A DNA stretch of 61,447 nt from an uncultured Verrucomicrobiota bacterium (GTDB lineage Bacteria > Verrucomicrobiota > Verrucomicrobiia > Limisphaerales > UBA9464), in the NCBI GenBank assembly GCA_903907925.1, contig CAIVQB010000070.1:1-61447 (forward strand), in the 5' to 3' direction. A model generated the notes under the pieces. It saw only the letters and a list, made by a program, of their open reading frames with translations, had not been told where the DNA came from and searched no databases. Made by a program: the position numbers and the translations under genes. The number at the start of each line of letters is the position of its first letter. Position 1 is the stretch's first letter. Below are positions 1 to 61,447 of the stretch, piece by piece.

Positions 1-336
<336 letters not shown>

Positions 337-378
337 ATTTTGCTTATGTGTGGTTTTCAGAGAACCGGAAGTTTTTTT

Positions 379-489
379 TGGTGGCTATAAAGCTGCGGCT
401 CGACCCGATCCCATCCCGAACTCGGCCGTCAAACGCAGCATTGCCGATGGTAGTGCATGTATAGCTTGCGCGAGAGTAGGTTGCCGCCT
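379..489 (+). rRNA. 5S ribosomal RNA
   Basis: This is a roughly 111-base 5S rRNA. The GGTGGC start pairs with the GTTGCCGCC end to form helix I, and the conserved CCCATCCCGAACTCGG core of loops B/C is at about 409-424. It sits about 40 nt after the 23S end and is followed by an intrinsic terminator, so it closes the rRNA operon. The ends are estimated to within a few bases. Confidence 0.95.
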
Positions 490-496
490 TCCTTTT

Positions 497-527
497 AAGC
501 CCCGCATTTAACGATGCGGGGCTTTTT
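497..527 (+). terminator. rRNA operon intrinsic terminator
   Basis: A perfect 10-bp GC-rich stem (AGCCCCGCAT / ATGCGGGGCT) with a 6-nt loop is followed directly by five T residues, just after the 5S gene. This is a textbook Rho-independent terminator. Confidence 0.93.
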
Positions 528-655
528 GGGCTTCTGAAGCCCCCTGCGAAGACACGTTGGACTTGGAGCCATCCAGTGGAACCTGCAGTCGGAACAGTCT
601 TGCACGAACTGCCGGGCCTCGTTTCAATCCGAGGGTCACCCAGAATACCGTGTTT

Positions 656-1492
656 ATGATTCTCCCCTCCCTTCGTCTCTCGGCAGCACTTTTGATTGCT
701 GCCTGTTCTTTGGCTCCGGCACTGGCGGAAGGTCTGGCCGACCGCGTTGCCATCCAGACCTGGACGTTGCGCCGGTTGTCTTTTGATCAAGTGGTTGCCT
801 TCGCCAAGGCTCATGGAATCAAGGATCTGCAATTGATCCCCAATCACCTCGACTACAAAAAGGAATCCCCGGCGGAACTTGCCCGCAAGAAGGGCATTCT
901 GGAGGCGGCTGGACTCACCGCTTACACCTACGGGGTAGCGGGGACCTCACTCGATGAGCAGGAGAACCGCAAACTGTTCGAGTTTGCCAAGTTCATGGGG
1001 ATGAAGCTGATCGTCGTTGAACCCGGTGATTTCAAGATTTGGGACAACTTGGAGGTGCTTGCCAAGGAATTCGACATCCGGGTGGCCGTCCATAACCACG
1101 GAATCAAGTCGACCTACGGCAATCCCGCCACGGTGCGAAACATCCTCCAACATCGTGATTCGCACTTGGGCGTCTGCATGGACATCGGATGGGTCACCTC
1201 GGCCAACTTCGACGCCGCCAAGGTGTTTAAGGAATACAACGGTCGGGTTTTCGATCTTCACCTGAAGGACAAGCGCATCGAGAAGGTTCAGTCGGGCGAC
1301 GACGTCTCCTTCGACACTGAAATCGGTGCCGGCGCAGCGAATTTGAAGGGTCTGTTCAAGGTCCTTCGCGAAACCGGGTATCAGGGCCGCCTGGCCATCG
1401 AGACCGACAGTGACGAATTCGCCCGGATGCCGGACGCGTTCGTTGATAACGCCAAGAAATTCGTGACCGACCAGGACGCCGCGGGCCACTGA
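656..1492 (+). CDS. Secreted sugar phosphate isomerase/epimerase-like TIM barrel protein
   Basis: This 278-aa protein starts at ATG 656, because the next residues form a clean signal peptide (about 24 aa, ending in an A-L-A cleavage site). The longer reading frame upstream overlaps the region after the 5S gene and encodes no plausible leader. After the signal, the sequence fits the xylose-isomerase-like/AP-endonuclease-2 TIM-barrel superfamily: VAIQTWTL at strand 1, AVHNHG near residue 145, CMDIGW near 180, DLHLKDK near 205 and LAIETDSD near 255. These blocks supply the metal-binding His, Asp and Glu residues of this fold. Such exported members are common in Verrucomicrobiota and Planctomycetes and are thought to act on sugars or inositols. 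The substrate cannot be told from sequence. It stands alone, with no operon partner. Confidence 0.85.
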   Translation: MILPSLRLSAALLIAACSLAPALAEGLADRVAIQTWTLRRLSFDQVVAFAKAHGIKDLQLIPNHLDYKKESPAELARKKGILEAAGLTAYTYGVAGTSLDEQENRKLFEFAKFMGMKLIVVEPGDFKIWDNLEVLAKEFDIRVAVHNHGIKSTYGNPATVRNILQHRDSHLGVCMDIGWVTSANFDAAKVFKEYNGRVFDLHLKDKRIEKVQSGDDVSFDTEIGAGAANLKGLFKVLRETGYQGRLAIETDSDEFARMPDAFVDNAKKFVTDQDAAGH

Positions 1493-1648
1493 CGGTTGCC
1501 TCGTTAGTTAGTTGTCTTTGGGTGTGGAAGATCGAAGCGGTTGACTGGGGAGCGGAGTTCCTGCTCTCTATACCGATGGGCGACATGAGGTTGTTGTCCC
1601 AGAATTCACCGGCCCGAAGTGGTACCCCACATCGAAAGTGCAAACAAC

Positions 1649-2281
1649 ATGATCAAATCACTGATGAACCCAACCTCCAGTTTCCTTGGGTTTGCGGGCG
1701 GAGCTTTGTTTTTGGCAGCCGCTCACCAGGCACAGGCCCAGGTCGCGCTGCTTGATCCGGTGTCATGGACAAGCACCTTCGGGGGCGGTTTTACGCTGGG
1801 ATACAGCTTTACGGTTGGGCCCTCTGATTTGACGGTCACGGAGATGGGGTATTTCGATCGATTCCACGGGGGCTTTGCTAGCAGCTACGACATGGGGATT
1901 TGGGACTCGATCGGTGCCTTGGTGGCCTCTGCAACGGTTCCGTCCGGCACCGACGCCCCGTTGACTGGGGACTACCGGTATGTCGGATTGGGCACTCCGG
2001 TCGTTTTGCAGTCGGGACACATTTACACTGTGGGAGGAAGAGGGACGGGGGCCGACAGTCAGTTTGAGGCCGGAACTGCGACCCTCAACGGTGCAACACT
2101 CGTCAACGATGCGCTTTTCGACAACAGCCACCCATCCTTGTTTCAGCCTCTGTCGACCGGGGTTGGAAACTTCTTCGAGGTCAACCTGATGCTGGCACCA
2201 ATCCCGGAACCGGCGGCCTATCCTGCGGTCGTCGGCTTGGCGGTCCTGGGTTTTGGAGCGTGGCGCCGGTTTCGAACCTGA
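1649..2281 (+). CDS. PEP-CTERM sorting domain protein, DUF4082-like (paralog 1)
   Basis: This is a 210-aa secreted protein. ATG 1649 is preferred over the upstream in-frame start at 1619; a further ATG at 1664 is possible. The N-terminus is a signal peptide ending A-Q-A near residue 30. The mature domain is beta-rich, with GYSFTVG, DMGIWDS and SGHIYTVGG blocks resembling DUF4082 (inference). The C-terminus has the PEP-CTERM layout: IPEP motif, hydrophobic helix, then a basic tail (RRFRT). Proteins of this type are normally anchored or processed by an exosortase, which is not in this window. It is about 60 percent identical by eye to the next gene, so the two are a tandem duplication. Confidence 0.85.
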   Translation: MIKSLMNPTSSFLGFAGGALFLAAAHQAQAQVALLDPVSWTSTFGGGFTLGYSFTVGPSDLTVTEMGYFDRFHGGFASSYDMGIWDSIGALVASATVPSGTDAPLTGDYRYVGLGTPVVLQSGHIYTVGGRGTGADSQFEAGTATLNGATLVNDALFDNSHPSLFQPLSTGVGNFFEVNLMLAPIPEPAAYPAVVGLAVLGFGAWRRFRT

Positions 2282-2667
2282 GGTGGGTCGAATTCTTCGT
2301 AAGCGTCACACCGGAAACCTGCTTCGATCACAAATGTCGCGAATGCCATGACGTTTGTGTAGCAGTGGGAGAGATTTGAGCCAGTTGACCGAGGTGATGT
2401 GACCGATCTAGTGGTTGGTCATCGCAGCTACGCGTGAGGCATACCTCCTCTGTGCCAGAAATCGTCACTTTCTTGATCAAACGGCCGACGTGGCGCGCAT
2501 GCGCGGACACCTGCCGATAGGAACCCATAGCGGCCGAAAGGTTTAAAGCAAGTTGACTCTCGTTCGCGAAGCGTTCCTCTTTGCGTTGCGGAACCGCGGG
2601 TTGGGGACTCGTCGGTGTGCAACCCGAGACGGTGCCATTGCTGTCTTGACCTCAAATACCAGCAGCC
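2282..2667. other. Intergenic region with no recognisable gene
   Basis: This is a 386-bp gap between the two tandem PEP-CTERM paralogs. Short open frames exist on both strands, but none has a plausible start, composition or familiar protein motif. I see no terminator with a T-run and no convincing promoter. The region probably holds the promoter of the second paralog. Confidence 0.5.
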
Positions 2668-3303
2668 ATGAGTCAACCGTTCTCAAACCATTCGTTTCGT
2701 TTCGTTGGAATTGCAGCGGCCGCGCTGCTTGTCGCTGCGGCCCAGCAGGGTCTAGCACAGGTGGCTTTGCTGGACCCAGTTGCTTGGTCGAGTACGGCCG
2801 GAGGCGGGTTTTCTCTCGGTTACAGTATTACCGTCGGCGGTCAGGATCTCAGTGTCAGCGAGATGGGCTATTTCGATCGCCCGCACACTGTGGGGCTATT
2901 TGGGTCCTACGACATGGGGATCTGGGATAGTCTCGGTAGCCTCGTCGCGTCGGCGACGGTGCCGTCCGGCAATGTGGCGCCGCTGATTGGAGACTACCAC
3001 TATGTCGCCTTGGGAACTCCCGTTATCCTTCAGTCAGGACACACCTACACCATCGGAGCCAAAACCACCGGTGCGGACGACTTCTTCTGGGAAGGAACGG
3101 CAACTGTGAACGGCGCGACGATCGTTGACCCGGCGCTTTTCGATAACACCCATTCCAGTCTGGTTGAGCCGACGTCGAGTGCGCCACACCAGTTTTTCGA
3201 AGTCAACTTGATGGTCACACCAGTCCCGGAGCCCGCCACCTATTCCGTGGCAGTCGGCCTGGCAATGCTGGGTTTTGCTTCGTGGAGCCGTGTGCGGAAG
3301 TGA
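2668..3303 (+). CDS. PEP-CTERM sorting domain protein, DUF4082-like (paralog 2)
   Basis: This 211-aa protein starts at ATG 2668, which gives a well-formed signal peptide cleaved after about residue 30 (G-L-A-Q). The body aligns with the preceding gene throughout: VALLDPV at the mature N-terminus, DMGIWDS in the middle, LGTPVILQSGHTYTIG later, then a VPEP motif, a hydrophobic helix and the basic end SRVRK. It is therefore a tandem paralog. The role is unknown; PEP-CTERM proteins are usually envelope or extracellular-matrix components. It converges on thrC with only 7 bp between the stop codons and no visible terminator. Confidence 0.87.
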   Translation: MSQPFSNHSFRFVGIAAAALLVAAAQQGLAQVALLDPVAWSSTAGGGFSLGYSITVGGQDLSVSEMGYFDRPHTVGLFGSYDMGIWDSLGSLVASATVPSGNVAPLIGDYHYVALGTPVILQSGHTYTIGAKTTGADDFFWEGTATVNGATIVDPALFDNTHSSLVEPTSSAPHQFFEVNLMVTPVPEPATYSVAVGLAMLGFASWSRVRK

Positions 3304-3310
3304 GCGGGAT

Positions 3311-4405
3311 TCAAAGCCCGAGCGCGCCCAATACCGCTTCGCGCGTTGCCGCGACTTCAATCGGAACGATCCCGCTCACCCGAATGGCGGTGTCGGGATC
3401 CTTCAATCCGTGACCGGTCATGGTGGCGGTGATCAGGCTTCCATTCGGGATTTCACCGGCTCGAATGGCCAGGATCAGTCCTGCCAGGGGTGCAGCGCAG
3501 GCAGGCTCAACAAAAATCCCTTCGGTTCGGGCGAGCAGCGAATAGGCCTCCAGAATCTGTTCATCGGTCACGCTTCGGATTGATCCACCGGATTCGGACG
3601 CGGCGTTCATCGCGCCCTCCCAACTTGCCGGGTTCCCAATCCGTATCGCGGTGGCCACCGTTTCCGGATGGTCCACCCGATGTCCCAACACCAGCGGTGC
3701 CGCGCCGGCTGCCTGCCAGCCCATCATTTTCGGTAGTGTATCCGATTCGCCCGCCGCCTCGTATTCCTTAAACCCGCGCCAATAGGCGGTGATGTTTCCG
3801 GCGTTACCGACCGGCAGAAAATGAAAGTCAGGCGCGCCTCCCAGGACGTCACAGATCTCGAACGCCGCCGTCTTCTGTCCTTCGATGCGAACCGGATTCA
3901 CACTGTTGACGACTTCGGCAATCCCCGTTTCACCGAGTTCCCGGACGATGCGCAGCGCATCGTCAAAATTGCCATCGATGCTGATCGCCTTGGCTCCGTA
4001 CATCAGTGCCTGGGCCATTTTTCCAAGCGCGATTTTCCCCTTGGGCAGGAGCACCACCGACTGAAGTCCCGCCCGGGCCGCATAGGCCGCGGCGCTGGCA
4101 CTGGTGTTGCCGGTGCTGGCGCAGACCACCACTTTGGCACCGCGTTCGCAGGCTTTGGAGACGGCCAGGGTCATCCCGCGATCCTTGAACGAACAGGTCG
4201 GATTCAGCGCCTCGTATTTGAGGAAAAGATCGAAATGGCCGCCGATCCTGTCGACGAAACGTGGCACCGGGATCAACGGCGTGTTGCCCTCCAACAAGGT
4301 CACCACCGGGGTCTGGTCGGTCACCGGCAGAAAGGAGGCGTAGCGCCGGATCACACCGGGCCAGGATTTGCTGGAACTGCTCATGGGGGAAAACGGAACC
4401 ATCAT
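3311..4405 (-). CDS. thrC: Threonine synthase
   Basis: This 364-aa PLP enzyme converts O-phosphohomoserine to threonine, the last step of threonine synthesis. The PLP-lysine motif SFKDRG is near residue 73, the glycine-rich phosphate loop is in the 'PVGNAGN' block near residue 200, and CASTGNTSASAAAYA is near residue 95. The length fits the short class of threonine synthases (about 350-370 aa). The start codon overlaps the stop of hom by 4 bp (ATGA), so the two genes are almost certainly co-transcribed and translationally coupled. Confidence 0.96.
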   Translation of the reverse strand: MMVPFSPMSSSSKSWPGVIRRYASFLPVTDQTPVVTLLEGNTPLIPVPRFVDRIGGHFDLFLKYEALNPTCSFKDRGMTLAVSKACERGAKVVVCASTGNTSASAAAYAARAGLQSVVLLPKGKIALGKMAQALMYGAKAISIDGNFDDALRIVRELGETGIAEVVNSVNPVRIEGQKTAAFEICDVLGGAPDFHFLPVGNAGNITAYWRGFKEYEAAGESDTLPKMMGWQAAGAAPLVLGHRVDHPETVATAIRIGNPASWEGAMNAASESGGSIRSVTDEQILEAYSLLARTEGIFVEPACAAPLAGLILAIRAGEIPNGSLITATMTGHGLKDPDTAIRVSGIVPIEVAATREAVLGALGL

Positions 4406-5742
4406 TCGAAGGGTTCGACCCGGATCAAAACCGGTTCGTCGCGGACCACGCCGAGTCGGGCAATCTGGCGGAGCGCCTTCTGCATCGCGGCATTCGGGGC
4501 GTCGTGAATCATCAGGATGACCGGCACGGTGTCGCCCACATGACCCTCGGGCTGGATGATCGATGAAATCCCGATTCCCGCCCGCGCCAGAAGGCTGGAA
4601 ATCCGGGCGAACACACCCGGTTTGTCGATCACCGCGAGCCGGAGATAATACCGTGAGGTGACCTCCTCGATGGGCATCACGCGGGATTGGGCGGCATGGG
4701 CGACGAAGCAGGGGACCCGTTCCACCGAACCGTGTTTCAGGTCCAGGGCGGCATCGGCCAGATCGCTCAACACCGAACTGGCCGTCGCATCCGCGCCGGC
4801 GCCACGCCCGTAAAGAAGCGTGTCACCGACCACATCCCCACGAACGGAAATGGCGTTGAACGCGTAATTCACCGACGCGAGCACGTGTCCGTTGGGGATG
4901 AGCGCCGGATACACGGCGACCTGGATGCGTGGAGCGTTTTCCCGGGCTTCCTTGCGGCGTTTTCCGGGGCCTCCGTCGATGGTCTTGATCACACCCAGGA
5001 GCTTGATGGTGTAACCCAGTTGGGCGGCGAACTGAATGTCGAGCCGGCTGATCCGCCGGATGCCTTCGGTGTGAATCGCGCGCGGATTGACCCAAAACCC
5101 GTGGGCCAGCGACGCCAAAATGCCGGTCTTGTGGGCGGCGTCATGCCCGTCGACGTCCAACGAAGGCTCCGCTTCGGCGTATCCCAGGCGTTGGGCTTCG
5201 GCCAGTGCCTCACTGAATTCGATGCCCTCCAACTTCATCCGGGTCAGGATGTAGTTGCAGGTTCCATTGACGATTCCGTGCAACGAGACAATGCGGTTTC
5301 CGACCAGGGATTCCCGCAGGACCTTGATGATGGGAATGCCGCCGGCGACCGAGGCTTCGTAATAAAGATTGGCTCCGTGCCGTGCCGCCGTTTGGAACAG
5401 CTCGGGACCGTGGGCGGACAGCAGTGCCTTGTTGGCGGTGACCACCGGTTTGCCCAGCTTCAACGCGGTCAGGACCATGTCGCGGGCCACGGTCGTCCCT
5501 CCACACAACTCCACCACCACGTGAACGGAGGGATCGTTGACCGCCTCACTCCAGTCATCGGTGAGAACCCCGCGGGGCAGCGCCAGATCGCGATGTTTTT
5601 TGACGTCGCGGACCGCAACCTTGCGGAGATTCAGGGCGACACCCAAACGGGACGTCATCAGCGTGCCATTGCGCCGGAGGGCGCGGATCACTCCGCCGCC
5701 CACCGTGCCGCCACCAATCAGACCCAGATTGACCGTCTCCAT
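4402..5742 (-). CDS. hom: Homoserine dehydrogenase
   Basis: This 446-aa enzyme reduces aspartate semialdehyde to homoserine, at the branch point of threonine and methionine synthesis. The N-terminal Rossmann loop reads GLIGGGTVGGGV (residues 7-18). The catalytic domain has NGTCNYILTRM near residue 160 and EAEPSLDVDGHDAAHK near residue 190, with the catalytic lysine. A C-terminal ACT domain (about residues 365-440, YYLRLAVIDKPGV) suggests feedback control by threonine. It is the first gene of the hom-thrC pair and is divergent from rimO. A monofunctional aspartokinase is not in the window, and asd is about 12 kb away. Confidence 0.97.
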   Translation of the reverse strand: METVNLGLIGGGTVGGGVIRALRRNGTLMTSRLGVALNLRKVAVRDVKKHRDLALPRGVLTDDWSEAVNDPSVHVVVELCGGTTVARDMVLTALKLGKPVVTANKALLSAHGPELFQTAARHGANLYYEASVAGGIPIIKVLRESLVGNRIVSLHGIVNGTCNYILTRMKLEGIEFSEALAEAQRLGYAEAEPSLDVDGHDAAHKTGILASLAHGFWVNPRAIHTEGIRRISRLDIQFAAQLGYTIKLLGVIKTIDGGPGKRRKEARENAPRIQVAVYPALIPNGHVLASVNYAFNAISVRGDVVGDTLLYGRGAGADATASSVLSDLADAALDLKHGSVERVPCFVAHAAQSRVMPIEEVTSRYYLRLAVIDKPGVFARISSLLARAGIGISSIIQPEGHVGDTVPVILMIHDAPNAAMQKALRQIARLGVVRDEPVLIRVEPFE

Positions 5743-5851
5743 ACGAAAGCGCGTAGGTTGGCGGCCTCCGGGATCGGGGACAACGCCTTTTTGCTCTTCC
5801 GATGGGGTTCCTCACAAAATCGACGGGGTTTTTAGTGCCTCGGGTCGGGCG

Positions 5852-5881
5852 TTGCGCATCGGCCGGCAGCGCGGGTAGCTT
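5852..5881 (+). promoter_or_regulatory. rimO promoter (-35 TTGCGC, -10 TAGCTT) close to the start codon
   Basis: TTGCGC (5852-5857) and TAGCTT (5876-5881) are separated by 18 bp. Only 9 nt lie between the -10 box and the GTG at 5891, so the mRNA would have almost no leader. The same spacing recurs at other genes in this window. Confidence 0.5.
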
Positions 5882-5890
5882 CCGCGTCCC

Positions 5891-7591
5891 GTGACCGCGC
5901 CGCTTCCTGCCTCCCGTCCATCCGCCCCCCGGCGGGTGGGCTTGATCTCACTCGGTTGTGCCAAGAATCTGGTGGATGCCGAGATTATGCTCGGGTCCCT
6001 GCTGAAACAGGGGGTCGAGATCGTCAATGACCCCGCCCAGGCCGACGCTCTCATCGTCAACACCTGCTCCTTCATCGATGCCGCGCAGGAGGAGAGCGTC
6101 GACACCATTTTCGAATCGACGGAATTCCGTTCCAAGGTCCGCCCGGGCCAGGCCGTCATCGTTTCCGGCTGCATGCCGCAACGGTTTCGCAATGAACTGC
6201 CCCAATTGATGCCCGAGGTGGATCGGTTCATGGGGATCGACCAGGTGGAACAGGTCTGCGACATCGTCGAACAGGCCATCGCCTCGCGGGCGCAAAAGAT
6301 CGCCTCACCGGTGCCGGCGAAGGGAAAGAAACAGAAGCAGCAGGTGGCCGGGCGGTTGGCGGAAATCGAAAAAGCGCGCGGCCATTCGGATCATGACCAT
6401 GACGAGACAATTCGCGGGACGGAACAGTTTGGGCGGACGCGCAAGGTCATCTCACTCCAGGCGGCCGCGCCGGTTCCACCGCCCGTGGATGTCACGGTTC
6501 GTCCCAAGTATATTCCCCAGTTTGAAACACCGCGCTTCCGGCTGACGCCGCGTCATTTCGCCTACGTCAAGATTGCCGAGGGCTGCAATCATCCGTGCAG
6601 CTTCTGCATCATCCCCCGGATGCGGGGCTCTCATCGGAGTCGCACGCAATCCGACATCGTGGCGGAGGCACGGGATCTCATCGCCAACGGGGTCCGCGAA
6701 CTGAACCTGATCTCGCAGGATTCCACCTATTACGGCCTGGATCTGCGTCCCGGCCACACGCCGTCGATTGCTTCACCCGCCCGGTTCACGGCGGCGACGC
6801 AGGCTCTGGCGGCTGATTCCACAACGCTCTGCACGCTGCTCCGTGAGCTGAACGCGCTGAAGGGCGATTTCTGGATCCGCCTGCTGTACACGCACCCGGC
6901 GCACTGGACCGACGACCTGATCCGGACGATCGCGGAATGCCGCAAGGTGGCCCGCTACGTGGACATGCCATTGCAGCATATCCACGATGATTTGCTGGCC
7001 CGCATGCGCCGTGAAACCAGCGGACAATATATCCGGGATCTCATCGCGAAAATTCGCGCGGGCGTTCCGGGCATCGCACTCCGAACCACGTTCATCGTCG
7101 GATTTCCGGGAGAGACCGAGGAACATTTTGAGTCGCTGTTGGAGTTCATCCGGACGACCCGGTTTGAGCGGTTGGGCGTGTTTGCCTATTCGAAGGAGGA
7201 CGGGACGATTGCGGGCAAGATGGCGCAGCAGTTGACGCCTGCGAAACGACGAAAGCGCCGTGAGCAGGCAATGGCCGCCCAGCATGAGGTGGCGGTGACG
7301 GTGGCGGAATCCTTTGTCGGACGCACGCTCAAGGTCCTCGTCGAGGGCGAGGCGACCGATCGTCAAATCGAGTCGGCGCGGGTCCGCTCGTGGGAACATG
7401 GCTTGATGCGCAGCGACTCGGAGGGCTCGGGATTGCCCTCGGGACGCAGTTACCTGGTGGCGCGCGGCGAGGCCGATGCCCCGGACATCGACGGCCGCGT
7501 TTACATTCGCGGAAAGCTGCCGGTCGGCCGGTTCAGCAAGGTTCGCATCGTCGGCCACACCGACTACGACCTGATCGCCGAGCCCATTTGA
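5891..7591 (+). CDS. rimO: Ribosomal protein S12 methylthiotransferase RimO with two insertions
   Basis: This 566-aa radical-SAM enzyme adds a methylthio group to an aspartate of ribosomal protein S12. The three cysteines of the N-terminal Fe-S cluster are C23, C59 and C94, and the radical-SAM triad is C232, C236 and C239 (GCNHPCSFC). The C-terminus carries the TRAM domain. RimO is normally about 430-450 aa. The excess comes from a Lys/Gln/His-rich insert at about residues 134-205, between the two cluster domains, and a second insert at about 288-312. Both stay in frame and have no stop codons. The start is GTG 5891, chosen from the SLGCAKN N-terminus and the promoter position. It is divergent from hom. 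Confidence 0.94.
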   Translation: MTAPLPASRPSAPRRVGLISLGCAKNLVDAEIMLGSLLKQGVEIVNDPAQADALIVNTCSFIDAAQEESVDTIFESTEFRSKVRPGQAVIVSGCMPQRFRNELPQLMPEVDRFMGIDQVEQVCDIVEQAIASRAQKIASPVPAKGKKQKQQVAGRLAEIEKARGHSDHDHDETIRGTEQFGRTRKVISLQAAAPVPPPVDVTVRPKYIPQFETPRFRLTPRHFAYVKIAEGCNHPCSFCIIPRMRGSHRSRTQSDIVAEARDLIANGVRELNLISQDSTYYGLDLRPGHTPSIASPARFTAATQALAADSTTLCTLLRELNALKGDFWIRLLYTHPAHWTDDLIRTIAECRKVARYVDMPLQHIHDDLLARMRRETSGQYIRDLIAKIRAGVPGIALRTTFIVGFPGETEEHFESLLEFIRTTRFERLGVFAYSKEDGTIAGKMAQQLTPAKRRKRREQAMAAQHEVAVTVAESFVGRTLKVLVEGEATDRQIESARVRSWEHGLMRSDSEGSGLPSGRSYLVARGEADAPDIDGRVYIRGKLPVGRFSKVRIVGHTDYDLIAEPI

Positions 7592-7600
7592 GGCGGGGGG

Positions 7601-7735
7601 ATTCGGAAGAGGACACGAATTGCACGGATTGACACGAATTTGGGCGGAATAAGACGGAACGAACCGGACCCGATCAGTGCACGGAAATCGTGGTCGATCC
7701 TTCTCAATCCGTGTGGATCCGTGTCCTCTTTTTGG
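7601..7735. repeat. Intergenic inverted repeat, family A (copy 1)
   Basis: Just after rimO, a left arm at about 7607-7633 (starts GAAGAGGACACGAATTG) is the imperfect reverse complement of a right arm at about 7703-7730 (ends GGATCCGTGTCCTCTT). The arms are about 27 nt with about 70 nt between them. Related blocks occur at 13720, 38980 and 56815. Confidence 0.75.
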
Positions 7736-7799
7736 ATCGCAGCCGGGGCAGCAGCGCGTGTGGAGTCTCACTGCATTGCGGGCGGGTAAGGTGCTTGCG

Positions 7800-7828
7800 T
7801 TGACGCCCGATCGAAGGCCGCCTAGGTT
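7800..7828 (+). promoter_or_regulatory. Promoter of the A-type Fe-S carrier gene (TTGACG-17-TAGGTT)
   Basis: TTGACG (7800-7805) and TAGGTT (7823-7828) are separated by exactly 17 bp. The -10 box ends 9 nt before the ATG at 7838, predicting a near-leaderless transcript. No Shine-Dalgarno sequence is present. Confidence 0.6.
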
Positions 7829-7837
7829 CAGCCGGTC

Positions 7838-8233
7838 ATGATCGCTGGAAAAATTGGAGCTTCAAGTGCCGCCGCCGTTGCGCCCGGGTTTCGGGTGGGC
7901 GACGAACGCCTGATCAAGCTCACCGACAGCGCCGCCCGCAAGGTGACCTCGCTGCTCGGAAAACAGGGCCGTCCCCAGGGTGTTCTCCGGGTGGCCGTGG
8001 TCGGCGGTGGATGCTCCGGTCTCCAGTACAAGATGGACCTCCAGGACCAGCCTCAGAATCGCGACATCCTTGTGGAAAGTGCGGGAGTTCGTGTCGTGGT
8101 GGATCCCAAGAGCGCGTTGTACGTCACCGGCAGTGAGCTCGATTACAGCGATGCATTGACCGAGGGCGGCTTCAAGGTGAAGAACCCGAACGCCGCCACC
8201 AGTTGTTCCTGCGGCGAGAGTTTCAGCGCCTGA
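7838..8233 (+). CDS. HesB/IscA/ErpA-family iron-sulfur cluster carrier
   Basis: This 131-aa A-type carrier protein takes up nascent Fe-S clusters and delivers them to apo-enzymes. The three conserved cysteines are present, one in the GGGCSGLQY block near residue 62 and two in the C-terminal CSCGESF motif. A 25-aa N-terminal extension precedes the usual 'IKLTDSAARKV' start of the fold. It is followed 8 bp later by an HscB-like J-protein gene on the same strand, so the two probably form an Fe-S biogenesis operon. It could be called iscA, erpA or sufA-like; the sequence alone does not decide. Confidence 0.93.
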   Translation: MIAGKIGASSAAAVAPGFRVGDERLIKLTDSAARKVTSLLGKQGRPQGVLRVAVVGGGCSGLQYKMDLQDQPQNRDILVESAGVRVVVDPKSALYVTGSELDYSDALTEGGFKVKNPNAATSCSCGESFSA

Positions 8234-8241
8234 GGCCGGTC

Positions 8242-8862
8242 ATGGTTGATGCGTTTGAGCTGCTGTCGGAACAGCGTCGGCCGTGGCTTGATGAAGCGGC
8301 GTTGAAAGGACGGTTCATCGAGCAGTCCAGTCCGTTTCACCCCGATCGTGTCCACGGCGCGTCCGAAGCCGATCGGTTGGCAGCGACGGCGCGTTACACG
8401 GAGTTGAACGCCGCCTTCAATCGCCTTCGAGAACCCCGCGATCGCCTGCTGCACCTGCTTGAACTGGAGTCGGGCGGGTCGCCGGGAGACATCCAGCGGA
8501 TTCCGCCCGGGACCATGGATTTGTTTGTGGAGATCGGACAAACGTGTCGGGACTGCGATGCCTTCCTTGCCGCCCGCGGCACGCCCACTTCGCCGATGTT
8601 GAAACTGAAATCGATGCGCGAAGGACTCGACTGGTCTGGCCGCATCGACGCCCTGCGGGAACAGGTGATGGGAAAACGGGCCGAACTGGTGGCTGAATTG
8701 GAGGCGATGAATCGGATCTGGGCGGACGCGCCGGCGGTCGGTGATCCGCTCCGCCGCGCCGCGCTGCCGCTCGAACGCCTGGAGCAGCTTTACCGCGCCA
8801 TGAGCTATGTCGGTCGTTGGACGGGGCAACTCGACGAACGCCGCGTCCAGTTGGCGATGTGA
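8242..8862 (+). CDS. hscB: HscB-like Fe-S cluster co-chaperone (J-domain protein)
   Basis: This 206-aa protein has an HscB layout: an N-terminal J-domain (residues 1-75) with the diagnostic HPD motif (FHPDRVHG, near residue 32), then a helical C-terminal domain with the oligomerisation/IscU-binding region. The J-domain stimulates an Hsp70 ATPase during transfer of Fe-S clusters from the IscU scaffold. ATG 8242 is chosen over an upstream start inside the preceding gene because the family begins with 'DAFELL'-type sequence. The upstream neighbour is an A-type Fe-S carrier, which supports the call. hscA and iscU are not nearby. Confidence 0.85.
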   Translation: MVDAFELLSEQRRPWLDEAALKGRFIEQSSPFHPDRVHGASEADRLAATARYTELNAAFNRLREPRDRLLHLLELESGGSPGDIQRIPPGTMDLFVEIGQTCRDCDAFLAARGTPTSPMLKLKSMREGLDWSGRIDALREQVMGKRAELVAELEAMNRIWADAPAVGDPLRRAALPLERLEQLYRAMSYVGRWTGQLDERRVQLAM

Positions 8863-8889
8863 CCTGTCATCGTCCGCGCCGCGGGCGGT

Positions 8890-10257
8890 TCACGGCGCAT
8901 CGACCAGACGATAGTACACGGCTGCAGACCCGATTTCCTGGGCCTGATCCACTTCGCTGGTGGTGGCGTTGATCGGATTTCCAACTGGGCTCCATGTGTG
9001 CAGATCGGTCGTCGCCTCCAGTTGATACCGCAACCCGATGGTGACGGTGAACTGTAGCTGCAATTGACCATTCTCCCGTTTTGCCGTGGCGATTGGAGGA
9101 ACAGACGCTTGATCGTCGGGAGATTGAACCAGGATTTCGGGAATGGAGAGATAGCCGGACCCTGAGTTTTGAATGGTCAGCGAGGTGACTTTTCCGTTGG
9201 CAATGGTGGCCGTGGCGGTGGCGCCGGTGCCGCTGCCGCCCACGATTTCGACGGTGGGAATGCCGGTGTACCCGGTGCCGCCGTCGGTCAGAATGATCGC
9301 GATAACCTGGCCGTTGGCCAGCAGTGGAACGCCCGTCGCCGCGCGGGGCTGGGGCGGATCAATCTTGTTGAGGACGATGGTGTGGGAGAATCCGGCGGCA
9401 ATGGCGGTGATGCCGCTCAACTGCGACGGAACCAGGGTTTCGCCGGATTCATTGCCGCCCCAGGCGACCACCGTGCCGTCGGCCTTCAACGCCACCGTGT
9501 GATGGCGTCCCGCGGAGATTGCCACGACGCCGGTCAGGTCCGGCGGGACATTGGTCTGGCCCGAGTCGTTGTCGCCCCAGGCCACAACGGTTCCGTCCGC
9601 CTTCAAGGCCGCCGAATGATAGGCACCGGCGGCGACTCCCATGATGCCGGTGAGGCCCGGTGGAACCGTCGCCTGACCGAAGAAATTGAACCCCCAGGCG
9701 GTCACTGTCCCATCGCGTCGAAGGGCGATGACATGCGAATCGCCGGACGCCACCGCCACCGCGTTGGTGAGGTCGACCGGAACATTGGTCTGGCCAAACT
9801 GGTTGTAGCCCCAGGCCACCACCGACCCGTCATCGCGCACCGCGACGGTGTGGCCGTAACCGGCGGCGACGTGGGCGACACCGGTCAGGCCCGGCGGGAC
9901 CACGGTCTGATCGTAGTTGGTGTTGCCCCAGGTAACGACGGTCCCGTTTTGTCGGACGGCCACCACGGTGTTCCAACCGGCACCGATGGCCTTCACGTCG
10001 TGGAGGTCGGCGGGAATATTCCCCTGGCCATACCCGTTCCATCCCCAGACCGAGACGGTTCCGTCCGATCGCAGGGCGACGTTGTGATAGGCCCCGGCGG
10101 CGATCGCGGTCACCAGCGACAGGCGAATCGGAACGTTGGTCTGATTGTATTGATTGCTGCCCCAGGCGATGACCGTGCCGCCTCGCGCGGGAAGCCATGC
10201 CGCCCAGAGTGCGAGGCCGGCGATCCAGAGTCGTGCAATTCGGAAAAACGTAGCCAT
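8890..10257 (-). CDS. Secreted RCC1-repeat beta-propeller protein
   Basis: This is a 455-aa exported protein. After a signal peptide (about 26 aa), seven tandem RCC1-type repeats of exactly 39 residues run from about residue 27 to 300. Each begins G-[TS]-V-x-x-W-G and ends with A-G-x-x-H-x-x-A/V-L. Seven repeats make one complete seven-bladed propeller. A Gly/Thr-rich module follows (GGTGYTGIPTVEIVGG, then GSGYLSIPE), and then a C-terminal domain ending ATTDLHTWSPV...YYRLVDAP, which is common at the end of verrucomicrobial exported proteins. The function is unknown. It converges with the hscB gene. Confidence 0.88.
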   Translation of the reverse strand: MATFFRIARLWIAGLALWAAWLPARGGTVIAWGSNQYNQTNVPIRLSLVTAIAAGAYHNVALRSDGTVSVWGWNGYGQGNIPADLHDVKAIGAGWNTVVAVRQNGTVVTWGNTNYDQTVVPPGLTGVAHVAAGYGHTVAVRDDGSVVAWGYNQFGQTNVPVDLTNAVAVASGDSHVIALRRDGTVTAWGFNFFGQATVPPGLTGIMGVAAGAYHSAALKADGTVVAWGDNDSGQTNVPPDLTGVVAISAGRHHTVALKADGTVVAWGGNESGETLVPSQLSGITAIAAGFSHTIVLNKIDPPQPRAATGVPLLANGQVIAIILTDGGTGYTGIPTVEIVGGSGTGATATATIANGKVTSLTIQNSGSGYLSIPEILVQSPDDQASVPPIATAKRENGQLQLQFTVTIGLRYQLEATTDLHTWSPVGNPINATTSEVDQAQEIGSAAVYYRLVDAP

Positions 10258-10373
10258 TCAAACGCGGATTCCCGCGCCCCGAATCCAGTGAAACTGGCAA
10301 CGGGGCGCAGGAACCGTCTGCGGCGATCATCAGGCAATCGAGATCGGTTGACAACCGCTGGTCGGCGTGACCC

Positions 10374-10829
10374 TTACGCCTTTCCGCCGAAGGTCACATG
10401 ATCGTCGAGGTCCAACAGGTCGGCCCAGGTCCGGATATCCTCGCGGGTCAGGGTGAGCTTGCCGACCGCGCCGGCGAAATAGGCGAACGTCTCGGCGTCG
10501 CTGTCCGGGCCGCGGCGGTCATGATATTCGCTCCAGGTGATGATTTCCCACGGCGACCGTTTCAACGGGGCGTTGGCCTGGATCCATTCGAGCAATTCTC
10601 CGTCGCCCTTGCCGGTGGCGACTTCCTTCTTCAGCTCGGCGGCGTCGACTCCGGTGAAGCGGAACCAGTGCTGATCGAGAGGGCAGTTGTAGTGGAACTC
10701 ACCCGAAGTGCCCGCCAGCTCGGCGCGGCATTTGTCGAGGAGCCGCGGCAGAATCGCGTAGTTGCCGAGTCGCACGCGCATGCTGCGGGGCGCGCGTTGG
10801 GTGAGGTTGGGTGCGGTGATTGGAGTCAT
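10374..10829 (-). CDS. DUF5069 domain protein
   Basis: This 151-aa cytoplasmic protein without a signal peptide fits the DUF5069 family: 'LPRLLDKCRAELAG' near residue 28, 'DQHWFRFTGVDA' near residue 52 and 'EWIQANAPLKRSPWEI' near residue 80. The family is conserved in Verrucomicrobiota and Planctomycetes but has no known function. It lies 74 bp downstream of the ene-reductase gene on the same strand and could be transcribed with it, although a weak 5-bp hairpin with a short T-run lies in the gap. Confidence 0.8.
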   Translation of the reverse strand: MTPITAPNLTQRAPRSMRVRLGNYAILPRLLDKCRAELAGTSGEFHYNCPLDQHWFRFTGVDAAELKKEVATGKGDGELLEWIQANAPLKRSPWEIITWSEYHDRRGPDSDAETFAYFAGAVGKLTLTREDIRTWADLLDLDDHVTFGGKA

Positions 10830-10903
10830 GGAGGGGATGTTGAGTTGTGGTTCTGGTGTGTGAAAAGAGTCCGCTCAAACGGCGGAAACGGGGACGACCG
10901 GGT

Positions 10904-12001
10904 TCACGCCGCGAGCCTCGGGTAGTCGGTGTAGCCCTTCGGGCCGGAGGCGTAAAACGTCGCTTCGTCGGGCGTGTTCAAGGGTGCGCCGCGACGGAAA
11001 CGCTCCGGGAGATCCGGGTTGGCGAGGAACAGAACCCCGTAGGCGATGGCATCGGCCCAGCCCTCGGCCAGTGCCTGGTTGCCCGATTCCAGGGTGAACC
11101 CGCCGGCGGCGATGATGTTGCCCCGGAACTGGGATCGAAGTTCTTTCGGACCCACGCCGTCGGTTGCGCCGTGGGCGATGTCCTGAGCGGTGACCCGGGT
11201 GATGTGAGCGTACGCCAACGGTAACGAACTCAGTTCGCGCAGGACGTAGCCAAAGGTCTCCAGCGGATTTGAATCCCGCATGTCGTTGAACACGCCGCCC
11301 GGCGAAAAGCGGATGCCGACCCGTTCGGCACCCCAGACCGAAGCCACCGCCTCGGTGACCTCGAGGGTCAGACGGGCGCGGTTTTGAATGGATCCGCCAT
11401 AGCGATCGGTTCGTTGATTGGTGCCGTCGCGAAGGAATTGGTCGAGCAGATAGCCGTTGGCATTGTGGATCTCGACCCCGTCGAAACCCGCCTCAAGCGC
11501 GAGCCGGGCACCGTGAACGTACTCGGCGATGATTCCCGGGAGTTCCCCGGTTTCCAGCGCACGCGGCGTGACGTAGTCCTCCATCGCGGTGCCGGTGAAG
11601 ATTTTTCCCTTCGGCCGAATCGCGGAAGGCGCGACTGGGATTTCCTGTCGGGGTTGATAGGACGGATGCGAGATGCGGCCGACGTGCCAGAGTTGGAGGA
11701 AGATTCTTCCGCCGGCGGCGTGGACGCCATCGGTCACCCGGTGCCATCCGGCCACCTGGTCCGCGGTGAAGATGCCCGGGGTGTTGGGATAGCCGAATCC
11801 ACGCGGCGAAACCGAGGTGGCCTCGGAGATGATCAATCCGGCCAAAGCGCGTTGGGCGTAGTACTCCGCAGCCAGCGGTCCCGGGACGTTTCCGGGCTCC
11901 GCGCGGCACCGGGTGAGGGGTGCCATGAGGACGCGGTGAGGAAGGTGGAGCGCGCCGAGTTGGATCGGATCGAAGACCGTGGGGGATGGATTGGAACTCA
12001 T
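10904..12001 (-). CDS. nemA: Old-yellow-enzyme family ene-reductase (NemA-like)
   Basis: This 365-aa FMN-dependent alkene reductase reduces N-ethylmaleimide, nitroesters and other electrophiles using NAD(P)H. The barrel carries the family blocks LTRCRAEPGNVP near residue 27, LQLWHVGRISHPS near residue 102, GARLALEAGFDGVEIHNANGYLLDQFL near residues 163-190 (with the His-Asn substrate pair HNAN), RTDRYGGSIQNRARL and GVRFSP-like 'VGIRFSPGG'. The length matches the family. The start overlaps the stop of the upstream TetR gene by 4 bp, which is the classic nemRA arrangement, so electrophile-inducible expression is likely. Confidence 0.93.
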   Translation of the reverse strand: MSSNPSPTVFDPIQLGALHLPHRVLMAPLTRCRAEPGNVPGPLAAEYYAQRALAGLIISEATSVSPRGFGYPNTPGIFTADQVAGWHRVTDGVHAAGGRIFLQLWHVGRISHPSYQPRQEIPVAPSAIRPKGKIFTGTAMEDYVTPRALETGELPGIIAEYVHGARLALEAGFDGVEIHNANGYLLDQFLRDGTNQRTDRYGGSIQNRARLTLEVTEAVASVWGAERVGIRFSPGGVFNDMRDSNPLETFGYVLRELSSLPLAYAHITRVTAQDIAHGATDGVGPKELRSQFRGNIIAAGGFTLESGNQALAEGWADAIAYGVLFLANPDLPERFRRGAPLNTPDEATFYASGPKGYTDYPRLAA

Positions 12002-12678
12002 GAAGAAAGAGAACGGCGCGGCCCGCGGTGTCCGGCGGGAGCGATGACTGGAGTGGTTTCCGTTTTGGCGCGGACTCCGGGCGGCCTGCTCCGTGCGGTG
12101 CGGAGGGCGGCTTCGATTCCGGACGATGCGATCGCCCGGAGCGCACTGCGATTGGGGTTGAGGCAGGCCATTTGGACGAGGCCAAGCAGGGTGTTGACGA
12201 GCAGCCGCCCACCGTTGCGGGCGGTTGTGGCGGAACCCTGGCTTCCCGCGGCACGCCGCAGAGCCGCACCCAGGGCCGCTTCGAGCGTATCAAAATGCGC
12301 CCGCACCGCCTCCCGGATTTCGCGATCGGTGATGGCGGCGTCCGATAGCGTGTTGGCCATCAGGCATCCGCGGGGCTGCCGACCATCGAGTTGCCCGTCG
12401 ATCACCACGGAAAACAGTTCACGAAGGCCCTGTTCCGGATCCCTGGCTGAGGCGAGCGGCCCGAGCAAACGCTGGCGTGAGCCCTCGGAATACACCGCGC
12501 AGGCCTTGAGGAAGAGACCCTTCTTGCCGCCCAGTTCGCCGTACAATCCGAACCGGTTCAGGCCGGTCGCCTCGACGAGATCGGAGACCGAGGTGCCACC
12601 AAAGCCGCTTCGCCAGAATTCCCCGGCCGCCTTCCGGGTGGCCTCCATCCGATCACATGCAACGGGTCGTCCTGCCAT
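11998..12678 (-). CDS. TetR-family regulator, probable NemR-like repressor of the ene-reductase
   Basis: This 226-aa regulator has an N-terminal TetR helix-turn-helix (TSVSDLVEATGLNRFGLYGELGGKKGLF, residues about 29-57) and a divergent helical ligand domain. It is the first gene of an operon with the ene-reductase, overlapping it by 4 bp. An inverted repeat overlaps the -10 box in front of it, consistent with autorepression. Two cysteines lie near the N-terminal half (C9 and 'KACAVYS'). Redox sensing of the E. coli NemR type is possible but unproven here. No Shine-Dalgarno is visible. Confidence 0.88.
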   Translation of the reverse strand: MAGRPVACDRMEATRKAAGEFWRSGFGGTSVSDLVEATGLNRFGLYGELGGKKGLFLKACAVYSEGSRQRLLGPLASARDPEQGLRELFSVVIDGQLDGRQPRGCLMANTLSDAAITDREIREAVRAHFDTLEAALGAALRRAAGSQGSATTARNGGRLLVNTLLGLVQMACLNPNRSALRAIASSGIEAALRTARSRPPGVRAKTETTPVIAPAGHRGPRRSLSS

Positions 12679-12686
12679 CAGGATTT

Positions 12687-12715
12687 CAGAATAACCGTTC
12701 TGTAATCTCTGTCAA
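12687..12715 (-). promoter_or_regulatory. tetR-nemA promoter with overlapping palindromic operator
   Basis: On the minus strand, a consensus -35 TTGACA (12715-12710) and a -10 TATTCT (12693-12688) are separated by 16 bp. The inverted repeat CAGAA-N6-TTCTG (12687-12702) overlaps the -10 box. The -10 ends 9 nt before the ATG at 12678. Confidence 0.6.
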
Positions 12716-12967
12716 ATGGGCGTCCGGTGATGGCGGCGCGGGGAATCCGGAGGGAAAATCGTGCGGAACGACGCCGGTGATTCGACTTCTTTCCCGCCGC
12801 ATCGGCGCTTGTTTTTGCGACACTCAACCTCGTACGGTCGACACCGGTTGACGTGGTTCTGATCGTCTTGGAACCCGGCGACGGGAGCGTCGATGTGATC
12901 CGGGCCGGGCGCGCGGGGGGCCGCCATTCCAGCCCGGGGCCATGGCGCGTCAGATGGATGACCTATC

Positions 12968-13699
12968 ATGCGTTTCCGGATTGTTTCTCACTCCTTGTGG
13001 ATGGCGGCGGTGATCCTGCCGGCAGCCGCCGACACTTCGCCGGCACTGTTCGAAAAAGGCAGCCCCGTGGGCCCGAGCGTCGGTCAGACGCCGGGAAGTT
13101 ACGGGTTCTACTTCACCCCCAATCAGGATGTTCGGGTGGCCGCGTTGGGTGCCTTCAACTATTCCTCCTACAGTTCGGGAAGCGCACTGGTCGAGGTCTG
13201 GATGCAGGGCGCGGTTTCACCGGAAACATCCGCGATCGTCCCACTCGGTGGCACGGGTACCGATGAAGGATCCTTTGACTACACCTTTACCACGCTCGCA
13301 GGACCGGCACAGGCCACGTTGACCGCCGGAACCCACTACATCCTGATCTGGAAGGACAATCAGGGAACCGCGGTGCAGCCCTTTGCCGATGGGGTACATG
13401 CCGTGGTGAACGGTCCGATCGCCCAATACGACGTACCGACCAGCACGCCGGGGCTTCTCACCCTCAACTATTCCTATTCGTTCATCCTGCCGACCAGCCC
13501 TCCGCCGAGCCTGATCGGCATCAATCCCTGGGATGAGCAGCACGTGAACGGGTGGTCGAAATCGATCATCAACGGCGATCCCACTGAAATGAGCGTCAAT
13601 ATCGAAGTGGTCGCGCTACCAGAACTTCCGGGCACCGGCCTGTTGGTGGCAGCCGCTCTCGGTGGATTGGCCATCATCCGGCGATTCGCGCGAAAATAG
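12968..13699 (+). CDS. Secreted protein with variant PEP-CTERM tail, DUF4082-like
   Basis: This 243-aa protein has a signal peptide of about 21 aa (ending P-A-A-A). The beta-rich body (VRVAALGAFNYSS, LTAGTHYILIW) resembles the DUF4082-like domain of the two PEP-CTERM paralogs near 2 kb, although the resemblance is weak. The C-terminus has the sorting-signal layout, but with a LPEL motif in place of PEP, then a hydrophobic helix and a basic end (IIRRFARK). Whether an exosortase would accept this variant is unclear. The function is unknown. Confidence 0.75.
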   Translation: MRFRIVSHSLWMAAVILPAAADTSPALFEKGSPVGPSVGQTPGSYGFYFTPNQDVRVAALGAFNYSSYSSGSALVEVWMQGAVSPETSAIVPLGGTGTDEGSFDYTFTTLAGPAQATLTAGTHYILIWKDNQGTAVQPFADGVHAVVNGPIAQYDVPTSTPGLLTLNYSYSFILPTSPPPSLIGINPWDEQHVNGWSKSIINGDPTEMSVNIEVVALPELPGTGLLVAAALGGLAIIRRFARK

Positions 13700-13719
13700 T
13701 CCCGCCGTCCTGTTGAGTC

Positions 13720-13818
13720 GGAACGATTCAGAAGAAGATGCAGAGGGGTGCGGATTCAGACGGGATGAACGGGATGAACTGAATCCGATCGGTTCTTCGG
13801 GAATCCGCGTGAATCTGA
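13720..13818. repeat. Intergenic inverted repeat, family A (copy 2)
   Basis: It begins GGAACGATTCAGAAGA, almost identical to the block at 38981. It contains GGATTCAGACGGGAT on the left and an imperfect reverse complement (AATCCGCGTGAATCT) on the right, with a short GGATGAACGGGATGAAC tandem in between. Confidence 0.65.
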
Positions 13819-13845
13819 CAACAGTGGCCCGTTTTTCGCCGCCCC

Positions 13846-13955
13846 CGGTAGGGCGAATCTCCTGATGAGCCGGGCGAACGGGCGGATTCAACCTCGTCTG
13901 GTGACGTCCCACGTTGTAGCGCGCACCCGATTCGGCAGGAGCGCTCATCCTACCG
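13846..13955. repeat. Intergenic inverted repeat, family B
   Basis: CGGTAGGGCGAATCTCCTG (starting at 13846) pairs imperfectly with the region ending at 13955 (CAGGAGCGCTCATCCTACCG). The outer 7 bp are perfect (CGGTAGG / CCTACCG) and the arms extend about 20 nt. The roughly 70-nt centre has no gene. Confidence 0.65.
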
Positions 13956-14232
13956 TTGAGTGCGTCTTCCTCTTCAACCCTTCGACAATTCTACCTGTCC
14001 CCTTCCTTCCGCGTGAAATCCCGCCTTCGTTTTTTTGATCCGGTCTCAGGGTAACACCCCATTGAAGGCGGACGCGTTCCGGATAGTTTCCGTCGTTCCG
14101 TGCAGGAGTCGAACGCCGATCTCGTCGCAGAACCGGCGGAGGCTTCAAGGAGTGGAAATGGCATCCGTGAAATGGAAGGCCACCTTGACCCCGCGAATGG
14201 CTGAAATTGAACCCGTTCCCAAAAGCAAACGC

Positions 14233-14868
14233 ATGAAAAATCCCAAACTCAGTCTCGTCACACTGGTCACCGTCGTACTGTTCATTTCCGGCTGCGCGAC
14301 TGAAAATTATAAAAACAGCGTGAGTACCGCGGCGGCGCTCAACCAGTCCTCCGAAATGATCGCCACCGGAAATCTGCTCATTGATCTGTCGCTGGCCAAC
14401 TTGAACGGCCTCGTCTCCCATCCCGGTTCCGACCTTCGCCAGCAGTTCAAGGCGTTCAGTGCGTCGGTGCACGACCTCAGTTCGACGGCCAGGGATACCG
14501 CGAACAAGGCGGTGGAAATGAAGTCCCGGGGCGCGACCTACTTTGCCCGGTGGGACGAGGAGTCGGCCAAGATGCGGAACGAGGACATCCGTACTCGTAG
14601 CGAAGATCGCAGAAACGAGGTTGCCTTGCGCTTCGATCGCATCAGCCGGCAATACGATGCCACAAAGATCTCGTTCGAGCCGTTCATGTCCGATTTGCGC
14701 GATGTGCAGCGGTTTCTCGCCACCGATCTGACCGCGGGCGGCCTCTCCGCGATAAAGGACGTGTCCGAGAAGGCGAACAGGGACGCCGTGCCGTTGAAAG
14801 CGTCGATGGCTAAGTTATCCGTTGAGTTTCAGGGTTTGGGCGTTGCCATGTCTCCGACGACCAAGTAA
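14233..14868 (+). CDS. DUF2959-like lipoprotein
   Basis: This is a 211-aa lipoprotein. ATG 14233 gives a short basic N-terminus (MKNPK), a hydrophobic stretch and a lipobox ending ISGC with the lipidated Cys at residue 21. The mature part is mostly alpha-helical and charged, with ALRFDRISRQYDATKISFEPFM-type coiled-coil segments. It looks like DUF2959, a family of exported or lipidated proteins of unknown role. The neighbouring genes do not suggest a function. Confidence 0.8.
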   Translation: MKNPKLSLVTLVTVVLFISGCATENYKNSVSTAAALNQSSEMIATGNLLIDLSLANLNGLVSHPGSDLRQQFKAFSASVHDLSSTARDTANKAVEMKSRGATYFARWDEESAKMRNEDIRTRSEDRRNEVALRFDRISRQYDATKISFEPFMSDLRDVQRFLATDLTAGGLSAIKDVSEKANRDAVPLKASMAKLSVEFQGLGVAMSPTTK

Positions 14869-15256
14869 CCGCGTTCCCTCGATTCCTGTGCCCACTGCCA
14901 ACGGCTTCCTTCCACTCACGGGGTGTCAGCGGGGCCTGACGCGGTCATATCGAGTCAGGTTCAGGTCCTGCTGAGGAATTGCGATGCACCGGGCAAGGGC
15001 TTGGAAGGCGAACAGGTCTTCGGCGGAATCCGGATTTGATCTGGTCAAACTGAAGAACCGTCGGTCGATTGTCAGATCGTGGAATAGGCCGAGGGATCAC
15101 TGGCCCCAAAAACTCTCAACTCGACCCGGATCCGTTTGGCGAGGTCAGGTCGCCCCACCTTGTAGGGCCACTTCAGGTCTGCGTGGCGAAAATCGGCCGG
15201 ATTCTGTTTCGGAATTGTGTCAGGCGAACCCAAACCATCGCTTTTGTGGGCGAAAT
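14869..15256. other. Intergenic region between lipoprotein and tRNA-Gln genes
   Basis: In 388 bp I see no protein-coding signal, RNA family or repeat that I can support. Confidence 0.5.
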
Positions 15257-15330
15257 TGGCTGGCCGACATGGATTCGAACCATGAATAAGGGCTCCAAAG
15301 GCCCCTGTGTTACCATTACACCATCGGCCA
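15257..15330 (-). tRNA. tRNA-Gln (anticodon TTG)
   Basis: Read on the minus strand, a full cloverleaf starts TGGCCGA and closes with TCGGCCA, a discriminator G and an encoded CCA (15259-15257). The anticodon loop CTTTGGA carries TTG at positions 34-36 on a GGGGC/GCCCT stem. The T-loop TTCGAAT is present. The 74-nt length is normal. Confidence 0.96.
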
Positions 15331-15507
15331 AACCGCCGGGAAAACCTACCGATCGGCAGGCAATCGGCCAACAGCATTTTCAAAACCTGATGCGCCCTGG
15401 GGTTTTTCCAAGACCGGTACGTCCGTAAACAGGGTCTCGATCCAGTTCGAATCCGCCAGGCCAAAGGTGTCGCCCCGATGGCATCGGCGGCATTTTCCTC
15501 TGCGGAT

Positions 15508-16032
15508 TCAATAGTCGTAAAGCCCGCCGTCGTGGGAATAGGCCCCGCCGCCTCCCGCGCCGCCGGGCCCGCCCCCTTCTTCGCCGCCCATCAGGTCACC
15601 GAGCACATCGCCCATGTCTTCCTCGATCTTGTCGGGATCTTCGCCGGCTTCCAGACGCTTGATCGCGGTGTCCATTTCCTTGGGCATGCTTCCCGCAGGC
15701 ATGATCTCCTTCATTTTCCGCAGCATGTGCGCCATGTGACGGGGGTTGTTCTCGTCGAGGTGCTCCATGTCCCGTTCCATTTCCGCCATCACCCGCTCGA
15801 CTCTCGGATCGTCCATGTCGGGCATCGGCGCGCCGTCGGGACCGCCGGCATCACCTGCCGGGGCGGCGGCCGGTTCCGCGACGCCCTTGAGCGCGGCGAA
15901 GCGGCTCATTTCCCGCGTCATCTTCTTGTTTCCGCACCGCGGGCAGACCGGGGTGTGGGACGGATTGATCCGCTTCGACAGGAAATTGAAGATCCGCCGG
16001 CATTTCGGGCAGGCGAATTCGTAGATCGGCAT
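15508..16032 (-). CDS. FmdB-family zinc ribbon protein
   Basis: This 174-aa protein has an N-terminal zinc ribbon (MPIYEFACPKC near residue 11 and CPRCGNKK near residues 30-37) of the FmdB/CxxC-CxxC regulatory family. An acidic, Met-rich helical region follows (DPRVERVMAEMERDMEHLD), then a Gly-rich end (about residues 150-165) and a final tyrosine pair (LYDY). The family is of unknown biochemical function and is sometimes called a putative regulatory protein. The long C-terminal extension of this type is seen in verrucomicrobial homologs. It is divergent from the DUF4380 gene. Confidence 0.88.
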   Translation of the reverse strand: MPIYEFACPKCRRIFNFLSKRINPSHTPVCPRCGNKKMTREMSRFAALKGVAEPAAAPAGDAGGPDGAPMPDMDDPRVERVMAEMERDMEHLDENNPRHMAHMLRKMKEIMPAGSMPKEMDTAIKRLEAGEDPDKIEEDMGDVLGDLMGGEEGGGPGGAGGGGAYSHDGGLYDY

Positions 16033-16131
16033 GCCTCCAGTCTCGGAAGTGCAGACGCGCCGTCAAGGGGGACCCCGACGGTTGTTGAATCCGGACTTGA
16101 GCCCCCTGTCGTTCCGCCGGAACCTGTGCCC

Positions 16132-17109
16132 ATGAATCCAGTCCGAAGCTTCGTCGGCCTCGTCGTGTCTCTCGGGATCGGCGCCGGACTTTCCCTTCAA
16201 GCGGGCGCGGTTTCGGTCAAGACATCGACGCCGTACCGGGGCTGGTCCGATGCCATTGTGTTGTCGAATGGCCGGGTGGAGGCAGTCATCGTTCCGTCGG
16301 TTGGTCGTTGGATGCAGTTCCGATTCGCCGGCGCGAAGGACGGTCCGTTCTGGGAAAACCCGAAACTGGCCGGGCACTCAATGCCGCAAAAACCGTGGGA
16401 GGCGGCTCACGGAAGTTTTGGCGGCGACAAAACTTGGCCTGCACCGCAAAGCGTTTGGAACTGGCCGCCGCCCGACGTCTTCGATGCCGCCCCGCTCGCG
16501 TTTCGGGTCGAGGCCGGCCCTTCCGTGGTGCTCACCTCGCCGGTCAGTCCGCGATTTGGAATTCGAACCGAACGCCGGTTTTCAATGCCGTCCGCCGCCG
16601 ATTCGGTTCGCGTGGTCACTACCTACGAAAAGGTCGAAGGCGCGCCGGTCGAGGTCGGCGTATGGATCATCACCCAGACTCAGGATCCGGTGGCCGCATT
16701 CCTTCCGATTCCGACGGCGAGCCGGCATCCCGGCGGGATTTCCCACGAATGGGGCGTCCCAACGAATCATTTCTCGATGACAAACGGACTCGTCCGCATC
16801 GAGCGCGACCCGGTCGGCAGCCACAAGATCGGCAATGACGCTGGTCAGATCATTTGGGTTGGATCCCAATGGGTTCTGCGCATCGCCACCGATCGCGATG
16901 CCGTCGGGCCGCATCCGGACAATGGTTGCAGCACCGAGATCTACACCAACCCGGATCCGGTGCCGTATGTGGAACTGGAGACGCTGGGACGTTTGCGAAC
17001 CCTCGCGAAGGGCGATCGCATGAGCGCCACGAATGTCTACACGCTGTACCGCCGGCAATCTGCGGACCCGGCTGCGGAAGCGCGACGTGTTCTCGCCGGG
17101 ATTCCATGA
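16132..17109 (+). CDS. Secreted DUF4380-like protein
   Basis: This is a 325-aa protein. ATG 16132 gives a signal peptide of about 25 aa (ending Q-A-G-A). The upstream part of the open frame lies antisense to fmdB and is not coding. The body resembles DUF4380, a beta-sandwich related to the galactose-mutarotase fold: 'YRGWSDAIVLSNGRVEAVIVPSVGRWMQF', 'RFGIRTERRFSM', 'YVELETLGRL'. This suggests carbohydrate binding, but no catalytic role is established. The stop codon overlaps the start of the next gene (ATGA), so the two are translationally coupled. Confidence 0.85.
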   Translation: MNPVRSFVGLVVSLGIGAGLSLQAGAVSVKTSTPYRGWSDAIVLSNGRVEAVIVPSVGRWMQFRFAGAKDGPFWENPKLAGHSMPQKPWEAAHGSFGGDKTWPAPQSVWNWPPPDVFDAAPLAFRVEAGPSVVLTSPVSPRFGIRTERRFSMPSAADSVRVVTTYEKVEGAPVEVGVWIITQTQDPVAAFLPIPTASRHPGGISHEWGVPTNHFSMTNGLVRIERDPVGSHKIGNDAGQIIWVGSQWVLRIATDRDAVGPHPDNGCSTEIYTNPDPVPYVELETLGRLRTLAKGDRMSATNVYTLYRRQSADPAAEARRVLAGIP

Positions 17110-17693
17110 CTCTTCCGTGGAACACCACATCGCTCGACGATCTCTGTCAGCGGATCTGGACGGAATTGGGTGTCGCGGTCGGTGAGGTTGGAAATCCCTG
17201 GCGCTGTCCGGTGTTGTCGACGGTCTCAGCGGCGGGCGCCGATGCGCGGATCGTTGTTCTGCGATCCGTGGATTCAGCGGCGTGCGAACTCACGGCGCAT
17301 AGCGATTTGCGGGCGTCGAAAGTAGAGCAATTGCGAGCGGATGATCGCAGCGTGTGGGTTTTCTACGACCCGTCCGCCAGGGTCCAGGTGCGGGCACGAT
17401 GTCGGATGACAGTCCACGATTCCGACGCCCGCGCGATGGAAGCCTGGCACCGGACGCCGTCCGTCAACCGGATGAATTATCTGCAACGCCTTCCGCCGGG
17501 AGAGGTGATTCCGACGCCATCAGTGGGATGGGAAAACCGGGCGGAAGCACGCCCGGAATTCGGACTCCTGCTCGCCCGGGTGGAGATGTTGGACGCGCTG
17601 TGGTTGAAGGAAACAGGGCATTTCCGGGCCCGTTTCACCTGGGTGGCAGCGGTCGGTGGAGCCCGATGGCAGGGCGAGTGGGTGGCTCCGTGA
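17106..17693 (+). CDS. Pyridoxamine 5'-phosphate oxidase-like flavoprotein
   Basis: This is a 195-aa cytoplasmic protein of the FMN-binding split-barrel (PNPOx-like) family. It has 'ARIVVLRSVDSAACELTAHSDLRASKVEQL' (residues 44-75) and 'SVWVFYDPSARVQVRARCRMTVH' (residues 80-103), the FMN and dimer region. It resembles the Alr4036-type pyridoxamine-oxidase-like proteins more than genuine PdxH. ATG 17106 overlaps the stop of the DUF4380 gene by 4 bp. The pairing of an exported sugar-fold protein with a flavoprotein has no obvious metabolic reason. Confidence 0.83.
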   Translation: MTLPWNTTSLDDLCQRIWTELGVAVGEVGNPWRCPVLSTVSAAGADARIVVLRSVDSAACELTAHSDLRASKVEQLRADDRSVWVFYDPSARVQVRARCRMTVHDSDARAMEAWHRTPSVNRMNYLQRLPPGEVIPTPSVGWENRAEARPEFGLLLARVEMLDALWLKETGHFRARFTWVAAVGGARWQGEWVAP

Positions 17694-17718
17694 CAACCCG
17701 GCGCGCCAAAACTTCCCC

Positions 17719-17746
17719 TCGACACCTTGCCGGCGATTCTTAGGCT
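17719..17746 (+). promoter_or_regulatory. asd promoter (TCGACA-16-TAGGCT)
   Basis: A weak -35 TCGACA (17719-17724) and a -10 TAGGCT (17741-17746) lie 16 bp apart. The -10 ends 12 nt before the ATG at 17759, and there is no Shine-Dalgarno. Confidence 0.45.
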
Positions 17747-17758
17747 CCTCGTCCTTTT

Positions 17759-18763
17759 ATGAATCGTACTCCGCACGTGGCCGTCGTCGGCGCCACCGGC
17801 GCCGTCGGGGTGGAAATGATCGAAACGCTCGAGAAGCGCAACTTCCCGGTCGGGAAACTCACGCTCCTCGCCTCCGCCCGCTCGGTCGGCCGCACTCTGA
17901 AGTTCAAAGGCGTCGCCCACACCGTCACCGAACTGACCCGTGATTCCTTCAAGGGCATCGACATCGCGCTGTTCAGCGCCGGCGGTTCCATCTCGCGTGA
18001 ATTCGGCCCGATCGCCGCCGCGGCGGGTTGTGTGGTGATCGATAATTCATCCGCGTTCCGCATGGATGAATCGGTGCCTCTCGTGGTTCCCGAGATCAAT
18101 CCCGGGGACGTCAAACTGCATCGCGGGATCATCGCCAATCCCAATTGCACCACCGCCATCACGCTGATGGCCCTGTATCCGCTGCACCAGGCGTTCGGGG
18201 TTCGCCGCGTCTTCGCGTCCAGCTATCAGGCAGTGTCGGGGACGGGGGCGAAGGCGGTCGAGGAACTGGAACGCCAGGTCCGCCAGTACGTCGCCGGCGA
18301 GCCGCAAACCGTCGAGGTGTATCCGCATCCGATCGCCTTCAACGTGCTGCCCCAGGTCGATTCCTTCCTGCCCTCGGGTTACACCAAGGAGGAGATGAAG
18401 ATGGAAAACGAGGGACGCAAAATCATGCATCACCCGGGCTTCCGCGCCTCGGTGACTTGCGTGCGCGTTCCGGTGTTTCGCGCCCATTCGGTCGCCGTCA
18501 GCGCCGAGTTCGATCGGCCGATTACTGTGGAGACCGCCCGCGCCGTCCTGTCGAAGGCGCCCGGACTGGATGTGGTGGATGATCCGGCGAACAAGAAGTA
18601 TCCGATGCCGCTCGACGTGTCGGGTCGCTACAACTGCGCCGTGGGACGGCTCCGAATGGATTGCGCCCTCGATAACGGCCTTTGCTTCTGGGTGGCCGGC
18701 GATCAATTGCTCAAGGGCGCCGCACTGAACGCTGTGCAGATCGCCGAGGACTTGATCAAGTAA
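17759..18763 (+). CDS. asd: Aspartate-semialdehyde dehydrogenase
   Basis: This 334-aa NADP-dependent enzyme makes aspartate semialdehyde from aspartyl phosphate for lysine, threonine and methionine synthesis. The N-terminal nucleotide loop GATGAVG is at residues 11-17, the catalytic Cys130 sits in NPNCTT, and SSYQAVSGTGAKAVEEL follows near residues 152-168. The substrate region (HPGFRASVTCVRVPVFRAHS) carries the conserved Arg and His. The length is typical. It is separate from hom-thrC in the same window, so the pathway is split between transcripts. Confidence 0.97.
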   Translation: MNRTPHVAVVGATGAVGVEMIETLEKRNFPVGKLTLLASARSVGRTLKFKGVAHTVTELTRDSFKGIDIALFSAGGSISREFGPIAAAAGCVVIDNSSAFRMDESVPLVVPEINPGDVKLHRGIIANPNCTTAITLMALYPLHQAFGVRRVFASSYQAVSGTGAKAVEELERQVRQYVAGEPQTVEVYPHPIAFNVLPQVDSFLPSGYTKEEMKMENEGRKIMHHPGFRASVTCVRVPVFRAHSVAVSAEFDRPITVETARAVLSKAPGLDVVDDPANKKYPMPLDVSGRYNCAVGRLRMDCALDNGLCFWVAGDQLLKGAALNAVQIAEDLIK

Positions 18764-18796
18764 CCTGCGCAATCGGCATTCACTCGCCAACACGAC

Positions 18797-18820
18797 CCGG
18801 GCCAACACCCGGTTTTTTTT
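18797..18820 (+). terminator. Probable asd terminator
   Basis: A short CCGGG/CCCGG stem with a 6-nt loop is followed by eight T residues, 34 nt after the asd stop. The stem is only 5 bp but the T-run is strong. Confidence 0.6.
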
Positions 18821-19081
18821 GTGCCCTCGGAGCGCCGTCATCCTGCCGGCGAGAAGCTGTTTCGGAGGGCCTCCGCATGTTTCGAAATTCGCGCTAAGTC
18901 GGAGCCGATCCCATTCCACCACCCGACCCCAGATCCAAGACCACGAACTCCCCCGCAGCCTGGACTCCGAATCGAACGGAGTTCCGCCTTCAAGATAGAA
19001 GGGGGCGACAGGAGTGATCTGCTAAAGCCGGAGGATCCTTCCGTAGGTGTACCCAGATCGTGGAGCACCACCTCTCCCCGG

Positions 19082-19110
19082 CCCTCTCCTCCACTCCATG
19101 GAGGAGAGGG
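19082..19110. repeat. Perfect 12-bp hairpin
   Basis: CCCTCTCCTCCA and TGGAGGAGAGGG are perfectly complementary with a 5-nt loop. There is no T-run on either strand, so this is more likely part of a dispersed repeat than a terminator. Confidence 0.7.
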
Positions 19111-19186
19111 AGATCGCTGGGATGCGACTCAAGCGACAGGCGCAATGACGACGCGCGAAAGCGAGGTCGACCCACTCAACCGAAAG

Positions 19187-19579
19187 TTACGCCATTTCCT
19201 TGCCGGCTTTGGCGGCGGACTTGCGGCTGTAGGGCGAATGCAGGTTGAAGTAGATCCCGCACAAAGGCCGAGGGTCATCCGTCTGGCTCAGGATGATGGT
19301 GACGTGGCGGTCGAGGGCGATACCGTGGCGCATGTCGGCGCCGCGGTTCATGTAGGCGTTGACCGCTTTCTGCATCAGCGATCGCAGCGACGCGTCGCAT
19401 TCGTCGGGCAGCTTTTCCAGGCACACGATGTGCCGGTCATAGCTTTTCAGGGCCGCGGCGATTTCCGGCGCAAACGTGTCGACGGTGAGTTCCACGGGAT
19501 GAAAATACGGCGGCCAGCGTTGAAGTAAAGCCGCGGGGACGACCCGATACCGGGCAATCCCCCGCCCACTCAATGGCAC
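19187..19579 (-). CDS. Hypothetical protein immediately downstream of zwf
   Basis: This is a 130-aa protein that I do not recognise. GTG 19579 begins 2 nt after the zwf stop codon, which fits a coupled operon gene better than the ATG at 19609 inside zwf. There is no signal peptide or membrane segment. It contains 'HPVELTVDTFAPEIAAALKS', 'VNAYMNRGADMRHGIALD' and 'VTIILSQTDDPRPLCGIYFN', which look like a small folded alpha/beta protein rather than noise. Being tied to glucose-6-phosphate dehydrogenase, it may be a pathway accessory, but that is only inferred from position. Confidence 0.55.
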   Translation of the reverse strand: MPLSGRGIARYRVVPAALLQRWPPYFHPVELTVDTFAPEIAAALKSYDRHIVCLEKLPDECDASLRSLMQKAVNAYMNRGADMRHGIALDRHVTIILSQTDDPRPLCGIYFNLHSPYSRKSAAKAGKEMA

Positions 19580-19581
19580 GC

Positions 19582-21144
19582 TCAGCGCACCGGCTGCGGA
19601 TTGCGCCATTCGCGGCCGTCGTCGGCCAGCAAATCATCGGCGGCAGTCGGACCCCAGGTGCCGGCGAGATAGAACTCGCGGTTGGTCAGCGGTTTGTCGG
19701 CCCAGAAGGAACGGATCGAATCGACGATGCCCCAGGCGGTCTCGACCTCATCGCGCCGGATGAACAGCGTGGCATCACCGGCGATTGCTTCGAGCAGCAG
19801 CCGTTCGTAGGCCTCCGGCGTGTAGGCACCAAACTCGGTGTCGTAGCTGAAGCGCATCCGAACGGGGCGCAGTTCCATCGCCGCACCCGGCACCTTGCCG
19901 TTGAACCGGAGGGTGATGCCTTCGTCGGGCTGAAGGCGGAGGGTCAGCGAATTCGGATCCAGGCGGGTGCCGGATTTCGCGGCAAACAGAATGTTCGGTG
20001 CCGGCTTGAACTGGATGCGAACCTCACTCGCGCTCAACGGAAGATTCTTGCCGGTTCGAATGTAAAACGGCACGCCGCTCCAGCGCCAGTTGTCGATCAA
20101 CAGCTTCATCGCCACGAAGGTCTCGACGTTCGACTTTGCATTGACCTTGGGCTCGCTGCGATAGGCCGGGCGCGGATCGCCGTCCACATCGCCGGCGAAG
20201 TACTGACCGCGCACCACGTTCTTCGCACTCTCGGCCCCGCTCATCGCGCGGATCGACTTGAGCAGCTTCACCTTTTCGTCGCGGACATTTTCCGCCTCGA
20301 GCGACACCGGCGGTTCCATGGCGACCAGCGAGAGCACCTGGAGGACGTGGTTCTGCACCATGTCGCGCATCGCCCCGGACTCCTCGTAATAGCCACCGCG
20401 GGTGCCGACGCCGATCTTCTCGCCGACGGTGATCTGCACGTGATCGATCGAGTCGCGATTCCACAAATGCTCGAAGATGCCGTTGCTGAAGCGGAAGGTC
20501 AGGATGTTCTGGACCGTTTCCTTTCCGAGATAGTGATCGATGCGGAAGATCTGGCGTTCGTGGGCGAAGCGGACCAATTCCGCGTTCAACGCCTTGGCGC
20601 TGGCCAGGTCGTGTCCAAACGGCTTTTCCACCACCAGACGTTCGGTGGTGATCCCGCCCTCTTCCTTGTGGAGCAACCCCGTCTGGTTGAGATGCTCGGC
20701 GATCTCCCCAAACTGGCTGGGGTTGGTGGCGAGATAGAACAGCAGGTTTTTCCGAAGCCGCTCATCGTCAAATGCACCGATAATCGCCTTCAGTTTTTCG
20801 TAACCGGCGGCGTCCGAAATATCCGCCTGACAGTAGTGAAGATTGGCTGAAAAGGTCTTCCACACCTCTTCATTCAACGGCTTGGTGCGGGAGAATTGAT
20901 CCAGCGCCGTGCGGAGTTCGGTCCGCCACAGCTCATCGGTCTTTTCCCGCCGGGCGAACCCGATGATCCGGTACGGCACGGGCAACGCGCCTTCCAAGGC
21001 CAGATGATAGAGCGCCGGGATGAGTTTGCGGGACGTCAGATCGCCGGACGCACCGAAGATCACCACCGTGCAGGGCTCGATCGTGCGCCGGGTTTCGGCC
21101 GCCCGCGAGGCCAGCAATTCATCGAGGTTGGACAGGTCGTTCAT
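19582..21144 (-). CDS. zwf: Glucose-6-phosphate 1-dehydrogenase
   Basis: This 520-aa enzyme oxidises glucose 6-phosphate to 6-phosphogluconolactone with NADP, the entry to the oxidative pentose phosphate pathway. The dinucleotide fold begins GASGDLTSRK (residues 31-40), the active-site signature RIDHYLGKE is at residues 201-209, and EKPFGHDL lies near residue 173. The length fits the family. No pgl or gnd is adjacent; the only companion is a small unknown ORF behind it. Confidence 0.98.
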   Translation of the reverse strand: MNDLSNLDELLASRAAETRRTIEPCTVVIFGASGDLTSRKLIPALYHLALEGALPVPYRIIGFARREKTDELWRTELRTALDQFSRTKPLNEEVWKTFSANLHYCQADISDAAGYEKLKAIIGAFDDERLRKNLLFYLATNPSQFGEIAEHLNQTGLLHKEEGGITTERLVVEKPFGHDLASAKALNAELVRFAHERQIFRIDHYLGKETVQNILTFRFSNGIFEHLWNRDSIDHVQITVGEKIGVGTRGGYYEESGAMRDMVQNHVLQVLSLVAMEPPVSLEAENVRDEKVKLLKSIRAMSGAESAKNVVRGQYFAGDVDGDPRPAYRSEPKVNAKSNVETFVAMKLLIDNWRWSGVPFYIRTGKNLPLSASEVRIQFKPAPNILFAAKSGTRLDPNSLTLRLQPDEGITLRFNGKVPGAAMELRPVRMRFSYDTEFGAYTPEAYERLLLEAIAGDATLFIRRDEVETAWGIVDSIRSFWADKPLTNREFYLAGTWGPTAADDLLADDGREWRNPQPVR

Positions 21145-21155
21145 TTCCGATCGCG

Positions 21156-21184
21156 AGCGTGGGCAAGCTGCCCTGGAGATTCAA
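21156..21184 (-). promoter_or_regulatory. zwf promoter (TTGAAT-17-CACGCT)
   Basis: On the minus strand, TTGAAT (21184-21179) and CACGCT (21161-21156) are 17 bp apart, and the -10 ends 11 nt before the ATG at 21144. Confidence 0.45.
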
Positions 21185-21552
21185 TGGCGCATTCGGTTCC
21201 CATTCCCTCGACGGAAACCCGGTCGAAACAGTCACGCGAACCCATCCGAACAGCAACCTGTTGAACGGCCGTTTGTTGCGCGCAGGGTCACGATGACGGG
21301 TCCGCGGGTTCGACGATTTCCCCCAACACCCAGCAGAAAATGCTTCCGAGGAGGGCAGAGGAAGGGCTGAAGGTGCCCGACGAACTCCGATCCCTTCAAG
21401 CCGCGCCCGGCAGTTAAGACCGCAGGACTCAGGCCCCCGCCGCCTCGGATCCGCCCACTCCCTTACTCGCCCACTCCCTTTCATGCCTTCCTGCTTTCCA
21501 GATTTTTCACCGCTTCGGATTGCCCCATTAAAGGAACCAGATTCGTTCCCTA

Positions 21553-21582
21553 TTGGAGCCCAGGCCCCGGATCAGTTAGGCT
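21553..21582 (+). promoter_or_regulatory. prfC promoter (TTGGAG-18-TAGGCT)
   Basis: TTGGAG (21553-21558) and TAGGCT (21577-21582) are 18 bp apart. The -10 ends 9 nt before the GTG at 21592, and there is no Shine-Dalgarno. Confidence 0.5.
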
Positions 21583-21591
21583 CCGCCTCCC

Positions 21592-23211
21592 GTGACTGTT
21601 GCTGAAGAAATCGCCCGGAGGCGGACCTTTGCGATCATTTCGCATCCCGACGCCGGCAAGACAACCCTGACCGAAAAGCTGCTGCTGTACGGCGGCGCCG
21701 TGCAGCTCGCCGGCTCGGTCACCGCCCGCAAGAACCAGCGCGCGACCACGTCCGACTGGATGGAGCTGGAAAAGAAGCGCGGTATTTCGATCAGCTCGAC
21801 GGTCCTTCAATTCGACTACGCCGGTTTCCGGATCAACCTGCTCGACACTCCGGGTCACAAGGATTTTTCCGAGGACACCTACCGGGTGCTCACCGCGGTC
21901 GACGCCGTGATCATGGTGATCGACGCCGGCAAGGGCGTGGAGGCGCAGACGCGCAAGCTGTTTGAAGTCTGCGCCCGGCGCGGCGTTCCAATCTTCACCT
22001 TCATGAACAAGCTCGACCGGCCCGCGCGTGATCCGATCGCGCTGATGGACGAGCTGGAGGCGGTGCTGGGAATCCGCACGGTGGCGATGAACTGGCCGCT
22101 CGGAAACGGCGCCGACTTTCGCGGTGTCTACGATCGTGCCGAAAAACAGGTCCATCTCTTCGAACGGGTGGTCGGCGGCAAATACCGTGCGGCGGTCAAT
22201 GTCACCGGGCTGGAGGATCCGCAGGTCCGCGAGAAACTCGACGACGCGACCTACGCCCAGGTCCGCGAGCAGATCGACATGATCGAGATGGCCGGTGCTC
22301 CGTTCGATCATGAACAGGTCCTCGCCGGAAAATTGTCGCCGGTGTTCTTCGGATCCGGCGTGAACAATTTCGGCGTGCAACTGCTGCTCGACAGCTTCCT
22401 GAAGTGGAGCGCCGCGCCGCGTGGCCGCTCCACCGCCGGATCGACCACCACTGATCCCGTTCCGATGGATCCCACGAACCCGGTGTTCTCCGGATTCATC
22501 TTCAAGATCCAGGCGAACATGGATCCGAAGCACCGCGACCGGATTGCCTTCGTCCGCGTGGTGAGCGGAAAATTCGAACGCGACATGGTGGTGACCCATG
22601 TTCAATCGGGAAAAAAAGTCCGCCTGAGTTCCTCGCACAAACTCTTCGGCAACGAACGGGAAACCGTCGACGAGGCGTATCCGGGCGACATCATCGGGCT
22701 GGTGGGCCATGATGGATTCGGCATCGGGGACACCCTCACTGCGGGGACGGCTGTGAGGTACGACGAGATTCCGCGGTTCCCGCCGGAGGTTTTCGAATAC
22801 TTCCACAATCCGAACACCGCGAAGTTCAAACAATTCCGCCAGGGCCTCGATCAGCTTTTGCTGGAAGGCGTGGCGCAGGCGTTTCATCTCAAGGACACCG
22901 CGAGCCGGGTGCCGTTGCTGGCGGCCGTCGGTCCGCTGCAATTCGAGGTGCTGCAATTCCGGCTGGAAACCGAATACAACGCCGAGACCCGGCGCGAATC
23001 GGCCCCATTTCAGGTCGTCCGCTGGCTCCCGCTGGGAACGGATCCGGAAACGCTCGACACGCTGTCACTGCCGACCGGCGCGCGCTTTGCGTTCGACATC
23101 GACAACAACGTCGTCGCGCTGTTTTCGACCGAATGGGCGTTGAACTATTTCGCTCAGAACAATGCCGGACTGGCGTTGAGTCCGCTGGCGCACAAGAAAG
23201 TGGTCGGGTAG
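21592..23211 (+). CDS. prfC: Peptide chain release factor 3
   Basis: This 539-aa translational GTPase recycles RF1/RF2 from the ribosome after termination. The G1 loop is SHPDAGKTT (residues 17-25), switch II is DTPGHKDF near residue 84 and the NKLD motif (MNKLDRP) is near residue 140. The KNQRATTSDWMELEKKRGISI segment is typical of RF3 and separates it from EF-G. The start is GTG 21592, which gives the usual 'VAEEIARRRTFAIISHPD' start of the family. It is a single-gene unit, followed by a long inverted repeat. Confidence 0.97.
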   Translation: MTVAEEIARRRTFAIISHPDAGKTTLTEKLLLYGGAVQLAGSVTARKNQRATTSDWMELEKKRGISISSTVLQFDYAGFRINLLDTPGHKDFSEDTYRVLTAVDAVIMVIDAGKGVEAQTRKLFEVCARRGVPIFTFMNKLDRPARDPIALMDELEAVLGIRTVAMNWPLGNGADFRGVYDRAEKQVHLFERVVGGKYRAAVNVTGLEDPQVREKLDDATYAQVREQIDMIEMAGAPFDHEQVLAGKLSPVFFGSGVNNFGVQLLLDSFLKWSAAPRGRSTAGSTTTDPVPMDPTNPVFSGFIFKIQANMDPKHRDRIAFVRVVSGKFERDMVVTHVQSGKKVRLSSSHKLFGNERETVDEAYPGDIIGLVGHDGFGIGDTLTAGTAVRYDEIPRFPPEVFEYFHNPNTAKFKQFRQGLDQLLLEGVAQAFHLKDTASRVPLLAAVGPLQFEVLQFRLETEYNAETRRESAPFQVVRWLPLGTDPETLDTLSLPTGARFAFDIDNNVVALFSTEWALNYFAQNNAGLALSPLAHKKVVG

Positions 23212-23250
23212 GAGGGTGGATAGGGGGAACGGGCGGGAGCGCGCAGCCTA

Positions 23251-23457
23251 TGGAGTGCGGCGGGAAGCGTAGCGCCACGCCGCTTTGGACCCGGTGGCGC
23301 GAACCGGGGTGCGGAAGAAGTCTGGCGCGTCGTTCGTGACGCTCAAGAACGGCGTTGGGAGGTCCGCTTGAATACCGGGCGAGCGGTGCAGCGGCGGTGT
23401 TTTTTACACCCGGGCTCGATAGCGGTGTCGGCGCTTCGCTTTGCCACCGCACTCCAA
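23251..23457. repeat. Long intergenic inverted repeat, family C (MITE-like)
   Basis: The left arm begins TGGAGTGCGGCGGGAAGCGT at 23251. It is mirrored by the right arm ending ...TTGCCACCGCACTCCA at 23457. The arms align over about 45 nt with a few mismatches and 1-2-nt indels. About 110 nt lie between them and no ORF of note is inside. It fills the gap between prfC and the LytTR gene. Confidence 0.75.
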
Positions 23458-23493
23458 AACGGCAAGCGCATTCCGAAGCCGCGCGGCCTTACA

Positions 23494-24255
23494 TCACCCG
23501 AATTTCAGTTTCTCTTCCACTTCGCGCAGGCCGCGGGTCATGGCGAGTTTGCGGCCGTCGTGGAGCAGGACCACGTGTTCACCGGGCGCCACCGATTGCA
23601 GCTCGCGGATGCGGTCGAGCTGGACGATGAGGGATCGGCTGATGCGAAGAAAAGTAGCGGGCGGCAGTTGTTCTTCCAGCGATCCGAGCGTTTCGCGGAC
23701 GATGTGACTCTCCTTGCCCGAATGCAGCACAACGTAGTTTCCGGAAGCTTCGATCCAGTCGATCGCTGCGGTCCGAACGAAGGAAACCCGCTCTCCCGTG
23801 CGCACCGCGATCCGCGTCAAATGAGGCGTCGACGGCGCCCGGGCTTCGAGCAGGTCGAGCAATCGCTGCGGCAAGGCCCCGCTGTCACGCGTCGATCGCT
23901 GGGCTCGCGCACGCTCCAGAGCTTCGTGAAGCCGGGCCGGTTTGCACGGTTTGAGCAGATAATCGAGCGCATGCGCCTCGAAGGCCTGGACGGCATGCCG
24001 ATCAAAGGCGGTGACAAAAATGACGCAGGGCAGTTCCGTTGGATCGAGTTCCCGCAACACACCAAAGCCGTCAAGACCGGGCATCTGAATATCAAGCAGG
24101 ACCACATCGGGACACTGTTCCCGGATCGCGGTCACTGCCGCTGGACCGTCCGCGGCCTCACCGGTGATCGAGACGTCGGGCTCCTTCGCGAGCAGCATCC
24201 GGAGACGCTCCCGGGCCAACGGTTCGTCGTCCACGATGAGAACCTTCAGCTTCAT
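23494..24255 (-). CDS. LytTR-family response regulator
   Basis: This 253-aa regulator has an N-terminal receiver domain (acidic pair D9-D10, phospho-acceptor D55 in VVLLDIQMPG, the T/K pair near 'VTAFDRH' and 'LLKPCKP') and a C-terminal LytTR DNA-binding domain from about residue 145 (RIAVRTGERVSFVRTAAIDWIEASGNYV). The start overlaps the stop of the kinase gene by 4 bp. It forms a LytS/LytR-type pair with the upstream histidine kinase. The targets are unknown. The secreted EF-hand gene upstream is a reasonable candidate for the same regulon. Confidence 0.93.
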   Translation of the reverse strand: MKLKVLIVDDEPLARERLRMLLAKEPDVSITGEAADGPAAVTAIREQCPDVVLLDIQMPGLDGFGVLRELDPTELPCVIFVTAFDRHAVQAFEAHALDYLLKPCKPARLHEALERARAQRSTRDSGALPQRLLDLLEARAPSTPHLTRIAVRTGERVSFVRTAAIDWIEASGNYVVLHSGKESHIVRETLGSLEEQLPPATFLRISRSLIVQLDRIRELQSVAPGEHVVLLHDGRKLAMTRGLREVEEKLKFG

Positions 24256-25493
24256 TCAGATTCCGGTTCCGGACCCGGCCCACTGGACTTCAGCGGAAGC
24301 GTGATTTCAGCCGATGTTCCGCCGCCCTCGGCCGGGCGAAGCATGATGCCCGCTGCGGCACCATAGCGCGCCGCGAGACGTTCGCGGGTGTTGGCCATGC
24401 CGATGCCCACCCGTTCCGTCGGTGTCCCGGGCAATCCACGTCCGTTGTCGATCACTGCGATCCACAGCCGGTCGCCCTCTCGCTTCGCCACGATTCGCAG
24501 CAACCCGGCGGCCCCGAGCGGTTCCAATCCGTGACGCACGGCATTCTCAACCAGCGGCTGCAACAGCAACGAGGGCACCGGCGTCGCGAGAAGATCCGCG
24601 GGAACGTCCACCTCGACACGCAACCGGTCGCCGAACCGGACCCGTTCGATGGCGAGGTAGCGCTCCACGAATTTCAATTCCTCCCCCAACGGGATTTCCT
24701 GCTGCTCCGCGTGTTCCAGCGTGAGCCGCAAAAAATCGCTGAGGTTGCCGATCATTTCATCCGCGGCCTGCGCATCGCGATGCACCAGGGTCGAAATGGC
24801 GTTCAGCGTGTTGAACAGGAAATGCGGCTGAAGCTGCATGCGGAGCGCCTGCAACTTGGCGCGGGCCAGACTCGCGGCGAGTTCGAGCGACCGGCGCTCG
24901 CGCTCCTGCGAGCGTTGATAAAACAACAGCGCGTGGGCTCCGCAAACGACCACCCAAAACACCGGGACATTGAGTCGGGCCCGGGTCGAGAGCGCACCAC
25001 CCGGAAGACCGGGAAGTCCGCGGGACCCCGGACCCGGAGGCCGCGCCGGTCGCCCCTCCCGGGAGCCGGATGGACCCAGCGGGCCGAGTGGGTCGAATCC
25101 CTCGGGGTCACCCGGAGAGCCGCGGTGACTGGGCGGCGGACGCAGATGCGACGACGACGCAGCGGCGGGTCCATCGGGTCCGGCCGGCGCTCGCAGGAAA
25201 TGTCCCAGCCATTCACAGGCCATCACCGAGAGCAGACACGCCGCGAGGTGAACCGGCAGGTGTACGATCCATCGGCCGCGTTCGAGCGGAAAGGCGATGG
25301 CCAGCCCGAACACCCAGGGCGACAACAGAGCCCATGGCAGCCAGTCATGAACCGAAATGCGGGTTGCCGTCTCCCAGGTGAAGGAACCCGAAAAGACCAA
25401 CTGGACGGCGAAGACAGCGCCGAGGGCAACCCACGCGAACCCGCTGAGCAACGCCGCCGCGAAGAGCGACCGGGAGGCGGTGAAGGGTTTCAT
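24252..25493 (-). CDS. LytS-like sensor histidine kinase with Gly/Pro-rich loop
   Basis: This is a 413-aa kinase. ATG 25493 is preferred because it begins with a first membrane helix; the longer frame to 25721 runs antisense into the EF-hand gene. Membrane helices lie at about 10-35, 52-70, 78-100 and 175-192. Between the third and fourth, residues about 104-166 are a Gly/Pro-rich low-complexity segment (for example DPLGPLGPSGSREGRPARP). The cytoplasmic part has the His_kinase domain with QPHFLFN (His224) and an HATPase domain (ENAVRHGLEPLG, DNGRGLPG). It overlaps the response-regulator gene by 4 bp. Confidence 0.9.
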   Translation of the reverse strand: MKPFTASRSLFAAALLSGFAWVALGAVFAVQLVFSGSFTWETATRISVHDWLPWALLSPWVFGLAIAFPLERGRWIVHLPVHLAACLLSVMACEWLGHFLRAPAGPDGPAAASSSHLRPPPSHRGSPGDPEGFDPLGPLGPSGSREGRPARPPGPGSRGLPGLPGGALSTRARLNVPVFWVVVCGAHALLFYQRSQERERRSLELAASLARAKLQALRMQLQPHFLFNTLNAISTLVHRDAQAADEMIGNLSDFLRLTLEHAEQQEIPLGEELKFVERYLAIERVRFGDRLRVEVDVPADLLATPVPSLLLQPLVENAVRHGLEPLGAAGLLRIVAKREGDRLWIAVIDNGRGLPGTPTERVGIGMANTRERLAARYGAAAGIMLRPAEGGGTSAEITLPLKSSGPGPEPESE

Positions 25494-25534
25494 GACCGGC
25501 GAGACTGGTGGGCAAAATGGCGGCGGCGGAAGCG

Positions 25535-25570
25535 AAAAAGAGGCGCCCGCCGTATCGACGACGGGCGCCT
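25535..25570 (-). terminator. Intrinsic terminator between the EF-hand and kinase genes
   Basis: On the minus strand, a perfect 9-bp stem AGGCGCCCG / CGGGCGCCT with a 12-nt loop is followed by CTTTTTC. It lies 17 bp after the EF-hand stop and before the kinase start, so it should attenuate read-through into the two-component genes. Confidence 0.8.
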
Positions 25571-25587
25571 TGGAGGATTCGGATTCC

Positions 25588-26142
25588 TTACTGACGGGCA
25601 CGCTTCGGCACGATTGTCGCGGCGCCGCTGTCCGGGGCCGCCGGAGTTTCATCCGGCGCGGCGGCGGGAGCATCCGCGGGAGCCTTGTGATGAGCGGGCC
25701 GATGCGGCGGGACAAACGCACCGCTGGCGATGTCAGCCTTCATCGTGGCGCGCTCGGTCGCGTCCAACTTGCCGTCCTTGTTCACGTCATACTTGGCGAG
25801 AGCCTCGGGCGAAATCGGTCGTCCGCCGGGACCACCCGGACCTCCCGGGCCACCAGGACCACCGCCAGGCCCGCCAGGCCCGTGCTTCGGAAGGGTCACC
25901 TTGCCGGCATCCACATCGGCTTTCAGCGCGGCGCGTTCCGTTTCGTCCAGCTTGCCATCCTTGTTCACGTCATACTTGGCCAGGATTTCGGCAGGCAGGT
26001 GCATTCCCGGCCGATGGGGACGGGCGGGATGATCCGAAGCGGCGGGGGCCGCGGGCGTCGCGTCGGTCTGGGCGAAGGCGGCAACCGAGCCGACCAACGC
26101 CAGCGCCGCGGAGGCGATGAGGAACGTCTTGGAGGTTTTCAT
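25588..26142 (-). CDS. Secreted EF-hand protein with Gly/Pro-rich linker
   Basis: This 184-aa exported protein has a signal peptide of about 24 aa (cleaved after A-F-A). Two EF-hand-like calcium loops, DVNKDGKLDETE (58-69) and DVNKDGKLDATE (119-130), sit in duplicated helical units that begin AKYDVNKDGKL. They are joined by a GGPGGPGG-rich linker (about 88-108), and an Ala/Pro-rich tail follows. Its position directly upstream of a LytS/LytR-type pair, separated only by a terminator, suggests that calcium or another divalent ion in the envelope is involved, but this is inference. Confidence 0.88.
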   Translation of the reverse strand: MKTSKTFLIASAALALVGSVAAFAQTDATPAAPAASDHPARPHRPGMHLPAEILAKYDVNKDGKLDETERAALKADVDAGKVTLPKHGPGGPGGGPGGPGGPGGPGGRPISPEALAKYDVNKDGKLDATERATMKADIASGAFVPPHRPAHHKAPADAPAAAPDETPAAPDSGAATIVPKRARQ

Positions 26143-26359
26143 ACGAGGAGTGTTTTGAGTTGTGTGCTGCTGTTTTTTCTTTGAACCGCCTTTCCGATCT
26201 TCGCCGGGGGCGTTCGTTGTGGCGTCACGCTAGGTCGACGGACGCGATCCTCCACGGGGTTTGGGATCAAGGGACCGTCCGGTGGTATGAATCCGGCAAA
26301 GGCCGTGATGAACCCCGGCGTTGAGGGCTGGCCGTGATTCGGGAACCACGATTCTGCCG

Positions 26360-27448
26360 TCAATTCTGAGGCCGGAGCACCGCTTGCAACTGCCGATACG
26401 CCTCTTCCCGCAGGGCCGGCGGGAATTGATGGGGTGCGTCCGGATGCCGGACCACCACGTTGAATCCACCCATGACGCCGGCCTTCTGCACGCGGTTCCG
26501 TGCAGATTCAACCGCGCGATCCACGCTGTCCCAACGGAAATTGGAATCGCGCAGTGGTGCATTCACAAAGACGTGGCGCGGTGCAATCGCCGCGAGGACA
26601 TCGGAGAAATCAAATGGAAGCTGATCCAAACGCCCCTGCCATGCGGCGAGGCGTGGCATGTATCGGATCTGACACCAACCCTGCCCTGCGCGCCACAAAT
26701 CGGGATTGCCGCCCTTGTAGTCGACGAACGCATCGAACCCGCAGCTTGTCACCACCACGTGGATGCGTTCATCGGCAGCGGCCGTGAACAGCCCGTTGTG
26801 TCCGCCGAGCGAATGCCCGATGCAGCCGAATCCATTGGTCCGGACCGCCGGAATCGATGCCAGCAGATCCAGCCCGCGGATGTTATCCCAAACCGCCTTG
26901 CGCGAACCGCTGACATAACCGAGGGCTGTCAGATCCGGCGCGTAGTCGGCGAGCAAAGGATAGGCCGGCGCGAGAACGACGAAACCGCGCTGGACCAATT
27001 CCACGCCATATTCGTCGTCCGGCGACTGACCGAGTCCCACCACCACGCGACGGCCAGCGGCATGGGTTTGGTGCAACGCGAGAACTGCCGGGACCGCGCG
27101 GGAAACACTCGGGACGAGCGCCGCCTTCGGCAGGAGAAGAAAGGCAGGAACACGGGAACCCGGTTCACTTTGATAAGTGAGGTCGCGGCGAAGATAGGTG
27201 CCGCAATCGACTTCCTCCGTCACCCGGACATCGAGATCGCACCGGCGCGAAGCTGGTGGAACGGGCCCCATCACTTCGTCCATTGCCGCCAGAACCTTCT
27301 CGCGCAACCGCGGCGGTTCGGCGGCAAACAGGGAAAAGGTCAACGTGGCGATGACCCACACAAGGGCGGCCCGGACGGGGTGCCAGCGCCGATCGCCCGA
27401 GACGAGCGGACTCGGAGAAACGAGAACGTCGAGATCATCGCCAATCAT
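26360..27448 (-). CDS. Secreted alpha/beta hydrolase (dienelactone hydrolase / acetyl xylan esterase-like)
   Basis: This is a 362-aa protein. ATG 27448 gives an N-terminal hydrophobic segment that looks like a long signal peptide (VIATLTFSLFAAEPP, about residues 33-47). The hydrolase core has the nucleophile elbow CIGHSLGGH near residue 216, a downstream Asp (APLRDSNF) and a C-terminal His (RHPDAPHQFP) that would complete the Ser-Asp-His triad. Many verrucomicrobial homologs act on polysaccharide esters, but the substrate is not known. It is divergent from the MBL-fold gene. Confidence 0.85.
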   Translation of the reverse strand: MIGDDLDVLVSPSPLVSGDRRWHPVRAALVWVIATLTFSLFAAEPPRLREKVLAAMDEVMGPVPPASRRCDLDVRVTEEVDCGTYLRRDLTYQSEPGSRVPAFLLLPKAALVPSVSRAVPAVLALHQTHAAGRRVVVGLGQSPDDEYGVELVQRGFVVLAPAYPLLADYAPDLTALGYVSGSRKAVWDNIRGLDLLASIPAVRTNGFGCIGHSLGGHNGLFTAAADERIHVVVTSCGFDAFVDYKGGNPDLWRAGQGWCQIRYMPRLAAWQGRLDQLPFDFSDVLAAIAPRHVFVNAPLRDSNFRWDSVDRAVESARNRVQKAGVMGGFNVVVRHPDAPHQFPPALREEAYRQLQAVLRPQN

Positions 27449-27570
27449 GGGAACACGTTGACCGGCTGGCACACACCGACAAGAACCGTCCACCACGAAT
27501 CCGGGCTTCGAACTTCGATCCGCATCACTTCAACAGTCGCGCCCCCGGGCGGATCGTGGGAGGGTACCCC

Positions 27571-28938
27571 ATGCGCATTACTCATCTGAACCCCGACGCC
27601 GGCATCGGCGCCAGTTGCTGGCTCGCCTCGCTGCAGAGCCATCACATGCTGCTGGACGCCGGGACGCATCCCGGGCGCATCGGGCGCGAGAGTCTGCCGC
27701 TGCTGGAAAAAGTGAAGGACGTCGAGATCGACGCCATCGCCCTGACCCATTGCCATTTGGACCACGTGGGCGCGCTGCCGGTGGCTCTTCGACATTTTCC
27801 GCACGCGCCAGTGTTCATGACCGTCCCCAGTTATTTTATCGTGGAGCGGGTTCTTCACAACTCGGTCAACGTCATGGTGCGGCAGCGGGACGAATTGCGT
27901 ATTCGGGATTATCCCCTCTTCTCCCATGAGGAAGTCGACGACTACGCCGCGGTATTTCAGGGAATCCCCTACCGCAAGGAAACGCCCTGGGGCCGCAGTC
28001 ACGGGAAGGCCACCGGACCCACACTGGAATTCTTCGATGCCGGTCACACGCTGGGATCCGCCGGCGTGCTGGTTCGCAGTGGAAAATCGAGCCTGTTTTA
28101 TTCGGGGGACGTCTGTTTCCACGATCAAACCCTGCTGAAAGCGGCCCGTTTCGAGGAGGTGGTGGCCGACACCGTGATTCTCGAATCCACCCGCGGGTCG
28201 CAGGCCGTCCCGCCCGGATTCAGCCGCGAAAAGGAAGTCGAGCGGCTGGAGGAAACCCTGCAATCGATCCAGGAAAAGAATGGTCCGGTGCTCATTCCTT
28301 CGTTCGGATTGGGGCGGACGCAGGAGATTCTGGCCCTGCTGGCGTTGCTGATGCAGAAGGGACGAATCCGGCAGCAACCGGTCTATATTGGCGGTTTGGG
28401 GCGGGTTTTTACCGAAATCTTCGATCTGCAAGCCACCCGTACTCATCGGTCGCATCCGCGATTGCGCCTGACCGAAGCCCTGCAATTGGTTGTTTTGTCG
28501 GGCAAAGAAGTGGAATCGATCAGCCTCAACGGACCCAAGATCTTCGTGATGACTGCCGGGATGATGACCGAGAACACCGGGTCCCACACCCTGGCCACCC
28601 GGATGTTGAATCAACCCCGGGCAGGGATCTTTTTTGTCGGATATACCGATCCCGGGTCGCCGGCGGGACGCCTGCGGGCGGCGGAGCCCGGGTCGGAGTT
28701 CCTTTTTAGTGCCGGGACGGGGTTTCTCCGACGCCGTTGCCGGGTGGAAAGTTTTGACCTGACGGCCCATGCGCAGAGGGAGGACCTGGTCGATTGGGTG
28801 GGTCGGGTGAAGCCCAAAACAGTGATTCTGGGGCACGGAGACCCGGATGCCCGGGCCTGGCTGGCCGCAGAAATCACCACCCGAAACCCGCGGATCAAAG
28901 TTCATCAACCTGTTCAGGGAGAGGCAGTTGAGATTTAA
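27571..28938 (+). CDS. Beta-CASP metallo-beta-lactamase-fold RNase-like protein
   Basis: This is a 455-aa protein. ATG 27571 has a good Shine-Dalgarno (GGGAGGG) just upstream, so the longer GTG start at 27556 is unlikely. The MBL zinc site THCHLDHVGA is near residue 64, the second histidine motif is near residue 150 (DAGHTLGSAG), and SGDVCFHD follows near residue 175. The C-terminal half carries a beta-CASP/RMMBL-type region ending KTVILGHGDPDARAW. Such enzymes process or degrade RNA (RNase J/CPSF73-like), but the exact substrate is not resolved. It is a single gene on its strand. Confidence 0.9.
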   Translation: MRITHLNPDAGIGASCWLASLQSHHMLLDAGTHPGRIGRESLPLLEKVKDVEIDAIALTHCHLDHVGALPVALRHFPHAPVFMTVPSYFIVERVLHNSVNVMVRQRDELRIRDYPLFSHEEVDDYAAVFQGIPYRKETPWGRSHGKATGPTLEFFDAGHTLGSAGVLVRSGKSSLFYSGDVCFHDQTLLKAARFEEVVADTVILESTRGSQAVPPGFSREKEVERLEETLQSIQEKNGPVLIPSFGLGRTQEILALLALLMQKGRIRQQPVYIGGLGRVFTEIFDLQATRTHRSHPRLRLTEALQLVVLSGKEVESISLNGPKIFVMTAGMMTENTGSHTLATRMLNQPRAGIFFVGYTDPGSPAGRLRAAEPGSEFLFSAGTGFLRRRCRVESFDLTAHAQREDLVDWVGRVKPKTVILGHGDPDARAWLAAEITTRNPRIKVHQPVQGEAVEI

Positions 28939-28985
28939 CAAAAACTGTAAGGTTTCAGGGGACCTGAGCGCTCCAAAAAAAGGAG

Positions 28986-29015
28986 TTGTCAAGCCGAGTC
29001 GCAGGTTCCTACTGT
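28986..29015 (+). promoter_or_regulatory. Possible porin promoter
   Basis: TTGTCA (28986-28991) and TACTGT (29010-29015), 18 bp apart, lie about 105 nt before the porin ATG. This gene, unlike most others here, has a real leader and a strong Shine-Dalgarno (AGGAGG at 29109-29114). Confidence 0.4.
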
Positions 29016-29121
29016 CCACCGAGACGCGCCATTCGGGCGCCACGGGTGAACTGTTTTCGCCCGTGTGAATTCGCACACGACTAACAACACAACATTGAAA
29101 AGTGGTTCAGGAGGAACTGAC

Positions 29122-30255
29122 ATGATGAACAAGTGGACAATTGCATTGGCCGCCACCGGAGTGGTTAGCCTCGCCTCGGCAGTGCTCGCGGAAGAATCGC
29201 ACCCGGTTAACACCCTGCTGCCCGCAACGACTCTCAGTGGCTACGTCGACACGTCGGCCATCTGGAATTTGGGCACTGGCAACAACCAGGCCAATCGCTT
29301 CGTCAACACTGGCGCAAACCGCCAGGACGGCTTCAACGTCGACGTGGTGAAGATCGCCCTCGAGAAGCCCCTCGACGAGGGAACCTGGTCGGCTGGTTAC
29401 AAGACCGAACTCTGGTTTGGACCGGACGCCGGTGCCTTGCCGGGCAGCCTCAGCGGCGGCCTCGCTGTCAAACAGGCTTATGTCGCGCTCCGCGCCCCGG
29501 TGGGCAACGGCCTCGACATCAAGATGGGCCAGTTCGACCCGATCATCGGGTATGAAGTTGCCGACTCCAATGGCAACCCGAACTTCAGCCGCTCCTTCGG
29601 CTTCGCTCTCGAACCGTTGAGCCACACCGGTGTGCTCCTCGCCTATCAGTTCTCCGACATGATCGGTGCGACTGCCGGCGTTGCTGACACGGGATTTGGT
29701 GTCATCAATGCCCGGGCCAACGCGTTTGCCCCGGCTGGCCAGGGCGAATCCATCAAGACCTACATGGCCGGCCTCACGGTCAAGGCTCCTGAGAGCATGG
29801 GTTGGCTCGCTGGTTCCTCCCTGTATGCCGGCGTCGTTGACGGCGGCGTCGTGGGTGCCAAGGACTCGCTCAACCTGTACGTCGGCGCGTCGATCTCGAC
29901 CCCGATCAAGGCCCTGAGCCTCGGCGTTGCGTACGACTACCTCGCCAACGGCATTTTCGCCAAGTCCTATGGCAATGCGGTTGCGGTCTACGCCACCTAC
30001 TCGCTCAGCGAGAAGTTGAAGGCCACGGTTCGTGAAGAGTACGCCACCTCGAGCGGTGGTGCCTTCTTCGCCGCTGACAACGACAAGATCGTCGGCAGCA
30101 CGCTGACCCTCGACTACTCCCTCTGGGCGAACGTCGTCACCCGCGCGGAATTCCGCTGGGATCACGCTGCCAACAGCAGTGGCTCCACTCCGTTCGGGAT
30201 TGGCAACAAGCGCAACGACTACAGCCTCGCTCTGAACGTCATCTACAAGTTCTAA
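29122..30255 (+). CDS. Outer-membrane beta-barrel porin (OmpL-like, bbp2 family)
   Basis: This 377-aa outer-membrane protein has a signal peptide of about 23 aa (ending V-L-A). The mature part is made of alternating beta strands (for example LSGYVDTSAIWNLG, DIKMGQFDPIIGYEV, TVREEYATSSGG) and ends in the aromatic strand LNVIYKF, with a terminal Phe as in outer-membrane barrels. It fits the putative beta-barrel porin-2 family. The preceding Shine-Dalgarno (AGGAGG) and the very regular codon use suggest a highly expressed gene. A strong terminator follows. Confidence 0.88.
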   Translation: MMNKWTIALAATGVVSLASAVLAEESHPVNTLLPATTLSGYVDTSAIWNLGTGNNQANRFVNTGANRQDGFNVDVVKIALEKPLDEGTWSAGYKTELWFGPDAGALPGSLSGGLAVKQAYVALRAPVGNGLDIKMGQFDPIIGYEVADSNGNPNFSRSFGFALEPLSHTGVLLAYQFSDMIGATAGVADTGFGVINARANAFAPAGQGESIKTYMAGLTVKAPESMGWLAGSSLYAGVVDGGVVGAKDSLNLYVGASISTPIKALSLGVAYDYLANGIFAKSYGNAVAVYATYSLSEKLKATVREEYATSSGGAFFAADNDKIVGSTLTLDYSLWANVVTRAEFRWDHAANSSGSTPFGIGNKRNDYSLALNVIYKF

Positions 30256-30271
30256 GCGGCTCGTCCCCTTC

Positions 30272-30301
30272 AAAACCCTCCGGGCAACCGGAGGGTTTTT
30301 T
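30272..30301 (+). terminator. Porin gene intrinsic terminator
   Basis: An ACCCTCCGG / CCGGAGGGT stem with a short GCAA loop is followed by six T residues, ending 46 nt after the porin stop. It is a strong Rho-independent terminator. Confidence 0.93.
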
Positions 30302-30388
30302 GTTGCCCGGATGCCGTTCCACATCCGCGCGACGGCAGTGTCGTAGAGTGCCTGCGTCCATGGATCACGGGGTTCTTCAGACGCTCTC

Positions 30389-30404
30389 TTAACGTTTCTT
30401 TAAC
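30389..30404 (+). promoter_or_regulatory. Direct repeat TTAAC upstream of kdpA (possible response-regulator box)
   Basis: TTAAC occurs at 30389-30393 and again at 30400-30404, an exact 11-bp period. One helical turn between half-sites is typical of OmpR/PhoB-family operators. KdpE, encoded at the end of the operon, belongs to that family. The repeat is about 58 bp before kdpA. Confidence 0.45.
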
Positions 30405-30461
30405 CTCCCCCCGGCCTGTTTTAATTACCCCGCACCGGGCTCGTCGGAGATAGCTGGACGC

Positions 30462-32147
30462 ATGAGTGAACGCGACTGGCTACAACTGGTGATCTACTTC
30501 GGGAGCCTGACCCTGCTGACCCCGCTGCTCGGCGGCTGGATGCATCGGGTCTATTCGGACGGCTCCCATTGGCTCAAATCCATCCTGGGCCCCATCGAAC
30601 GGCTCCTCTACCGGCTCGGTGGATGCGATCCGACGGCACCGATGAACTGGCGCCAGTACGCCGGCGCGTTGCTGGCCTTCAACCTTCTCGGATTCCTCGT
30701 CCTCCTCGGGCTTCAACTCCTGCAACACCGCCTGCCGTTCAATCCCCAGGATCTTCCGGCCGTTCCACTGGAGCTCGCGGTCAACACCGCCATGAGTTTC
30801 ATGACCAACACCAACTGGCAGGCCTACTCCGGTGAGGCGGTCATGAGTTACCTGACCCAATTCGCCGGATTGACGGTGCAGAACTTCCTCTCGGCCGCCA
30901 CCGGAATGGCCGTCCTCCTCGCACTCGCCCGCGGTCTCGCCGCCCGCGAAGGAACCTCCCTCGGGAACTTCTGGGCCGATCTCGTCCGCTCGGTGCTCTA
31001 CATCCTTCTCCCGCTCTCGCTGATCTTCGCCGTCGTCCTGGTGTCACAGGGCGTGGTCCAAACCTTTTCGCCCTACGCCACCGTTGTTTCATTGGAGGGC
31101 TCGCCGCACTCCATTCCGCTCGGACCCGCGGCATCGCAGATTGCCATCAAACAGCTCGGAACCAACGGCGGCGGGTTCTTCGGCGCGAACTCCGCGCATC
31201 CGTTCGAGAACCCGAATCCGCTGACGAACTTCCTGGAGATGCTCGCCATCCTGCTGCTGCCGGCCGGACTGGTGAATCTCTACGGACGGATGGTCGGCTC
31301 ACGCCGCCACGGCTGGGCCTTGTACGGCGCAATGCTGGCCTTGTTGCTCATGACCCTGGCGATCGGCCTCGCGGGCGAATTCCAACCCAACCCAAGCTTC
31401 GGCGGACTCGCCAACCTCGAAGGCAAGGAAACCCGTTTCGGAATCGTGAACAGCGTCCTCTGGGCGGGTGCCACCACCGCCGCGTCGAATGGTTCGGTCA
31501 ACGCCATGCACGATAGTCTCTCGCCACTCGGTGGATTGATGTGCCTGGTCAATCTCGTTCTCGGCGAAGTCGTGTTTGGCGGCGTCGGCGCCGGCCTCTA
31601 CGGAATGTTGATGTACGTCATCATCACCGTCTTCATCGCCGGCCTCATGGTGGGGCGCACCCCGGAATACCTAGGCAAGAAGATCGGCAAAACCGAGATC
31701 ATCTGGGCGATGATCGCCACTCTGGTTCCCTTCGCCTTCCTGCTGGTGTTCTCGGCCATCGCCGCGGTCAGCGCCCCCGGGCTTGCGAGTCTCAACAACC
31801 AGGGACCCCACGGCCTGAGCGAAATCCTCTACGCCTTCGCCTCCATGGTTGGCAACAACGGCAGCGCCTTCGCCGGACTGAACGCGAACACCTCCTTCTA
31901 CAACAACCTGGGAACGATCGCCCTCTGTGTGGGCCGGTTCGCCGTCATTCTCCCCGCGCTTGCCATCGCCGGCGCGATGGCGCCGAAGAAGATTTCGCCG
32001 CCGTCCTCCGGCACGTTTCCCACCGACGGTCCGATGTTCCTCGTCCTCCTGGTGTTCGTGGTGCTGATCGTTTCGGGCCTGACCCATTTCCCGGCCCTCA
32101 CCCTCGGTCCCATCGTCGAACACTTCCTCCTTGGCCGCACGTTTTGA
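30462..32147 (+). CDS. kdpA: Potassium-transporting ATPase subunit KdpA
   Basis: This 561-aa integral membrane protein is the potassium channel-like subunit of the high-affinity Kdp pump. About ten membrane helices are visible, and the selectivity-filter region [18 protein letters not shown] is near residues 230-247. The other P-loops include the [14 protein letters not shown] and [12 protein letters not shown] blocks. The length fits the family. A kdpF is not visible upstream. The GGAG just before the ATG could serve as a ribosome site. Confidence 0.97.
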
Positions 32148-32185
32148 TCCGGCGGTTCCCACGTTCAACTCCAACTGATTTTTCC

Positions 32186-34273
32186 ATGAACCCCAAGAGT
32201 TCCATCTTCGATCCCACCCTGATGCGGCCGGCCTGCATCGGCGCGCTGCGCAAACTCGATCCCCGGGCGCTCTGGGAAAACCCGGTGATGTTGATCACCG
32301 AAATCGGTGCCGCCGTCTGCACCGGCGTGGTCATCCACGATCTCACACTCCACGCGTTCTCCGGCTTCAACCTGCAGATCACGCTCTGGCTGTGGTTCAC
32401 GGTGTTGTTCGCCAACTTCGCCGAAGCCCTCGCTGAGGGACGCGGACGCGCGCAGGCCGACGCCCTCAGAAAAGCCCGCGCCCACACCGAGGCCCGGCGG
32501 CAGACCGCGAACGGTGAGGAACGGGTCGCCGCACCGCTCCTGCGCAAGGGCGACCGGGTCATTTGCGAGACTGGCGACATCATCCCCGCCGATGGCGACG
32601 TGGTGGAGGGCATCGCCAGCGTCGATGAATCCGCCATCACCGGGGAATCCGCACCGGTCATCCGCGAAAGCGGCGGCGACCGCAGCGCCGTCACTGGTGG
32701 TACCCGGGTCATCAGCGATCGCATCGTCATCCGGATCACCAGCGAGCCCGGGAAGACATTTCTCGACCGGATGATCGCCATGGTTGAAGGCGCCCGCCGT
32801 CAGAAGACGCCCAATGAAATCGCCCTGACCATCCTGTTGGTGGCGACCACGGCGATCTTCATTCTCGCGGTTTTCACCCTGCCGGGATTCGCCGCCTACA
32901 GCGAAAAGGCCGCCGGACAGCCGGGCTCGGCCCACCTCACGCTGCCCGTTCTCATCTCGCTCCTGGTCTGCCTGATTCCCACCACCATCGGCGGGTTGCT
33001 CAGTGCCATCGGCATCAGTGGCATCGACCGGCTCATCCGCCGCAACGTTCTCGCCACCTCGGGCCGGGCCGTCGAGGCGGCCGGGGACATCGATGTACTG
33101 CTGCTCGACAAGACGGGCACGATCACGCTGGGCAACCGCATGGCGTCCCGCTTCGTGGCCGCGCCAGGCATCAGTGAGGAGCAACTTGCCGAAGCCGCCC
33201 AGCTCGCCTCCCTCGCCGACGAAACCCCGGAAGGCCGCAGCATCGTGGTGCTGGCCAAACAGCAATTCGCCCTGCGCGGCCGCGATTTCGCACCGGAACA
33301 TGCGACCTTCGTGCCGTTCACCGCGCAGACGCGGATGAGCGGCGTCGACCTCGATCGCCCCGGCAGCCGGGCCCGGATCATTCGCAAGGGCGCTGCAGCC
33401 TCCATCGAGGCCTGGGTGGACCGCCTCGGTGGCACGTTTCCAAAGGCCGTCGCCGATGCCGTCGAAGCAGTGGCCAACTCGGGCGGAACACCGCTGGTGG
33501 TCGCCGAGGGTGCCACGGTTCTTGGTGTCATTGAGTTGAAGGACGTGGTCAAGGGCGGCATTCGCGAACGCTTTGCCCAATTGCGCCGCATGGGCATTCG
33601 CACCGTCATGGTCACCGGCGACAATCCCCTCACCGCGGCCGCGATCGCCGCTGAGGCGGGCGTGGATGATTTCATGGCCCAGGCGAAGCCCGAGGACAAA
33701 TTGAAGCGGATTCGCGACGAACAGGCCGCCGGACATCTTGTGGCGATGACCGGTGACGGCACCAACGACGCGCCGGCGCTCGCCCAGGCCGATGTCGGCG
33801 TCGCGATGAACACCGGCACCCAGGCGGCGCGCGAGGCCGGGAACATGGTCGATCTCGACAGCAACCCGACCAAGCTCATCGAGATCGTCGAGATCGGAAA
33901 GCAACTGCTGATGACCCGCGGCGCACTGACGACCTTCAGCATTGCCAATGATGTCGCGAAGTATTTCGCCATTCTTCCCGCCATGTTCCTGGGCCTCTAC
34001 GCCATGGCGGGCAGCAAGACGGGACCCCTCGCGGCAATGAACATCATGGGACTGGCCTCGCCCCAGAGTGCCATTCTCAGCGCGGTCATCTTCAATGCGC
34101 TGATCATCATCGCCCTCATCCCGCTGGCGCTACGCGGCGTCAACTACCGGGCGGTCGGTGCCAGCATCCTCCTGCGCAACAATCTCCTCATCTACGGACT
34201 GGGAGGCCTCATCGCCCCGTTCATCGGCATCAAGGCGATCGACGTCCTCGTCACCGTACTGCATCTCGCCTGA
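32186..34273 (+). CDS. kdpB: Potassium-transporting P-type ATPase subunit KdpB
   Basis: This 695-aa P-type ATPase is the energising subunit of the Kdp pump. The phosphorylation motif DKTGT has Asp308, the actuator motif TGES ([10 protein letters not shown]) is near residue 155, and the hinge [16 protein letters not shown] is near residues 526-541. Seven membrane helices are distributed as in the family. The start is ATG 32186; the longer frame to 31541 overlaps kdpA out of frame. A 38-bp gap separates it from kdpA. Confidence 0.97.
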
Positions 34274-34304
34274 ACTTATTTCCATCACCTCCAACCGAAT
34301 CTCC

Positions 34305-34496
34305 ATGAATCTCTACCACTCCACGCTTCAGGGCCTGCACCAGGCGAAAGAAGAAAGCCGCCGGCGGCGATTGGAGGAAACTGCGGCCGCAGCCTTTCGC
34401 CGTTCGACCGCCCCGATCCGCTCCTCGACCGCCCCGCGCGCCGCCCGGCACCTGCCGGGCCCGGCCTCGCCTCGAGTGCAATCCGCTCTCGCCTGA
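34305..34496 (+). CDS. Small basic ORF between kdpB and kdpC
   Basis: This 63-aa ORF is not recognised. It is hydrophilic and strongly basic, with an Arg-rich N-terminal helix (LHQAKEESRRRRLEET) and a Pro/Arg/Ser-rich tail (STAPRAARHLPGP). It begins 31 nt after the kdpB stop and ends 22 nt before kdpC. Its pyrimidine-rich leader just upstream of ATG matches the leaders of kdpB and kdpC. It is not KdpF, which is a hydrophobic single-helix peptide. It may be a lineage-specific Kdp accessory, or a spurious ORF in a high-GC operon gap. Confidence 0.5.
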   Translation: MNLYHSTLQGLHQAKEESRRRRLEETAAAAFRRSTAPIRSSTAPRAARHLPGPASPRVQSALA

Positions 34497-34518
34497 CCCA
34501 CCCTTTCTTTCCCTCGCC

Positions 34519-35118
34519 ATGAAAACGTTCCTCGTCTCAGCCCGTTTCCTGTTGGTCCTCACCCTCCTCACCGGCGGGCTGTATCCGCTTCTCGTCACCG
34601 GAATCGCACGGGTTTCCTTCCCGCATCAGGCGGAGGGAAGCCTGTTGAACCACGGGACGAACCTCGTGGGATCGGCCTTGTTTTCGCAACGCACCACGGG
34701 CCCGACCTATTTCTGGCCGCGACCGTCGGCCGGCGATGACGGCACCAACTACGTGACCGTGGCCTCCTCGGCCAGCAACAAGGGACCGACCGCCGGTGAC
34801 TGGACCACCAACGTCCTGCAACGCATCGACGATTTCCGGAAGGCGCACGCCCTCGCTCCTGGCATTCCGGTTCCCGCGGACATGGTTTTTGCCAGCGGCA
34901 GCGGACTCGATCCCCACATCTCACCCGCATCAGCACGCATCCAACTCCAGCGTGTCGCGACCGCCCGCAAACTGGACGCGCAACAACGTCAACGCCTCGA
35001 CGCCGAGGTGGAGGCGCGAATCGAACCGCCGACCCTTGGATTCCTCGGCGAACCGCGGATTAACGTCCTTCAACTCAATCTCGCGGTGGACGCGATCTTC
35101 AAGGCCGGGAGCCCGTGA
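34519..35118 (+). CDS. kdpC: Potassium-transporting ATPase subunit KdpC
   Basis: This 199-aa subunit stabilises the KdpB-KdpA complex. An N-terminal membrane helix (about 10-30, LLVLTLLTGGLYPLLVTG) is followed by the typical FPHQAEGSLL, GSALFSQ and ASGSGLDPHISPASARIQ motifs (about residues 126-143). The C-terminus VLQLNLAVDAIF is also typical. It is part of the kdp operon. Confidence 0.96.
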   Translation: MKTFLVSARFLLVLTLLTGGLYPLLVTGIARVSFPHQAEGSLLNHGTNLVGSALFSQRTTGPTYFWPRPSAGDDGTNYVTVASSASNKGPTAGDWTTNVLQRIDDFRKAHALAPGIPVPADMVFASGSGLDPHISPASARIQLQRVATARKLDAQQRQRLDAEVEARIEPPTLGFLGEPRINVLQLNLAVDAIFKAGSP

Positions 35119-35177
35119 TTCGCCCGGTCGGACACACTGATCCTCCCAATCGTCCAACATCCACCGGCTTGAGTCCC

Positions 35178-35540
35178 ATGGATTCGACCCCGCATCAGTG
35201 CCACCGAACAGAGTTCTACGACGCGCGGCGTGACACCCACCTGCTCCTGGAGGTGGACGGGGAACAGGTGGTGATTCGCGCCACCCGGGACAGCTATTCC
35301 GCGGCGCGGCGGGCTTGCTTTATTCGCGAACTCGTCGCCGAAGGCTTCCTGCCCGATGAATATCAATGGTCCAACACCGATTCTCCGTGGGCGGTCTACG
35401 GCGTGCGCTGGTGCATTGACCGCCGTTGGCTCGTTCTTCCGCGGGAGGTCGTCAAACGGACCTCGCGTTGGGCGCTGAGAATGTGGCTGGTCGGTACCCT
35501 CCTTTGGCTGGGAATGCTGGTTGGGTTGTTGTTTCATTGA
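35178..35540 (+). CDS. Hypothetical C-terminally membrane-anchored protein in the kdp operon
   Basis: This is a 120-aa protein that I do not recognise, encoded between kdpC and kdpD. The soluble N-terminal part has 'HLLLEVDGEQVVIRATRDSYSAARRACFIRELV'. One hydrophobic helix closes the protein (MWLVGTLLWLGMLVGLLF). A GTG at 35115, whose codon overlaps the kdpC stop (GTGA), would give a 141-aa version with a low-complexity extension; the start is therefore uncertain. Position and size suggest a Kdp accessory or regulatory membrane protein. Confidence 0.6.
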   Translation: MDSTPHQCHRTEFYDARRDTHLLLEVDGEQVVIRATRDSYSAARRACFIRELVAEGFLPDEYQWSNTDSPWAVYGVRWCIDRRWLVLPREVVKRTSRWALRMWLVGTLLWLGMLVGLLFH

Positions 35541-35549
35541 TCGAACGTC

Positions 35550-38270
35550 ATGGACGAAATCCCGCGCAAGGATCCCGACGCGCTGCTCGCCGCCATTCAG
35601 CGGGAGGAGAAGGCGGAGCATCGTGGACGGCTCAAGGTCTTCCTCGGAATGAGCGCCGGTGTGGGAAAAACCTACGCCATGCTGGAAGCCGCCCAAAAGG
35701 CGCGGCGCGAAGGGCGGGATGTGGTCATCGGCTACGTGGAATCCCACGGACGCAAGGAGACGGACGCCCTGTGTGAAGGCCTTCCGCTGATTCCCCGGCG
35801 CACTCTTGAACACCGCGGAGTTACGGTTTCCGAGTTCGACCTCGATGCGGTTCTGGCCCGGCGACCCGCCCTGGCATTGGTGGACGAATTTGCCCACAGC
35901 AATCTTCCCGGGCTCCGCCATCCCAAACGCTGGCAGGATGTCATGGAACTGCTCGACGCGGGCATCGACGTCTACACCACGCTCAACGTCCAGCACATCG
36001 AGAGTCGCACCGACACGGTCCGGCAGATCACCGGATCGACCATCTACGAAACCGTTCCCGACCGGGTGTTGGACGGGGCGGAGATCGAATTGATCGACCT
36101 GCCGCCCGAGGAATTGATGGCGCGATTGGAGGCGGGGAAGGTCTATCAGGGCGAACGGGCCGAGGCGGCGCTGTTTCACTTCTTCCGCGAAGGCAACCTC
36201 AAAGCCCTCCGCGAAATCGCATTGCGTTACGCCGCCGGCCGGGTGGGTCGGGACGTTCAGGATTACCTGCAGGCGATGCAGATTGAAGGGCCGTGGAAAT
36301 CCGGCGATCGACTGCTGGTCGCGGTCAGCGCCAGCCCGACTTCCGCGCAACTGGTGCGCCGCACCCGGGCGCTCTCCGAGGCCCTGCATTGCGGGTGGAT
36401 CGCCACCCATGTCGATTGCCCTTCGACCCCTCAGCAAGCGGCCGCACCCCAGCTCAGTCAGAATCTGAATCTGGCCCGGGAACTGGGAGCGGAGGTGATC
36501 ACCACCGCGGACGAGGATGTCGTCTCCGGAATTCTGCGAGTCGCCCGGCAGCACAACGTCACCCACCTGGTGGTCGGCAAGCCGGGCGGGAAGGGATTCT
36601 CCCGGTTGCGGGGAACCTGGTATTTGAACCGCTTGATCCGCCGGAGCGGCCCGGTGGATGTCCTCCTGGTCCGGCCCGATGCCGCACCGGACGGCGCCGT
36701 GGTCAGTAGCTCGGTGCTGCCTCCGGATCGCGGTGAAACACACCGCTATCAGAACCGCAGTACGGCCGAGCAATACGGGACCGCCATCGGAGTCGTCGCC
36801 GCCGTAAGTTTCGCCGCCGCCCTCCTGGCCCCGTGGCTGGGCTATCGATCGGTGGCATTGATCTACCTGCTCACCGTCGTCGCCCTCGCCTTGTTTTTGG
36901 GCCGCGGACCCATCCTGCTCGCCGCGGCATTCAGCGCGCTGACCTGGAACTTCTTTTTCCTGCCGCCCCGCTTCACGTTCTACATCACCAGCGTGGAGGA
37001 TGGCATGATGTTCGGCCTCTACTTCGTGGTGGCGGCCGTCCTCGGTCAACTGGTCGCCCGCATCCGCGCGGCCCAGGACTCCAATCACCGGCGCGAAGAA
37101 CGCGCCACGGCGCTCTACCTTCTTACCCGAGATCTCGCCGAGGCAGGTGATCGAACGGCGTTGGTGGCCACGCTGGCGGCGCAGGTGGGCCAGAGTTTCA
37201 ACGCGCGCGTTGCGGTTCTCTTTCCGAACGAATCCGGCGCTCTCGCGGAATCCGCAAGCCCGGGCGGAACGCTGTCGCTGTCCGGAAAGGAACGCGGGGT
37301 CGCCGAATGGGCCCATCAACACGGACGCGCCGCCGGACGTTTCACCGACAATCTGCCCCTTGCCGAGGTCCTGCACCTTCCGCTCCGCGTCGGTAGTCGT
37401 GCCATCGGAGTCTTGTCCGTCGACGTCCCGGAGGACGTTTCTCTCAGCCTGGAGCAACGTGATCTCCTCGACGCCTTTGCCCGCCAGGGTGCCCTGGTGA
37501 TCGATCGGCAGCGGTTGCGGGAAACCGAGAGCGACAGCCGGCTGGTGGCGGAATCCGAACGGCTCGGGAAGGCGCTGCTCAATTCGATTTCCCACGAATT
37601 GCGAACCCCCCTCGCCGTCATCACCGCCGCCGCCTCCAGTCTGCGTGAAACCCCGGGTGCCACCGGGATTCAAACCACGCTCACCGGTGAAATCCAGGAG
37701 GCAACCGACCGACTGAACCGGCTCGTGCGAAACCTGCTCGATGTCGCACGGATGGAATCCGGCCATCTCCGGGCGCAATGCGAATGGACGGATCCCGCCG
37801 ACCTCTGCCGCACGGCGGTCCGCAACACCGCCAGCCGGCTGCGCCACCACGCGCTGTCCGTCCAGATCCCGGACGGTCTGCCCCTCATCCGCATCGATTC
37901 GGTCCTGATCGGTCAGGCGCTGGAGAATCTTCTGGTCAACGCTGCCGCCCACACGCCCGAGGGAACCGAGGTCAGCCTGGCCGCCCGCGTGGCGGAGGGT
38001 GTGTTGTGGGTTGAAGTGAGTGATCGCGGTCCCGGAATCGCGCCGGCGGATCTGGCGCGCGTTTTCGACAAGTTCTATCGCGCCGGGAATGCGCCGGCTG
38101 GCGGCACCGGATTGGGACTGTCCATCGCCCGCGGATTCGTCGAGGCCTGCCAGGGAAAAATCGAGGTCGCGAATCGTCCGGGAGGAGGAACACTCTTCGC
38201 GATCCGATTGCCGATCGAACCCGCGCCGTTTGCACCCAGCGCCCCCGCCGACCCGGGAGAATCCGCCTGA
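35550..38270 (+). CDS. kdpD: Sensor histidine kinase KdpD
   Basis: This 906-aa kinase senses K+ limitation and controls KdpE. The N-terminal KdpD domain has Walker A GMSAGVGKT (residues 33-41) and Walker B LALVDEFAHSN (about 108-118). A Usp-type domain (about 250-370) is followed by four closely spaced membrane helices (about 410-500) of the DUF4118 type and a GAF-like region. The kinase core follows, with His682 in SHELRTPLAV and an HATPase domain (ENLLVNAAAHTPEG, DRGPGIAP, GTGLGLSIARG). The start is 9 nt after the stop of the small ORF. It overlaps kdpE by one base. Confidence 0.97.
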   Translation: MDEIPRKDPDALLAAIQREEKAEHRGRLKVFLGMSAGVGKTYAMLEAAQKARREGRDVVIGYVESHGRKETDALCEGLPLIPRRTLEHRGVTVSEFDLDAVLARRPALALVDEFAHSNLPGLRHPKRWQDVMELLDAGIDVYTTLNVQHIESRTDTVRQITGSTIYETVPDRVLDGAEIELIDLPPEELMARLEAGKVYQGERAEAALFHFFREGNLKALREIALRYAAGRVGRDVQDYLQAMQIEGPWKSGDRLLVAVSASPTSAQLVRRTRALSEALHCGWIATHVDCPSTPQQAAAPQLSQNLNLARELGAEVITTADEDVVSGILRVARQHNVTHLVVGKPGGKGFSRLRGTWYLNRLIRRSGPVDVLLVRPDAAPDGAVVSSSVLPPDRGETHRYQNRSTAEQYGTAIGVVAAVSFAAALLAPWLGYRSVALIYLLTVVALALFLGRGPILLAAAFSALTWNFFFLPPRFTFYITSVEDGMMFGLYFVVAAVLGQLVARIRAAQDSNHRREERATALYLLTRDLAEAGDRTALVATLAAQVGQSFNARVAVLFPNESGALAESASPGGTLSLSGKERGVAEWAHQHGRAAGRFTDNLPLAEVLHLPLRVGSRAIGVLSVDVPEDVSLSLEQRDLLDAFARQGALVIDRQRLRETESDSRLVAESERLGKALLNSISHELRTPLAVITAAASSLRETPGATGIQTTLTGEIQEATDRLNRLVRNLLDVARMESGHLRAQCEWTDPADLCRTAVRNTASRLRHHALSVQIPDGLPLIRIDSVLIGQALENLLVNAAAHTPEGTEVSLAARVAEGVLWVEVSDRGPGIAPADLARVFDKFYRAGNAPAGGTGLGLSIARGFVEACQGKIEVANRPGGGTLFAIRLPIEPAPFAPSAPADPGESA

Positions 38271-38977
38271 TGCCCGCTGACACCGCCACGCCCCCGCCGC
38301 TGATCCTGGTGATCGACGACGAACCGCAGATCCGCCGTCTGCTCGTCCACACTCTGGAGGCCGCCGGAAATCGTGTGCTCACCGCCGCCACCGGTGCCGA
38401 CGGACAGATCCAGGCCGCCCAAAACCGTCCCAACCTTATTCTCCTCGACCTCGGCCTGCCCGATCATCCCGGTCTCGAAGTGCTGTGCCGGCTTCGCGAA
38501 TGGACCGACGTGCCGGTTCTGGTACTCACCGTGGTGGACGGAGAGGCGGAAAAGATCGCCGCGCTGGATGCCGGGGCGAATGACTTCATCACCAAACCGT
38601 TCGGTACCGGTGAACTGCTCGCCCGGATTCGAGCCGCCCTGCGACTCGCTCACCGCAGTTCCGATCCGCCGGTGGTCCAGTGCGGTCCACTGACCGTCGA
38701 CCTCTCCAGCCGTCGGGTCACGGTGCACGGGCGCGAGATTTCACTCACCGACACTGAGTACCGGCTTCTAAAAACTCTGGTCCGGCACGCGGGAAAGGTC
38801 CTGACCCATCGGCATCTGCTCCGGGAAGTCTGGGGTCCGCAGTCCGAATCCCAAACCGCCTACCTCCGGGTCTACATGGTCCATCTGCGGAACAAAATCG
38901 AAGATGATCCATCCGATCCCAAACTGCTGTTGACCGAACCCGGCGTGGGTTATCGCCTGACCCTGCCCTCGGTTTGA
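38270..38977 (+). CDS. kdpE: Response regulator KdpE
   Basis: This 235-aa OmpR/PhoB-type regulator has a receiver domain (acidic pair DDE at 16-18, phospho-acceptor Asp60 in LILLDLGLPD, KPFGTGELLARI near 107) and a C-terminal winged helix (LTDTEYRLLKTLVRHAGKVLTH, RVYMVHLRNKIEDDP). The start codon overlaps the kdpD stop (TGATG). It would bind a direct repeat in front of kdpA; a TTAAC-N6-TTAAC repeat is present there. Confidence 0.97.
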   Translation: MPADTATPPPLILVIDDEPQIRRLLVHTLEAAGNRVLTAATGADGQIQAAQNRPNLILLDLGLPDHPGLEVLCRLREWTDVPVLVLTVVDGEAEKIAALDAGANDFITKPFGTGELLARIRAALRLAHRSSDPPVVQCGPLTVDLSSRRVTVHGREISLTDTEYRLLKTLVRHAGKVLTHRHLLREVWGPQSESQTAYLRVYMVHLRNKIEDDPSDPKLLLTEPGVGYRLTLPSV

Positions 38978-38979
38978 GG

Positions 38980-39105
38980 TGGAACGATTCAGAAGAGGCC
39001 GAGGGGACACCGATTGCAGGATTCACACGAATTTCCGAAGCATCGATCGGATCGGGTTCGTTCGGTCCCATCCTGCTTCCATCCGTGTCAATTCTTGTCC
39101 ATCGG
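38980..39105. repeat. Intergenic inverted repeat, family A (copy 3)
   Basis: Just after kdpE, it begins GGAACGATTCAGAAGA, like copy 2 at 13720. It carries GGATTCACACGAATTTC on the left and ATCCGTGTCAATTCTTGTCC on the right, which are imperfect reverse complements. Confidence 0.65.
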
Positions 39106-39117
39106 CCGCAACGGAGC

Positions 39118-39681
39118 TCAGCCGAAAATACGTTTCCGTTCCACCGCACTCAATTCACGCCATGTCCCTGGGGCGAGATTTTCCGCCGAAAACGAGCCGA
39201 TCCGGACCCGGATTAACCGCAACGTCGGATGCCCGATCGCAGCAGTCATGCGGCGCACTTGTCGATTTTTCCCCTCCTGTAATTCGAGTTCCATCCAGGC
39301 GTCGGGAACATTCTTCCGAAACCGGATGGGCGGATCGCGCGGGGGAATGACCGGCTGGGGATCCAGTAGAGTCGCTCGGCAGGGACGGGTCCGATAGTCC
39401 TGCAACGCGACGCCGTGGGCGAGGCGGGCCAGGGATTCGGGCGAGGGAATGCGTTCGACTTGCGCCCAGTACGTGCGGGGATGGCCGCGTTCCGGATCGA
39501 GGAGACGGGTGTTGAGCCCGGGCTCGTCGCTCAGCAGCAACAGGCCCTCGGAATCGGCGTCCAGGCGGCCCAGCGGGTAGACACGGGGTGGGAATCCGAA
39601 TCCGGACAACGGCCGGTTGGGGGACCCGTCCGGCGTGAACTGCGACAGGACGCCGTACGGCTTGTGGAAGGCGAGCAGCAC
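39118..39681 (-). CDS. rluE: rRNA large-subunit pseudouridine synthase (RluE-type)
   Basis: This is a 187-aa pseudouridine synthase of the RsuA/RluB/RluE group. The fold begins LLAFHKPYGVLSQF, the catalytic motif is GRLDADSEGLLLL (Asp near residue 44), and ELELQEGKNRQVRRM precedes the C-terminus. No S4 domain precedes it, which is the RluE layout. GTG 39681 is the best start; the longer frame to 39795 overlaps the divergent HPr promoter. Assignment to RluE instead of a close relative rests on size and lack of S4. Confidence 0.85.
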   Translation of the reverse strand: MLLAFHKPYGVLSQFTPDGSPNRPLSGFGFPPRVYPLGRLDADSEGLLLLSDEPGLNTRLLDPERGHPRTYWAQVERIPSPESLARLAHGVALQDYRTRPCRATLLDPQPVIPPRDPPIRFRKNVPDAWMELELQEGKNRQVRRMTAAIGHPTLRLIRVRIGSFSAENLAPGTWRELSAVERKRIFG

Positions 39682-39768
39682 CGCGGAGATGACACGTGAA
39701 ATGCGGGAGGACGACGAGGGGAAAGGGCCGGGCGGCGGGTCCCTCCCCGAAAAACGCCCGAATTCCCG

Positions 39769-39798
39769 TTGGCATCGAAATCCCTTTCCCGCCATGCT
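39769..39798 (+). promoter_or_regulatory. ptsH promoter (TTGGCA-18-CATGCT)
   Basis: TTGGCA (39769-39774) and CATGCT (39793-39798) are 18 bp apart. The -10 ends 11 nt before the GTG at 39810, which supports that start. Confidence 0.45.
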
Positions 39799-39809
39799 CG
39801 CGCTCCGAA

Positions 39810-40112
39810 GTGAGCGCCCCCGTTCCCACCAATGCCAGTTCCACAGGGTTCAGTCGCGATGTGGTCGTGCTGAACAAGCAGGGAATCCATGCCCGCCCGT
39901 CGTCTCAGTTCGTCAAGATGGCGGGGCGTTTTACCTGCGAAGTACTGGTGGAGAAGGACGGCGAAGTGATCAACGGCAAGAGCATCATGGGTCTCCTGAT
40001 GCTCGCGGCCGGTCCGGGCAGCCGGCTGCGCATCACCTGCGAGGGCGAAGGAGCCGCCCAGGCGCTCGAGGACCTGGTGGCCCTGATCAACGGCAAGTTT
40101 GGCGAGGATTGA
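39810..40112 (+). CDS. ptsH: HPr family phosphocarrier protein
   Basis: This 100-aa HPr homolog has the phosphorylatable histidine His27 in GIHARPSSQF and a regulatory serine Ser58 in NGKSIMGLLML, the site used by HPr kinase. GTG 39810 gives a 13-aa tail before the usual 'VVVLNKQGIHARP' start, and the promoter position agrees. Longer frames upstream run antisense to the pseudouridine synthase. No EI, EII or hprK is adjacent, so the role may be regulatory rather than sugar transport. It precedes gatCA on the same strand. Confidence 0.92.
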   Translation: MSAPVPTNASSTGFSRDVVVLNKQGIHARPSSQFVKMAGRFTCEVLVEKDGEVINGKSIMGLLMLAAGPGSRLRITCEGEGAAQALEDLVALINGKFGED

Positions 40113-40151
40113 CCCCGGCGTCGCGGTGGGGTTCTGTCGCGCCTGTCTTTC

Positions 40152-40433
40152 ATGTCGGACTTCAACATCCATTACGTGGCCCGCCTCGCCCGGATCGACC
40201 TTTCGCCGGCCGAGGAGGAGAAGCTGGGCACCCAACTCGGCAACATTCTCGGCTACATCGCCAAGCTCAAGGAAGTGGACGTGACCGGCGTCGAAGCCAC
40301 AGCGCACGCCTTTCCGCTGGTCAATGTCACCCGTCCCGATGTGGCGGAGGAATCGCTGGCCCACGACGCGGCCCTCGCCAATGCACCGGCCCGTTCCGGC
40401 GGGTTGTTCGTGGTGCCGAAGATTGTCGAGTGA
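40152..40433 (+). CDS. gatC: Asp-tRNA(Asn)/Glu-tRNA(Gln) amidotransferase subunit GatC
   Basis: This 93-aa stabilising subunit of the GatCAB complex makes Gln-tRNA or Asn-tRNA from misacylated precursors. It has the typical '[25 protein letters not shown]' helix pair and ends FVVPKIVE, as in the family (VPKVVE). It lies 34 bp ahead of gatA. Confidence 0.95.
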
Positions 40434-40467
40434 GCCGCCGGTGGATTCCGGCAAATTCTCCGATCCG

Positions 40468-41964
40468 ATGATTCATCGCCTCACCGTTTCCGAACTCACC
40501 AACCGGCTCGCCCGCCGGGAGTGTTCGGCCGCCGAAATCCTGCAGGCCTCGCTCGATCAGATCGCGCGAGTCGATGGGGACGTGCGGGCGTTCTTGAGCC
40601 TGGACGCCGCGGATGCCCGAGCGCAGGCCGAAGCCGCCGATCGCGATCTGGCGGCGGGTGTCACCCACGCGGAGAAGCCGTTGCTCGGCATTCCGGTGGC
40701 GTTGAAGGACCTCCTCGCTCATCGCGGTCAACCGCTCAATTGCTCCTCGAAGATTCTTGGACATTACCGTTCGCCGTACGACGCGACGGTGGTGGAACGA
40801 ATGAAGGCCGCCGGTGCGGTGGTGTTCGGCCGGTTGAACATGGACGAATTCGCCATGGGCAGTTCGACCGAAACGTCGGCGTTTCAGCGGACGCTCAATC
40901 CATGGGATTTGACCCGGATTCCGGGCGGCAGTTCCGGCGGATGCGCCGCCAGTGTGGCCGCGTCGATGGTGCCGGTCACCGTCGGTTCGGATACCGGCGG
41001 ATCGATCCGTCAACCGGCCGCGTTGTGCGGAGTGGTTGGAGTGAAACCGACCTACGGCCGCGTCTCGCGCTATGGCCTGACCGCCTTCGCCAGTTCGCTG
41101 GATCAGATCGGTCCCTTTGCCCGCACGGTTCAGGATGCGGCACGGGTCACCGGCGTCCTGGCCGGACAAGATCGGCGTGACTCGACCAGCGTTCCGTTAC
41201 CGGTTCCCGATTATGTTGCGGCGCTGGAACGATCGGCCGGAGAATCACGACCGCTCGCGGGCCTTCGGATTGGTTTGGCGAAGGAATACATGATCGGTGG
41301 ATTGGATCCCGAAGTGGATGCCGCGATGCAGGCGTCGGTCCGGCAGTTTGTCGCGCTGGGTGCGGAAGTGGTGGAAGTCTCCCTGCCGCACAGCGACTAC
41401 GCGGCGGCCACCTACTACATCATCGCTCCGGCCGAAGCGTCGGCGAACCTCGCCCGGTTCGATGGCGTGCGTTACGGAGCCCGGGTGGATGGACGCGATC
41501 CGGCGGAAATGAATGCGCGGACTCGCGGTGCCGGGTTTGGTGCTGAAGTGAAGCGCCGGATCATCCTCGGGACCTACGTGCTGAGCTCTGGCTATTACGA
41601 CGCCTACTATCTCCGCGCCCAGAAGGTCCGCACGTTGATCCGTCAGGATTTCCTCAAAGCCTTTGAAACGGTCGATGCCATCCTGACCCCGACCACGCCG
41701 ACCGCGGCGTTCCGCGTGGGTGAGAAGAGCGATGATCCGCTCCAGATGTACCTCAGCGACATCTTCACCATCTCCTGCAATCTGGCGGGTATCTGTGGCA
41801 TCAGCGTGCCCTGCGGATTCACCCGGGCCACTGCCGAGACACCGCGCCTGCCGTTGGGCCTGCAACTGCTCGGCAAACCGTTCGGCGAGGAAACCATGTT
41901 CCGCATGGCGCACGCCTACGAGCAGAGCACCGGATGGCATCTCGAAGTGTCGCCGCTCGGTTGA
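40468..41964 (+). CDS. gatA: Asp-tRNA(Asn)/Glu-tRNA(Gln) amidotransferase subunit GatA
   Basis: This 498-aa amidase subunit belongs to GatCAB. The Ser-cisSer-Lys triad is visible: Lys in VALKDLL near residue 80, Ser in [11 protein letters not shown] near residue 155 and the catalytic Ser in [16 protein letters not shown] near residue 180. ATG 40468 gives the usual N-terminus; starts further upstream lie within gatC. gatB is not adjacent. The tRNA-Gln gene elsewhere in the window is consistent with this indirect route, but does not prove it. Confidence 0.97.
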
Positions 41965-42013
41965 ACATCCGGCGGTTGCGCCCGCGACCGGACCGGCCGA
42001 TGTTGACCGCGCG

Positions 42014-43765
42014 ATGGATGGTGCCTCTCCGCTGATCCTTATTCTCCGGGCCAATGCGCTCGGGGCATGGCGGCGTTGGGTGGCCCTCAAGGATCAATCG
42101 CGCGTGTTGCTGGCCCTGGTGCTGGTGTTCCTCGCCGGCTATGTGCTGCTGGCGTTTTCGCTGTTCCAATTCGGCCTGCGCTTTTTACAACGGTTTCCCG
42201 GCATCGGCGGACTGCTGGTCGAACGCCTGCTCTTCCTGCTCTTCGCCTTCCTGTTCTGTCTGCTGATGATCTCCAACCTGGTGATCAGCTACACCAACCT
42301 GTTTCGAAATCGTGAGACCGCCTTCCTGCTGACCGCTCCCGTTGCTGCCGGAACGGTGTTTCAGTGGAAGCTTCTGGAATCCACGCTGCTGGCCTCGTGG
42401 GCCTTTCTCTTCCTGATCGCCCCGCTCCTGGCGGCCTACGGCCTGGTGAACAATGTCGCCTGGCATTTCTATCCGGCGGTCATCGTTCTGGTCGGATTGT
42501 TCATCATCCTTCCCGGGGCCGCTGGCGCGGGATTGGCCATTCTCTTGGCGCGGCATCTCGATCGGAAGGGATTCCAGATGCTGCTCATCACCGGATTGAT
42601 CGTTGGGGTCGGTTTTGTGCTGTTTCAATTGCGGCCGGAGAAGGTCACCGATGAGGAATTGGAGACCCGCGTCCTCGCGGTGATCGACCGGCTGCTCGAC
42701 AACACGCGGTTCGCCCAATTCCCACTGCTGCCGAGTTACTGGTTGAGCTCCAGCGTCCAGCTCTGGGCGGAGGGCGCGTTTCGTGCCGCCGGATTCTTCG
42801 TCCTCGTGCTGCTCAGCCATTCTCTGTTCTTCGGAATGATCATCGCCACCCGGCTCGGCCCGGCCTTTTACGAGGCGTCCAGCCAGGTTCACAGCCGCGG
42901 CAGCATCTGGGATCGCTGGCGCTGGTTCCAACGTCTCCAGGATCGCCGACGCCGGTTGCTGACCCTGGGTTTCCGGTTCCGACCCCGGGGAGGGCTGGAC
43001 GCGTTGCTGGGGTTCCGCGGCTGGATCCCGTCCGACATCCGGGCACTGGTGTCCAAGGATCTCCGGGTGTTCTGGCGGGACACCACCCAATGGGGTCAGA
43101 CGCTGATGCTCTTCGGCCTGCTGGCGGTGTACGTGGTCAACATCCGGCACTTTACCCGGCAACTGGATTCGCCGTTTTGGATCTCGGTGGTCGGCTATCT
43201 CAATCTGGGCGCCTGCGCGCTCAATCTGGCCACGCTCACCACCCGGTTCGTTTTCCCGCAATTCTCGCTCGAAGGCAAACGGGTGTGGGTGGTGGGACTC
43301 GCACCGTTGGGCCTGGTGCGGGTGGTCCTGCTCAAGTTCTGGTGCGCGACCCTCGCGACCCTGGTGGTGACGGTGGGGCTCACCTTGGTTTCATGTTCAA
43401 TGCTTCAGTTGGGCGCGGCGCGAACGGTGTTCTTCTGCGGTGCCGTCACGGTGATGACCTTTGTTCTCAACAGTCTCGCCGTGGGATTGGGCGCGTTGTA
43501 TCCGGATTTCAAGGAGACCAATCCGAGCAAGATCGTCAGTGGGTTTGGCGGCACGCTCTGTCTGGTGACCAGCTTCGCCTACATCGCCGGCTCGGTCGGA
43601 CTGCTGGCCGTCGGCACGCCGTGGGGCTGGAGCACGGCGGGTGCGGATGATTTCGATGCCGGCCGCGCGGTCTTTGTGTGGACCATTTTCCTCCTGGTGA
43701 GTTTTCTCGCCGGTTGGTTTCCGCTGCGGATCGGGCTGCGGCGGGTCGAGGATACCGAGCTGTAG
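42014..43765 (+). CDS. ABC-2-like putative exporter membrane protein
   Basis: This is a 583-aa polytopic membrane protein with about ten hydrophobic helices. It resembles a family of putative ABC exporters (long single-chain permeases), with an N-terminal permease half, a central cytoplasmic loop (about 295-360, rich in Arg, DRWRWFQRLQDRRRR) and a second half from 'LVSKDLRVFWRDTTQW'. There is no ATPase domain, and no ATPase gene is adjacent. An ABC partner encoded elsewhere is likely. The start is uncertain: ATG 42014 is used, and an in-frame frame upstream belongs to gatA in another frame. Confidence 0.78.
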   Translation: MDGASPLILILRANALGAWRRWVALKDQSRVLLALVLVFLAGYVLLAFSLFQFGLRFLQRFPGIGGLLVERLLFLLFAFLFCLLMISNLVISYTNLFRNRETAFLLTAPVAAGTVFQWKLLESTLLASWAFLFLIAPLLAAYGLVNNVAWHFYPAVIVLVGLFIILPGAAGAGLAILLARHLDRKGFQMLLITGLIVGVGFVLFQLRPEKVTDEELETRVLAVIDRLLDNTRFAQFPLLPSYWLSSSVQLWAEGAFRAAGFFVLVLLSHSLFFGMIIATRLGPAFYEASSQVHSRGSIWDRWRWFQRLQDRRRRLLTLGFRFRPRGGLDALLGFRGWIPSDIRALVSKDLRVFWRDTTQWGQTLMLFGLLAVYVVNIRHFTRQLDSPFWISVVGYLNLGACALNLATLTTRFVFPQFSLEGKRVWVVGLAPLGLVRVVLLKFWCATLATLVVTVGLTLVSCSMLQLGAARTVFFCGAVTVMTFVLNSLAVGLGALYPDFKETNPSKIVSGFGGTLCLVTSFAYIAGSVGLLAVGTPWGWSTAGADDFDAGRAVFVWTIFLLVSFLAGWFPLRIGLRRVEDTEL

Positions 43766-43818
43766 CCGGGGGCGAATCTGCGGCTGGTCAGCCGGCCGGG
43801 TTCGCGCTTGTATCGGGA

Positions 43819-45582
43819 ATGCGTTTCCCGAGATGGCTGCCCTTCGTCGGGCTGGTCGTGTCCCTGCGTCTGTCTTTGCCCGCGGCGACCAATGCGCCGG
43901 CGTCCGCGTGGCCGGGCGATACCTGGCGTCGCGAGCATCGCATCATCGATCTCCACCAGCACATCGACGGCACTGAGCCGCGCATCCGACGGGCGGTGGG
44001 CATCATGGACCGGGCCGGGGTGGGACTGGGGGTCAATCTCAGCGGCGGAGTGGTGATCGCGAAAGGCACGAACGTTTCGGAGTTCGAGCACAACCGGGAC
44101 TTGTTCCAACGCGTCGCGCCCGGCCGGTTTCTCCAGTATTTCAATCTCGACTACACCGGGTGGGATGATCCGGAGTTTGCGCGCCGGGCGATCCGCCAGG
44201 TGGAGATGGCCCAGCGTCTCGGGGCCGCGGGTTTCAAGGAATACAAACGTCTCGGCCTGTACCTGCGAAACGGCCGCGGCGAACTCATCAAGATCGATGA
44301 CCCGAAGCTCGACGGGGTCTGGCGTCGATGCGGTGAGCTGGGGATGCCGGTCAGCATTCACGTCGCCGATCCACGTGCCTTCTGGCTTCCGTTTAACCAG
44401 CAGAATGAACGTTGGACGGAACTGAAGGATCACCGCCCCTGGTGGTTCGGCGATCCCAAGCAGTTTCCGGCGCGCGAGGAATTGCTGGCGGCGCTGGAGC
44501 GCGTCATCACCCGCCATCCGCGGACCACCTTCGTCTGCGTGCATTTTGCCAACAACGCCGAGGATCTCGATTGGGTTGATCGCCAGCTCGATCTCCACAC
44601 CAACATGATGGCCGATCTCGCGGCCCGGATTCCCGAACTCGGCCGGCACGATCCCGAGCGCCTGCGGGCATTGTTCGTGAAGCACCAGGACCGCATCCTG
44701 TTCGCCACCGATTTCCAAGTGTACGACAAGATGATCCTCGGTTCGTCCGGTGATGCGGATCAGCCAACGGATGACGATGCGGTGGAGTTTTTCCACAAGG
44801 AATGGCGCTGGCTGGAGACTCGCGATCGGGACTGGTCCCACATGACGCCGATCCAGGGGAACTGGACCATTAACGCCATCGGTCTTCCGCCCGAGGTGCT
44901 GCGGAAGATCTATTTCGACAATGCACGGCGGTTGCTGGTGCGGTCTCTGCCGCTGACGACATTGCAGGCACGGCGGATCCATCGTGATTTTAAACCCGAC
45001 GGCCGCCTGGGAGAACCCGAATGGAAGACTGCGCCGGTGACCCTGCTGGAACAGGGCACGACGGATGGCATGGCTCAGGCCGCGGTTTCGACGCCGTGCC
45101 GCGCCCTGTGGTCGGACCAGTTTCTTTATCTCGCCTATGAATGTCCGTTCACCGTGCTGACCGATTACGGAAAGCCGGTGAAGGAGGAGCGAAACAAATC
45201 ACCTCAAGCCCTGTGGGATCGCGATGTGGTGGAGCTCTTCGTGGCGCCGAATCCTGCGCGTCTGACCGAGTACACCGAATACGAATGGGCGCCCAACAAC
45301 GAGGCGCTGGACCTTCAGATCCGCCGTCCCACCTCGGATTTCAACTGGAGCAGTGGGATGGAATGGAAGGTGCGGGTGGACAAGCAGCGGAAGGTGTGGA
45401 CCTGCGAGGTGCGGATTCCGCTGTCGGCCCTGAGCAGTGCGGCCCCGTCGGCCGGCACCCGATGGCGCGCCAACCTCTATCGGATCGACCGGGCTCACAA
45501 AGCCTTCCTGGCGATGAGTCCGACGCTGACCGGCACGTTCCACGCGGCCGACCGGTTCGGCTGGCTGGAATTCCTGCCGTGA
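43819..45582 (+). CDS. Secreted amidohydrolase fused to a CBM9-like domain
   Basis: This 587-aa exported protein has a signal peptide of about 24 aa. Residues about 45-380 are an amidohydrolase-2-like TIM barrel, with DLHQHIDG near residue 47, VSIHVADPRAFW near 178, FVCVHFANNAEDL near 236 and an ATDFQVYDK Asp near 297. Residues about 384-587 look like a carbohydrate-binding module family 9-like domain (HRDFKPDGRLGEPEWKTAPV, DRDVVELFVAP, WTCEVRIPLSAL). The pairing of a hydrolase with a sugar-binding module suggests a polysaccharide-derived substrate. ATG 43819 is chosen for its signal peptide. Confidence 0.85.
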   Translation: MRFPRWLPFVGLVVSLRLSLPAATNAPASAWPGDTWRREHRIIDLHQHIDGTEPRIRRAVGIMDRAGVGLGVNLSGGVVIAKGTNVSEFEHNRDLFQRVAPGRFLQYFNLDYTGWDDPEFARRAIRQVEMAQRLGAAGFKEYKRLGLYLRNGRGELIKIDDPKLDGVWRRCGELGMPVSIHVADPRAFWLPFNQQNERWTELKDHRPWWFGDPKQFPAREELLAALERVITRHPRTTFVCVHFANNAEDLDWVDRQLDLHTNMMADLAARIPELGRHDPERLRALFVKHQDRILFATDFQVYDKMILGSSGDADQPTDDDAVEFFHKEWRWLETRDRDWSHMTPIQGNWTINAIGLPPEVLRKIYFDNARRLLVRSLPLTTLQARRIHRDFKPDGRLGEPEWKTAPVTLLEQGTTDGMAQAAVSTPCRALWSDQFLYLAYECPFTVLTDYGKPVKEERNKSPQALWDRDVVELFVAPNPARLTEYTEYEWAPNNEALDLQIRRPTSDFNWSSGMEWKVRVDKQRKVWTCEVRIPLSALSSAAPSAGTRWRANLYRIDRAHKAFLAMSPTLTGTFHAADRFGWLEFLP

Positions 45583-45616
45583 CCTCTTGTTGAGAGCCGG
45601 TCTGAGGAGAAGCGCC

Positions 45617-46663
45617 CTACGCCGCGTGGGAGCGAAGGAGGGCCTGACGACGGCGGCGGAATCCCTCGGCACCGACCGCCGCCGTGGCGGCTGCCGCTCC
45701 GAGAATTGTCGACGGTTCGGGAAGTGCCGCCAGTGGACCGCTGATGACGCTGAGGTCGGTCAGGTTGAGGGAGCTGGAAACGGCTCCGCTGGTTTTCAGC
45801 GTGAAGGTCGGCGTCGCATCCATGCTCGAAATCGTGTAGAGATTTCCGGTGGCAGTGGAGAGGGCGTAGCCGCTTCCGCCCGAAGTGGTGGTGGTCAACT
45901 CGAGGGAGGCCGCCGGCGCGGTTGCGGTCGTCCAAGCCGACGCGGAACCGACGGTCTGCCGGAAAAACGTGTTGCCCCCCGAGGTCACGGTGGTGCCGTA
46001 GATGGTGCCCGTCGAGCCGATCACGAAGTCACCGCCGGTCAGACTGGTGGTGCTGGTGTTGTCGAAATTCGCGGTCTGCGTGGCGCTGGAATAGCTCTTC
46101 GAGGTCGTCCCGGTGATGGCCAGTTTGAGCAGCGTATCGCTGGCGTTGATGCCGGCATAGTAGGCACCGCTGTAGTAGGCGGCACTTGCCAGCCAGCCGC
46201 CGGCCACGTCGCCCAAAGTGGTCGAGGTGACGGCCGCTCCGAGTGTGTGGGCCGGTTGATACACACCACCGACGTTTTGATAAACGTAGGGGACCACGGT
46301 CCGGATCCCGGTGCTGGAGCTGCTGGAACTGCTGTTGTAGCTGTAGCTGAAATAGATGTCGCCGGTGGACGTGTCGATCGCTAGGCCGCTGTACGCCGCG
46401 TGAAAGTCGGTTCCGCTCGTGGTCACCCACGTGGAGAGGTTCTGTTTCAGGGTCGTCGTCGCCGCGAACGTCGAGGTGTTGACGTCGATCTGGTACAGGT
46501 AGCCCACCGAACTGAGGGCGTAAAAGGTGTCCGTGGCGGCGTGGCCTCCCTCGACGGCGATTCCGAGGGACCCCAGGGCCATCATCACCCCCGGGATGGA
46601 TCGCGAGTGTCCTCCGCGTCCGTGCAAATGAACGAAGTTCTTGGAATGGAGAATGAAGTTCAA
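45617..46663 (-). CDS. PEP-CTERM protein (paralog 3)
   Basis: This 348-aa exported protein is Ser/Thr-rich with repeated beta segments: GLAIDTSTGDIYFSYSYNSS, GGDFVIGSTGTIYGTTV. The C-terminus has LPEPSTI, a hydrophobic Ala-rich helix and the basic tail RRRRQALLR, a PEP-CTERM arrangement. A signal peptide is visible after a longer N-terminal stretch (cleavage near GGHAATD); the internal ATG pair at residues 27-28 could be the true start. It is clearly homologous to the next upstream gene, so the two are a tandem pair. Confidence 0.83.
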   Translation of the reverse strand: MNFILHSKNFVHLHGRGGHSRSIPGVMMALGSLGIAVEGGHAATDTFYALSSVGYLYQIDVNTSTFAATTTLKQNLSTWVTTSGTDFHAAYSGLAIDTSTGDIYFSYSYNSSSSSSSTGIRTVVPYVYQNVGGVYQPAHTLGAAVTSTTLGDVAGGWLASAAYYSGAYYAGINASDTLLKLAITGTTSKSYSSATQTANFDNTSTTSLTGGDFVIGSTGTIYGTTVTSGGNTFFRQTVGSASAWTTATAPAASLELTTTTSGGSGYALSTATGNLYTISSMDATPTFTLKTSGAVSSSLNLTDLSVISGPLAALPEPSTILGAAAATAAVGAEGFRRRRQALLRSHAA

Positions 46664-46815
46664 CGGCTTCAGAAGAGCAATCTTGCGCCCTCAATACGCC
46701 TTTTTCGCCGCAATCTTCAATCCCAGAATTCGGAGCCACTGGGGACCCGCAGGCAAACCGGGGGCAAAAGACACCCTTATCCGATCGACCGTTTCTCCTT
46801 TTTCCTGAACCGAAA

Positions 46816-47946
46816 TCAGCCTTCAAACCCAACGGCACCGGTTTTCGGCACCCGGGTTCGTCGGCGTCGGCGGAAGAATTCAACCCCAACTCCAACCACA
46901 AGAGCGCCCGCGCCGACGATGGTCGAAGCCTCGGGAACGGGCAGCGGCGTGGTCACCACAATGCTCAGGTCGGTCATGACGACCGGAATGATGCCGGTGG
47001 AGCCGATCTGGGTGAAGGTGGGGGCGGTCGAGTTATCGTAGCCGTTGACCGAATACAGATTCTTACCCACCGACGAGATCACGTAGAGGTTCGAGCTCTG
47101 ACCGAGGCCGGCGACCTGGATGGCGCCCTGGGTGGCGAAGGGCAGTGAGGAATCGACATTGAAGTTCGTCCACGACGCACCACTGGAGGTATTCACCGCA
47201 TTGGAAACCTGCTGGCGAAAGAAGAAGTTGGCGTTGGTTCCGACCGTAGATCCGTAGATCACGCCGTTCGAACCGATCACGAAATCACCGCCGCCGAACT
47301 GGGTGAAAGTGGAGTGATCCCAATTGGCGAACGAGTTGACCGAGGAGTAACTCTTGGTCGTGGTTCCGGTGATCGGCAGGGTGACCAGCGTGTCGCTGTT
47401 TTGGAGTCCGGAGTAGTAGGTGCCGTTGTAGTAGGCCGCGCGGGGCAACCACCCGGATCCCACATCCGTCGCGGTCAGCGTGGGGGAACTGATCGCCGAT
47501 CCCAGCGCGTACGGGGTGTTGTAGGAGCCACCGAGATTCTGGTAAATGTACGGAACCACCGTCATCGTCCCGCTCGAAGAAGTGGCGGACGAGTTGTAGC
47601 TGTAGTTGAAATAAATATCCCCGGTCGATTGATCGATGGCCAGGCCGTTCAGGGAGTCGTTGTGGTGGGTGCCGAACCCGGTCACGTAGCCACTGAGGTT
47701 GATCTTCGACGTGGTGGTGACGGTGCTGCCGTTCACCGAGATCTGGTAAAGATTCCAGTCGTTGCCGATGCCGTAGATGTAGTCCACCGCGTGGGTTTGT
47801 TCCACCCCCAGCCAGATCGAAAGGAAAGCCAGGAGGATCCGCGCCAACGACCCGACCCGTCGCTCTTTTTTCAGAGGCCGGTCGCTCACTTCGTTGTGAC
47901 GGTTCAAATTCAAGGCAATGTCGGGAGGCCCTTTTGGGCTTAACAA
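46816..47946 (-). CDS. PEP-CTERM-like protein with PEA variant (paralog 4)
   Basis: This 376-aa protein is homologous to the gene downstream: GLAIDQSTGDIYFNYSYNSS and GGDFVIGSNGVIYGSTV match almost residue for residue. The C-terminus reads VPEASTIVGAGALVVG, then FFRRRRRTRV, so the PEP box has become PEA. An N-terminal stretch of about 30 aa precedes the signal-like helix (LARILLAFLSIWLGVEQTHA). GTG at 47889 would give a shorter, better start. A perfect palindrome lies upstream at 47994-48010. Confidence 0.8.
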   Translation of the reverse strand: MLSPKGPPDIALNLNRHNEVSDRPLKKERRVGSLARILLAFLSIWLGVEQTHAVDYIYGIGNDWNLYQISVNGSTVTTTSKINLSGYVTGFGTHHNDSLNGLAIDQSTGDIYFNYSYNSSATSSSGTMTVVPYIYQNLGGSYNTPYALGSAISSPTLTATDVGSGWLPRAAYYNGTYYSGLQNSDTLVTLPITGTTTKSYSSVNSFANWDHSTFTQFGGGDFVIGSNGVIYGSTVGTNANFFFRQQVSNAVNTSSGASWTNFNVDSSLPFATQGAIQVAGLGQSSNLYVISSVGKNLYSVNGYDNSTAPTFTQIGSTGIIPVVMTDLSIVVTTPLPVPEASTIVGAGALVVGVGVEFFRRRRRTRVPKTGAVGFEG

Positions 47947-47993
47947 CGAGCAGAGACTACCCGCAAAGCGCTTTCCGACAACCTCATGTCGAT

Positions 47994-48010
47994 CTAGGGA
48001 ACCTCCCTAG
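47994..48010. promoter_or_regulatory. Perfect palindrome CTAGGGA-N3-TCCCTAG upstream of the PEP-CTERM pair
   Basis: It lies about 50-105 bp upstream of paralog 4 (start at 47946 or 47889). Seven base pairs are perfectly symmetric around ACC. It could be an operator for a dimeric regulator. No T-run follows it on either strand. Confidence 0.5.
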
Positions 48011-48082
48011 TGATGGCCGTTGGAGCCGGAGGGGGTTTTGGGGTCAAAAATGACACACTATATTGTTAATGAGCATGTTATG

Positions 48083-48108
48083 AAAAAACGGCTCGTTGTA
48101 GCGGCCGT
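48083..48108 (-). terminator. Probable terminator after the PQQ propeller gene
   Basis: On the minus strand, an ACGGC/GCCGT stem with an 11-nt loop is followed by a run of T residues. It lies about 50 nt after the propeller stop. The stem is short, so confidence is moderate. Confidence 0.5.
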
Positions 48109-48155
48109 CCCGACCGGTGCTTGGACGAGGATTGGCGGCGAAGAAGCCGGTTCCC

Positions 48156-49406
48156 CTACCGGCCCGGAGTGTCAATTTGGAGGATGTAGCCTTGGGATCC
48201 TCCGAGGCCTACTCGCAGGGAACCATCGGGTGCGACGAGTGCCGGCGTGTGGGCAATGGCCCGCGGTGCCCGAACCAACTGGCGGAGGAAATTCGACCAG
48301 GCGAAAAGGGACATCCGGGCAGGGGGTTGCCATTGAATCGGCCGTGGGATCCGATATTTCCAGCGAACCTGTCCCTCCCGGTCCAGACACCAGAGCGCGG
48401 GTTCTCCGGTGGTGAAACAAATGGAACCCTCCGGCGTAACCACGGGTGTGGTGTCGGCGTAAGCCGTCCCGAGATCCCGTCGCCAGACCACTTTCCCGTC
48501 GGGCGCTACGGCGATGATTTCGTAGCGCTGCGTCGCCGGATCGCGCGCGGTCAGAAGGATCCGTCCGCCGGCATCCAGCACCGGGCCGGAAGTGGCTTCG
48601 CGGTCCAGCGACAATCGCCAGCGCAGTGGACCGCCCGGAGCGACGGCTAGGAGAAAATCCGCCGCTGAACCCGCCAGATACACGGTGCCGTCCGGTGCCA
48701 GGTGGGCCTGACGCAGCGAAGGTTCGTTGGTGAATCGATGGGTCGAGAAGGGACCCAGCAACCGGCCTTCGGGACTGACGACCATCAGGCCGGGTCCCGG
48801 GGTTTTTCCGAGGACGACGAACGATCCATCCGGCCGCACCAACGGCGGACCGTATCCCGCGGAGGCAAGGTCAACGCTCCACAGCGGCTTTCCGTCCGGT
48901 GAAAAGGCGTGCAATTCGCGATCGGTGCCGCTAGTGGCCACGGTTCCATTCGGAGACACCACGGGAGCAAACCCGTCCATGGTGGCGGCACGCGCATCCC
49001 AACGGAACGTCCCGTTGGTGCCGAGGCTGATCACCCGTCGCGTGCCCTGACGATAGCCGCTGAGATACAGGTCGCCGTTGGAGCCGAGCCTCACCGATCC
49101 CAGGGCCGGTCCGTTGGTGAAGGTCCACAGACGATGCCCGTCGCGGTCGATCGCCATCACGACCTCGGCGGTTCCGGTGTAGAGAGTGCCGTCCGGGCTG
49201 ATTGCGCCGAGTGTGGTTTGGAGCCCCGCCACCGGCATGCTCCAGCGGATCGGTGGCATTCCGGCCGGTGGGCGGCGTTGTAAAATGAAGATTCCGGCAC
49301 CGGTGAGAAGCGCCAGCCCGCAGGCGGCTGCGATCCACGTCCATACCGACAGTCGGCGGGTTCGGATGGGTTCCGCAACGACGCCGGGCGTGTCCGATTC
49401 GTTCAT
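48156..49406 (-). CDS. Membrane-anchored PQQ-like beta-propeller protein
   Basis: This is a 416-aa protein with one N-terminal membrane helix (about 24-43, WTWIAAACGLALLTGAGIFI) and no clear cleavage site, so it is probably anchored with the rest outside. The remainder consists of propeller blades with the PQQ/outer-membrane-assembly repeat style: ALGSVRLGSNGDLYLSG, APDGKVVWRRDL, TPEGSICFTTGEPALWCLDREGQVRWKYR. No catalytic residues are evident. The start overlaps the stop of glgB by 4 bp, so it is translated with it, although the functional link is unclear. Confidence 0.85.
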   Translation of the reverse strand: MNESDTPGVVAEPIRTRRLSVWTWIAAACGLALLTGAGIFILQRRPPAGMPPIRWSMPVAGLQTTLGAISPDGTLYTGTAEVVMAIDRDGHRLWTFTNGPALGSVRLGSNGDLYLSGYRQGTRRVISLGTNGTFRWDARAATMDGFAPVVSPNGTVATSGTDRELHAFSPDGKPLWSVDLASAGYGPPLVRPDGSFVVLGKTPGPGLMVVSPEGRLLGPFSTHRFTNEPSLRQAHLAPDGTVYLAGSAADFLLAVAPGGPLRWRLSLDREATSGPVLDAGGRILLTARDPATQRYEIIAVAPDGKVVWRRDLGTAYADTTPVVTPEGSICFTTGEPALWCLDREGQVRWKYRIPRPIQWQPPARMSLFAWSNFLRQLVRAPRAIAHTPALVAPDGSLRVGLGGSQGYILQIDTPGR

Positions 49407-51607
49407 GCGCGGCCGGCCGATGAAAAGACGCTGACGCTCAGCGGCGGAAGAGTAAGCCGCGCGGAGTAGCGTTGATTCTGGACCGCGAAATCCTCGGCCA
49501 GCACGCCACCGGCATTGCCTTGATTGCTGCCGCCGTACGGAGCGGCGTCGCTGTTCAACACTTCCTTCCAGGCCCCATTCACCGGCAGGCCGACCCGGTA
49601 TTCGTGCAATGGATTGGGAGTGAGATTGAGAACAATCAGCACATGATTCCCGGTCTCGCGGTCATGTCGGATGAAGGACAGGACGCTGTTGGTGTGGTCA
49701 CCGCAATCAACCCACCAGAAGCCGTCCGCCTCGTAATCGCCCCGCCAGAGCGCGGGTTCGGCGCGATACAGCGCGTTGAGATCGGAGACCCATTTCTGGA
49801 CGCCGAGGTGATATGGACCCGCGCCAAGCAGCCACCAGTCGAGCTCGGCGTTGGCGTTCCATTCCGACACCTGTCCGAATTCGCCGCCCATGAAGAGCAG
49901 CTTCTTTCCGGGAAACAGCCATTGATACCCGAGCAGCGTGCGCAGGTTTGCGAAGGCCTGCCAGTCGTCACCGGGCATCCGTTTGCGGAGTGATCCCTTC
50001 CCGTGAACCACCTCGTCGTGCGACAGCGGCAGGACGAAGTTTTCGTGGAAGTGGTAGAGCATCGCGAAGGTCAGCTCGTTCTGATGGAACTTGCGATGGA
50101 TCGGGTCCCGCTTGAAGTAGCCGAGGGTGTCGTGCATCCACCCCATGTTCCACTTGAGGCTGAAGCCCAGTCCGCCCAGCCACGGCGGTCGCGAGACCAT
50201 CGGCCAGGCGGTGCTCTCCTCGGCCAGCGTCACCACGCCGGGATGCTCGGTGTGGACGAGGTGATTGAAGTGCTTGAGGAACTCGACCGCTTCAATGTTC
50301 TCCCGGCCGCCGTAACGGTTGGGGATCCATTCCCCGGCCTTGCGGGAATAATCGAGATACAACATCGAGGCCACCGCGTCGACGCGCAGACCGTCGATGT
50401 GAAAGCGTTCGCACCAAAACAGCGCGTTCGACGCCAGAAAATTCCTGACCTCGTGCCGTCCGAAATTGAAGATGAGCGTGCCCCAGTCCTGATGGGCGCC
50501 GAGTCGCGGATCCTCGTGTTCGAACAGCGCCGTTCCGTCGAATTGCGCGAGTGCCCAGGTGTCGCGCGGGAAGTGAGCCGGCACCCAGTCGATGATGACG
50601 CCGATGCCGGCCTCGTGCAGCGCGTTGACGAGATACTGGAAATCCTCCGGCGTTCCGTACCGGCTGGTCGGCGCGAAGAATCCGGTCACCTGATAGCCCC
50701 AGCTCGGATAGTACGCGTGCTCGGCGACCGGCAGGAATTCGACGTGGGTGAAGCCGGTCTTCCGGAGATAATCGATCAGCGGGCCCGCGATCCCGCGATA
50801 GCCCGGCGCTTCCCAGCCATCCTTCCGCAGCCAGGATCCGAGGTGCATCTCGTAGATGCTCATCGGGGATTTGAGGCAGTTCATCTCGCGCCGCCGTTCC
50901 ATCCAGGCGGAATCGGTCCAGGCGAATTTCTGGTTGTTCCACACGATCGCCGCCTGCTTGGGCGGTTGCTCGAAAAAGGACCCGAACGGATCCGTCTTCA
51001 CCGCCAGCGTGCCGCCGGCTTCGACGAGTTCAAATTTGTACAGCGCGCCTTCCCCGACATCGGGAATGAAGATTTCCCAGACGCCGGAATTACCCAGCAT
51101 CCGCATCGCGTGCCGCCGGCCGTCCCATCCGTTGAAATCGCCCACAACTGAAACCCGGCGGGCGTTCGGAGCCCAAACCGCAAATGCCACTCCGGCGACG
51201 CCGTCCAGCGAGGTCAGTTTTCCGCCGAGTGTATCGTACAGCTTGCGGTGGTTGCCTTCGTTGAACAGGTGCAGATCGGTGTCGCCGACGGTCGGCCAGA
51301 AGGAATACGGATCCCGCCCGCGGGTTTTGGAGCCATCGCTCCAGGTGATCACCAGATCATAGGCATAGACCGCGGTCGCCTTGCGGCAGGAGCCCTCGAA
51401 CACCGCCGAATCGCCGAGACGCTTCAGTTCGAAAGTGGGCTTTTTGGCCTCGTGCACCGGGGCCACCTCCACCTTGATCGCGTCGGGAATGAGAGCCCGG
51501 GCCACGACGCCGGTGCCATCCCCCAGCGGATGCATCCCGAGCAATGTGTGGGGCGAGGAATGCACCAGGGACGTCAAGGATCCCAGCTCGGCGGGTGTCA
51601 GCAGCAT
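49403..51607 (-). CDS. glgB: 1,4-alpha-glucan branching enzyme
   Basis: This 734-aa GH13 enzyme introduces alpha-1,6 branches into glycogen. It has an N-terminal GBE domain and a CBM48-like module (about 110-210, GVAFAVWAPNARRVSVVGDFNGWD). The catalytic barrel follows, with DGLRVDAVASMLYLDYSR (catalytic Asp), the acid/base region TLAEESTAWP and LSHDEVVHGKGSL. The C-terminal GH13 beta domain ends SVSVFSSAGRA. The length fits the family. No glgA, glgC or glgP is adjacent. It overlaps the PQQ propeller gene by 4 bp. Confidence 0.97.
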   Translation of the reverse strand: MLLTPAELGSLTSLVHSSPHTLLGMHPLGDGTGVVARALIPDAIKVEVAPVHEAKKPTFELKRLGDSAVFEGSCRKATAVYAYDLVITWSDGSKTRGRDPYSFWPTVGDTDLHLFNEGNHRKLYDTLGGKLTSLDGVAGVAFAVWAPNARRVSVVGDFNGWDGRRHAMRMLGNSGVWEIFIPDVGEGALYKFELVEAGGTLAVKTDPFGSFFEQPPKQAAIVWNNQKFAWTDSAWMERRREMNCLKSPMSIYEMHLGSWLRKDGWEAPGYRGIAGPLIDYLRKTGFTHVEFLPVAEHAYYPSWGYQVTGFFAPTSRYGTPEDFQYLVNALHEAGIGVIIDWVPAHFPRDTWALAQFDGTALFEHEDPRLGAHQDWGTLIFNFGRHEVRNFLASNALFWCERFHIDGLRVDAVASMLYLDYSRKAGEWIPNRYGGRENIEAVEFLKHFNHLVHTEHPGVVTLAEESTAWPMVSRPPWLGGLGFSLKWNMGWMHDTLGYFKRDPIHRKFHQNELTFAMLYHFHENFVLPLSHDEVVHGKGSLRKRMPGDDWQAFANLRTLLGYQWLFPGKKLLFMGGEFGQVSEWNANAELDWWLLGAGPYHLGVQKWVSDLNALYRAEPALWRGDYEADGFWWVDCGDHTNSVLSFIRHDRETGNHVLIVLNLTPNPLHEYRVGLPVNGAWKEVLNSDAAPYGGSNQGNAGGVLAEDFAVQNQRYSARLTLPPLSVSVFSSAGRA

Positions 51608-51682
51608 GCCGGGAGTGAAGACCGAAATCCGGAAACCCGAAACCGTAAAAGAAGGGCGAAGCGCGGGGTCGGGATCAGCGTG

Positions 51683-52882
51683 CTACGCCGCCAAACCGGC
51701 CGCGTGACCGCTGGCCCAGGCCCATTGGAAGTTGTAGCCCCCCAGCCAGCCGGTGATATCGACCACTTCACCAATGAAAAACAAGCCGTGGACCCGACGA
51801 CATTCCAGCGTTTGCGAGGAGAGTTCGCCGGTGGCGACACCGCCGATGGTGACCTCGGCCTTGGGATAGCCTTCATCGCCCGCGGGCCGGATTTCCCAGG
51901 CATTCAGGCTGCGGGCGAGCCGTTCGAGATCCCGCTGGGGCATCTGGGCGATGGGCCGCGCCGGGATTTCGGGGCCGCACCACGATTGCACCAATCGTTC
52001 CGGCAGCACCGTTTTCAAGACCGAACGCACTTCCTTGCTGCCGGCGCGATGGGCAGCGAACAGTTCGAGCACCGGTGTCCCGGGGAGCAGATCGAGTGTC
52101 ACCGTTTCGCCGGCCTGCCAATGGCTGGAGATTTGCAGGATGGCGGGACCGCTGAGGCCGCGGTGGGTGAACAGCAGATTTTCGCGGAAGGCCGGATTGT
52201 CCTTCCCGGTGGTGGCGATGCAATCGACGGAGAGACCGCTAAGCGCGGCGAACCGGTCGCGTTCCGCCGGACTCCAGGTGAACGGAACCAACCCGGGACG
52301 CACCGGAACCAGCGCAACGTCGAACTGCCGCGCCAGGTCATAGCCGAACGGCGTCGCGCCCAGCTTCGGAAACGAAAGCCCGCCGGTGGCGATCACCAAT
52401 GAGCCACCGGTGAACGTTCCCTGGGCCGTTTCCACGATCCACGCCGGGTGGTCGTGTTCACCGGATTCCGCGGCCTGTCGGACGCTGGTTACGGCGCAGT
52501 TCGTCCGGATTTGAACCCCGGCGGACCCGCATTCCTCCTCCAGCAATTGGAGAATTTGGCGCGAACTGTTGTCGCAGAAAAGTTGTCCGAGCTTCTTCTC
52601 ATGCCAGCGGATGCCGTGATGTTCCACCAGCGTGAGAAAGTCGTGGGGCGTGAAACGGGCCAGGGCGGATTTCGGAAAATGCGGACTGCCGCGGGTGACG
52701 TAGTTCGCGGCGGTGGTGCCGAGGTTGGTGAAATTGCAGCGGCCACCACCGGAGATCAGAATCTTGTTCCCGCAGCGGCCGTTGTGCTCCAGGAGAAGCA
52801 CGCGCCGACCCCGGCGTGCCGCGGTCCGGGCACAAAACAAACCGGCCGCGCCGCCGCCGATCACAATGACATCGACATCCAC
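51683..52882 (-). CDS. BaiN/RdsA-like NAD(P)/FAD-dependent oxidoreductase (HI0933 family)
   Basis: This 399-aa flavoprotein starts with GGGAAGLFCARTAARRGRRVLLLEHN (residues 8-33) and GGGRCNFTN near residue 46, both typical of the HI0933/YtfP-like family. The C-terminal block GLFFIGEVVDITGWLGGYNFQWAWASG (about 368-394) is diagnostic. The physiological substrate is unknown for most members. It lies 9 bp after ribBA on the same strand, so it may be co-transcribed with it, and a riboflavin-derived cofactor is shared. Confidence 0.93.
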   Translation of the reverse strand: MDVDVIVIGGGAAGLFCARTAARRGRRVLLLEHNGRCGNKILISGGGRCNFTNLGTTAANYVTRGSPHFPKSALARFTPHDFLTLVEHHGIRWHEKKLGQLFCDNSSRQILQLLEEECGSAGVQIRTNCAVTSVRQAAESGEHDHPAWIVETAQGTFTGGSLVIATGGLSFPKLGATPFGYDLARQFDVALVPVRPGLVPFTWSPAERDRFAALSGLSVDCIATTGKDNPAFRENLLFTHRGLSGPAILQISSHWQAGETVTLDLLPGTPVLELFAAHRAGSKEVRSVLKTVLPERLVQSWCGPEIPARPIAQMPQRDLERLARSLNAWEIRPAGDEGYPKAEVTIGGVATGELSSQTLECRRVHGLFFIGEVVDITGWLGGYNFQWAWASGHAAGLAA

Positions 52883-52891
52883 GTCGTTGGC

Positions 52892-54094
52892 TCAGAGCAG
52901 GTGGCCCATGCGTTTCCGCTTGGTGGCGAGATAGCGGGCGTTGTGCGGATTCGGTTTCACCCGGATCGGAAGTTGTTCCACCACCTGGAGTCCGTAGCCC
53001 TGCAGGCCGACGATCTTCTTGGGATTATTGGTGAGCAGCCGGATGCGCTTCAGACCGAGATCGCACAGCATCTGCGCGCCGACGCCGTAGTCCCGGAGGT
53101 CCATCGGAAACCCGAGCTTGAGGTTCGCCTCGACGGTGTCCAATCCGCCTTCCTGGAGTTTGTAGGCGCGGATCTTCGCCGGCAGTCCGATGCCGCGTCC
53201 CTCCTGGCGCATGTACAGAATCACCCCGCGTCCCTCCTGTTCGATGCGCTGCATTGCCGCGTGCAATTGGGGTCCGCAATCACAACGGCGCGATCCGAAG
53301 ACATCCCCGGTCAGGCACTCACTGTGAACCCGCACCAACACTGGCGGCTGGCCGGAGACATCCCCCTTCACCAGCGCGATGTGATGTCCCCCGTCGATTT
53401 TGGAGACGTACAGATGCAGCGTGAATGCGCCGTAGTCGGTCGGCATCTGGATCGTTTCAACACGGTCCACCAATTTCTCCGAGGCGCGGCGGAATTGGAT
53501 GAGGTCGGCGATCGAACAAATCTTGAGGCGATGTTTCCTGGCGAATTGCCGCAGTTTGGGGAGCCGCGCCATGGTGCCGTCGTCGTTGACGATTTCCGCC
53601 AGCACGCCCGCGGGACGGAGCCCGGCGAGACGCGCGAGATCAATCGCCGCCTCGGTGTGGCCGGCGCGACGCAGCACACCGCCCTGTCGGTACCGCAATG
53701 GAAAGATGTGGCCGGGCCGAACCAGGTCGTCGGGCTGAGTCTTGGATCCGGCCAGGAGCTGAATGGTGCGGGCCCGGTCGGCGGCTGAAATGCCGGTGGT
53801 CACCCCCTTGGCGGCATCGACGGAAATCGTGTAGGCCGTCCGCATTCGCTCCATGTTCTGCTGGGTCATCAGCGGCAGTTCGAGGCGATCAAGGTCCGAT
53901 CCCTCCATCGGCACGCAGATCACACCTGACGTGTGCCGCACCATGAAACCAATCGTGCGAGCGGTGGCTTTTTCCGCGGCCATAATGAGGTCGCCCTCGT
54001 TCTCACGGTCGGCGTCGTCCACCACGATGACCAGCTTGCCCTTGCGAAGGTCGGCGAGTACGGACGGAATGTTGTCAAACGGCTGCGATTTCAC
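52892..54094 (-). CDS. ribBA: Bifunctional DHBP synthase / GTP cyclohydrolase II
   Basis: This 400-aa bifunctional enzyme carries out the two entry steps of riboflavin synthesis. Residues about 1-200 are the 3,4-dihydroxy-2-butanone 4-phosphate synthase (VVDDADRENEGDLIMAAE, HTSGVICVPM, RRAGHTEAAIDLARLAGL). Residues about 205-400 are the GTP cyclohydrolase II, with the zinc-binding GDVFGSRRCDCGPQL and the nearby YMRQEGRGIGL. GTG 54094 gives 400 aa, the normal length; a longer ATG start at 54241 adds sequence foreign to the family. No FMN riboswitch is seen upstream. Confidence 0.96.
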   Translation of the reverse strand: MKSQPFDNIPSVLADLRKGKLVIVVDDADRENEGDLIMAAEKATARTIGFMVRHTSGVICVPMEGSDLDRLELPLMTQQNMERMRTAYTISVDAAKGVTTGISAADRARTIQLLAGSKTQPDDLVRPGHIFPLRYRQGGVLRRAGHTEAAIDLARLAGLRPAGVLAEIVNDDGTMARLPKLRQFARKHRLKICSIADLIQFRRASEKLVDRVETIQMPTDYGAFTLHLYVSKIDGGHHIALVKGDVSGQPPVLVRVHSECLTGDVFGSRRCDCGPQLHAAMQRIEQEGRGVILYMRQEGRGIGLPAKIRAYKLQEGGLDTVEANLKLGFPMDLRDYGVGAQMLCDLGLKRIRLLTNNPKKIVGLQGYGLQVVEQLPIRVKPNPHNARYLATKRKRMGHLL

Positions 54095-54265
54095 CGCGCG
54101 GAAGGTAGTCGCGGAACCCAGACCCGCCAGCCGAATCCCCGCGACGGCACTGGGCCATTCGTTTCCCGATCGAGGGTCAAATGCCCGCTTGCCCCGTCCG
54201 GGTTCCAGTGCTAACCGGACGACGGTGCAGGAAGCCTGCATCGCATCGTCAAACCCCAGTCGAAC

Positions 54266-54565
54266 ATGAAAAACATCCTCATTCGCTCAACTTGGATCAT
54301 CAGCGTCGCCGCCGGTGTTGCTTGGACTGCAAACGCGACCGAATCAGTGGCACCGGCTCCGGCCAAGAGCGGTTCGGGTCATATGGCCCGTCGTATGGCG
54401 GCCGAGCCGGTAACGGGTTCCTTGATTCCGGCACGCGCGGAACGGAGTGGAAAGGCGGCACCGCTGCCTCCGTCGGTCATGGTGTATTCCCAAGCGGACA
54501 TCCGTCGCTCCGGCGCGTCGTCGCTCGGGCAATTCCTCGGGCGCGGAACCGCCAGCGGCCACTGA
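54266..54565 (+). CDS. Small secreted protein with TonB-plug-like end (possible remnant)
   Basis: This 99-aa protein has a signal peptide of about 24 aa (T-A-N-A). The last third, 'VMVYSQADIRRSGASSLGQFL', has the look of the first segment of a TonB-dependent receptor plug (V-x-V-x-x-x-x-D-I-x-R-x-G-A-x-S-L-x-x-x-L), but the protein stops soon after, before any barrel. It may be a truncated receptor, or a short protein that shares the motif. It converges on the YihY gene, with stop codons 16 nt apart. Confidence 0.55.
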   Translation: MKNILIRSTWIISVAAGVAWTANATESVAPAPAKSGSGHMARRMAAEPVTGSLIPARAERSGKAAPLPPSVMVYSQADIRRSGASSLGQFLGRGTASGH

Positions 54566-54581
54566 TTTCTCAGACGCGCTC

Positions 54582-56210
54582 TCAGGTCGTTGCCGACGCG
54601 GTGGTGGCACCGATTTTCGGGGAGGCTCCTGCAGCGTCCGCGTCGTTGGAACGCCGCGCGAGCTCCTCCAACGTGACGGTCGCGGCGCGTTCGGCATCCG
54701 CCTTCCAGATTGCCTCCACCTCGGCGCGGACCACCGGTCGTGACGGATCGGCGGTGGTGGGAAAGTCCTCGCCGGTTCCGGAACGCAGGGCGGCGAGCAC
54801 TTCCATGAGAGTGATCCGCGTCGGTGGCCGGGCCGGCGCATAGGTGGTTTCAGGACCGGCGGCCTCCATCAATACGTGGCCGGTCACGAGATTCTGAAGG
54901 AGTTCCCGGGCGAGTTTCGGTGGCACGCCGAAATGATCTGCCAATTGTGAGGCTGTCAGTGGCGGCTGGCCCTCGCGAAACCGGACTGCGAGGTGGGTGC
55001 AAAAACGCACGGCGATGAATTCGCGACCCTGTTGATGCACCCGGCCGGCCCGGCGTTCGAGCAGGTAGGCCCGGCGATGCTGGAAGACATAGGTCGTCTG
55101 CGCGCCGAACAGCAGGATCAGCCAGGAAAAGTACATGCCGACCAGGAACAGCGGAATGATTCCCAGCGAGCCGTAGATCGCATTGTAGGTGACGACGCGG
55201 GAGTTGTAGAGGGCCGCCAGATGCCCGTTCAGCGTCCACAGCCCGGACGCCACCAAACCGCCGACCGCCGCCGCCTGCCAGGTGACCCGTGTATTCGGCA
55301 TCCAGAGATACAGCGAGGCGAAGGCCGCACCCATCAGGCCCACCGACAGCATCCAGGAACAGGAAGTGATCAGGTGACCCAGGAAGGTCTTCTGCATCCA
55401 GTTGGCTGAGAAGCGGAGACCGAAGAGGTGGAACACGGGTTCGGCGGGTGCCGCTGGAGTCGAGACGTCGCCGGGAACGTTGCGGGTCGATGAGGTCATC
55501 GCCGGCGTTTCGGAAGCGCCGATCGATCCGGCGGTGGCGGAATGTTCGATCTGCGGAAGGACGTGAAGATAGTTCACGCCCTTGGCCATCAAGACCACCA
55601 CCGGCCCGAGAGTGATGACCGTCCAATAGAGCACGATGCTCATGAACCAGCTTCGGCCGCGCGGGACGCCCCAAATATCGTTGAGTGCGGCTTCGACGGT
55701 TCGCAGGAGTGAAATGGCCACGAACAACAGTCCGGCCATCGCCGTGGCGCCAATGGTGCCGAATCGAATGTTGCTGACGAATTGAACCACCTTCTGCGCC
55801 AGTTCCAGGCGTTTGGTGCGTGCGGCGGCACGGTCGGGCGTGCGCGCACCGCCGTCGGTCGTCGCGGATTCACCGAGACCCAGCGCCGGTGCGATGTTGG
55901 AAATGCTGGAGTCGATGAGCTGGAGCAGTTGCTTCTTCTGCTCAGCCTCTTCGCTGGGCAGAAACAACGACGCCACACTGATTGAGACTGCGAGCAACGG
56001 AACCAGGGCGAGGAGGGTGGTGTACGCGAGGGCGGAGGCGCGGACCGGACAGCGGTTCCGGATGAAATTCCGGCCCACCATGATCCAGAAGTGGACGAAC
56101 CGATGCGCCGGCGTCAGGCGGGGTTCGGCGGTCGCAACGGCGTCTTCGTCGATGAGGCTGGCCACCTCATCCTGAAGACGCTGCAGTTTTCCGGAGCCCG
56201 AATCCGACAT
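54582..56210 (-). CDS. YihY/BrkB family membrane protein with C-terminal extension
   Basis: This is a 542-aa protein. The YihY core (about 50-420) has the N-terminal RASALAYTTLLALVPLLAVSISV helix and further membrane helices, including 'TWQAAAVGGLVASGLWTLNGHL' and 'YGSLGIIPLFLVGMYFSWLILLFGAQ'. A soluble C-terminal region of about 120 aa (REFIAVRFCTHLAVRFREGQPPLTASQLADHF) looks like a winged helix. The family was once annotated as RNase BN, which is now known to be wrong; its role is unknown. ATG 56210 is preferred because a -10-like TATGCT lies 7 nt upstream; a start at 56516 would be inside the divergent gene's region. Confidence 0.86.
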   Translation of the reverse strand: MSDSGSGKLQRLQDEVASLIDEDAVATAEPRLTPAHRFVHFWIMVGRNFIRNRCPVRASALAYTTLLALVPLLAVSISVASLFLPSEEAEQKKQLLQLIDSSISNIAPALGLGESATTDGGARTPDRAAARTKRLELAQKVVQFVSNIRFGTIGATAMAGLLFVAISLLRTVEAALNDIWGVPRGRSWFMSIVLYWTVITLGPVVVLMAKGVNYLHVLPQIEHSATAGSIGASETPAMTSSTRNVPGDVSTPAAPAEPVFHLFGLRFSANWMQKTFLGHLITSCSWMLSVGLMGAAFASLYLWMPNTRVTWQAAAVGGLVASGLWTLNGHLAALYNSRVVTYNAIYGSLGIIPLFLVGMYFSWLILLFGAQTTYVFQHRRAYLLERRAGRVHQQGREFIAVRFCTHLAVRFREGQPPLTASQLADHFGVPPKLARELLQNLVTGHVLMEAAGPETTYAPARPPTRITLMEVLAALRSGTGEDFPTTADPSRPVVRAEVEAIWKADAERAATVTLEELARRSNDADAAGASPKIGATTASATT

Positions 56211-56324
56211 GGCGGCGAGCATACCGCGAGGATCCAAAAAGGCGAGGAGTCGTGGCGGTGAACGGCCTCCGACGCACCCTGCTTTCCACTCCCATGCCGC
56301 CACAGGTCGTGGCAGATTTTCGCC

Positions 56325-56807
56325 ATGCAAATTGTGTGTGGCATCGTGACCGTTTCCGACCGGGCCTCGCAGGGGGTCTATGAGGATCTCGGTGGCCCGG
56401 CGTTGAAAAGTGCGGCCGCCGGATACGGGTGGCAGGTGGTCGCGGAGGGAATCGTTCCCGACGATCGGACCGAGATCCAACGGGCGATCCGGACCCAGAT
56501 CAATCAGGGCTGCCAATTGATCCTCACCACCGGTGGTACGGGCGTCGCGCGTCGCGATGTCACCCCGGAATCGGTGTTGGAAATCGCCGACCGCGAGATC
56601 CCCGGCTTCGGCGAGGCGATGCGGATGAAATCGTTGGCGATCACGCCGAACGCCGTCCTGTCACGCAGTCTGGGTGCGGTGATCGGACAGACGCTGGTGT
56701 TGTGTCTGCCCGGCAAACCCGCCGGTGCCGTCGAGTGTCTCGGCTTTGTCGCCGGTGCCATCCCCCATTGCGTGAAAGTGCTGCAGGAAGTCCCCACCAG
56801 TTGTTAG
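56325..56807 (+). CDS. MoaB/Mog family molybdopterin protein
   Basis: This 160-aa protein has the MoCF_biosynth fold. It begins CGIVTVSDRASQGVYED (residues 5-21), with the core TTGGTGVARRDVTPE (about 68-82) and the PGKPAGAVECL block (about 133-143). It adenylylates molybdopterin or is a related MoaB protein. The two cannot be separated here, and no other moa/moe gene is in the window, so the enzyme class is uncertain. Confidence 0.87.
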   Translation: MQIVCGIVTVSDRASQGVYEDLGGPALKSAAAGYGWQVVAEGIVPDDRTEIQRAIRTQINQGCQLILTTGGTGVARRDVTPESVLEIADREIPGFGEAMRMKSLAITPNAVLSRSLGAVIGQTLVLCLPGKPAGAVECLGFVAGAIPHCVKVLQEVPTSC

Positions 56808-56814
56808 CCGGGAC

Positions 56815-57045
56815 GGTTCGGAAGACGCAGCTGAGGGACGGGGATTCACGGATTTGGACAAAATGAACGGAATGAACGGAATGGGCCGGTTCTTCAGGAA
56901 TCGGCGAGGATTCGTGCCGGTCGAGTCGCTTTTCCCAGTTCCAAGCCGGCGATAGGACGAGATGCATTGGCAGGACTCACGCAGAGTTTCGATAAACCCA
57001 TCGGATCCTGTTCATTCCGTTCATCCTGTCTGAATTCTTTTCTCA
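56815..57045. repeat. Intergenic inverted repeat, family A (copy 4)
   Basis: It begins GGACGGTTCGGAAGA, like the other copies. The left arm has ACAAAATGAACGGAATGAAC. The right arm, ending about 57043, reads as its imperfect reverse complement (GTTCATTCCGTTCATCCTGT). The spacing between arms, about 130 nt, is longer than in the other copies. Confidence 0.65.
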
Positions 57046-57096
57046 TCGGCACCATCCCTGTCTCACCTGTGAGCCCGTATCCTGCGTGGCGTGCCT

Positions 57097-57873
57097 TCAG
57101 TCCATCGCGGTCGGGTCGGGCTGCGGGAGTCGCTGGCGGGCCCATTCGGTGCCGCGCTGTTCGATGCCGTATGCGTATTTCGCCGCGCCGGTCAAAGTGC
57201 AGCTAAATACCTGGACCAATTCATTGAACCAGGTCGGAAAACGATCGGTGAACTTCAACTCGAGAATGACCGTGGGACCGAACACGTTGAACGGATTCTC
57301 GCTCTTCACCTTGATGGTCGGCAGATGATGCGGCGCGGTCAACACCTGCCGGTCCATCGTCACCCGGACGGAATTGTCCCCGTCTTTTTCGTACGCTTCT
57401 CGCAGGTAGGCAATGTGGAGCATCGGGCGGGCGCAGAGGCGCGACATCAACTCCTGGAAATGATGGATCGCGAACAGATCGGTGTCCGAATTCGGCGACA
57501 ACAACTGTTCCCGTTCCGCGAGCTGCCCGCCGAGGATGTCCGCGACGTACTTCTTTTTCACCCCGCCGCGCTCCTTGAGAATGATGTTGTTCAGGCGGCG
57601 TTTGATTTCGAAGAAGACCGGTGAATTGGGCCGGTCGTCATAGTATCGGAGGCGCAGTTTGAAGCGGTTCTTGTTCCCGTTCACCGTATGCCAGTAGGTG
57701 TCCAGTCCCTCCGAATCGAGATAGAGGCTGTGGACGGGGTAGCTGAAATTCGGCTGCCCGACACTGAACGGGTCGATCAGCAGATGCTGTTGCACGTATT
57801 CCCGGACCCGGACAGCGGTGTCCTCGGTGATCCAGTATTTCAGCTCGTATCGCTGTTCCTGCATCCGACTCAT
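57097..57873 (-). CDS. VTC domain polyphosphate polymerase
   Basis: This 258-aa protein has a VTC domain (TTM fold) of the kind that makes polyphosphate in yeast VTC4. The basic substrate pocket is represented by QRYELKYWI (residues 7-15), NRFKLRLRYYDD (about 68-79), FFEIKRR (about 87-93) and the EXK-type element ILELKFTDRFPTWF (about 210-223). No membrane segment is present. The typical partners CotH and DUF4956 are not adjacent, so it may act alone. A -10-like TACCTT lies 9 nt before the ATG. Confidence 0.9.
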   Translation of the reverse strand: MSRMQEQRYELKYWITEDTAVRVREYVQQHLLIDPFSVGQPNFSYPVHSLYLDSEGLDTYWHTVNGNKNRFKLRLRYYDDRPNSPVFFEIKRRLNNIILKERGGVKKKYVADILGGQLAEREQLLSPNSDTDLFAIHHFQELMSRLCARPMLHIAYLREAYEKDGDNSVRVTMDRQVLTAPHHLPTIKVKSENPFNVFGPTVILELKFTDRFPTWFNELVQVFSCTLTGAAKYAYGIEQRGTEWARQRLPQPDPTAMD

Positions 57874-57920
57874 GGCGGGGAAAAGGTAGCAGACGCGCTC
57901 TGAAGAATCTCAGGGAAAAC

Positions 57921-57949
57921 GGAAAAAGGACGGCTTGGGGCCGTCCTTT
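57921..57949 (-). terminator. Intrinsic terminator after the DUF1080 gene
   Basis: On the minus strand, a 10-bp stem (AAAGGACGGC / GCCGTCCTTT) with a 5-nt loop continues into a T-run. It ends about 70 nt after the DUF1080 stop and before the VTC gene. Confidence 0.85.
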
Positions 57950-57993
57950 GAATGAATCCGACTGCGGGCGTTTTGCCGGGCCGGTGATCCGGA

Positions 57994-58782
57994 TCAGTTG
58001 TACTGACCGATGCTGCGGATCCAGATGTTGCGGAACCGGGTCGGATTGCCGTGGTCCTGAAGGCTGATCGGGCCCTTGCCGGAGTAGGCCTTGTAAGGAT
58101 CGGTCGCGCGATGATTGGTCGGGCCGTTGATCTCCTTGCGATTGTGCAGGACGACGCCATTCAGGATGACCGTGGCGAAGGCGGGCTTGGTCAGCGTGCC
58201 ATCGGCGGCGAATTGGGGCGCTTCAAACACGATGTCGTAGCTGTTCCATTCGCCGGGCGGCTTGATGGCATTGACCAATGGCGGCCACTGGCCGTAGAGG
58301 GCACCCGCCTGGCCGTCGGCGTAGGTTTTGTTGTTGTAGCTGTCCAGCACCTGGATCTCGAACTGCTTGTGGAAGAAAACGCCGCTGTTGCCGCGCCCCT
58401 GGCTGTCGCCCTTCACCACGGTGGGGGTGGCAAATTCGATGTGGAGCTGGGCATCGCCGAATTCCGCCTTGGTGTGAATGCCGCCGGAACCTCCGACGAC
58501 TTCCATGTACCCGTGTTCGACCTTCCATTTGGGATCACCGCCGCCGTCCTTCTCCCAATTCGCAAGATCCTTGCCGTCGAAAAGGACGGTGGCATCGCTC
58601 GGAGCGGGCGCACCGTGGCTGAAGGTGTTGGCCGGAGTGACGATCGGGGGATTCGGACGTTCCTTGTCGTGGACCTTCCACTTTTGTCCGCGGATGACCG
58701 GGGTGTCAGAGTAGCCGACGCCCTGGGCGAAGGCCGTGGCGGCTGAAATCAACGCAATGCTGAAGAGTTGGAGAGTTTTCAT
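57994..58782 (-). CDS. Secreted DUF1080 protein
   Basis: This is a 262-aa exported protein. ATG 58782 gives a 19-aa signal peptide (A-F-A). The body has the DUF1080 (3-keto-disaccharide hydrolase-like) concanavalin fold: TVLFDGKDLANWEKDGGG, AEFGDAQLHIEF, GNSGVFFHKQFEIQVLDSY, then PISLQDHGNPTRFRNIWIR near the C-terminus. These families are thought to act on oxidised sugars, and this phylum carries many copies. A strong terminator follows. Confidence 0.92.
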   Translation of the reverse strand: MKTLQLFSIALISAATAFAQGVGYSDTPVIRGQKWKVHDKERPNPPIVTPANTFSHGAPAPSDATVLFDGKDLANWEKDGGGDPKWKVEHGYMEVVGGSGGIHTKAEFGDAQLHIEFATPTVVKGDSQGRGNSGVFFHKQFEIQVLDSYNNKTYADGQAGALYGQWPPLVNAIKPPGEWNSYDIVFEAPQFAADGTLTKPAFATVILNGVVLHNRKEINGPTNHRATDPYKAYSGKGPISLQDHGNPTRFRNIWIRSIGQYN

Positions 58783-59079
58783 CGGGTGACGGGGAAATGC
58801 TTCGATGCTCCCGACGCGAAATGCAAGCGGCGGATTCAAGCGCAATGCCGGGTCGGTGCCCGTGGCGCGCGGCCGATTGCCCGCGCGGGACGGATTCCCG
58901 GATGCGTCTTGAGTGCTGGACCGCGATCAGGTTGCCCCGCCATTCCACGGGTGAGAGTGGCCAGCCTTTTCCTCGACAACCCTTCCGGCGGCAGTTCTTT
59001 TGTCGGCTGTCTTCGTTGATCCGGTAAAAGACAAAATCCCTTGCCGCAGGACCCTTCCCAATTCTCAGACGGGCCCCGA

Positions 59080-60171
59080 ATGGAATCCACCGCATCACAG
59101 CCGTCGTCGCCGGCGAACTCCAGGCCGGCAGTGACCGCGGTGGACACTCTCCGTGGGCTGGCGATTCTGGCTGTGTTACTCTGTCACGCGCATCAGGTCC
59201 ATCTTCGGGACTCGTCCCTTTCCGAGGCACTGTTCGGCAGCGGTTTTCTGGGCGTCATCCTGTTCTTCCTCATTTCGGGATTTTGTATTCATCACCCGCA
59301 GGTCGGCGCGACGGCGTTGAAGACAAAACCCTATCTCGCGCGGCGGTTCTTTCGGATTTACCCGCCCTACATCGTGGTGGTCACTGTCTTGTTCGCGGTC
59401 TGCGCGGGAATCGGAAAGGAATCCGGCGGGCCGCTGAACTACGTGGGGCATCTCTTCTTCTGGCACTACTGGGGCCCCGCATCCTCCGAGGGAATGGGGA
59501 TCACGCCGGTGCTGTGGTCGGTCGCCATCGAAGTTCAATTCTACCTCATGTATCTGCTGCTGTTCCCGATGCTCAGGCGTTGGGGAGTTCTTCGGTGCGC
59601 AATGGTGTGGTTTGTGGTGGATGCCCTCTACTATGGAATCTATTTCGGCGTTGGGAACGGCGGCGGCCTTCCGCAGCCGTTGAGACCCAACCGATTTGCG
59701 CCGACCCGTTTTGGAGAGTGGCTTTTGGGCGCGGCGCTGGCGGAGCAACTGGTGCGCGGCCGGTTGGGCACCCGGGCGGTGCCCTGGTTTCTGGCGGCGG
59801 TCCTGCTGATCACTCCGAGCTATGTGGCCGCGTACCATTTTCGGGTGATGCGGGACCCGGCCTTCGATATTCCGGCGACACTCGCTTTGGGCTGCCTTTT
59901 TCAAGCCGCATTGGTGGGGCAATGGAAGTCGCGGATCCTGGAATGGATCGGTGCGCGGTGCTACAGCATCTATTTGGTGCACCTGCCCATCGTCGGAGTG
60001 ATGGGAACCGCCCTAAACCGAATCTCGATCACCGCGCCGTTTGCGCATTTCTGCATCGCGGTCGGGACGGCGCTGGCCGCGGGAGCCATCTTCTACCGAT
60101 GGATTGAACTCCCGTCCCACGCCTTTGCCCGCCGCATGGGGCGTTCCCTCGAATCCGGCGCAGGAGTTTGA
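59080..60171 (+). CDS. Membrane acyltransferase family 3 (OafA/YrhL-like)
   Basis: This 363-aa membrane acyltransferase has about ten helices. The start of the family fold, VDTLRGLAILAVLLCHAHQV (residues about 21-40), contains the Arg and His that act in acetyl transfer. Further landmarks are YLARRFFRIYPPYIVV near 88 and YSIYLVHLPIVG near 307. Such proteins O-acetylate surface polysaccharides. ATG 59080 is used; a TTG at 59041 is possible. No glycan locus is adjacent. Confidence 0.88.
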   Translation: MESTASQPSSPANSRPAVTAVDTLRGLAILAVLLCHAHQVHLRDSSLSEALFGSGFLGVILFFLISGFCIHHPQVGATALKTKPYLARRFFRIYPPYIVVVTVLFAVCAGIGKESGGPLNYVGHLFFWHYWGPASSEGMGITPVLWSVAIEVQFYLMYLLLFPMLRRWGVLRCAMVWFVVDALYYGIYFGVGNGGGLPQPLRPNRFAPTRFGEWLLGAALAEQLVRGRLGTRAVPWFLAAVLLITPSYVAAYHFRVMRDPAFDIPATLALGCLFQAALVGQWKSRILEWIGARCYSIYLVHLPIVGVMGTALNRISITAPFAHFCIAVGTALAAGAIFYRWIELPSHAFARRMGRSLESGAGV

Positions 60172-60253
60172 CCGCGAGGTTCGATTGAGCAATCGTCGCC
60201 GTCGCCCGGGCAACTTCCCCGTCACAACGGACGAATTCGCCCCGGAACTTCGG

Positions 60254-60328
60254 GCCAGCTTAGCTCAGCGGTAGAGCAACGGTTTTGTAAACCGTGGGTC
60301 GTCGGTTCAATCCCGACAGCTGGCTCCA
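60254..60328 (+). tRNA. tRNA-Thr (anticodon TGT)
   Basis: A full cloverleaf starts GCCAGCT and closes with AGCTGGC, a discriminator T and an encoded CCA. The anticodon loop TTTGTAA on the ACGGT/ACCGT stem gives TGT. The T-loop TTCAATC is present. A broken integrase-like gene lies about 75 nt downstream. Confidence 0.96.
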
Positions 60329-60377
60329 TTCTTGGTCAACGACTTACAACGTGAGTCTGTTTTGGAGGTTGTGAAAC

Positions 60378-60392
60378 GCGCATCAAATGCGC
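60378..60392. repeat. Perfect palindrome between tRNA-Thr and the integrase fragment
   Basis: GCGCAT-CAA-ATGCGC is perfect over 6 bp with a 3-nt centre. It lies about 50 nt after the tRNA and just before the fragment's start codon. A recombinase or regulator site is possible but not established. Confidence 0.4.
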
Positions 60393-60404
60393 AACAGTTT
60401 GCAC

Positions 60405-60812
60405 ATGGCTGCAAGGAAGCGCAACGTCTCGCATTCTGAGGGTGGACCGATCCTCGTCACCCTCGGCAGAACCACCGTCCGCATCTATCCCAGGGCCGCA
60501 GAACGGGGCCGAAACCCCTGTTTCAAGGTCGCGGACTACTCGACCGGCAAGCGCCGCTTGGTGTCGTTTCCATCGGAGAAGGACGCCCGAGCCGAAGCCT
60601 ACCGGATCGCCGCCCGACTTAATGCAGCAGACAACGCCGGCGCATCAATGACTGGGGAGGATCGCTCCCTTCTGTTGCGCGCAACAGAGCTTGTTGCGCG
60701 CCACCAGTTGGACGTGCATGCCGCGTGCGCGATTTTCAACGAGGCCGCCAACCCGGTAGGTCCCCACGGGGGTGTTTTAGGGAATCAAATTGCCGATCGG
60801 GCCCCCCTGTGA
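60405..60812 (+). pseudogene. N-terminal fragment of a tyrosine-recombinase-like protein
   Basis: The first 80 residues ('ILVTLGRTTVRIYPRAAERGRNPCFKVADYSTGKRRLVSFPSEKDARAEA') resemble the N-terminal DNA-binding arm of verrucomicrobial tyrosine recombinases, followed by a short helical part ending near residue 115 (HAACAIFNEAA). No catalytic domain with the R-H-x-x-R and Tyr motifs follows; the frame goes on with unrelated sequence to a stop at 60812. The position next to tRNA-Thr suits an integrase remnant. ATG 60405 or 60387 is possible. It may still be expressed as a short DNA-binding protein. Confidence 0.6.
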
Positions 60813-60919
60813 GGACCTGAACGGGCGCGGCTTTTTGGAGCATTGGCTTCCTCATCCTCTCTATACGCCGTGCGCGCCAACAGCCGGCGAACCTCATTCT
60901 TCACTCGGGGGCACCGTGG
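60813..60919. other. Short gap with no recognised feature
   Basis: I see no gene or repeat here. The sequence between the integrase fragment and the HEAT-like ORF contains no obvious att direct repeat of the tRNA 3' end. Confidence 0.4.
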
Positions 60920-61435
60920 CTACTGATTCGATGCCGCAGCGGCGAGCAGGGCTCGTGCTTCCTCGGGTCCTTCTCTTGGAATTTCCCGCCAACCGGCCGG
61001 AGTTTCTCCGGCTGCCAGCGTTCGCACGAGAGATGCGACTTCCTGCGGAACGACCATGGCCCCAGCCAGGATGCGCAGCATGACCACGGGATCCTGTTGC
61101 CTGAGCAACGCGGAGGTGGCGGCAGCGACAAACTCGGGCGAAGTGCCCCGAATGCGAACGATGGCCATTGCCGATGCCAGCCTGATACGTGGTGACGACG
61201 CGGAGAGCCCACCCGCCAACCCGTCAAGCCAACGTGAATTCGAGCCGGAACCACCGCTCAAATTGGCCAGGAACCGCATCCGGTCGTCATCCAGGAATCG
61301 ATTCCTAGTGGCTGCCTGATCTCGCTGGATTTGGGATTCGAGATCCGAAACCAAATATCGACCCAACCAGGTTGCGAGTTCGTCGAGCGGCTCGGCGTTT
61401 GCAGTTTTGGAAACGAAGTCCATCAACTCCCACAC
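60920..61435 (-). CDS. HEAT-repeat-like protein, possibly cut by the window edge
   Basis: This 171-aa ORF ends at 60920. It begins with GTG 61435, but the four codons before it are also open, so the gene may extend beyond the window. The sequence is helical and Ala/Leu-rich with repeat-like blocks (LASAMAIVRIRGTSPEFVAAATSALLRQQDPVVMLRILAGAMVVPQEVASLVRTLA), as in HEAT-type repeats. I do not recognise a specific family. Confidence 0.55.
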   Translation of the reverse strand: MWELMDFVSKTANAEPLDELATWLGRYLVSDLESQIQRDQAATRNRFLDDDRMRFLANLSGGSGSNSRWLDGLAGGLSASSPRIRLASAMAIVRIRGTSPEFVAAATSALLRQQDPVVMLRILAGAMVVPQEVASLVRTLAAGETPAGWREIPREGPEEARALLAAAASNQ

Positions 61436-61447
61436 TGCCCGGCGGCG

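Follow-up and report, generated by a model that had tools for sequence, protein, structure and literature searches.

A study of Escherichia coli describes the KdpE site as a pair of 6-bp direct repeats, TTTATA and TTTACA, placed 5 bp apart and with an invariant leading TT (PMC3264566). The E. coli kdpFABC operon is also linked to phosphate limitation and PhoB in a second report (PMC5458449). In mycobacteria, KdpF is co-transcribed with kdpABC and regulated by KdpDE, as a third report states (PMC3618439). KdpF is a membrane peptide of ~27-30 aa that ends in PEKF and is encoded just before kdpA. In the kdpABGCD operon of Anabaena, the gene for KdpG lies between kdpB and kdpC. Usp proteins are accessory and are encoded in the kdpC-kdpD interval of kdp operons; this interval carries universal-stress-protein-like genes in loci L057, L063 and L053 (L053 by Pfam, the other two by eye).

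Here we describe ORF63, a small protein encoded between kdpB and kdpC, as KdpG is. It lies in a window of 61,447 nucleotides, the whole stretch of DNA analysed, from an uncultured Verrucomicrobiota bacterium of the order Limisphaerales. The operon order is kdpA-kdpB-ORF63-kdpC-ORF141-kdpD-kdpE (Table 1). ORF63 resembles KdpF, as characterized in the mycobacterial report (PMC3618439), in its small size and in being produced together with the Kdp pump. In contrast to KdpF, it is soluble, has 63 aa and lacks a PEKF-type motif. No comparable small protein of kdp or K+ starvation was found in the open-access literature searched. On the basis of its relatives and their promoters, ORF63 probably belongs to the K+-limitation (KdpE-type) regulon as a trans-acting, lineage-specific member.

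Table 1. Features of the window, with coordinates, strand and the basis of each assignment
Feature	Position	Strand	Basis
3' end of 23S rRNA and 5S rRNA gene	1..492		
tRNA	15260..15330	-	
BBP2 (OmpL-like) beta-barrel porin gene, directly 5' of the kdp promoter	29065..30255	+	Pfam
kdp box, TTAAC-N6-TTAAC-N16-TTAATTACC	30389..30431	+	73 nt before kdpA; sole box found able to serve ORF63
kdpA	30462..32147	+	tblastn to relatives, reading
kdpB	32186..34273	+	tblastn to relatives, reading
ORF63, small basic protein (MNLY family)	34305..34496	+	homologues in G006, G008, G015, G021 and G161; codon-position pattern
Conserved block of ORF63, residues 1-39; predicted helix, residues 3 to 35	34305..34421	+	alignment, AlphaFold2
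kdpC	34519..35118	+	NCBIfam kdpC equivalogs above cut-off
ORF141, orphan gene between kdpC and kdpD	35178..35540 (GTG alternative start 35115)	+	no Pfam family
kdpD, sensor kinase	35550..38270	+	Pfam KdpD
kdpE, OmpR-type response regulator	38270..38977	+	Pfam Response_reg and Trans_reg_C
tRNA	60254..60325	+	

ORF63 runs for 63 aa from the ATG at 34305 to the stop at 34494-34496. Its start codon follows the kdpB stop (34273) by 31 nt, and 22 nt separate its end from the kdpC ATG (34519), in agreement with an earlier sequence-only reading that it fits this gap. The frame extends open in the 5' direction into kdpB (GTG 34158), and ATG 34305 is the start common to the family in the alignment. With 11 K/R against 4 D/E, a pI of 11.8 and a GRAVY of -0.75, the protein bears out the description in that reading of a hydrophilic, strongly basic, soluble product. 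It has no membrane segment: no hydrophobic 19-residue window was found in it (best Kyte-Doolittle mean -0.16), and the further statement that it is not KdpF stands on this value as well as on sequence and place. By eye, the leaders of ORF63, KdpB and KdpC showed no Shine-Dalgarno motif, a result of low information that fits a shared leader type. No KdpF-like peptide was found in the window operon. Just before kdpF, 12 of 17 kdp loci (L053, L056-L058, L060-L067) carry a second membrane-peptide-like ORF of ~27-30 aa, ~180-216 nt before kdpA and of the type MSDLIYLxxxxFFxxxxLYARxCExL; the operons of the window, G007 and G055 have neither this ORF nor a KdpF-like peptide.

The N-terminal ~40 residues of ORF63 (MNLYxSTLxGI...RR...MAAAxFR) were found again in five other genomes of the order. 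The family thus has six members, from G000 (the window genome), G006, G008, G015, G021 and G161, all draft assemblies. Residues M1, N2, L3, Y4, S6, T7 and G10 of the non-basic N-terminus are invariant in the alignment; the C-terminal third shows no confident alignment among members. A protein search of 58 relatives gave E<=0.01 in six genomes, the window genome and G033 included, and the N-terminus is common to four matches, with identities over the matched stretch of 57% (G006), 51% (G008), 53% (G021) and 47% (G015). A profile of the five members was then run on 320 genomes of the order, a search in which 19 candidates were scored per genome and weak members may escape. It returned seven genomes at E<=0.001: the five members, the non-member G048 and, from another family, G161, the sixth member (E 2.1e-12). 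When the N-terminus was searched for as a DNA pattern, the 320 genomes yielded five of the six members plus a single antisense match. A relaxed form of the pattern found exactly the six members in 313 genomes; the reversed-pattern control gave 0 in every result printed.

Applied to 315 genomes sampled from the class, the relaxed pattern recovered G000 and G008, the sole members in that draw. The profile was also run on 387 genomes of the phylum, with 16 candidates scored per genome, and returned the window and the non-member G570. Exact peptide patterns, whose reach is limited to close relatives, had 170 matches in a collection of 84,980 species, with four relatives, those of G006, G008, G015 and G021, all Verrucomicrobia MAGs. 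No relatives were found in viral contigs, phages or plasmids. Candidates from G033 (E 0.008), G010, G018, G048 and G570 were rejected as members for lack of the family start (MNLY). Also left out were a weak match in G109, antisense to an RnfC-like gene, and five further sites in the genome that contains the window (E 0.144 or worse).

The sequence-only reading had proposed a Ka/Ks check, and this found mainly synonymous change. Over codons 1-39, differences at codon positions 1/2/3 number 10/7/25 between G000 and G006 and 5/1/17 between G008 and G021, with dN/dS of 0.11 (dS 2.5, near saturation) and 0.06 (dS 1.3), respectively. Saturation leaves eight of the 15 member pairs with no finite dS, and the remaining five ratios lie between 0.20 and 0.45, so that finite values span 0.06 to 0.45. 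By this codon pattern, conservation acts on the protein and not on the DNA. ORF63 is a gene because its frame is conserved across genomes, and its status as a real protein gene under purifying selection is strongly supported.

Databases gave no name for the family. ORF63 has no match at E<=1 in Pfam, in contrast to the Usp accessory proteins, nor in NCBIfam, PHROG or PADLOC, and the family as a whole has none in Pfam, NCBIfam or PADLOC. Among four members scanned against PHROG, weak matches linked G006 to phrog_17821 (HTH; E 0.009, 17.1 bits) and G008 to phrog_926 (function not known; E 0.17). An RNA element at ORF63 was rejected, as no Rfam gathering-score match lies near it in the window; six related loci had none either. 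AlphaFold2 predicts one helix over residues 3-35 of ORF63, with a block pLDDT of 89-95 to residue 30 and a low-confidence tail beyond, and a helix over residues 3-53 of the G008 relative, confident to about residue 30. Foldseek gave no match at E<=10, and the best PDB sequence match, ribosomal protein uS12, is at chance level (E 0.28). An amphipathic membrane helix was rejected, since the moments of residues 3-34 rose above shuffles in none of the six members. ORF63 is thus predicted to be soluble and helical, with a pI of ~12 and no named family.

The place of ORF63 between kdpB and kdpC is peculiar to the window genome. KdpC was detected in 18 of the 58 relatives, own genome included, and ORF63 is absent from all 17 other B-C gaps that were read; the remaining one of 18, L029, has another gene order and was not readable. 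From the kdpB stop to the KdpC match there are at most 49 nt in the 17 gaps, versus 245 nt in the window. In G007, which belongs to the same genus and has the nearest KdpC (60%), the gap is 34 nt and lacks ORF63. KdpC is present in the same-genus genomes G003, G004, G005 and G007, in which no member was detected. A six-member HMM was run on 8,595 frames taken from the window and from 20 loci. It recovered the six members and nothing else near them in score (next E 0.28), and placed a member in one of the 16 other kdp loci scanned, that of G161, at another place.

The proposal that ORF63 is the B-C gene of related kdp operons was therefore abandoned, with 0 of 17 other gaps containing it, and with it the possibility of an operon-conserved B-C peptide or structural KdpFABC subunit. 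Absence from close relatives was the ground on which the sequence-only reading would have dropped its claim, and absence was found, both in the G007 gap and in all 15 scanned kdp loci other than that of G161. Most kdp-bearing relatives lack an ORF63-type gene. Members co-occur with kdpC in four of five cases, the window itself among the four, versus 18 of 58 genomes, which is weakly significant (P 0.029). What survives of the tie to kdp is the shared promoter sequence and the G161 operon; the tie via the B-C position is lost.

In G161 the gene order is kdpA-kdpB-kdpC-usp-member-uncharacterised gene-kdpD. The gene preceding the member matches Pfam Usp, and the member's stop overlaps the next start as ATGA. 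The other four relatives, in G006, G008, G015 and G021, lie away from kdp; with four of its six places there, the family must therefore act in trans. The G008 and G021 members occupy the same site, adjoining what we take to be a ROK-kinase-like gene, and the G015 member has a presumed beta-lactamase-like gene on one side and a presumed dehydrogenase-like gene on the other. The G006 member lies 3' of a presumably PhoD-like gene, next to a stretch (L050 1391-12396) with the look of a phosphate-starvation island, where genes that we take to be PhoA-, BtaA- and PhoD-like stand directly 5' of it. Neither kdpA nor kdpC was detected in the G006 assembly, which is 86% complete.

The relatives share a promoter element with kdp. 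The kdp-type box of the order is an 11-bp direct repeat, TTRAY-N6-TTDAY, followed by N16-TTRATT, and reads TTAACGTTTCTTTAAC-N16-TTAATTACCC in the window and TTGATACTTTTTTGAT-N16-TTGATTACCG in G003. Its half-site layout equals that of the E. coli KdpE site as given in that study (PMC3264566). It differs from the E. coli site and kdpFABC promoter in having TTRAY and not TTTAYA, in the TTRATT at a fixed distance, and in standing also before a small gene away from kdp. The form TTGAY-N6-TTGAY, then N16-TTGATT, was first noticed at the members, before the kdp promoters were inspected. In the window and the five member loci, the perfect double repeat occurs four times, each time just 5' of a member (G008, G006, G021, G015). 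A clear box is present in 16 of 17 kdp loci, and L065 has a weak site of 15.8 bits.

To score these sites, a weight matrix was trained on 15 kdp promoters, all member sites being excluded. Just 5' of the members it gives 23.0 bits (G008), 22.1 (G006), 26.8 (G021), 39.9 (G015) and 29.8 (G161). Other sites in the member loci reach at most 10.3 bits, except the G161 kdp promoter (52.5) and L053 9644 (-) (21.7), and the maximum over 20 million positions of random order-2 sequence was 16.7 bits. The window and the other 15 kdp loci, 624,520 positions in all, contain 17 sites that score above 20 bits. Of these, 15 stand before kdpA (14 in the training set), and the remaining two, in L056, diverge from each other and lie ~300 nt before a KdpE-like gene. 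The best further site has 18.6 bits. The L053 site at 9644 lies before kdpD in G161 and fronts a small membrane-like ORF (~9286-9534, -) without a Pfam match.

ORF63 has no box of its own within 600 nt 5' (best -7.6 bits) and therefore depends on that of the kdp operon, inside which it lies behind the box at 30389. The neighbouring orphan ORF141, which has a hydrophobic C-terminus, provides a specificity control. Its sole other match in the 58 relatives, G041:C137 (E 1.7e-13), adjoins what is presumably an NhaD-like antiporter gene and has no kdp box (best 1.7 bits); ORF141 was rejected as a second regulon gene because this one relative lacks the box.

A model made from the sequences of 16 kdp promoters was also run genome-wide, with strict filters, on 49 genomes of the family. 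At E<=0.1 it returned 14 sites, spread over 12 genomes: 13 precede kdpFA and the other precedes the G015 member (G015:C422:770-811). Eleven of the 13 kdpFA sites are training sites and two are new (G008:C48 and G070), which leaves three sites outside training, two of kdpFA and one of a member. The member sites of G006, G008 and G021 were not returned by this strict run. With default filters on the loci analysed, the model returned the sites of G015 (E 6.8e-6) and G021 (E 0.028), and did not return those of G006, G008 and G161 at E<=1; for these three the box is assigned by matrix score and position. The site at G008:C48 (L088) belongs to a second kdpA of G008, with its own kdp box and a transposase-like gene just 5'. 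Taken over the five relatives, the presence of a kdp promoter is strongly supported. Different genomic places combined with a kept kdp promoter suggest that the protein's use goes with K+ limitation and not with operon position.

In the window, ORF63 would be translated from the kdp transcript, its frame lying between those of KdpB and KdpC, and in the five relatives an own copy of the kdp-type promoter would drive the member. We infer that the box is bound by KdpE, which in the window is of OmpR type with receiver and Trans_reg_C domains; the phosphorylated form would bind, and low K+ would induce the gene. As possible partners of the protein, the sequence-only reading had named the pump, the kinase and RNA. 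The protein may act on the Kdp system itself. Its invariant N-terminus looks like a docking motif, and its Arg-rich middle suits an anionic partner: MNLYxST..G may dock on a Kdp protein, for example on cytosolic regions of KdpB or KdpD, where the basic helix may complete the contact, tuning pump activity or signalling under K+ scarcity. A modulator of KdpB or KdpD is our preferred, though tentative, reading over binding to RNA or ribosomes. It is possible, though rather unlikely, that the regulon protein has a nucleic-acid target, its basic helix binding rRNA, ribosomes or DNA as cell K+, a main counter-ion of RNA, falls. A pI of 10.2 to 11.8 and an Arg-rich helix in all six members are in keeping with such a target, as are the HTH DNA-binding match of G006 and the chance-level uS12 match; however, the invariant residues fall mainly in the non-basic N-terminus, the PHROG match is quite insecure and came from a single member out of the four scanned, and no fold match was obtained.

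The box might instead be read by another regulator of the OmpR/PhoB family, such as a PhoB-type protein, in an overlapping regulon, for example of phosphate limitation, that also drives kdp. This is unlikely. Direct repeats of 11 bp are used throughout the OmpR/PhoB family, and the report cited above links E. coli kdpFABC to phosphate limitation and PhoB (PMC5458449). Against this, the 49-genome run at E<=0.1 returned kdpFA promoters and one member gene only. By eye and by matrix, the G006 locus contains no second strong box, including before its genes presumed PhoA-, PhoD- and BtaA-like, although the member lies 3' of them. The Pho reading was reduced to an alternative because no box precedes the Pho-like genes and the box is that of kdp.

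A still less probable account of ORF63 in the window is that of a stray: a gene of the regulon that entered the kdp operon without keeping its own promoter and is now decaying. It is the sole copy without an own box, its C-terminal third is not alignable and its location is unique. However, the frame is intact, dN/dS against G006 over residues 1-39 is low, even with dS near saturation, and the fit between its neighbours is tight. That ORF63 is a frame left open by chance, as might be suspected of a short ORF in GC-rich DNA that other B-C gaps lack, is refuted by five homologues in which the protein is conserved while the codons have diverged.

With regulon membership as the favoured reading, ORF63 and its relatives form a new protein family, restricted to this lineage, within a known regulon; the promoter evidence for this is good. 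The regulon, usually described as the pump and its own regulators, thereby gains a soluble small protein with a recognizable control site, which also offers a small, concrete target for functional work. A by-product is a kdp promoter model that works for this order. It is a speculative but possible extension that this trans-acting small basic family, co-induced with the Kdp pump, aids endurance of low K+, either by replacing K+ on RNA and ribosomes or by gating KdpFABC or KdpD. If true, this would be an extra layer of the K+-limitation response, one not known from the E. coli model.
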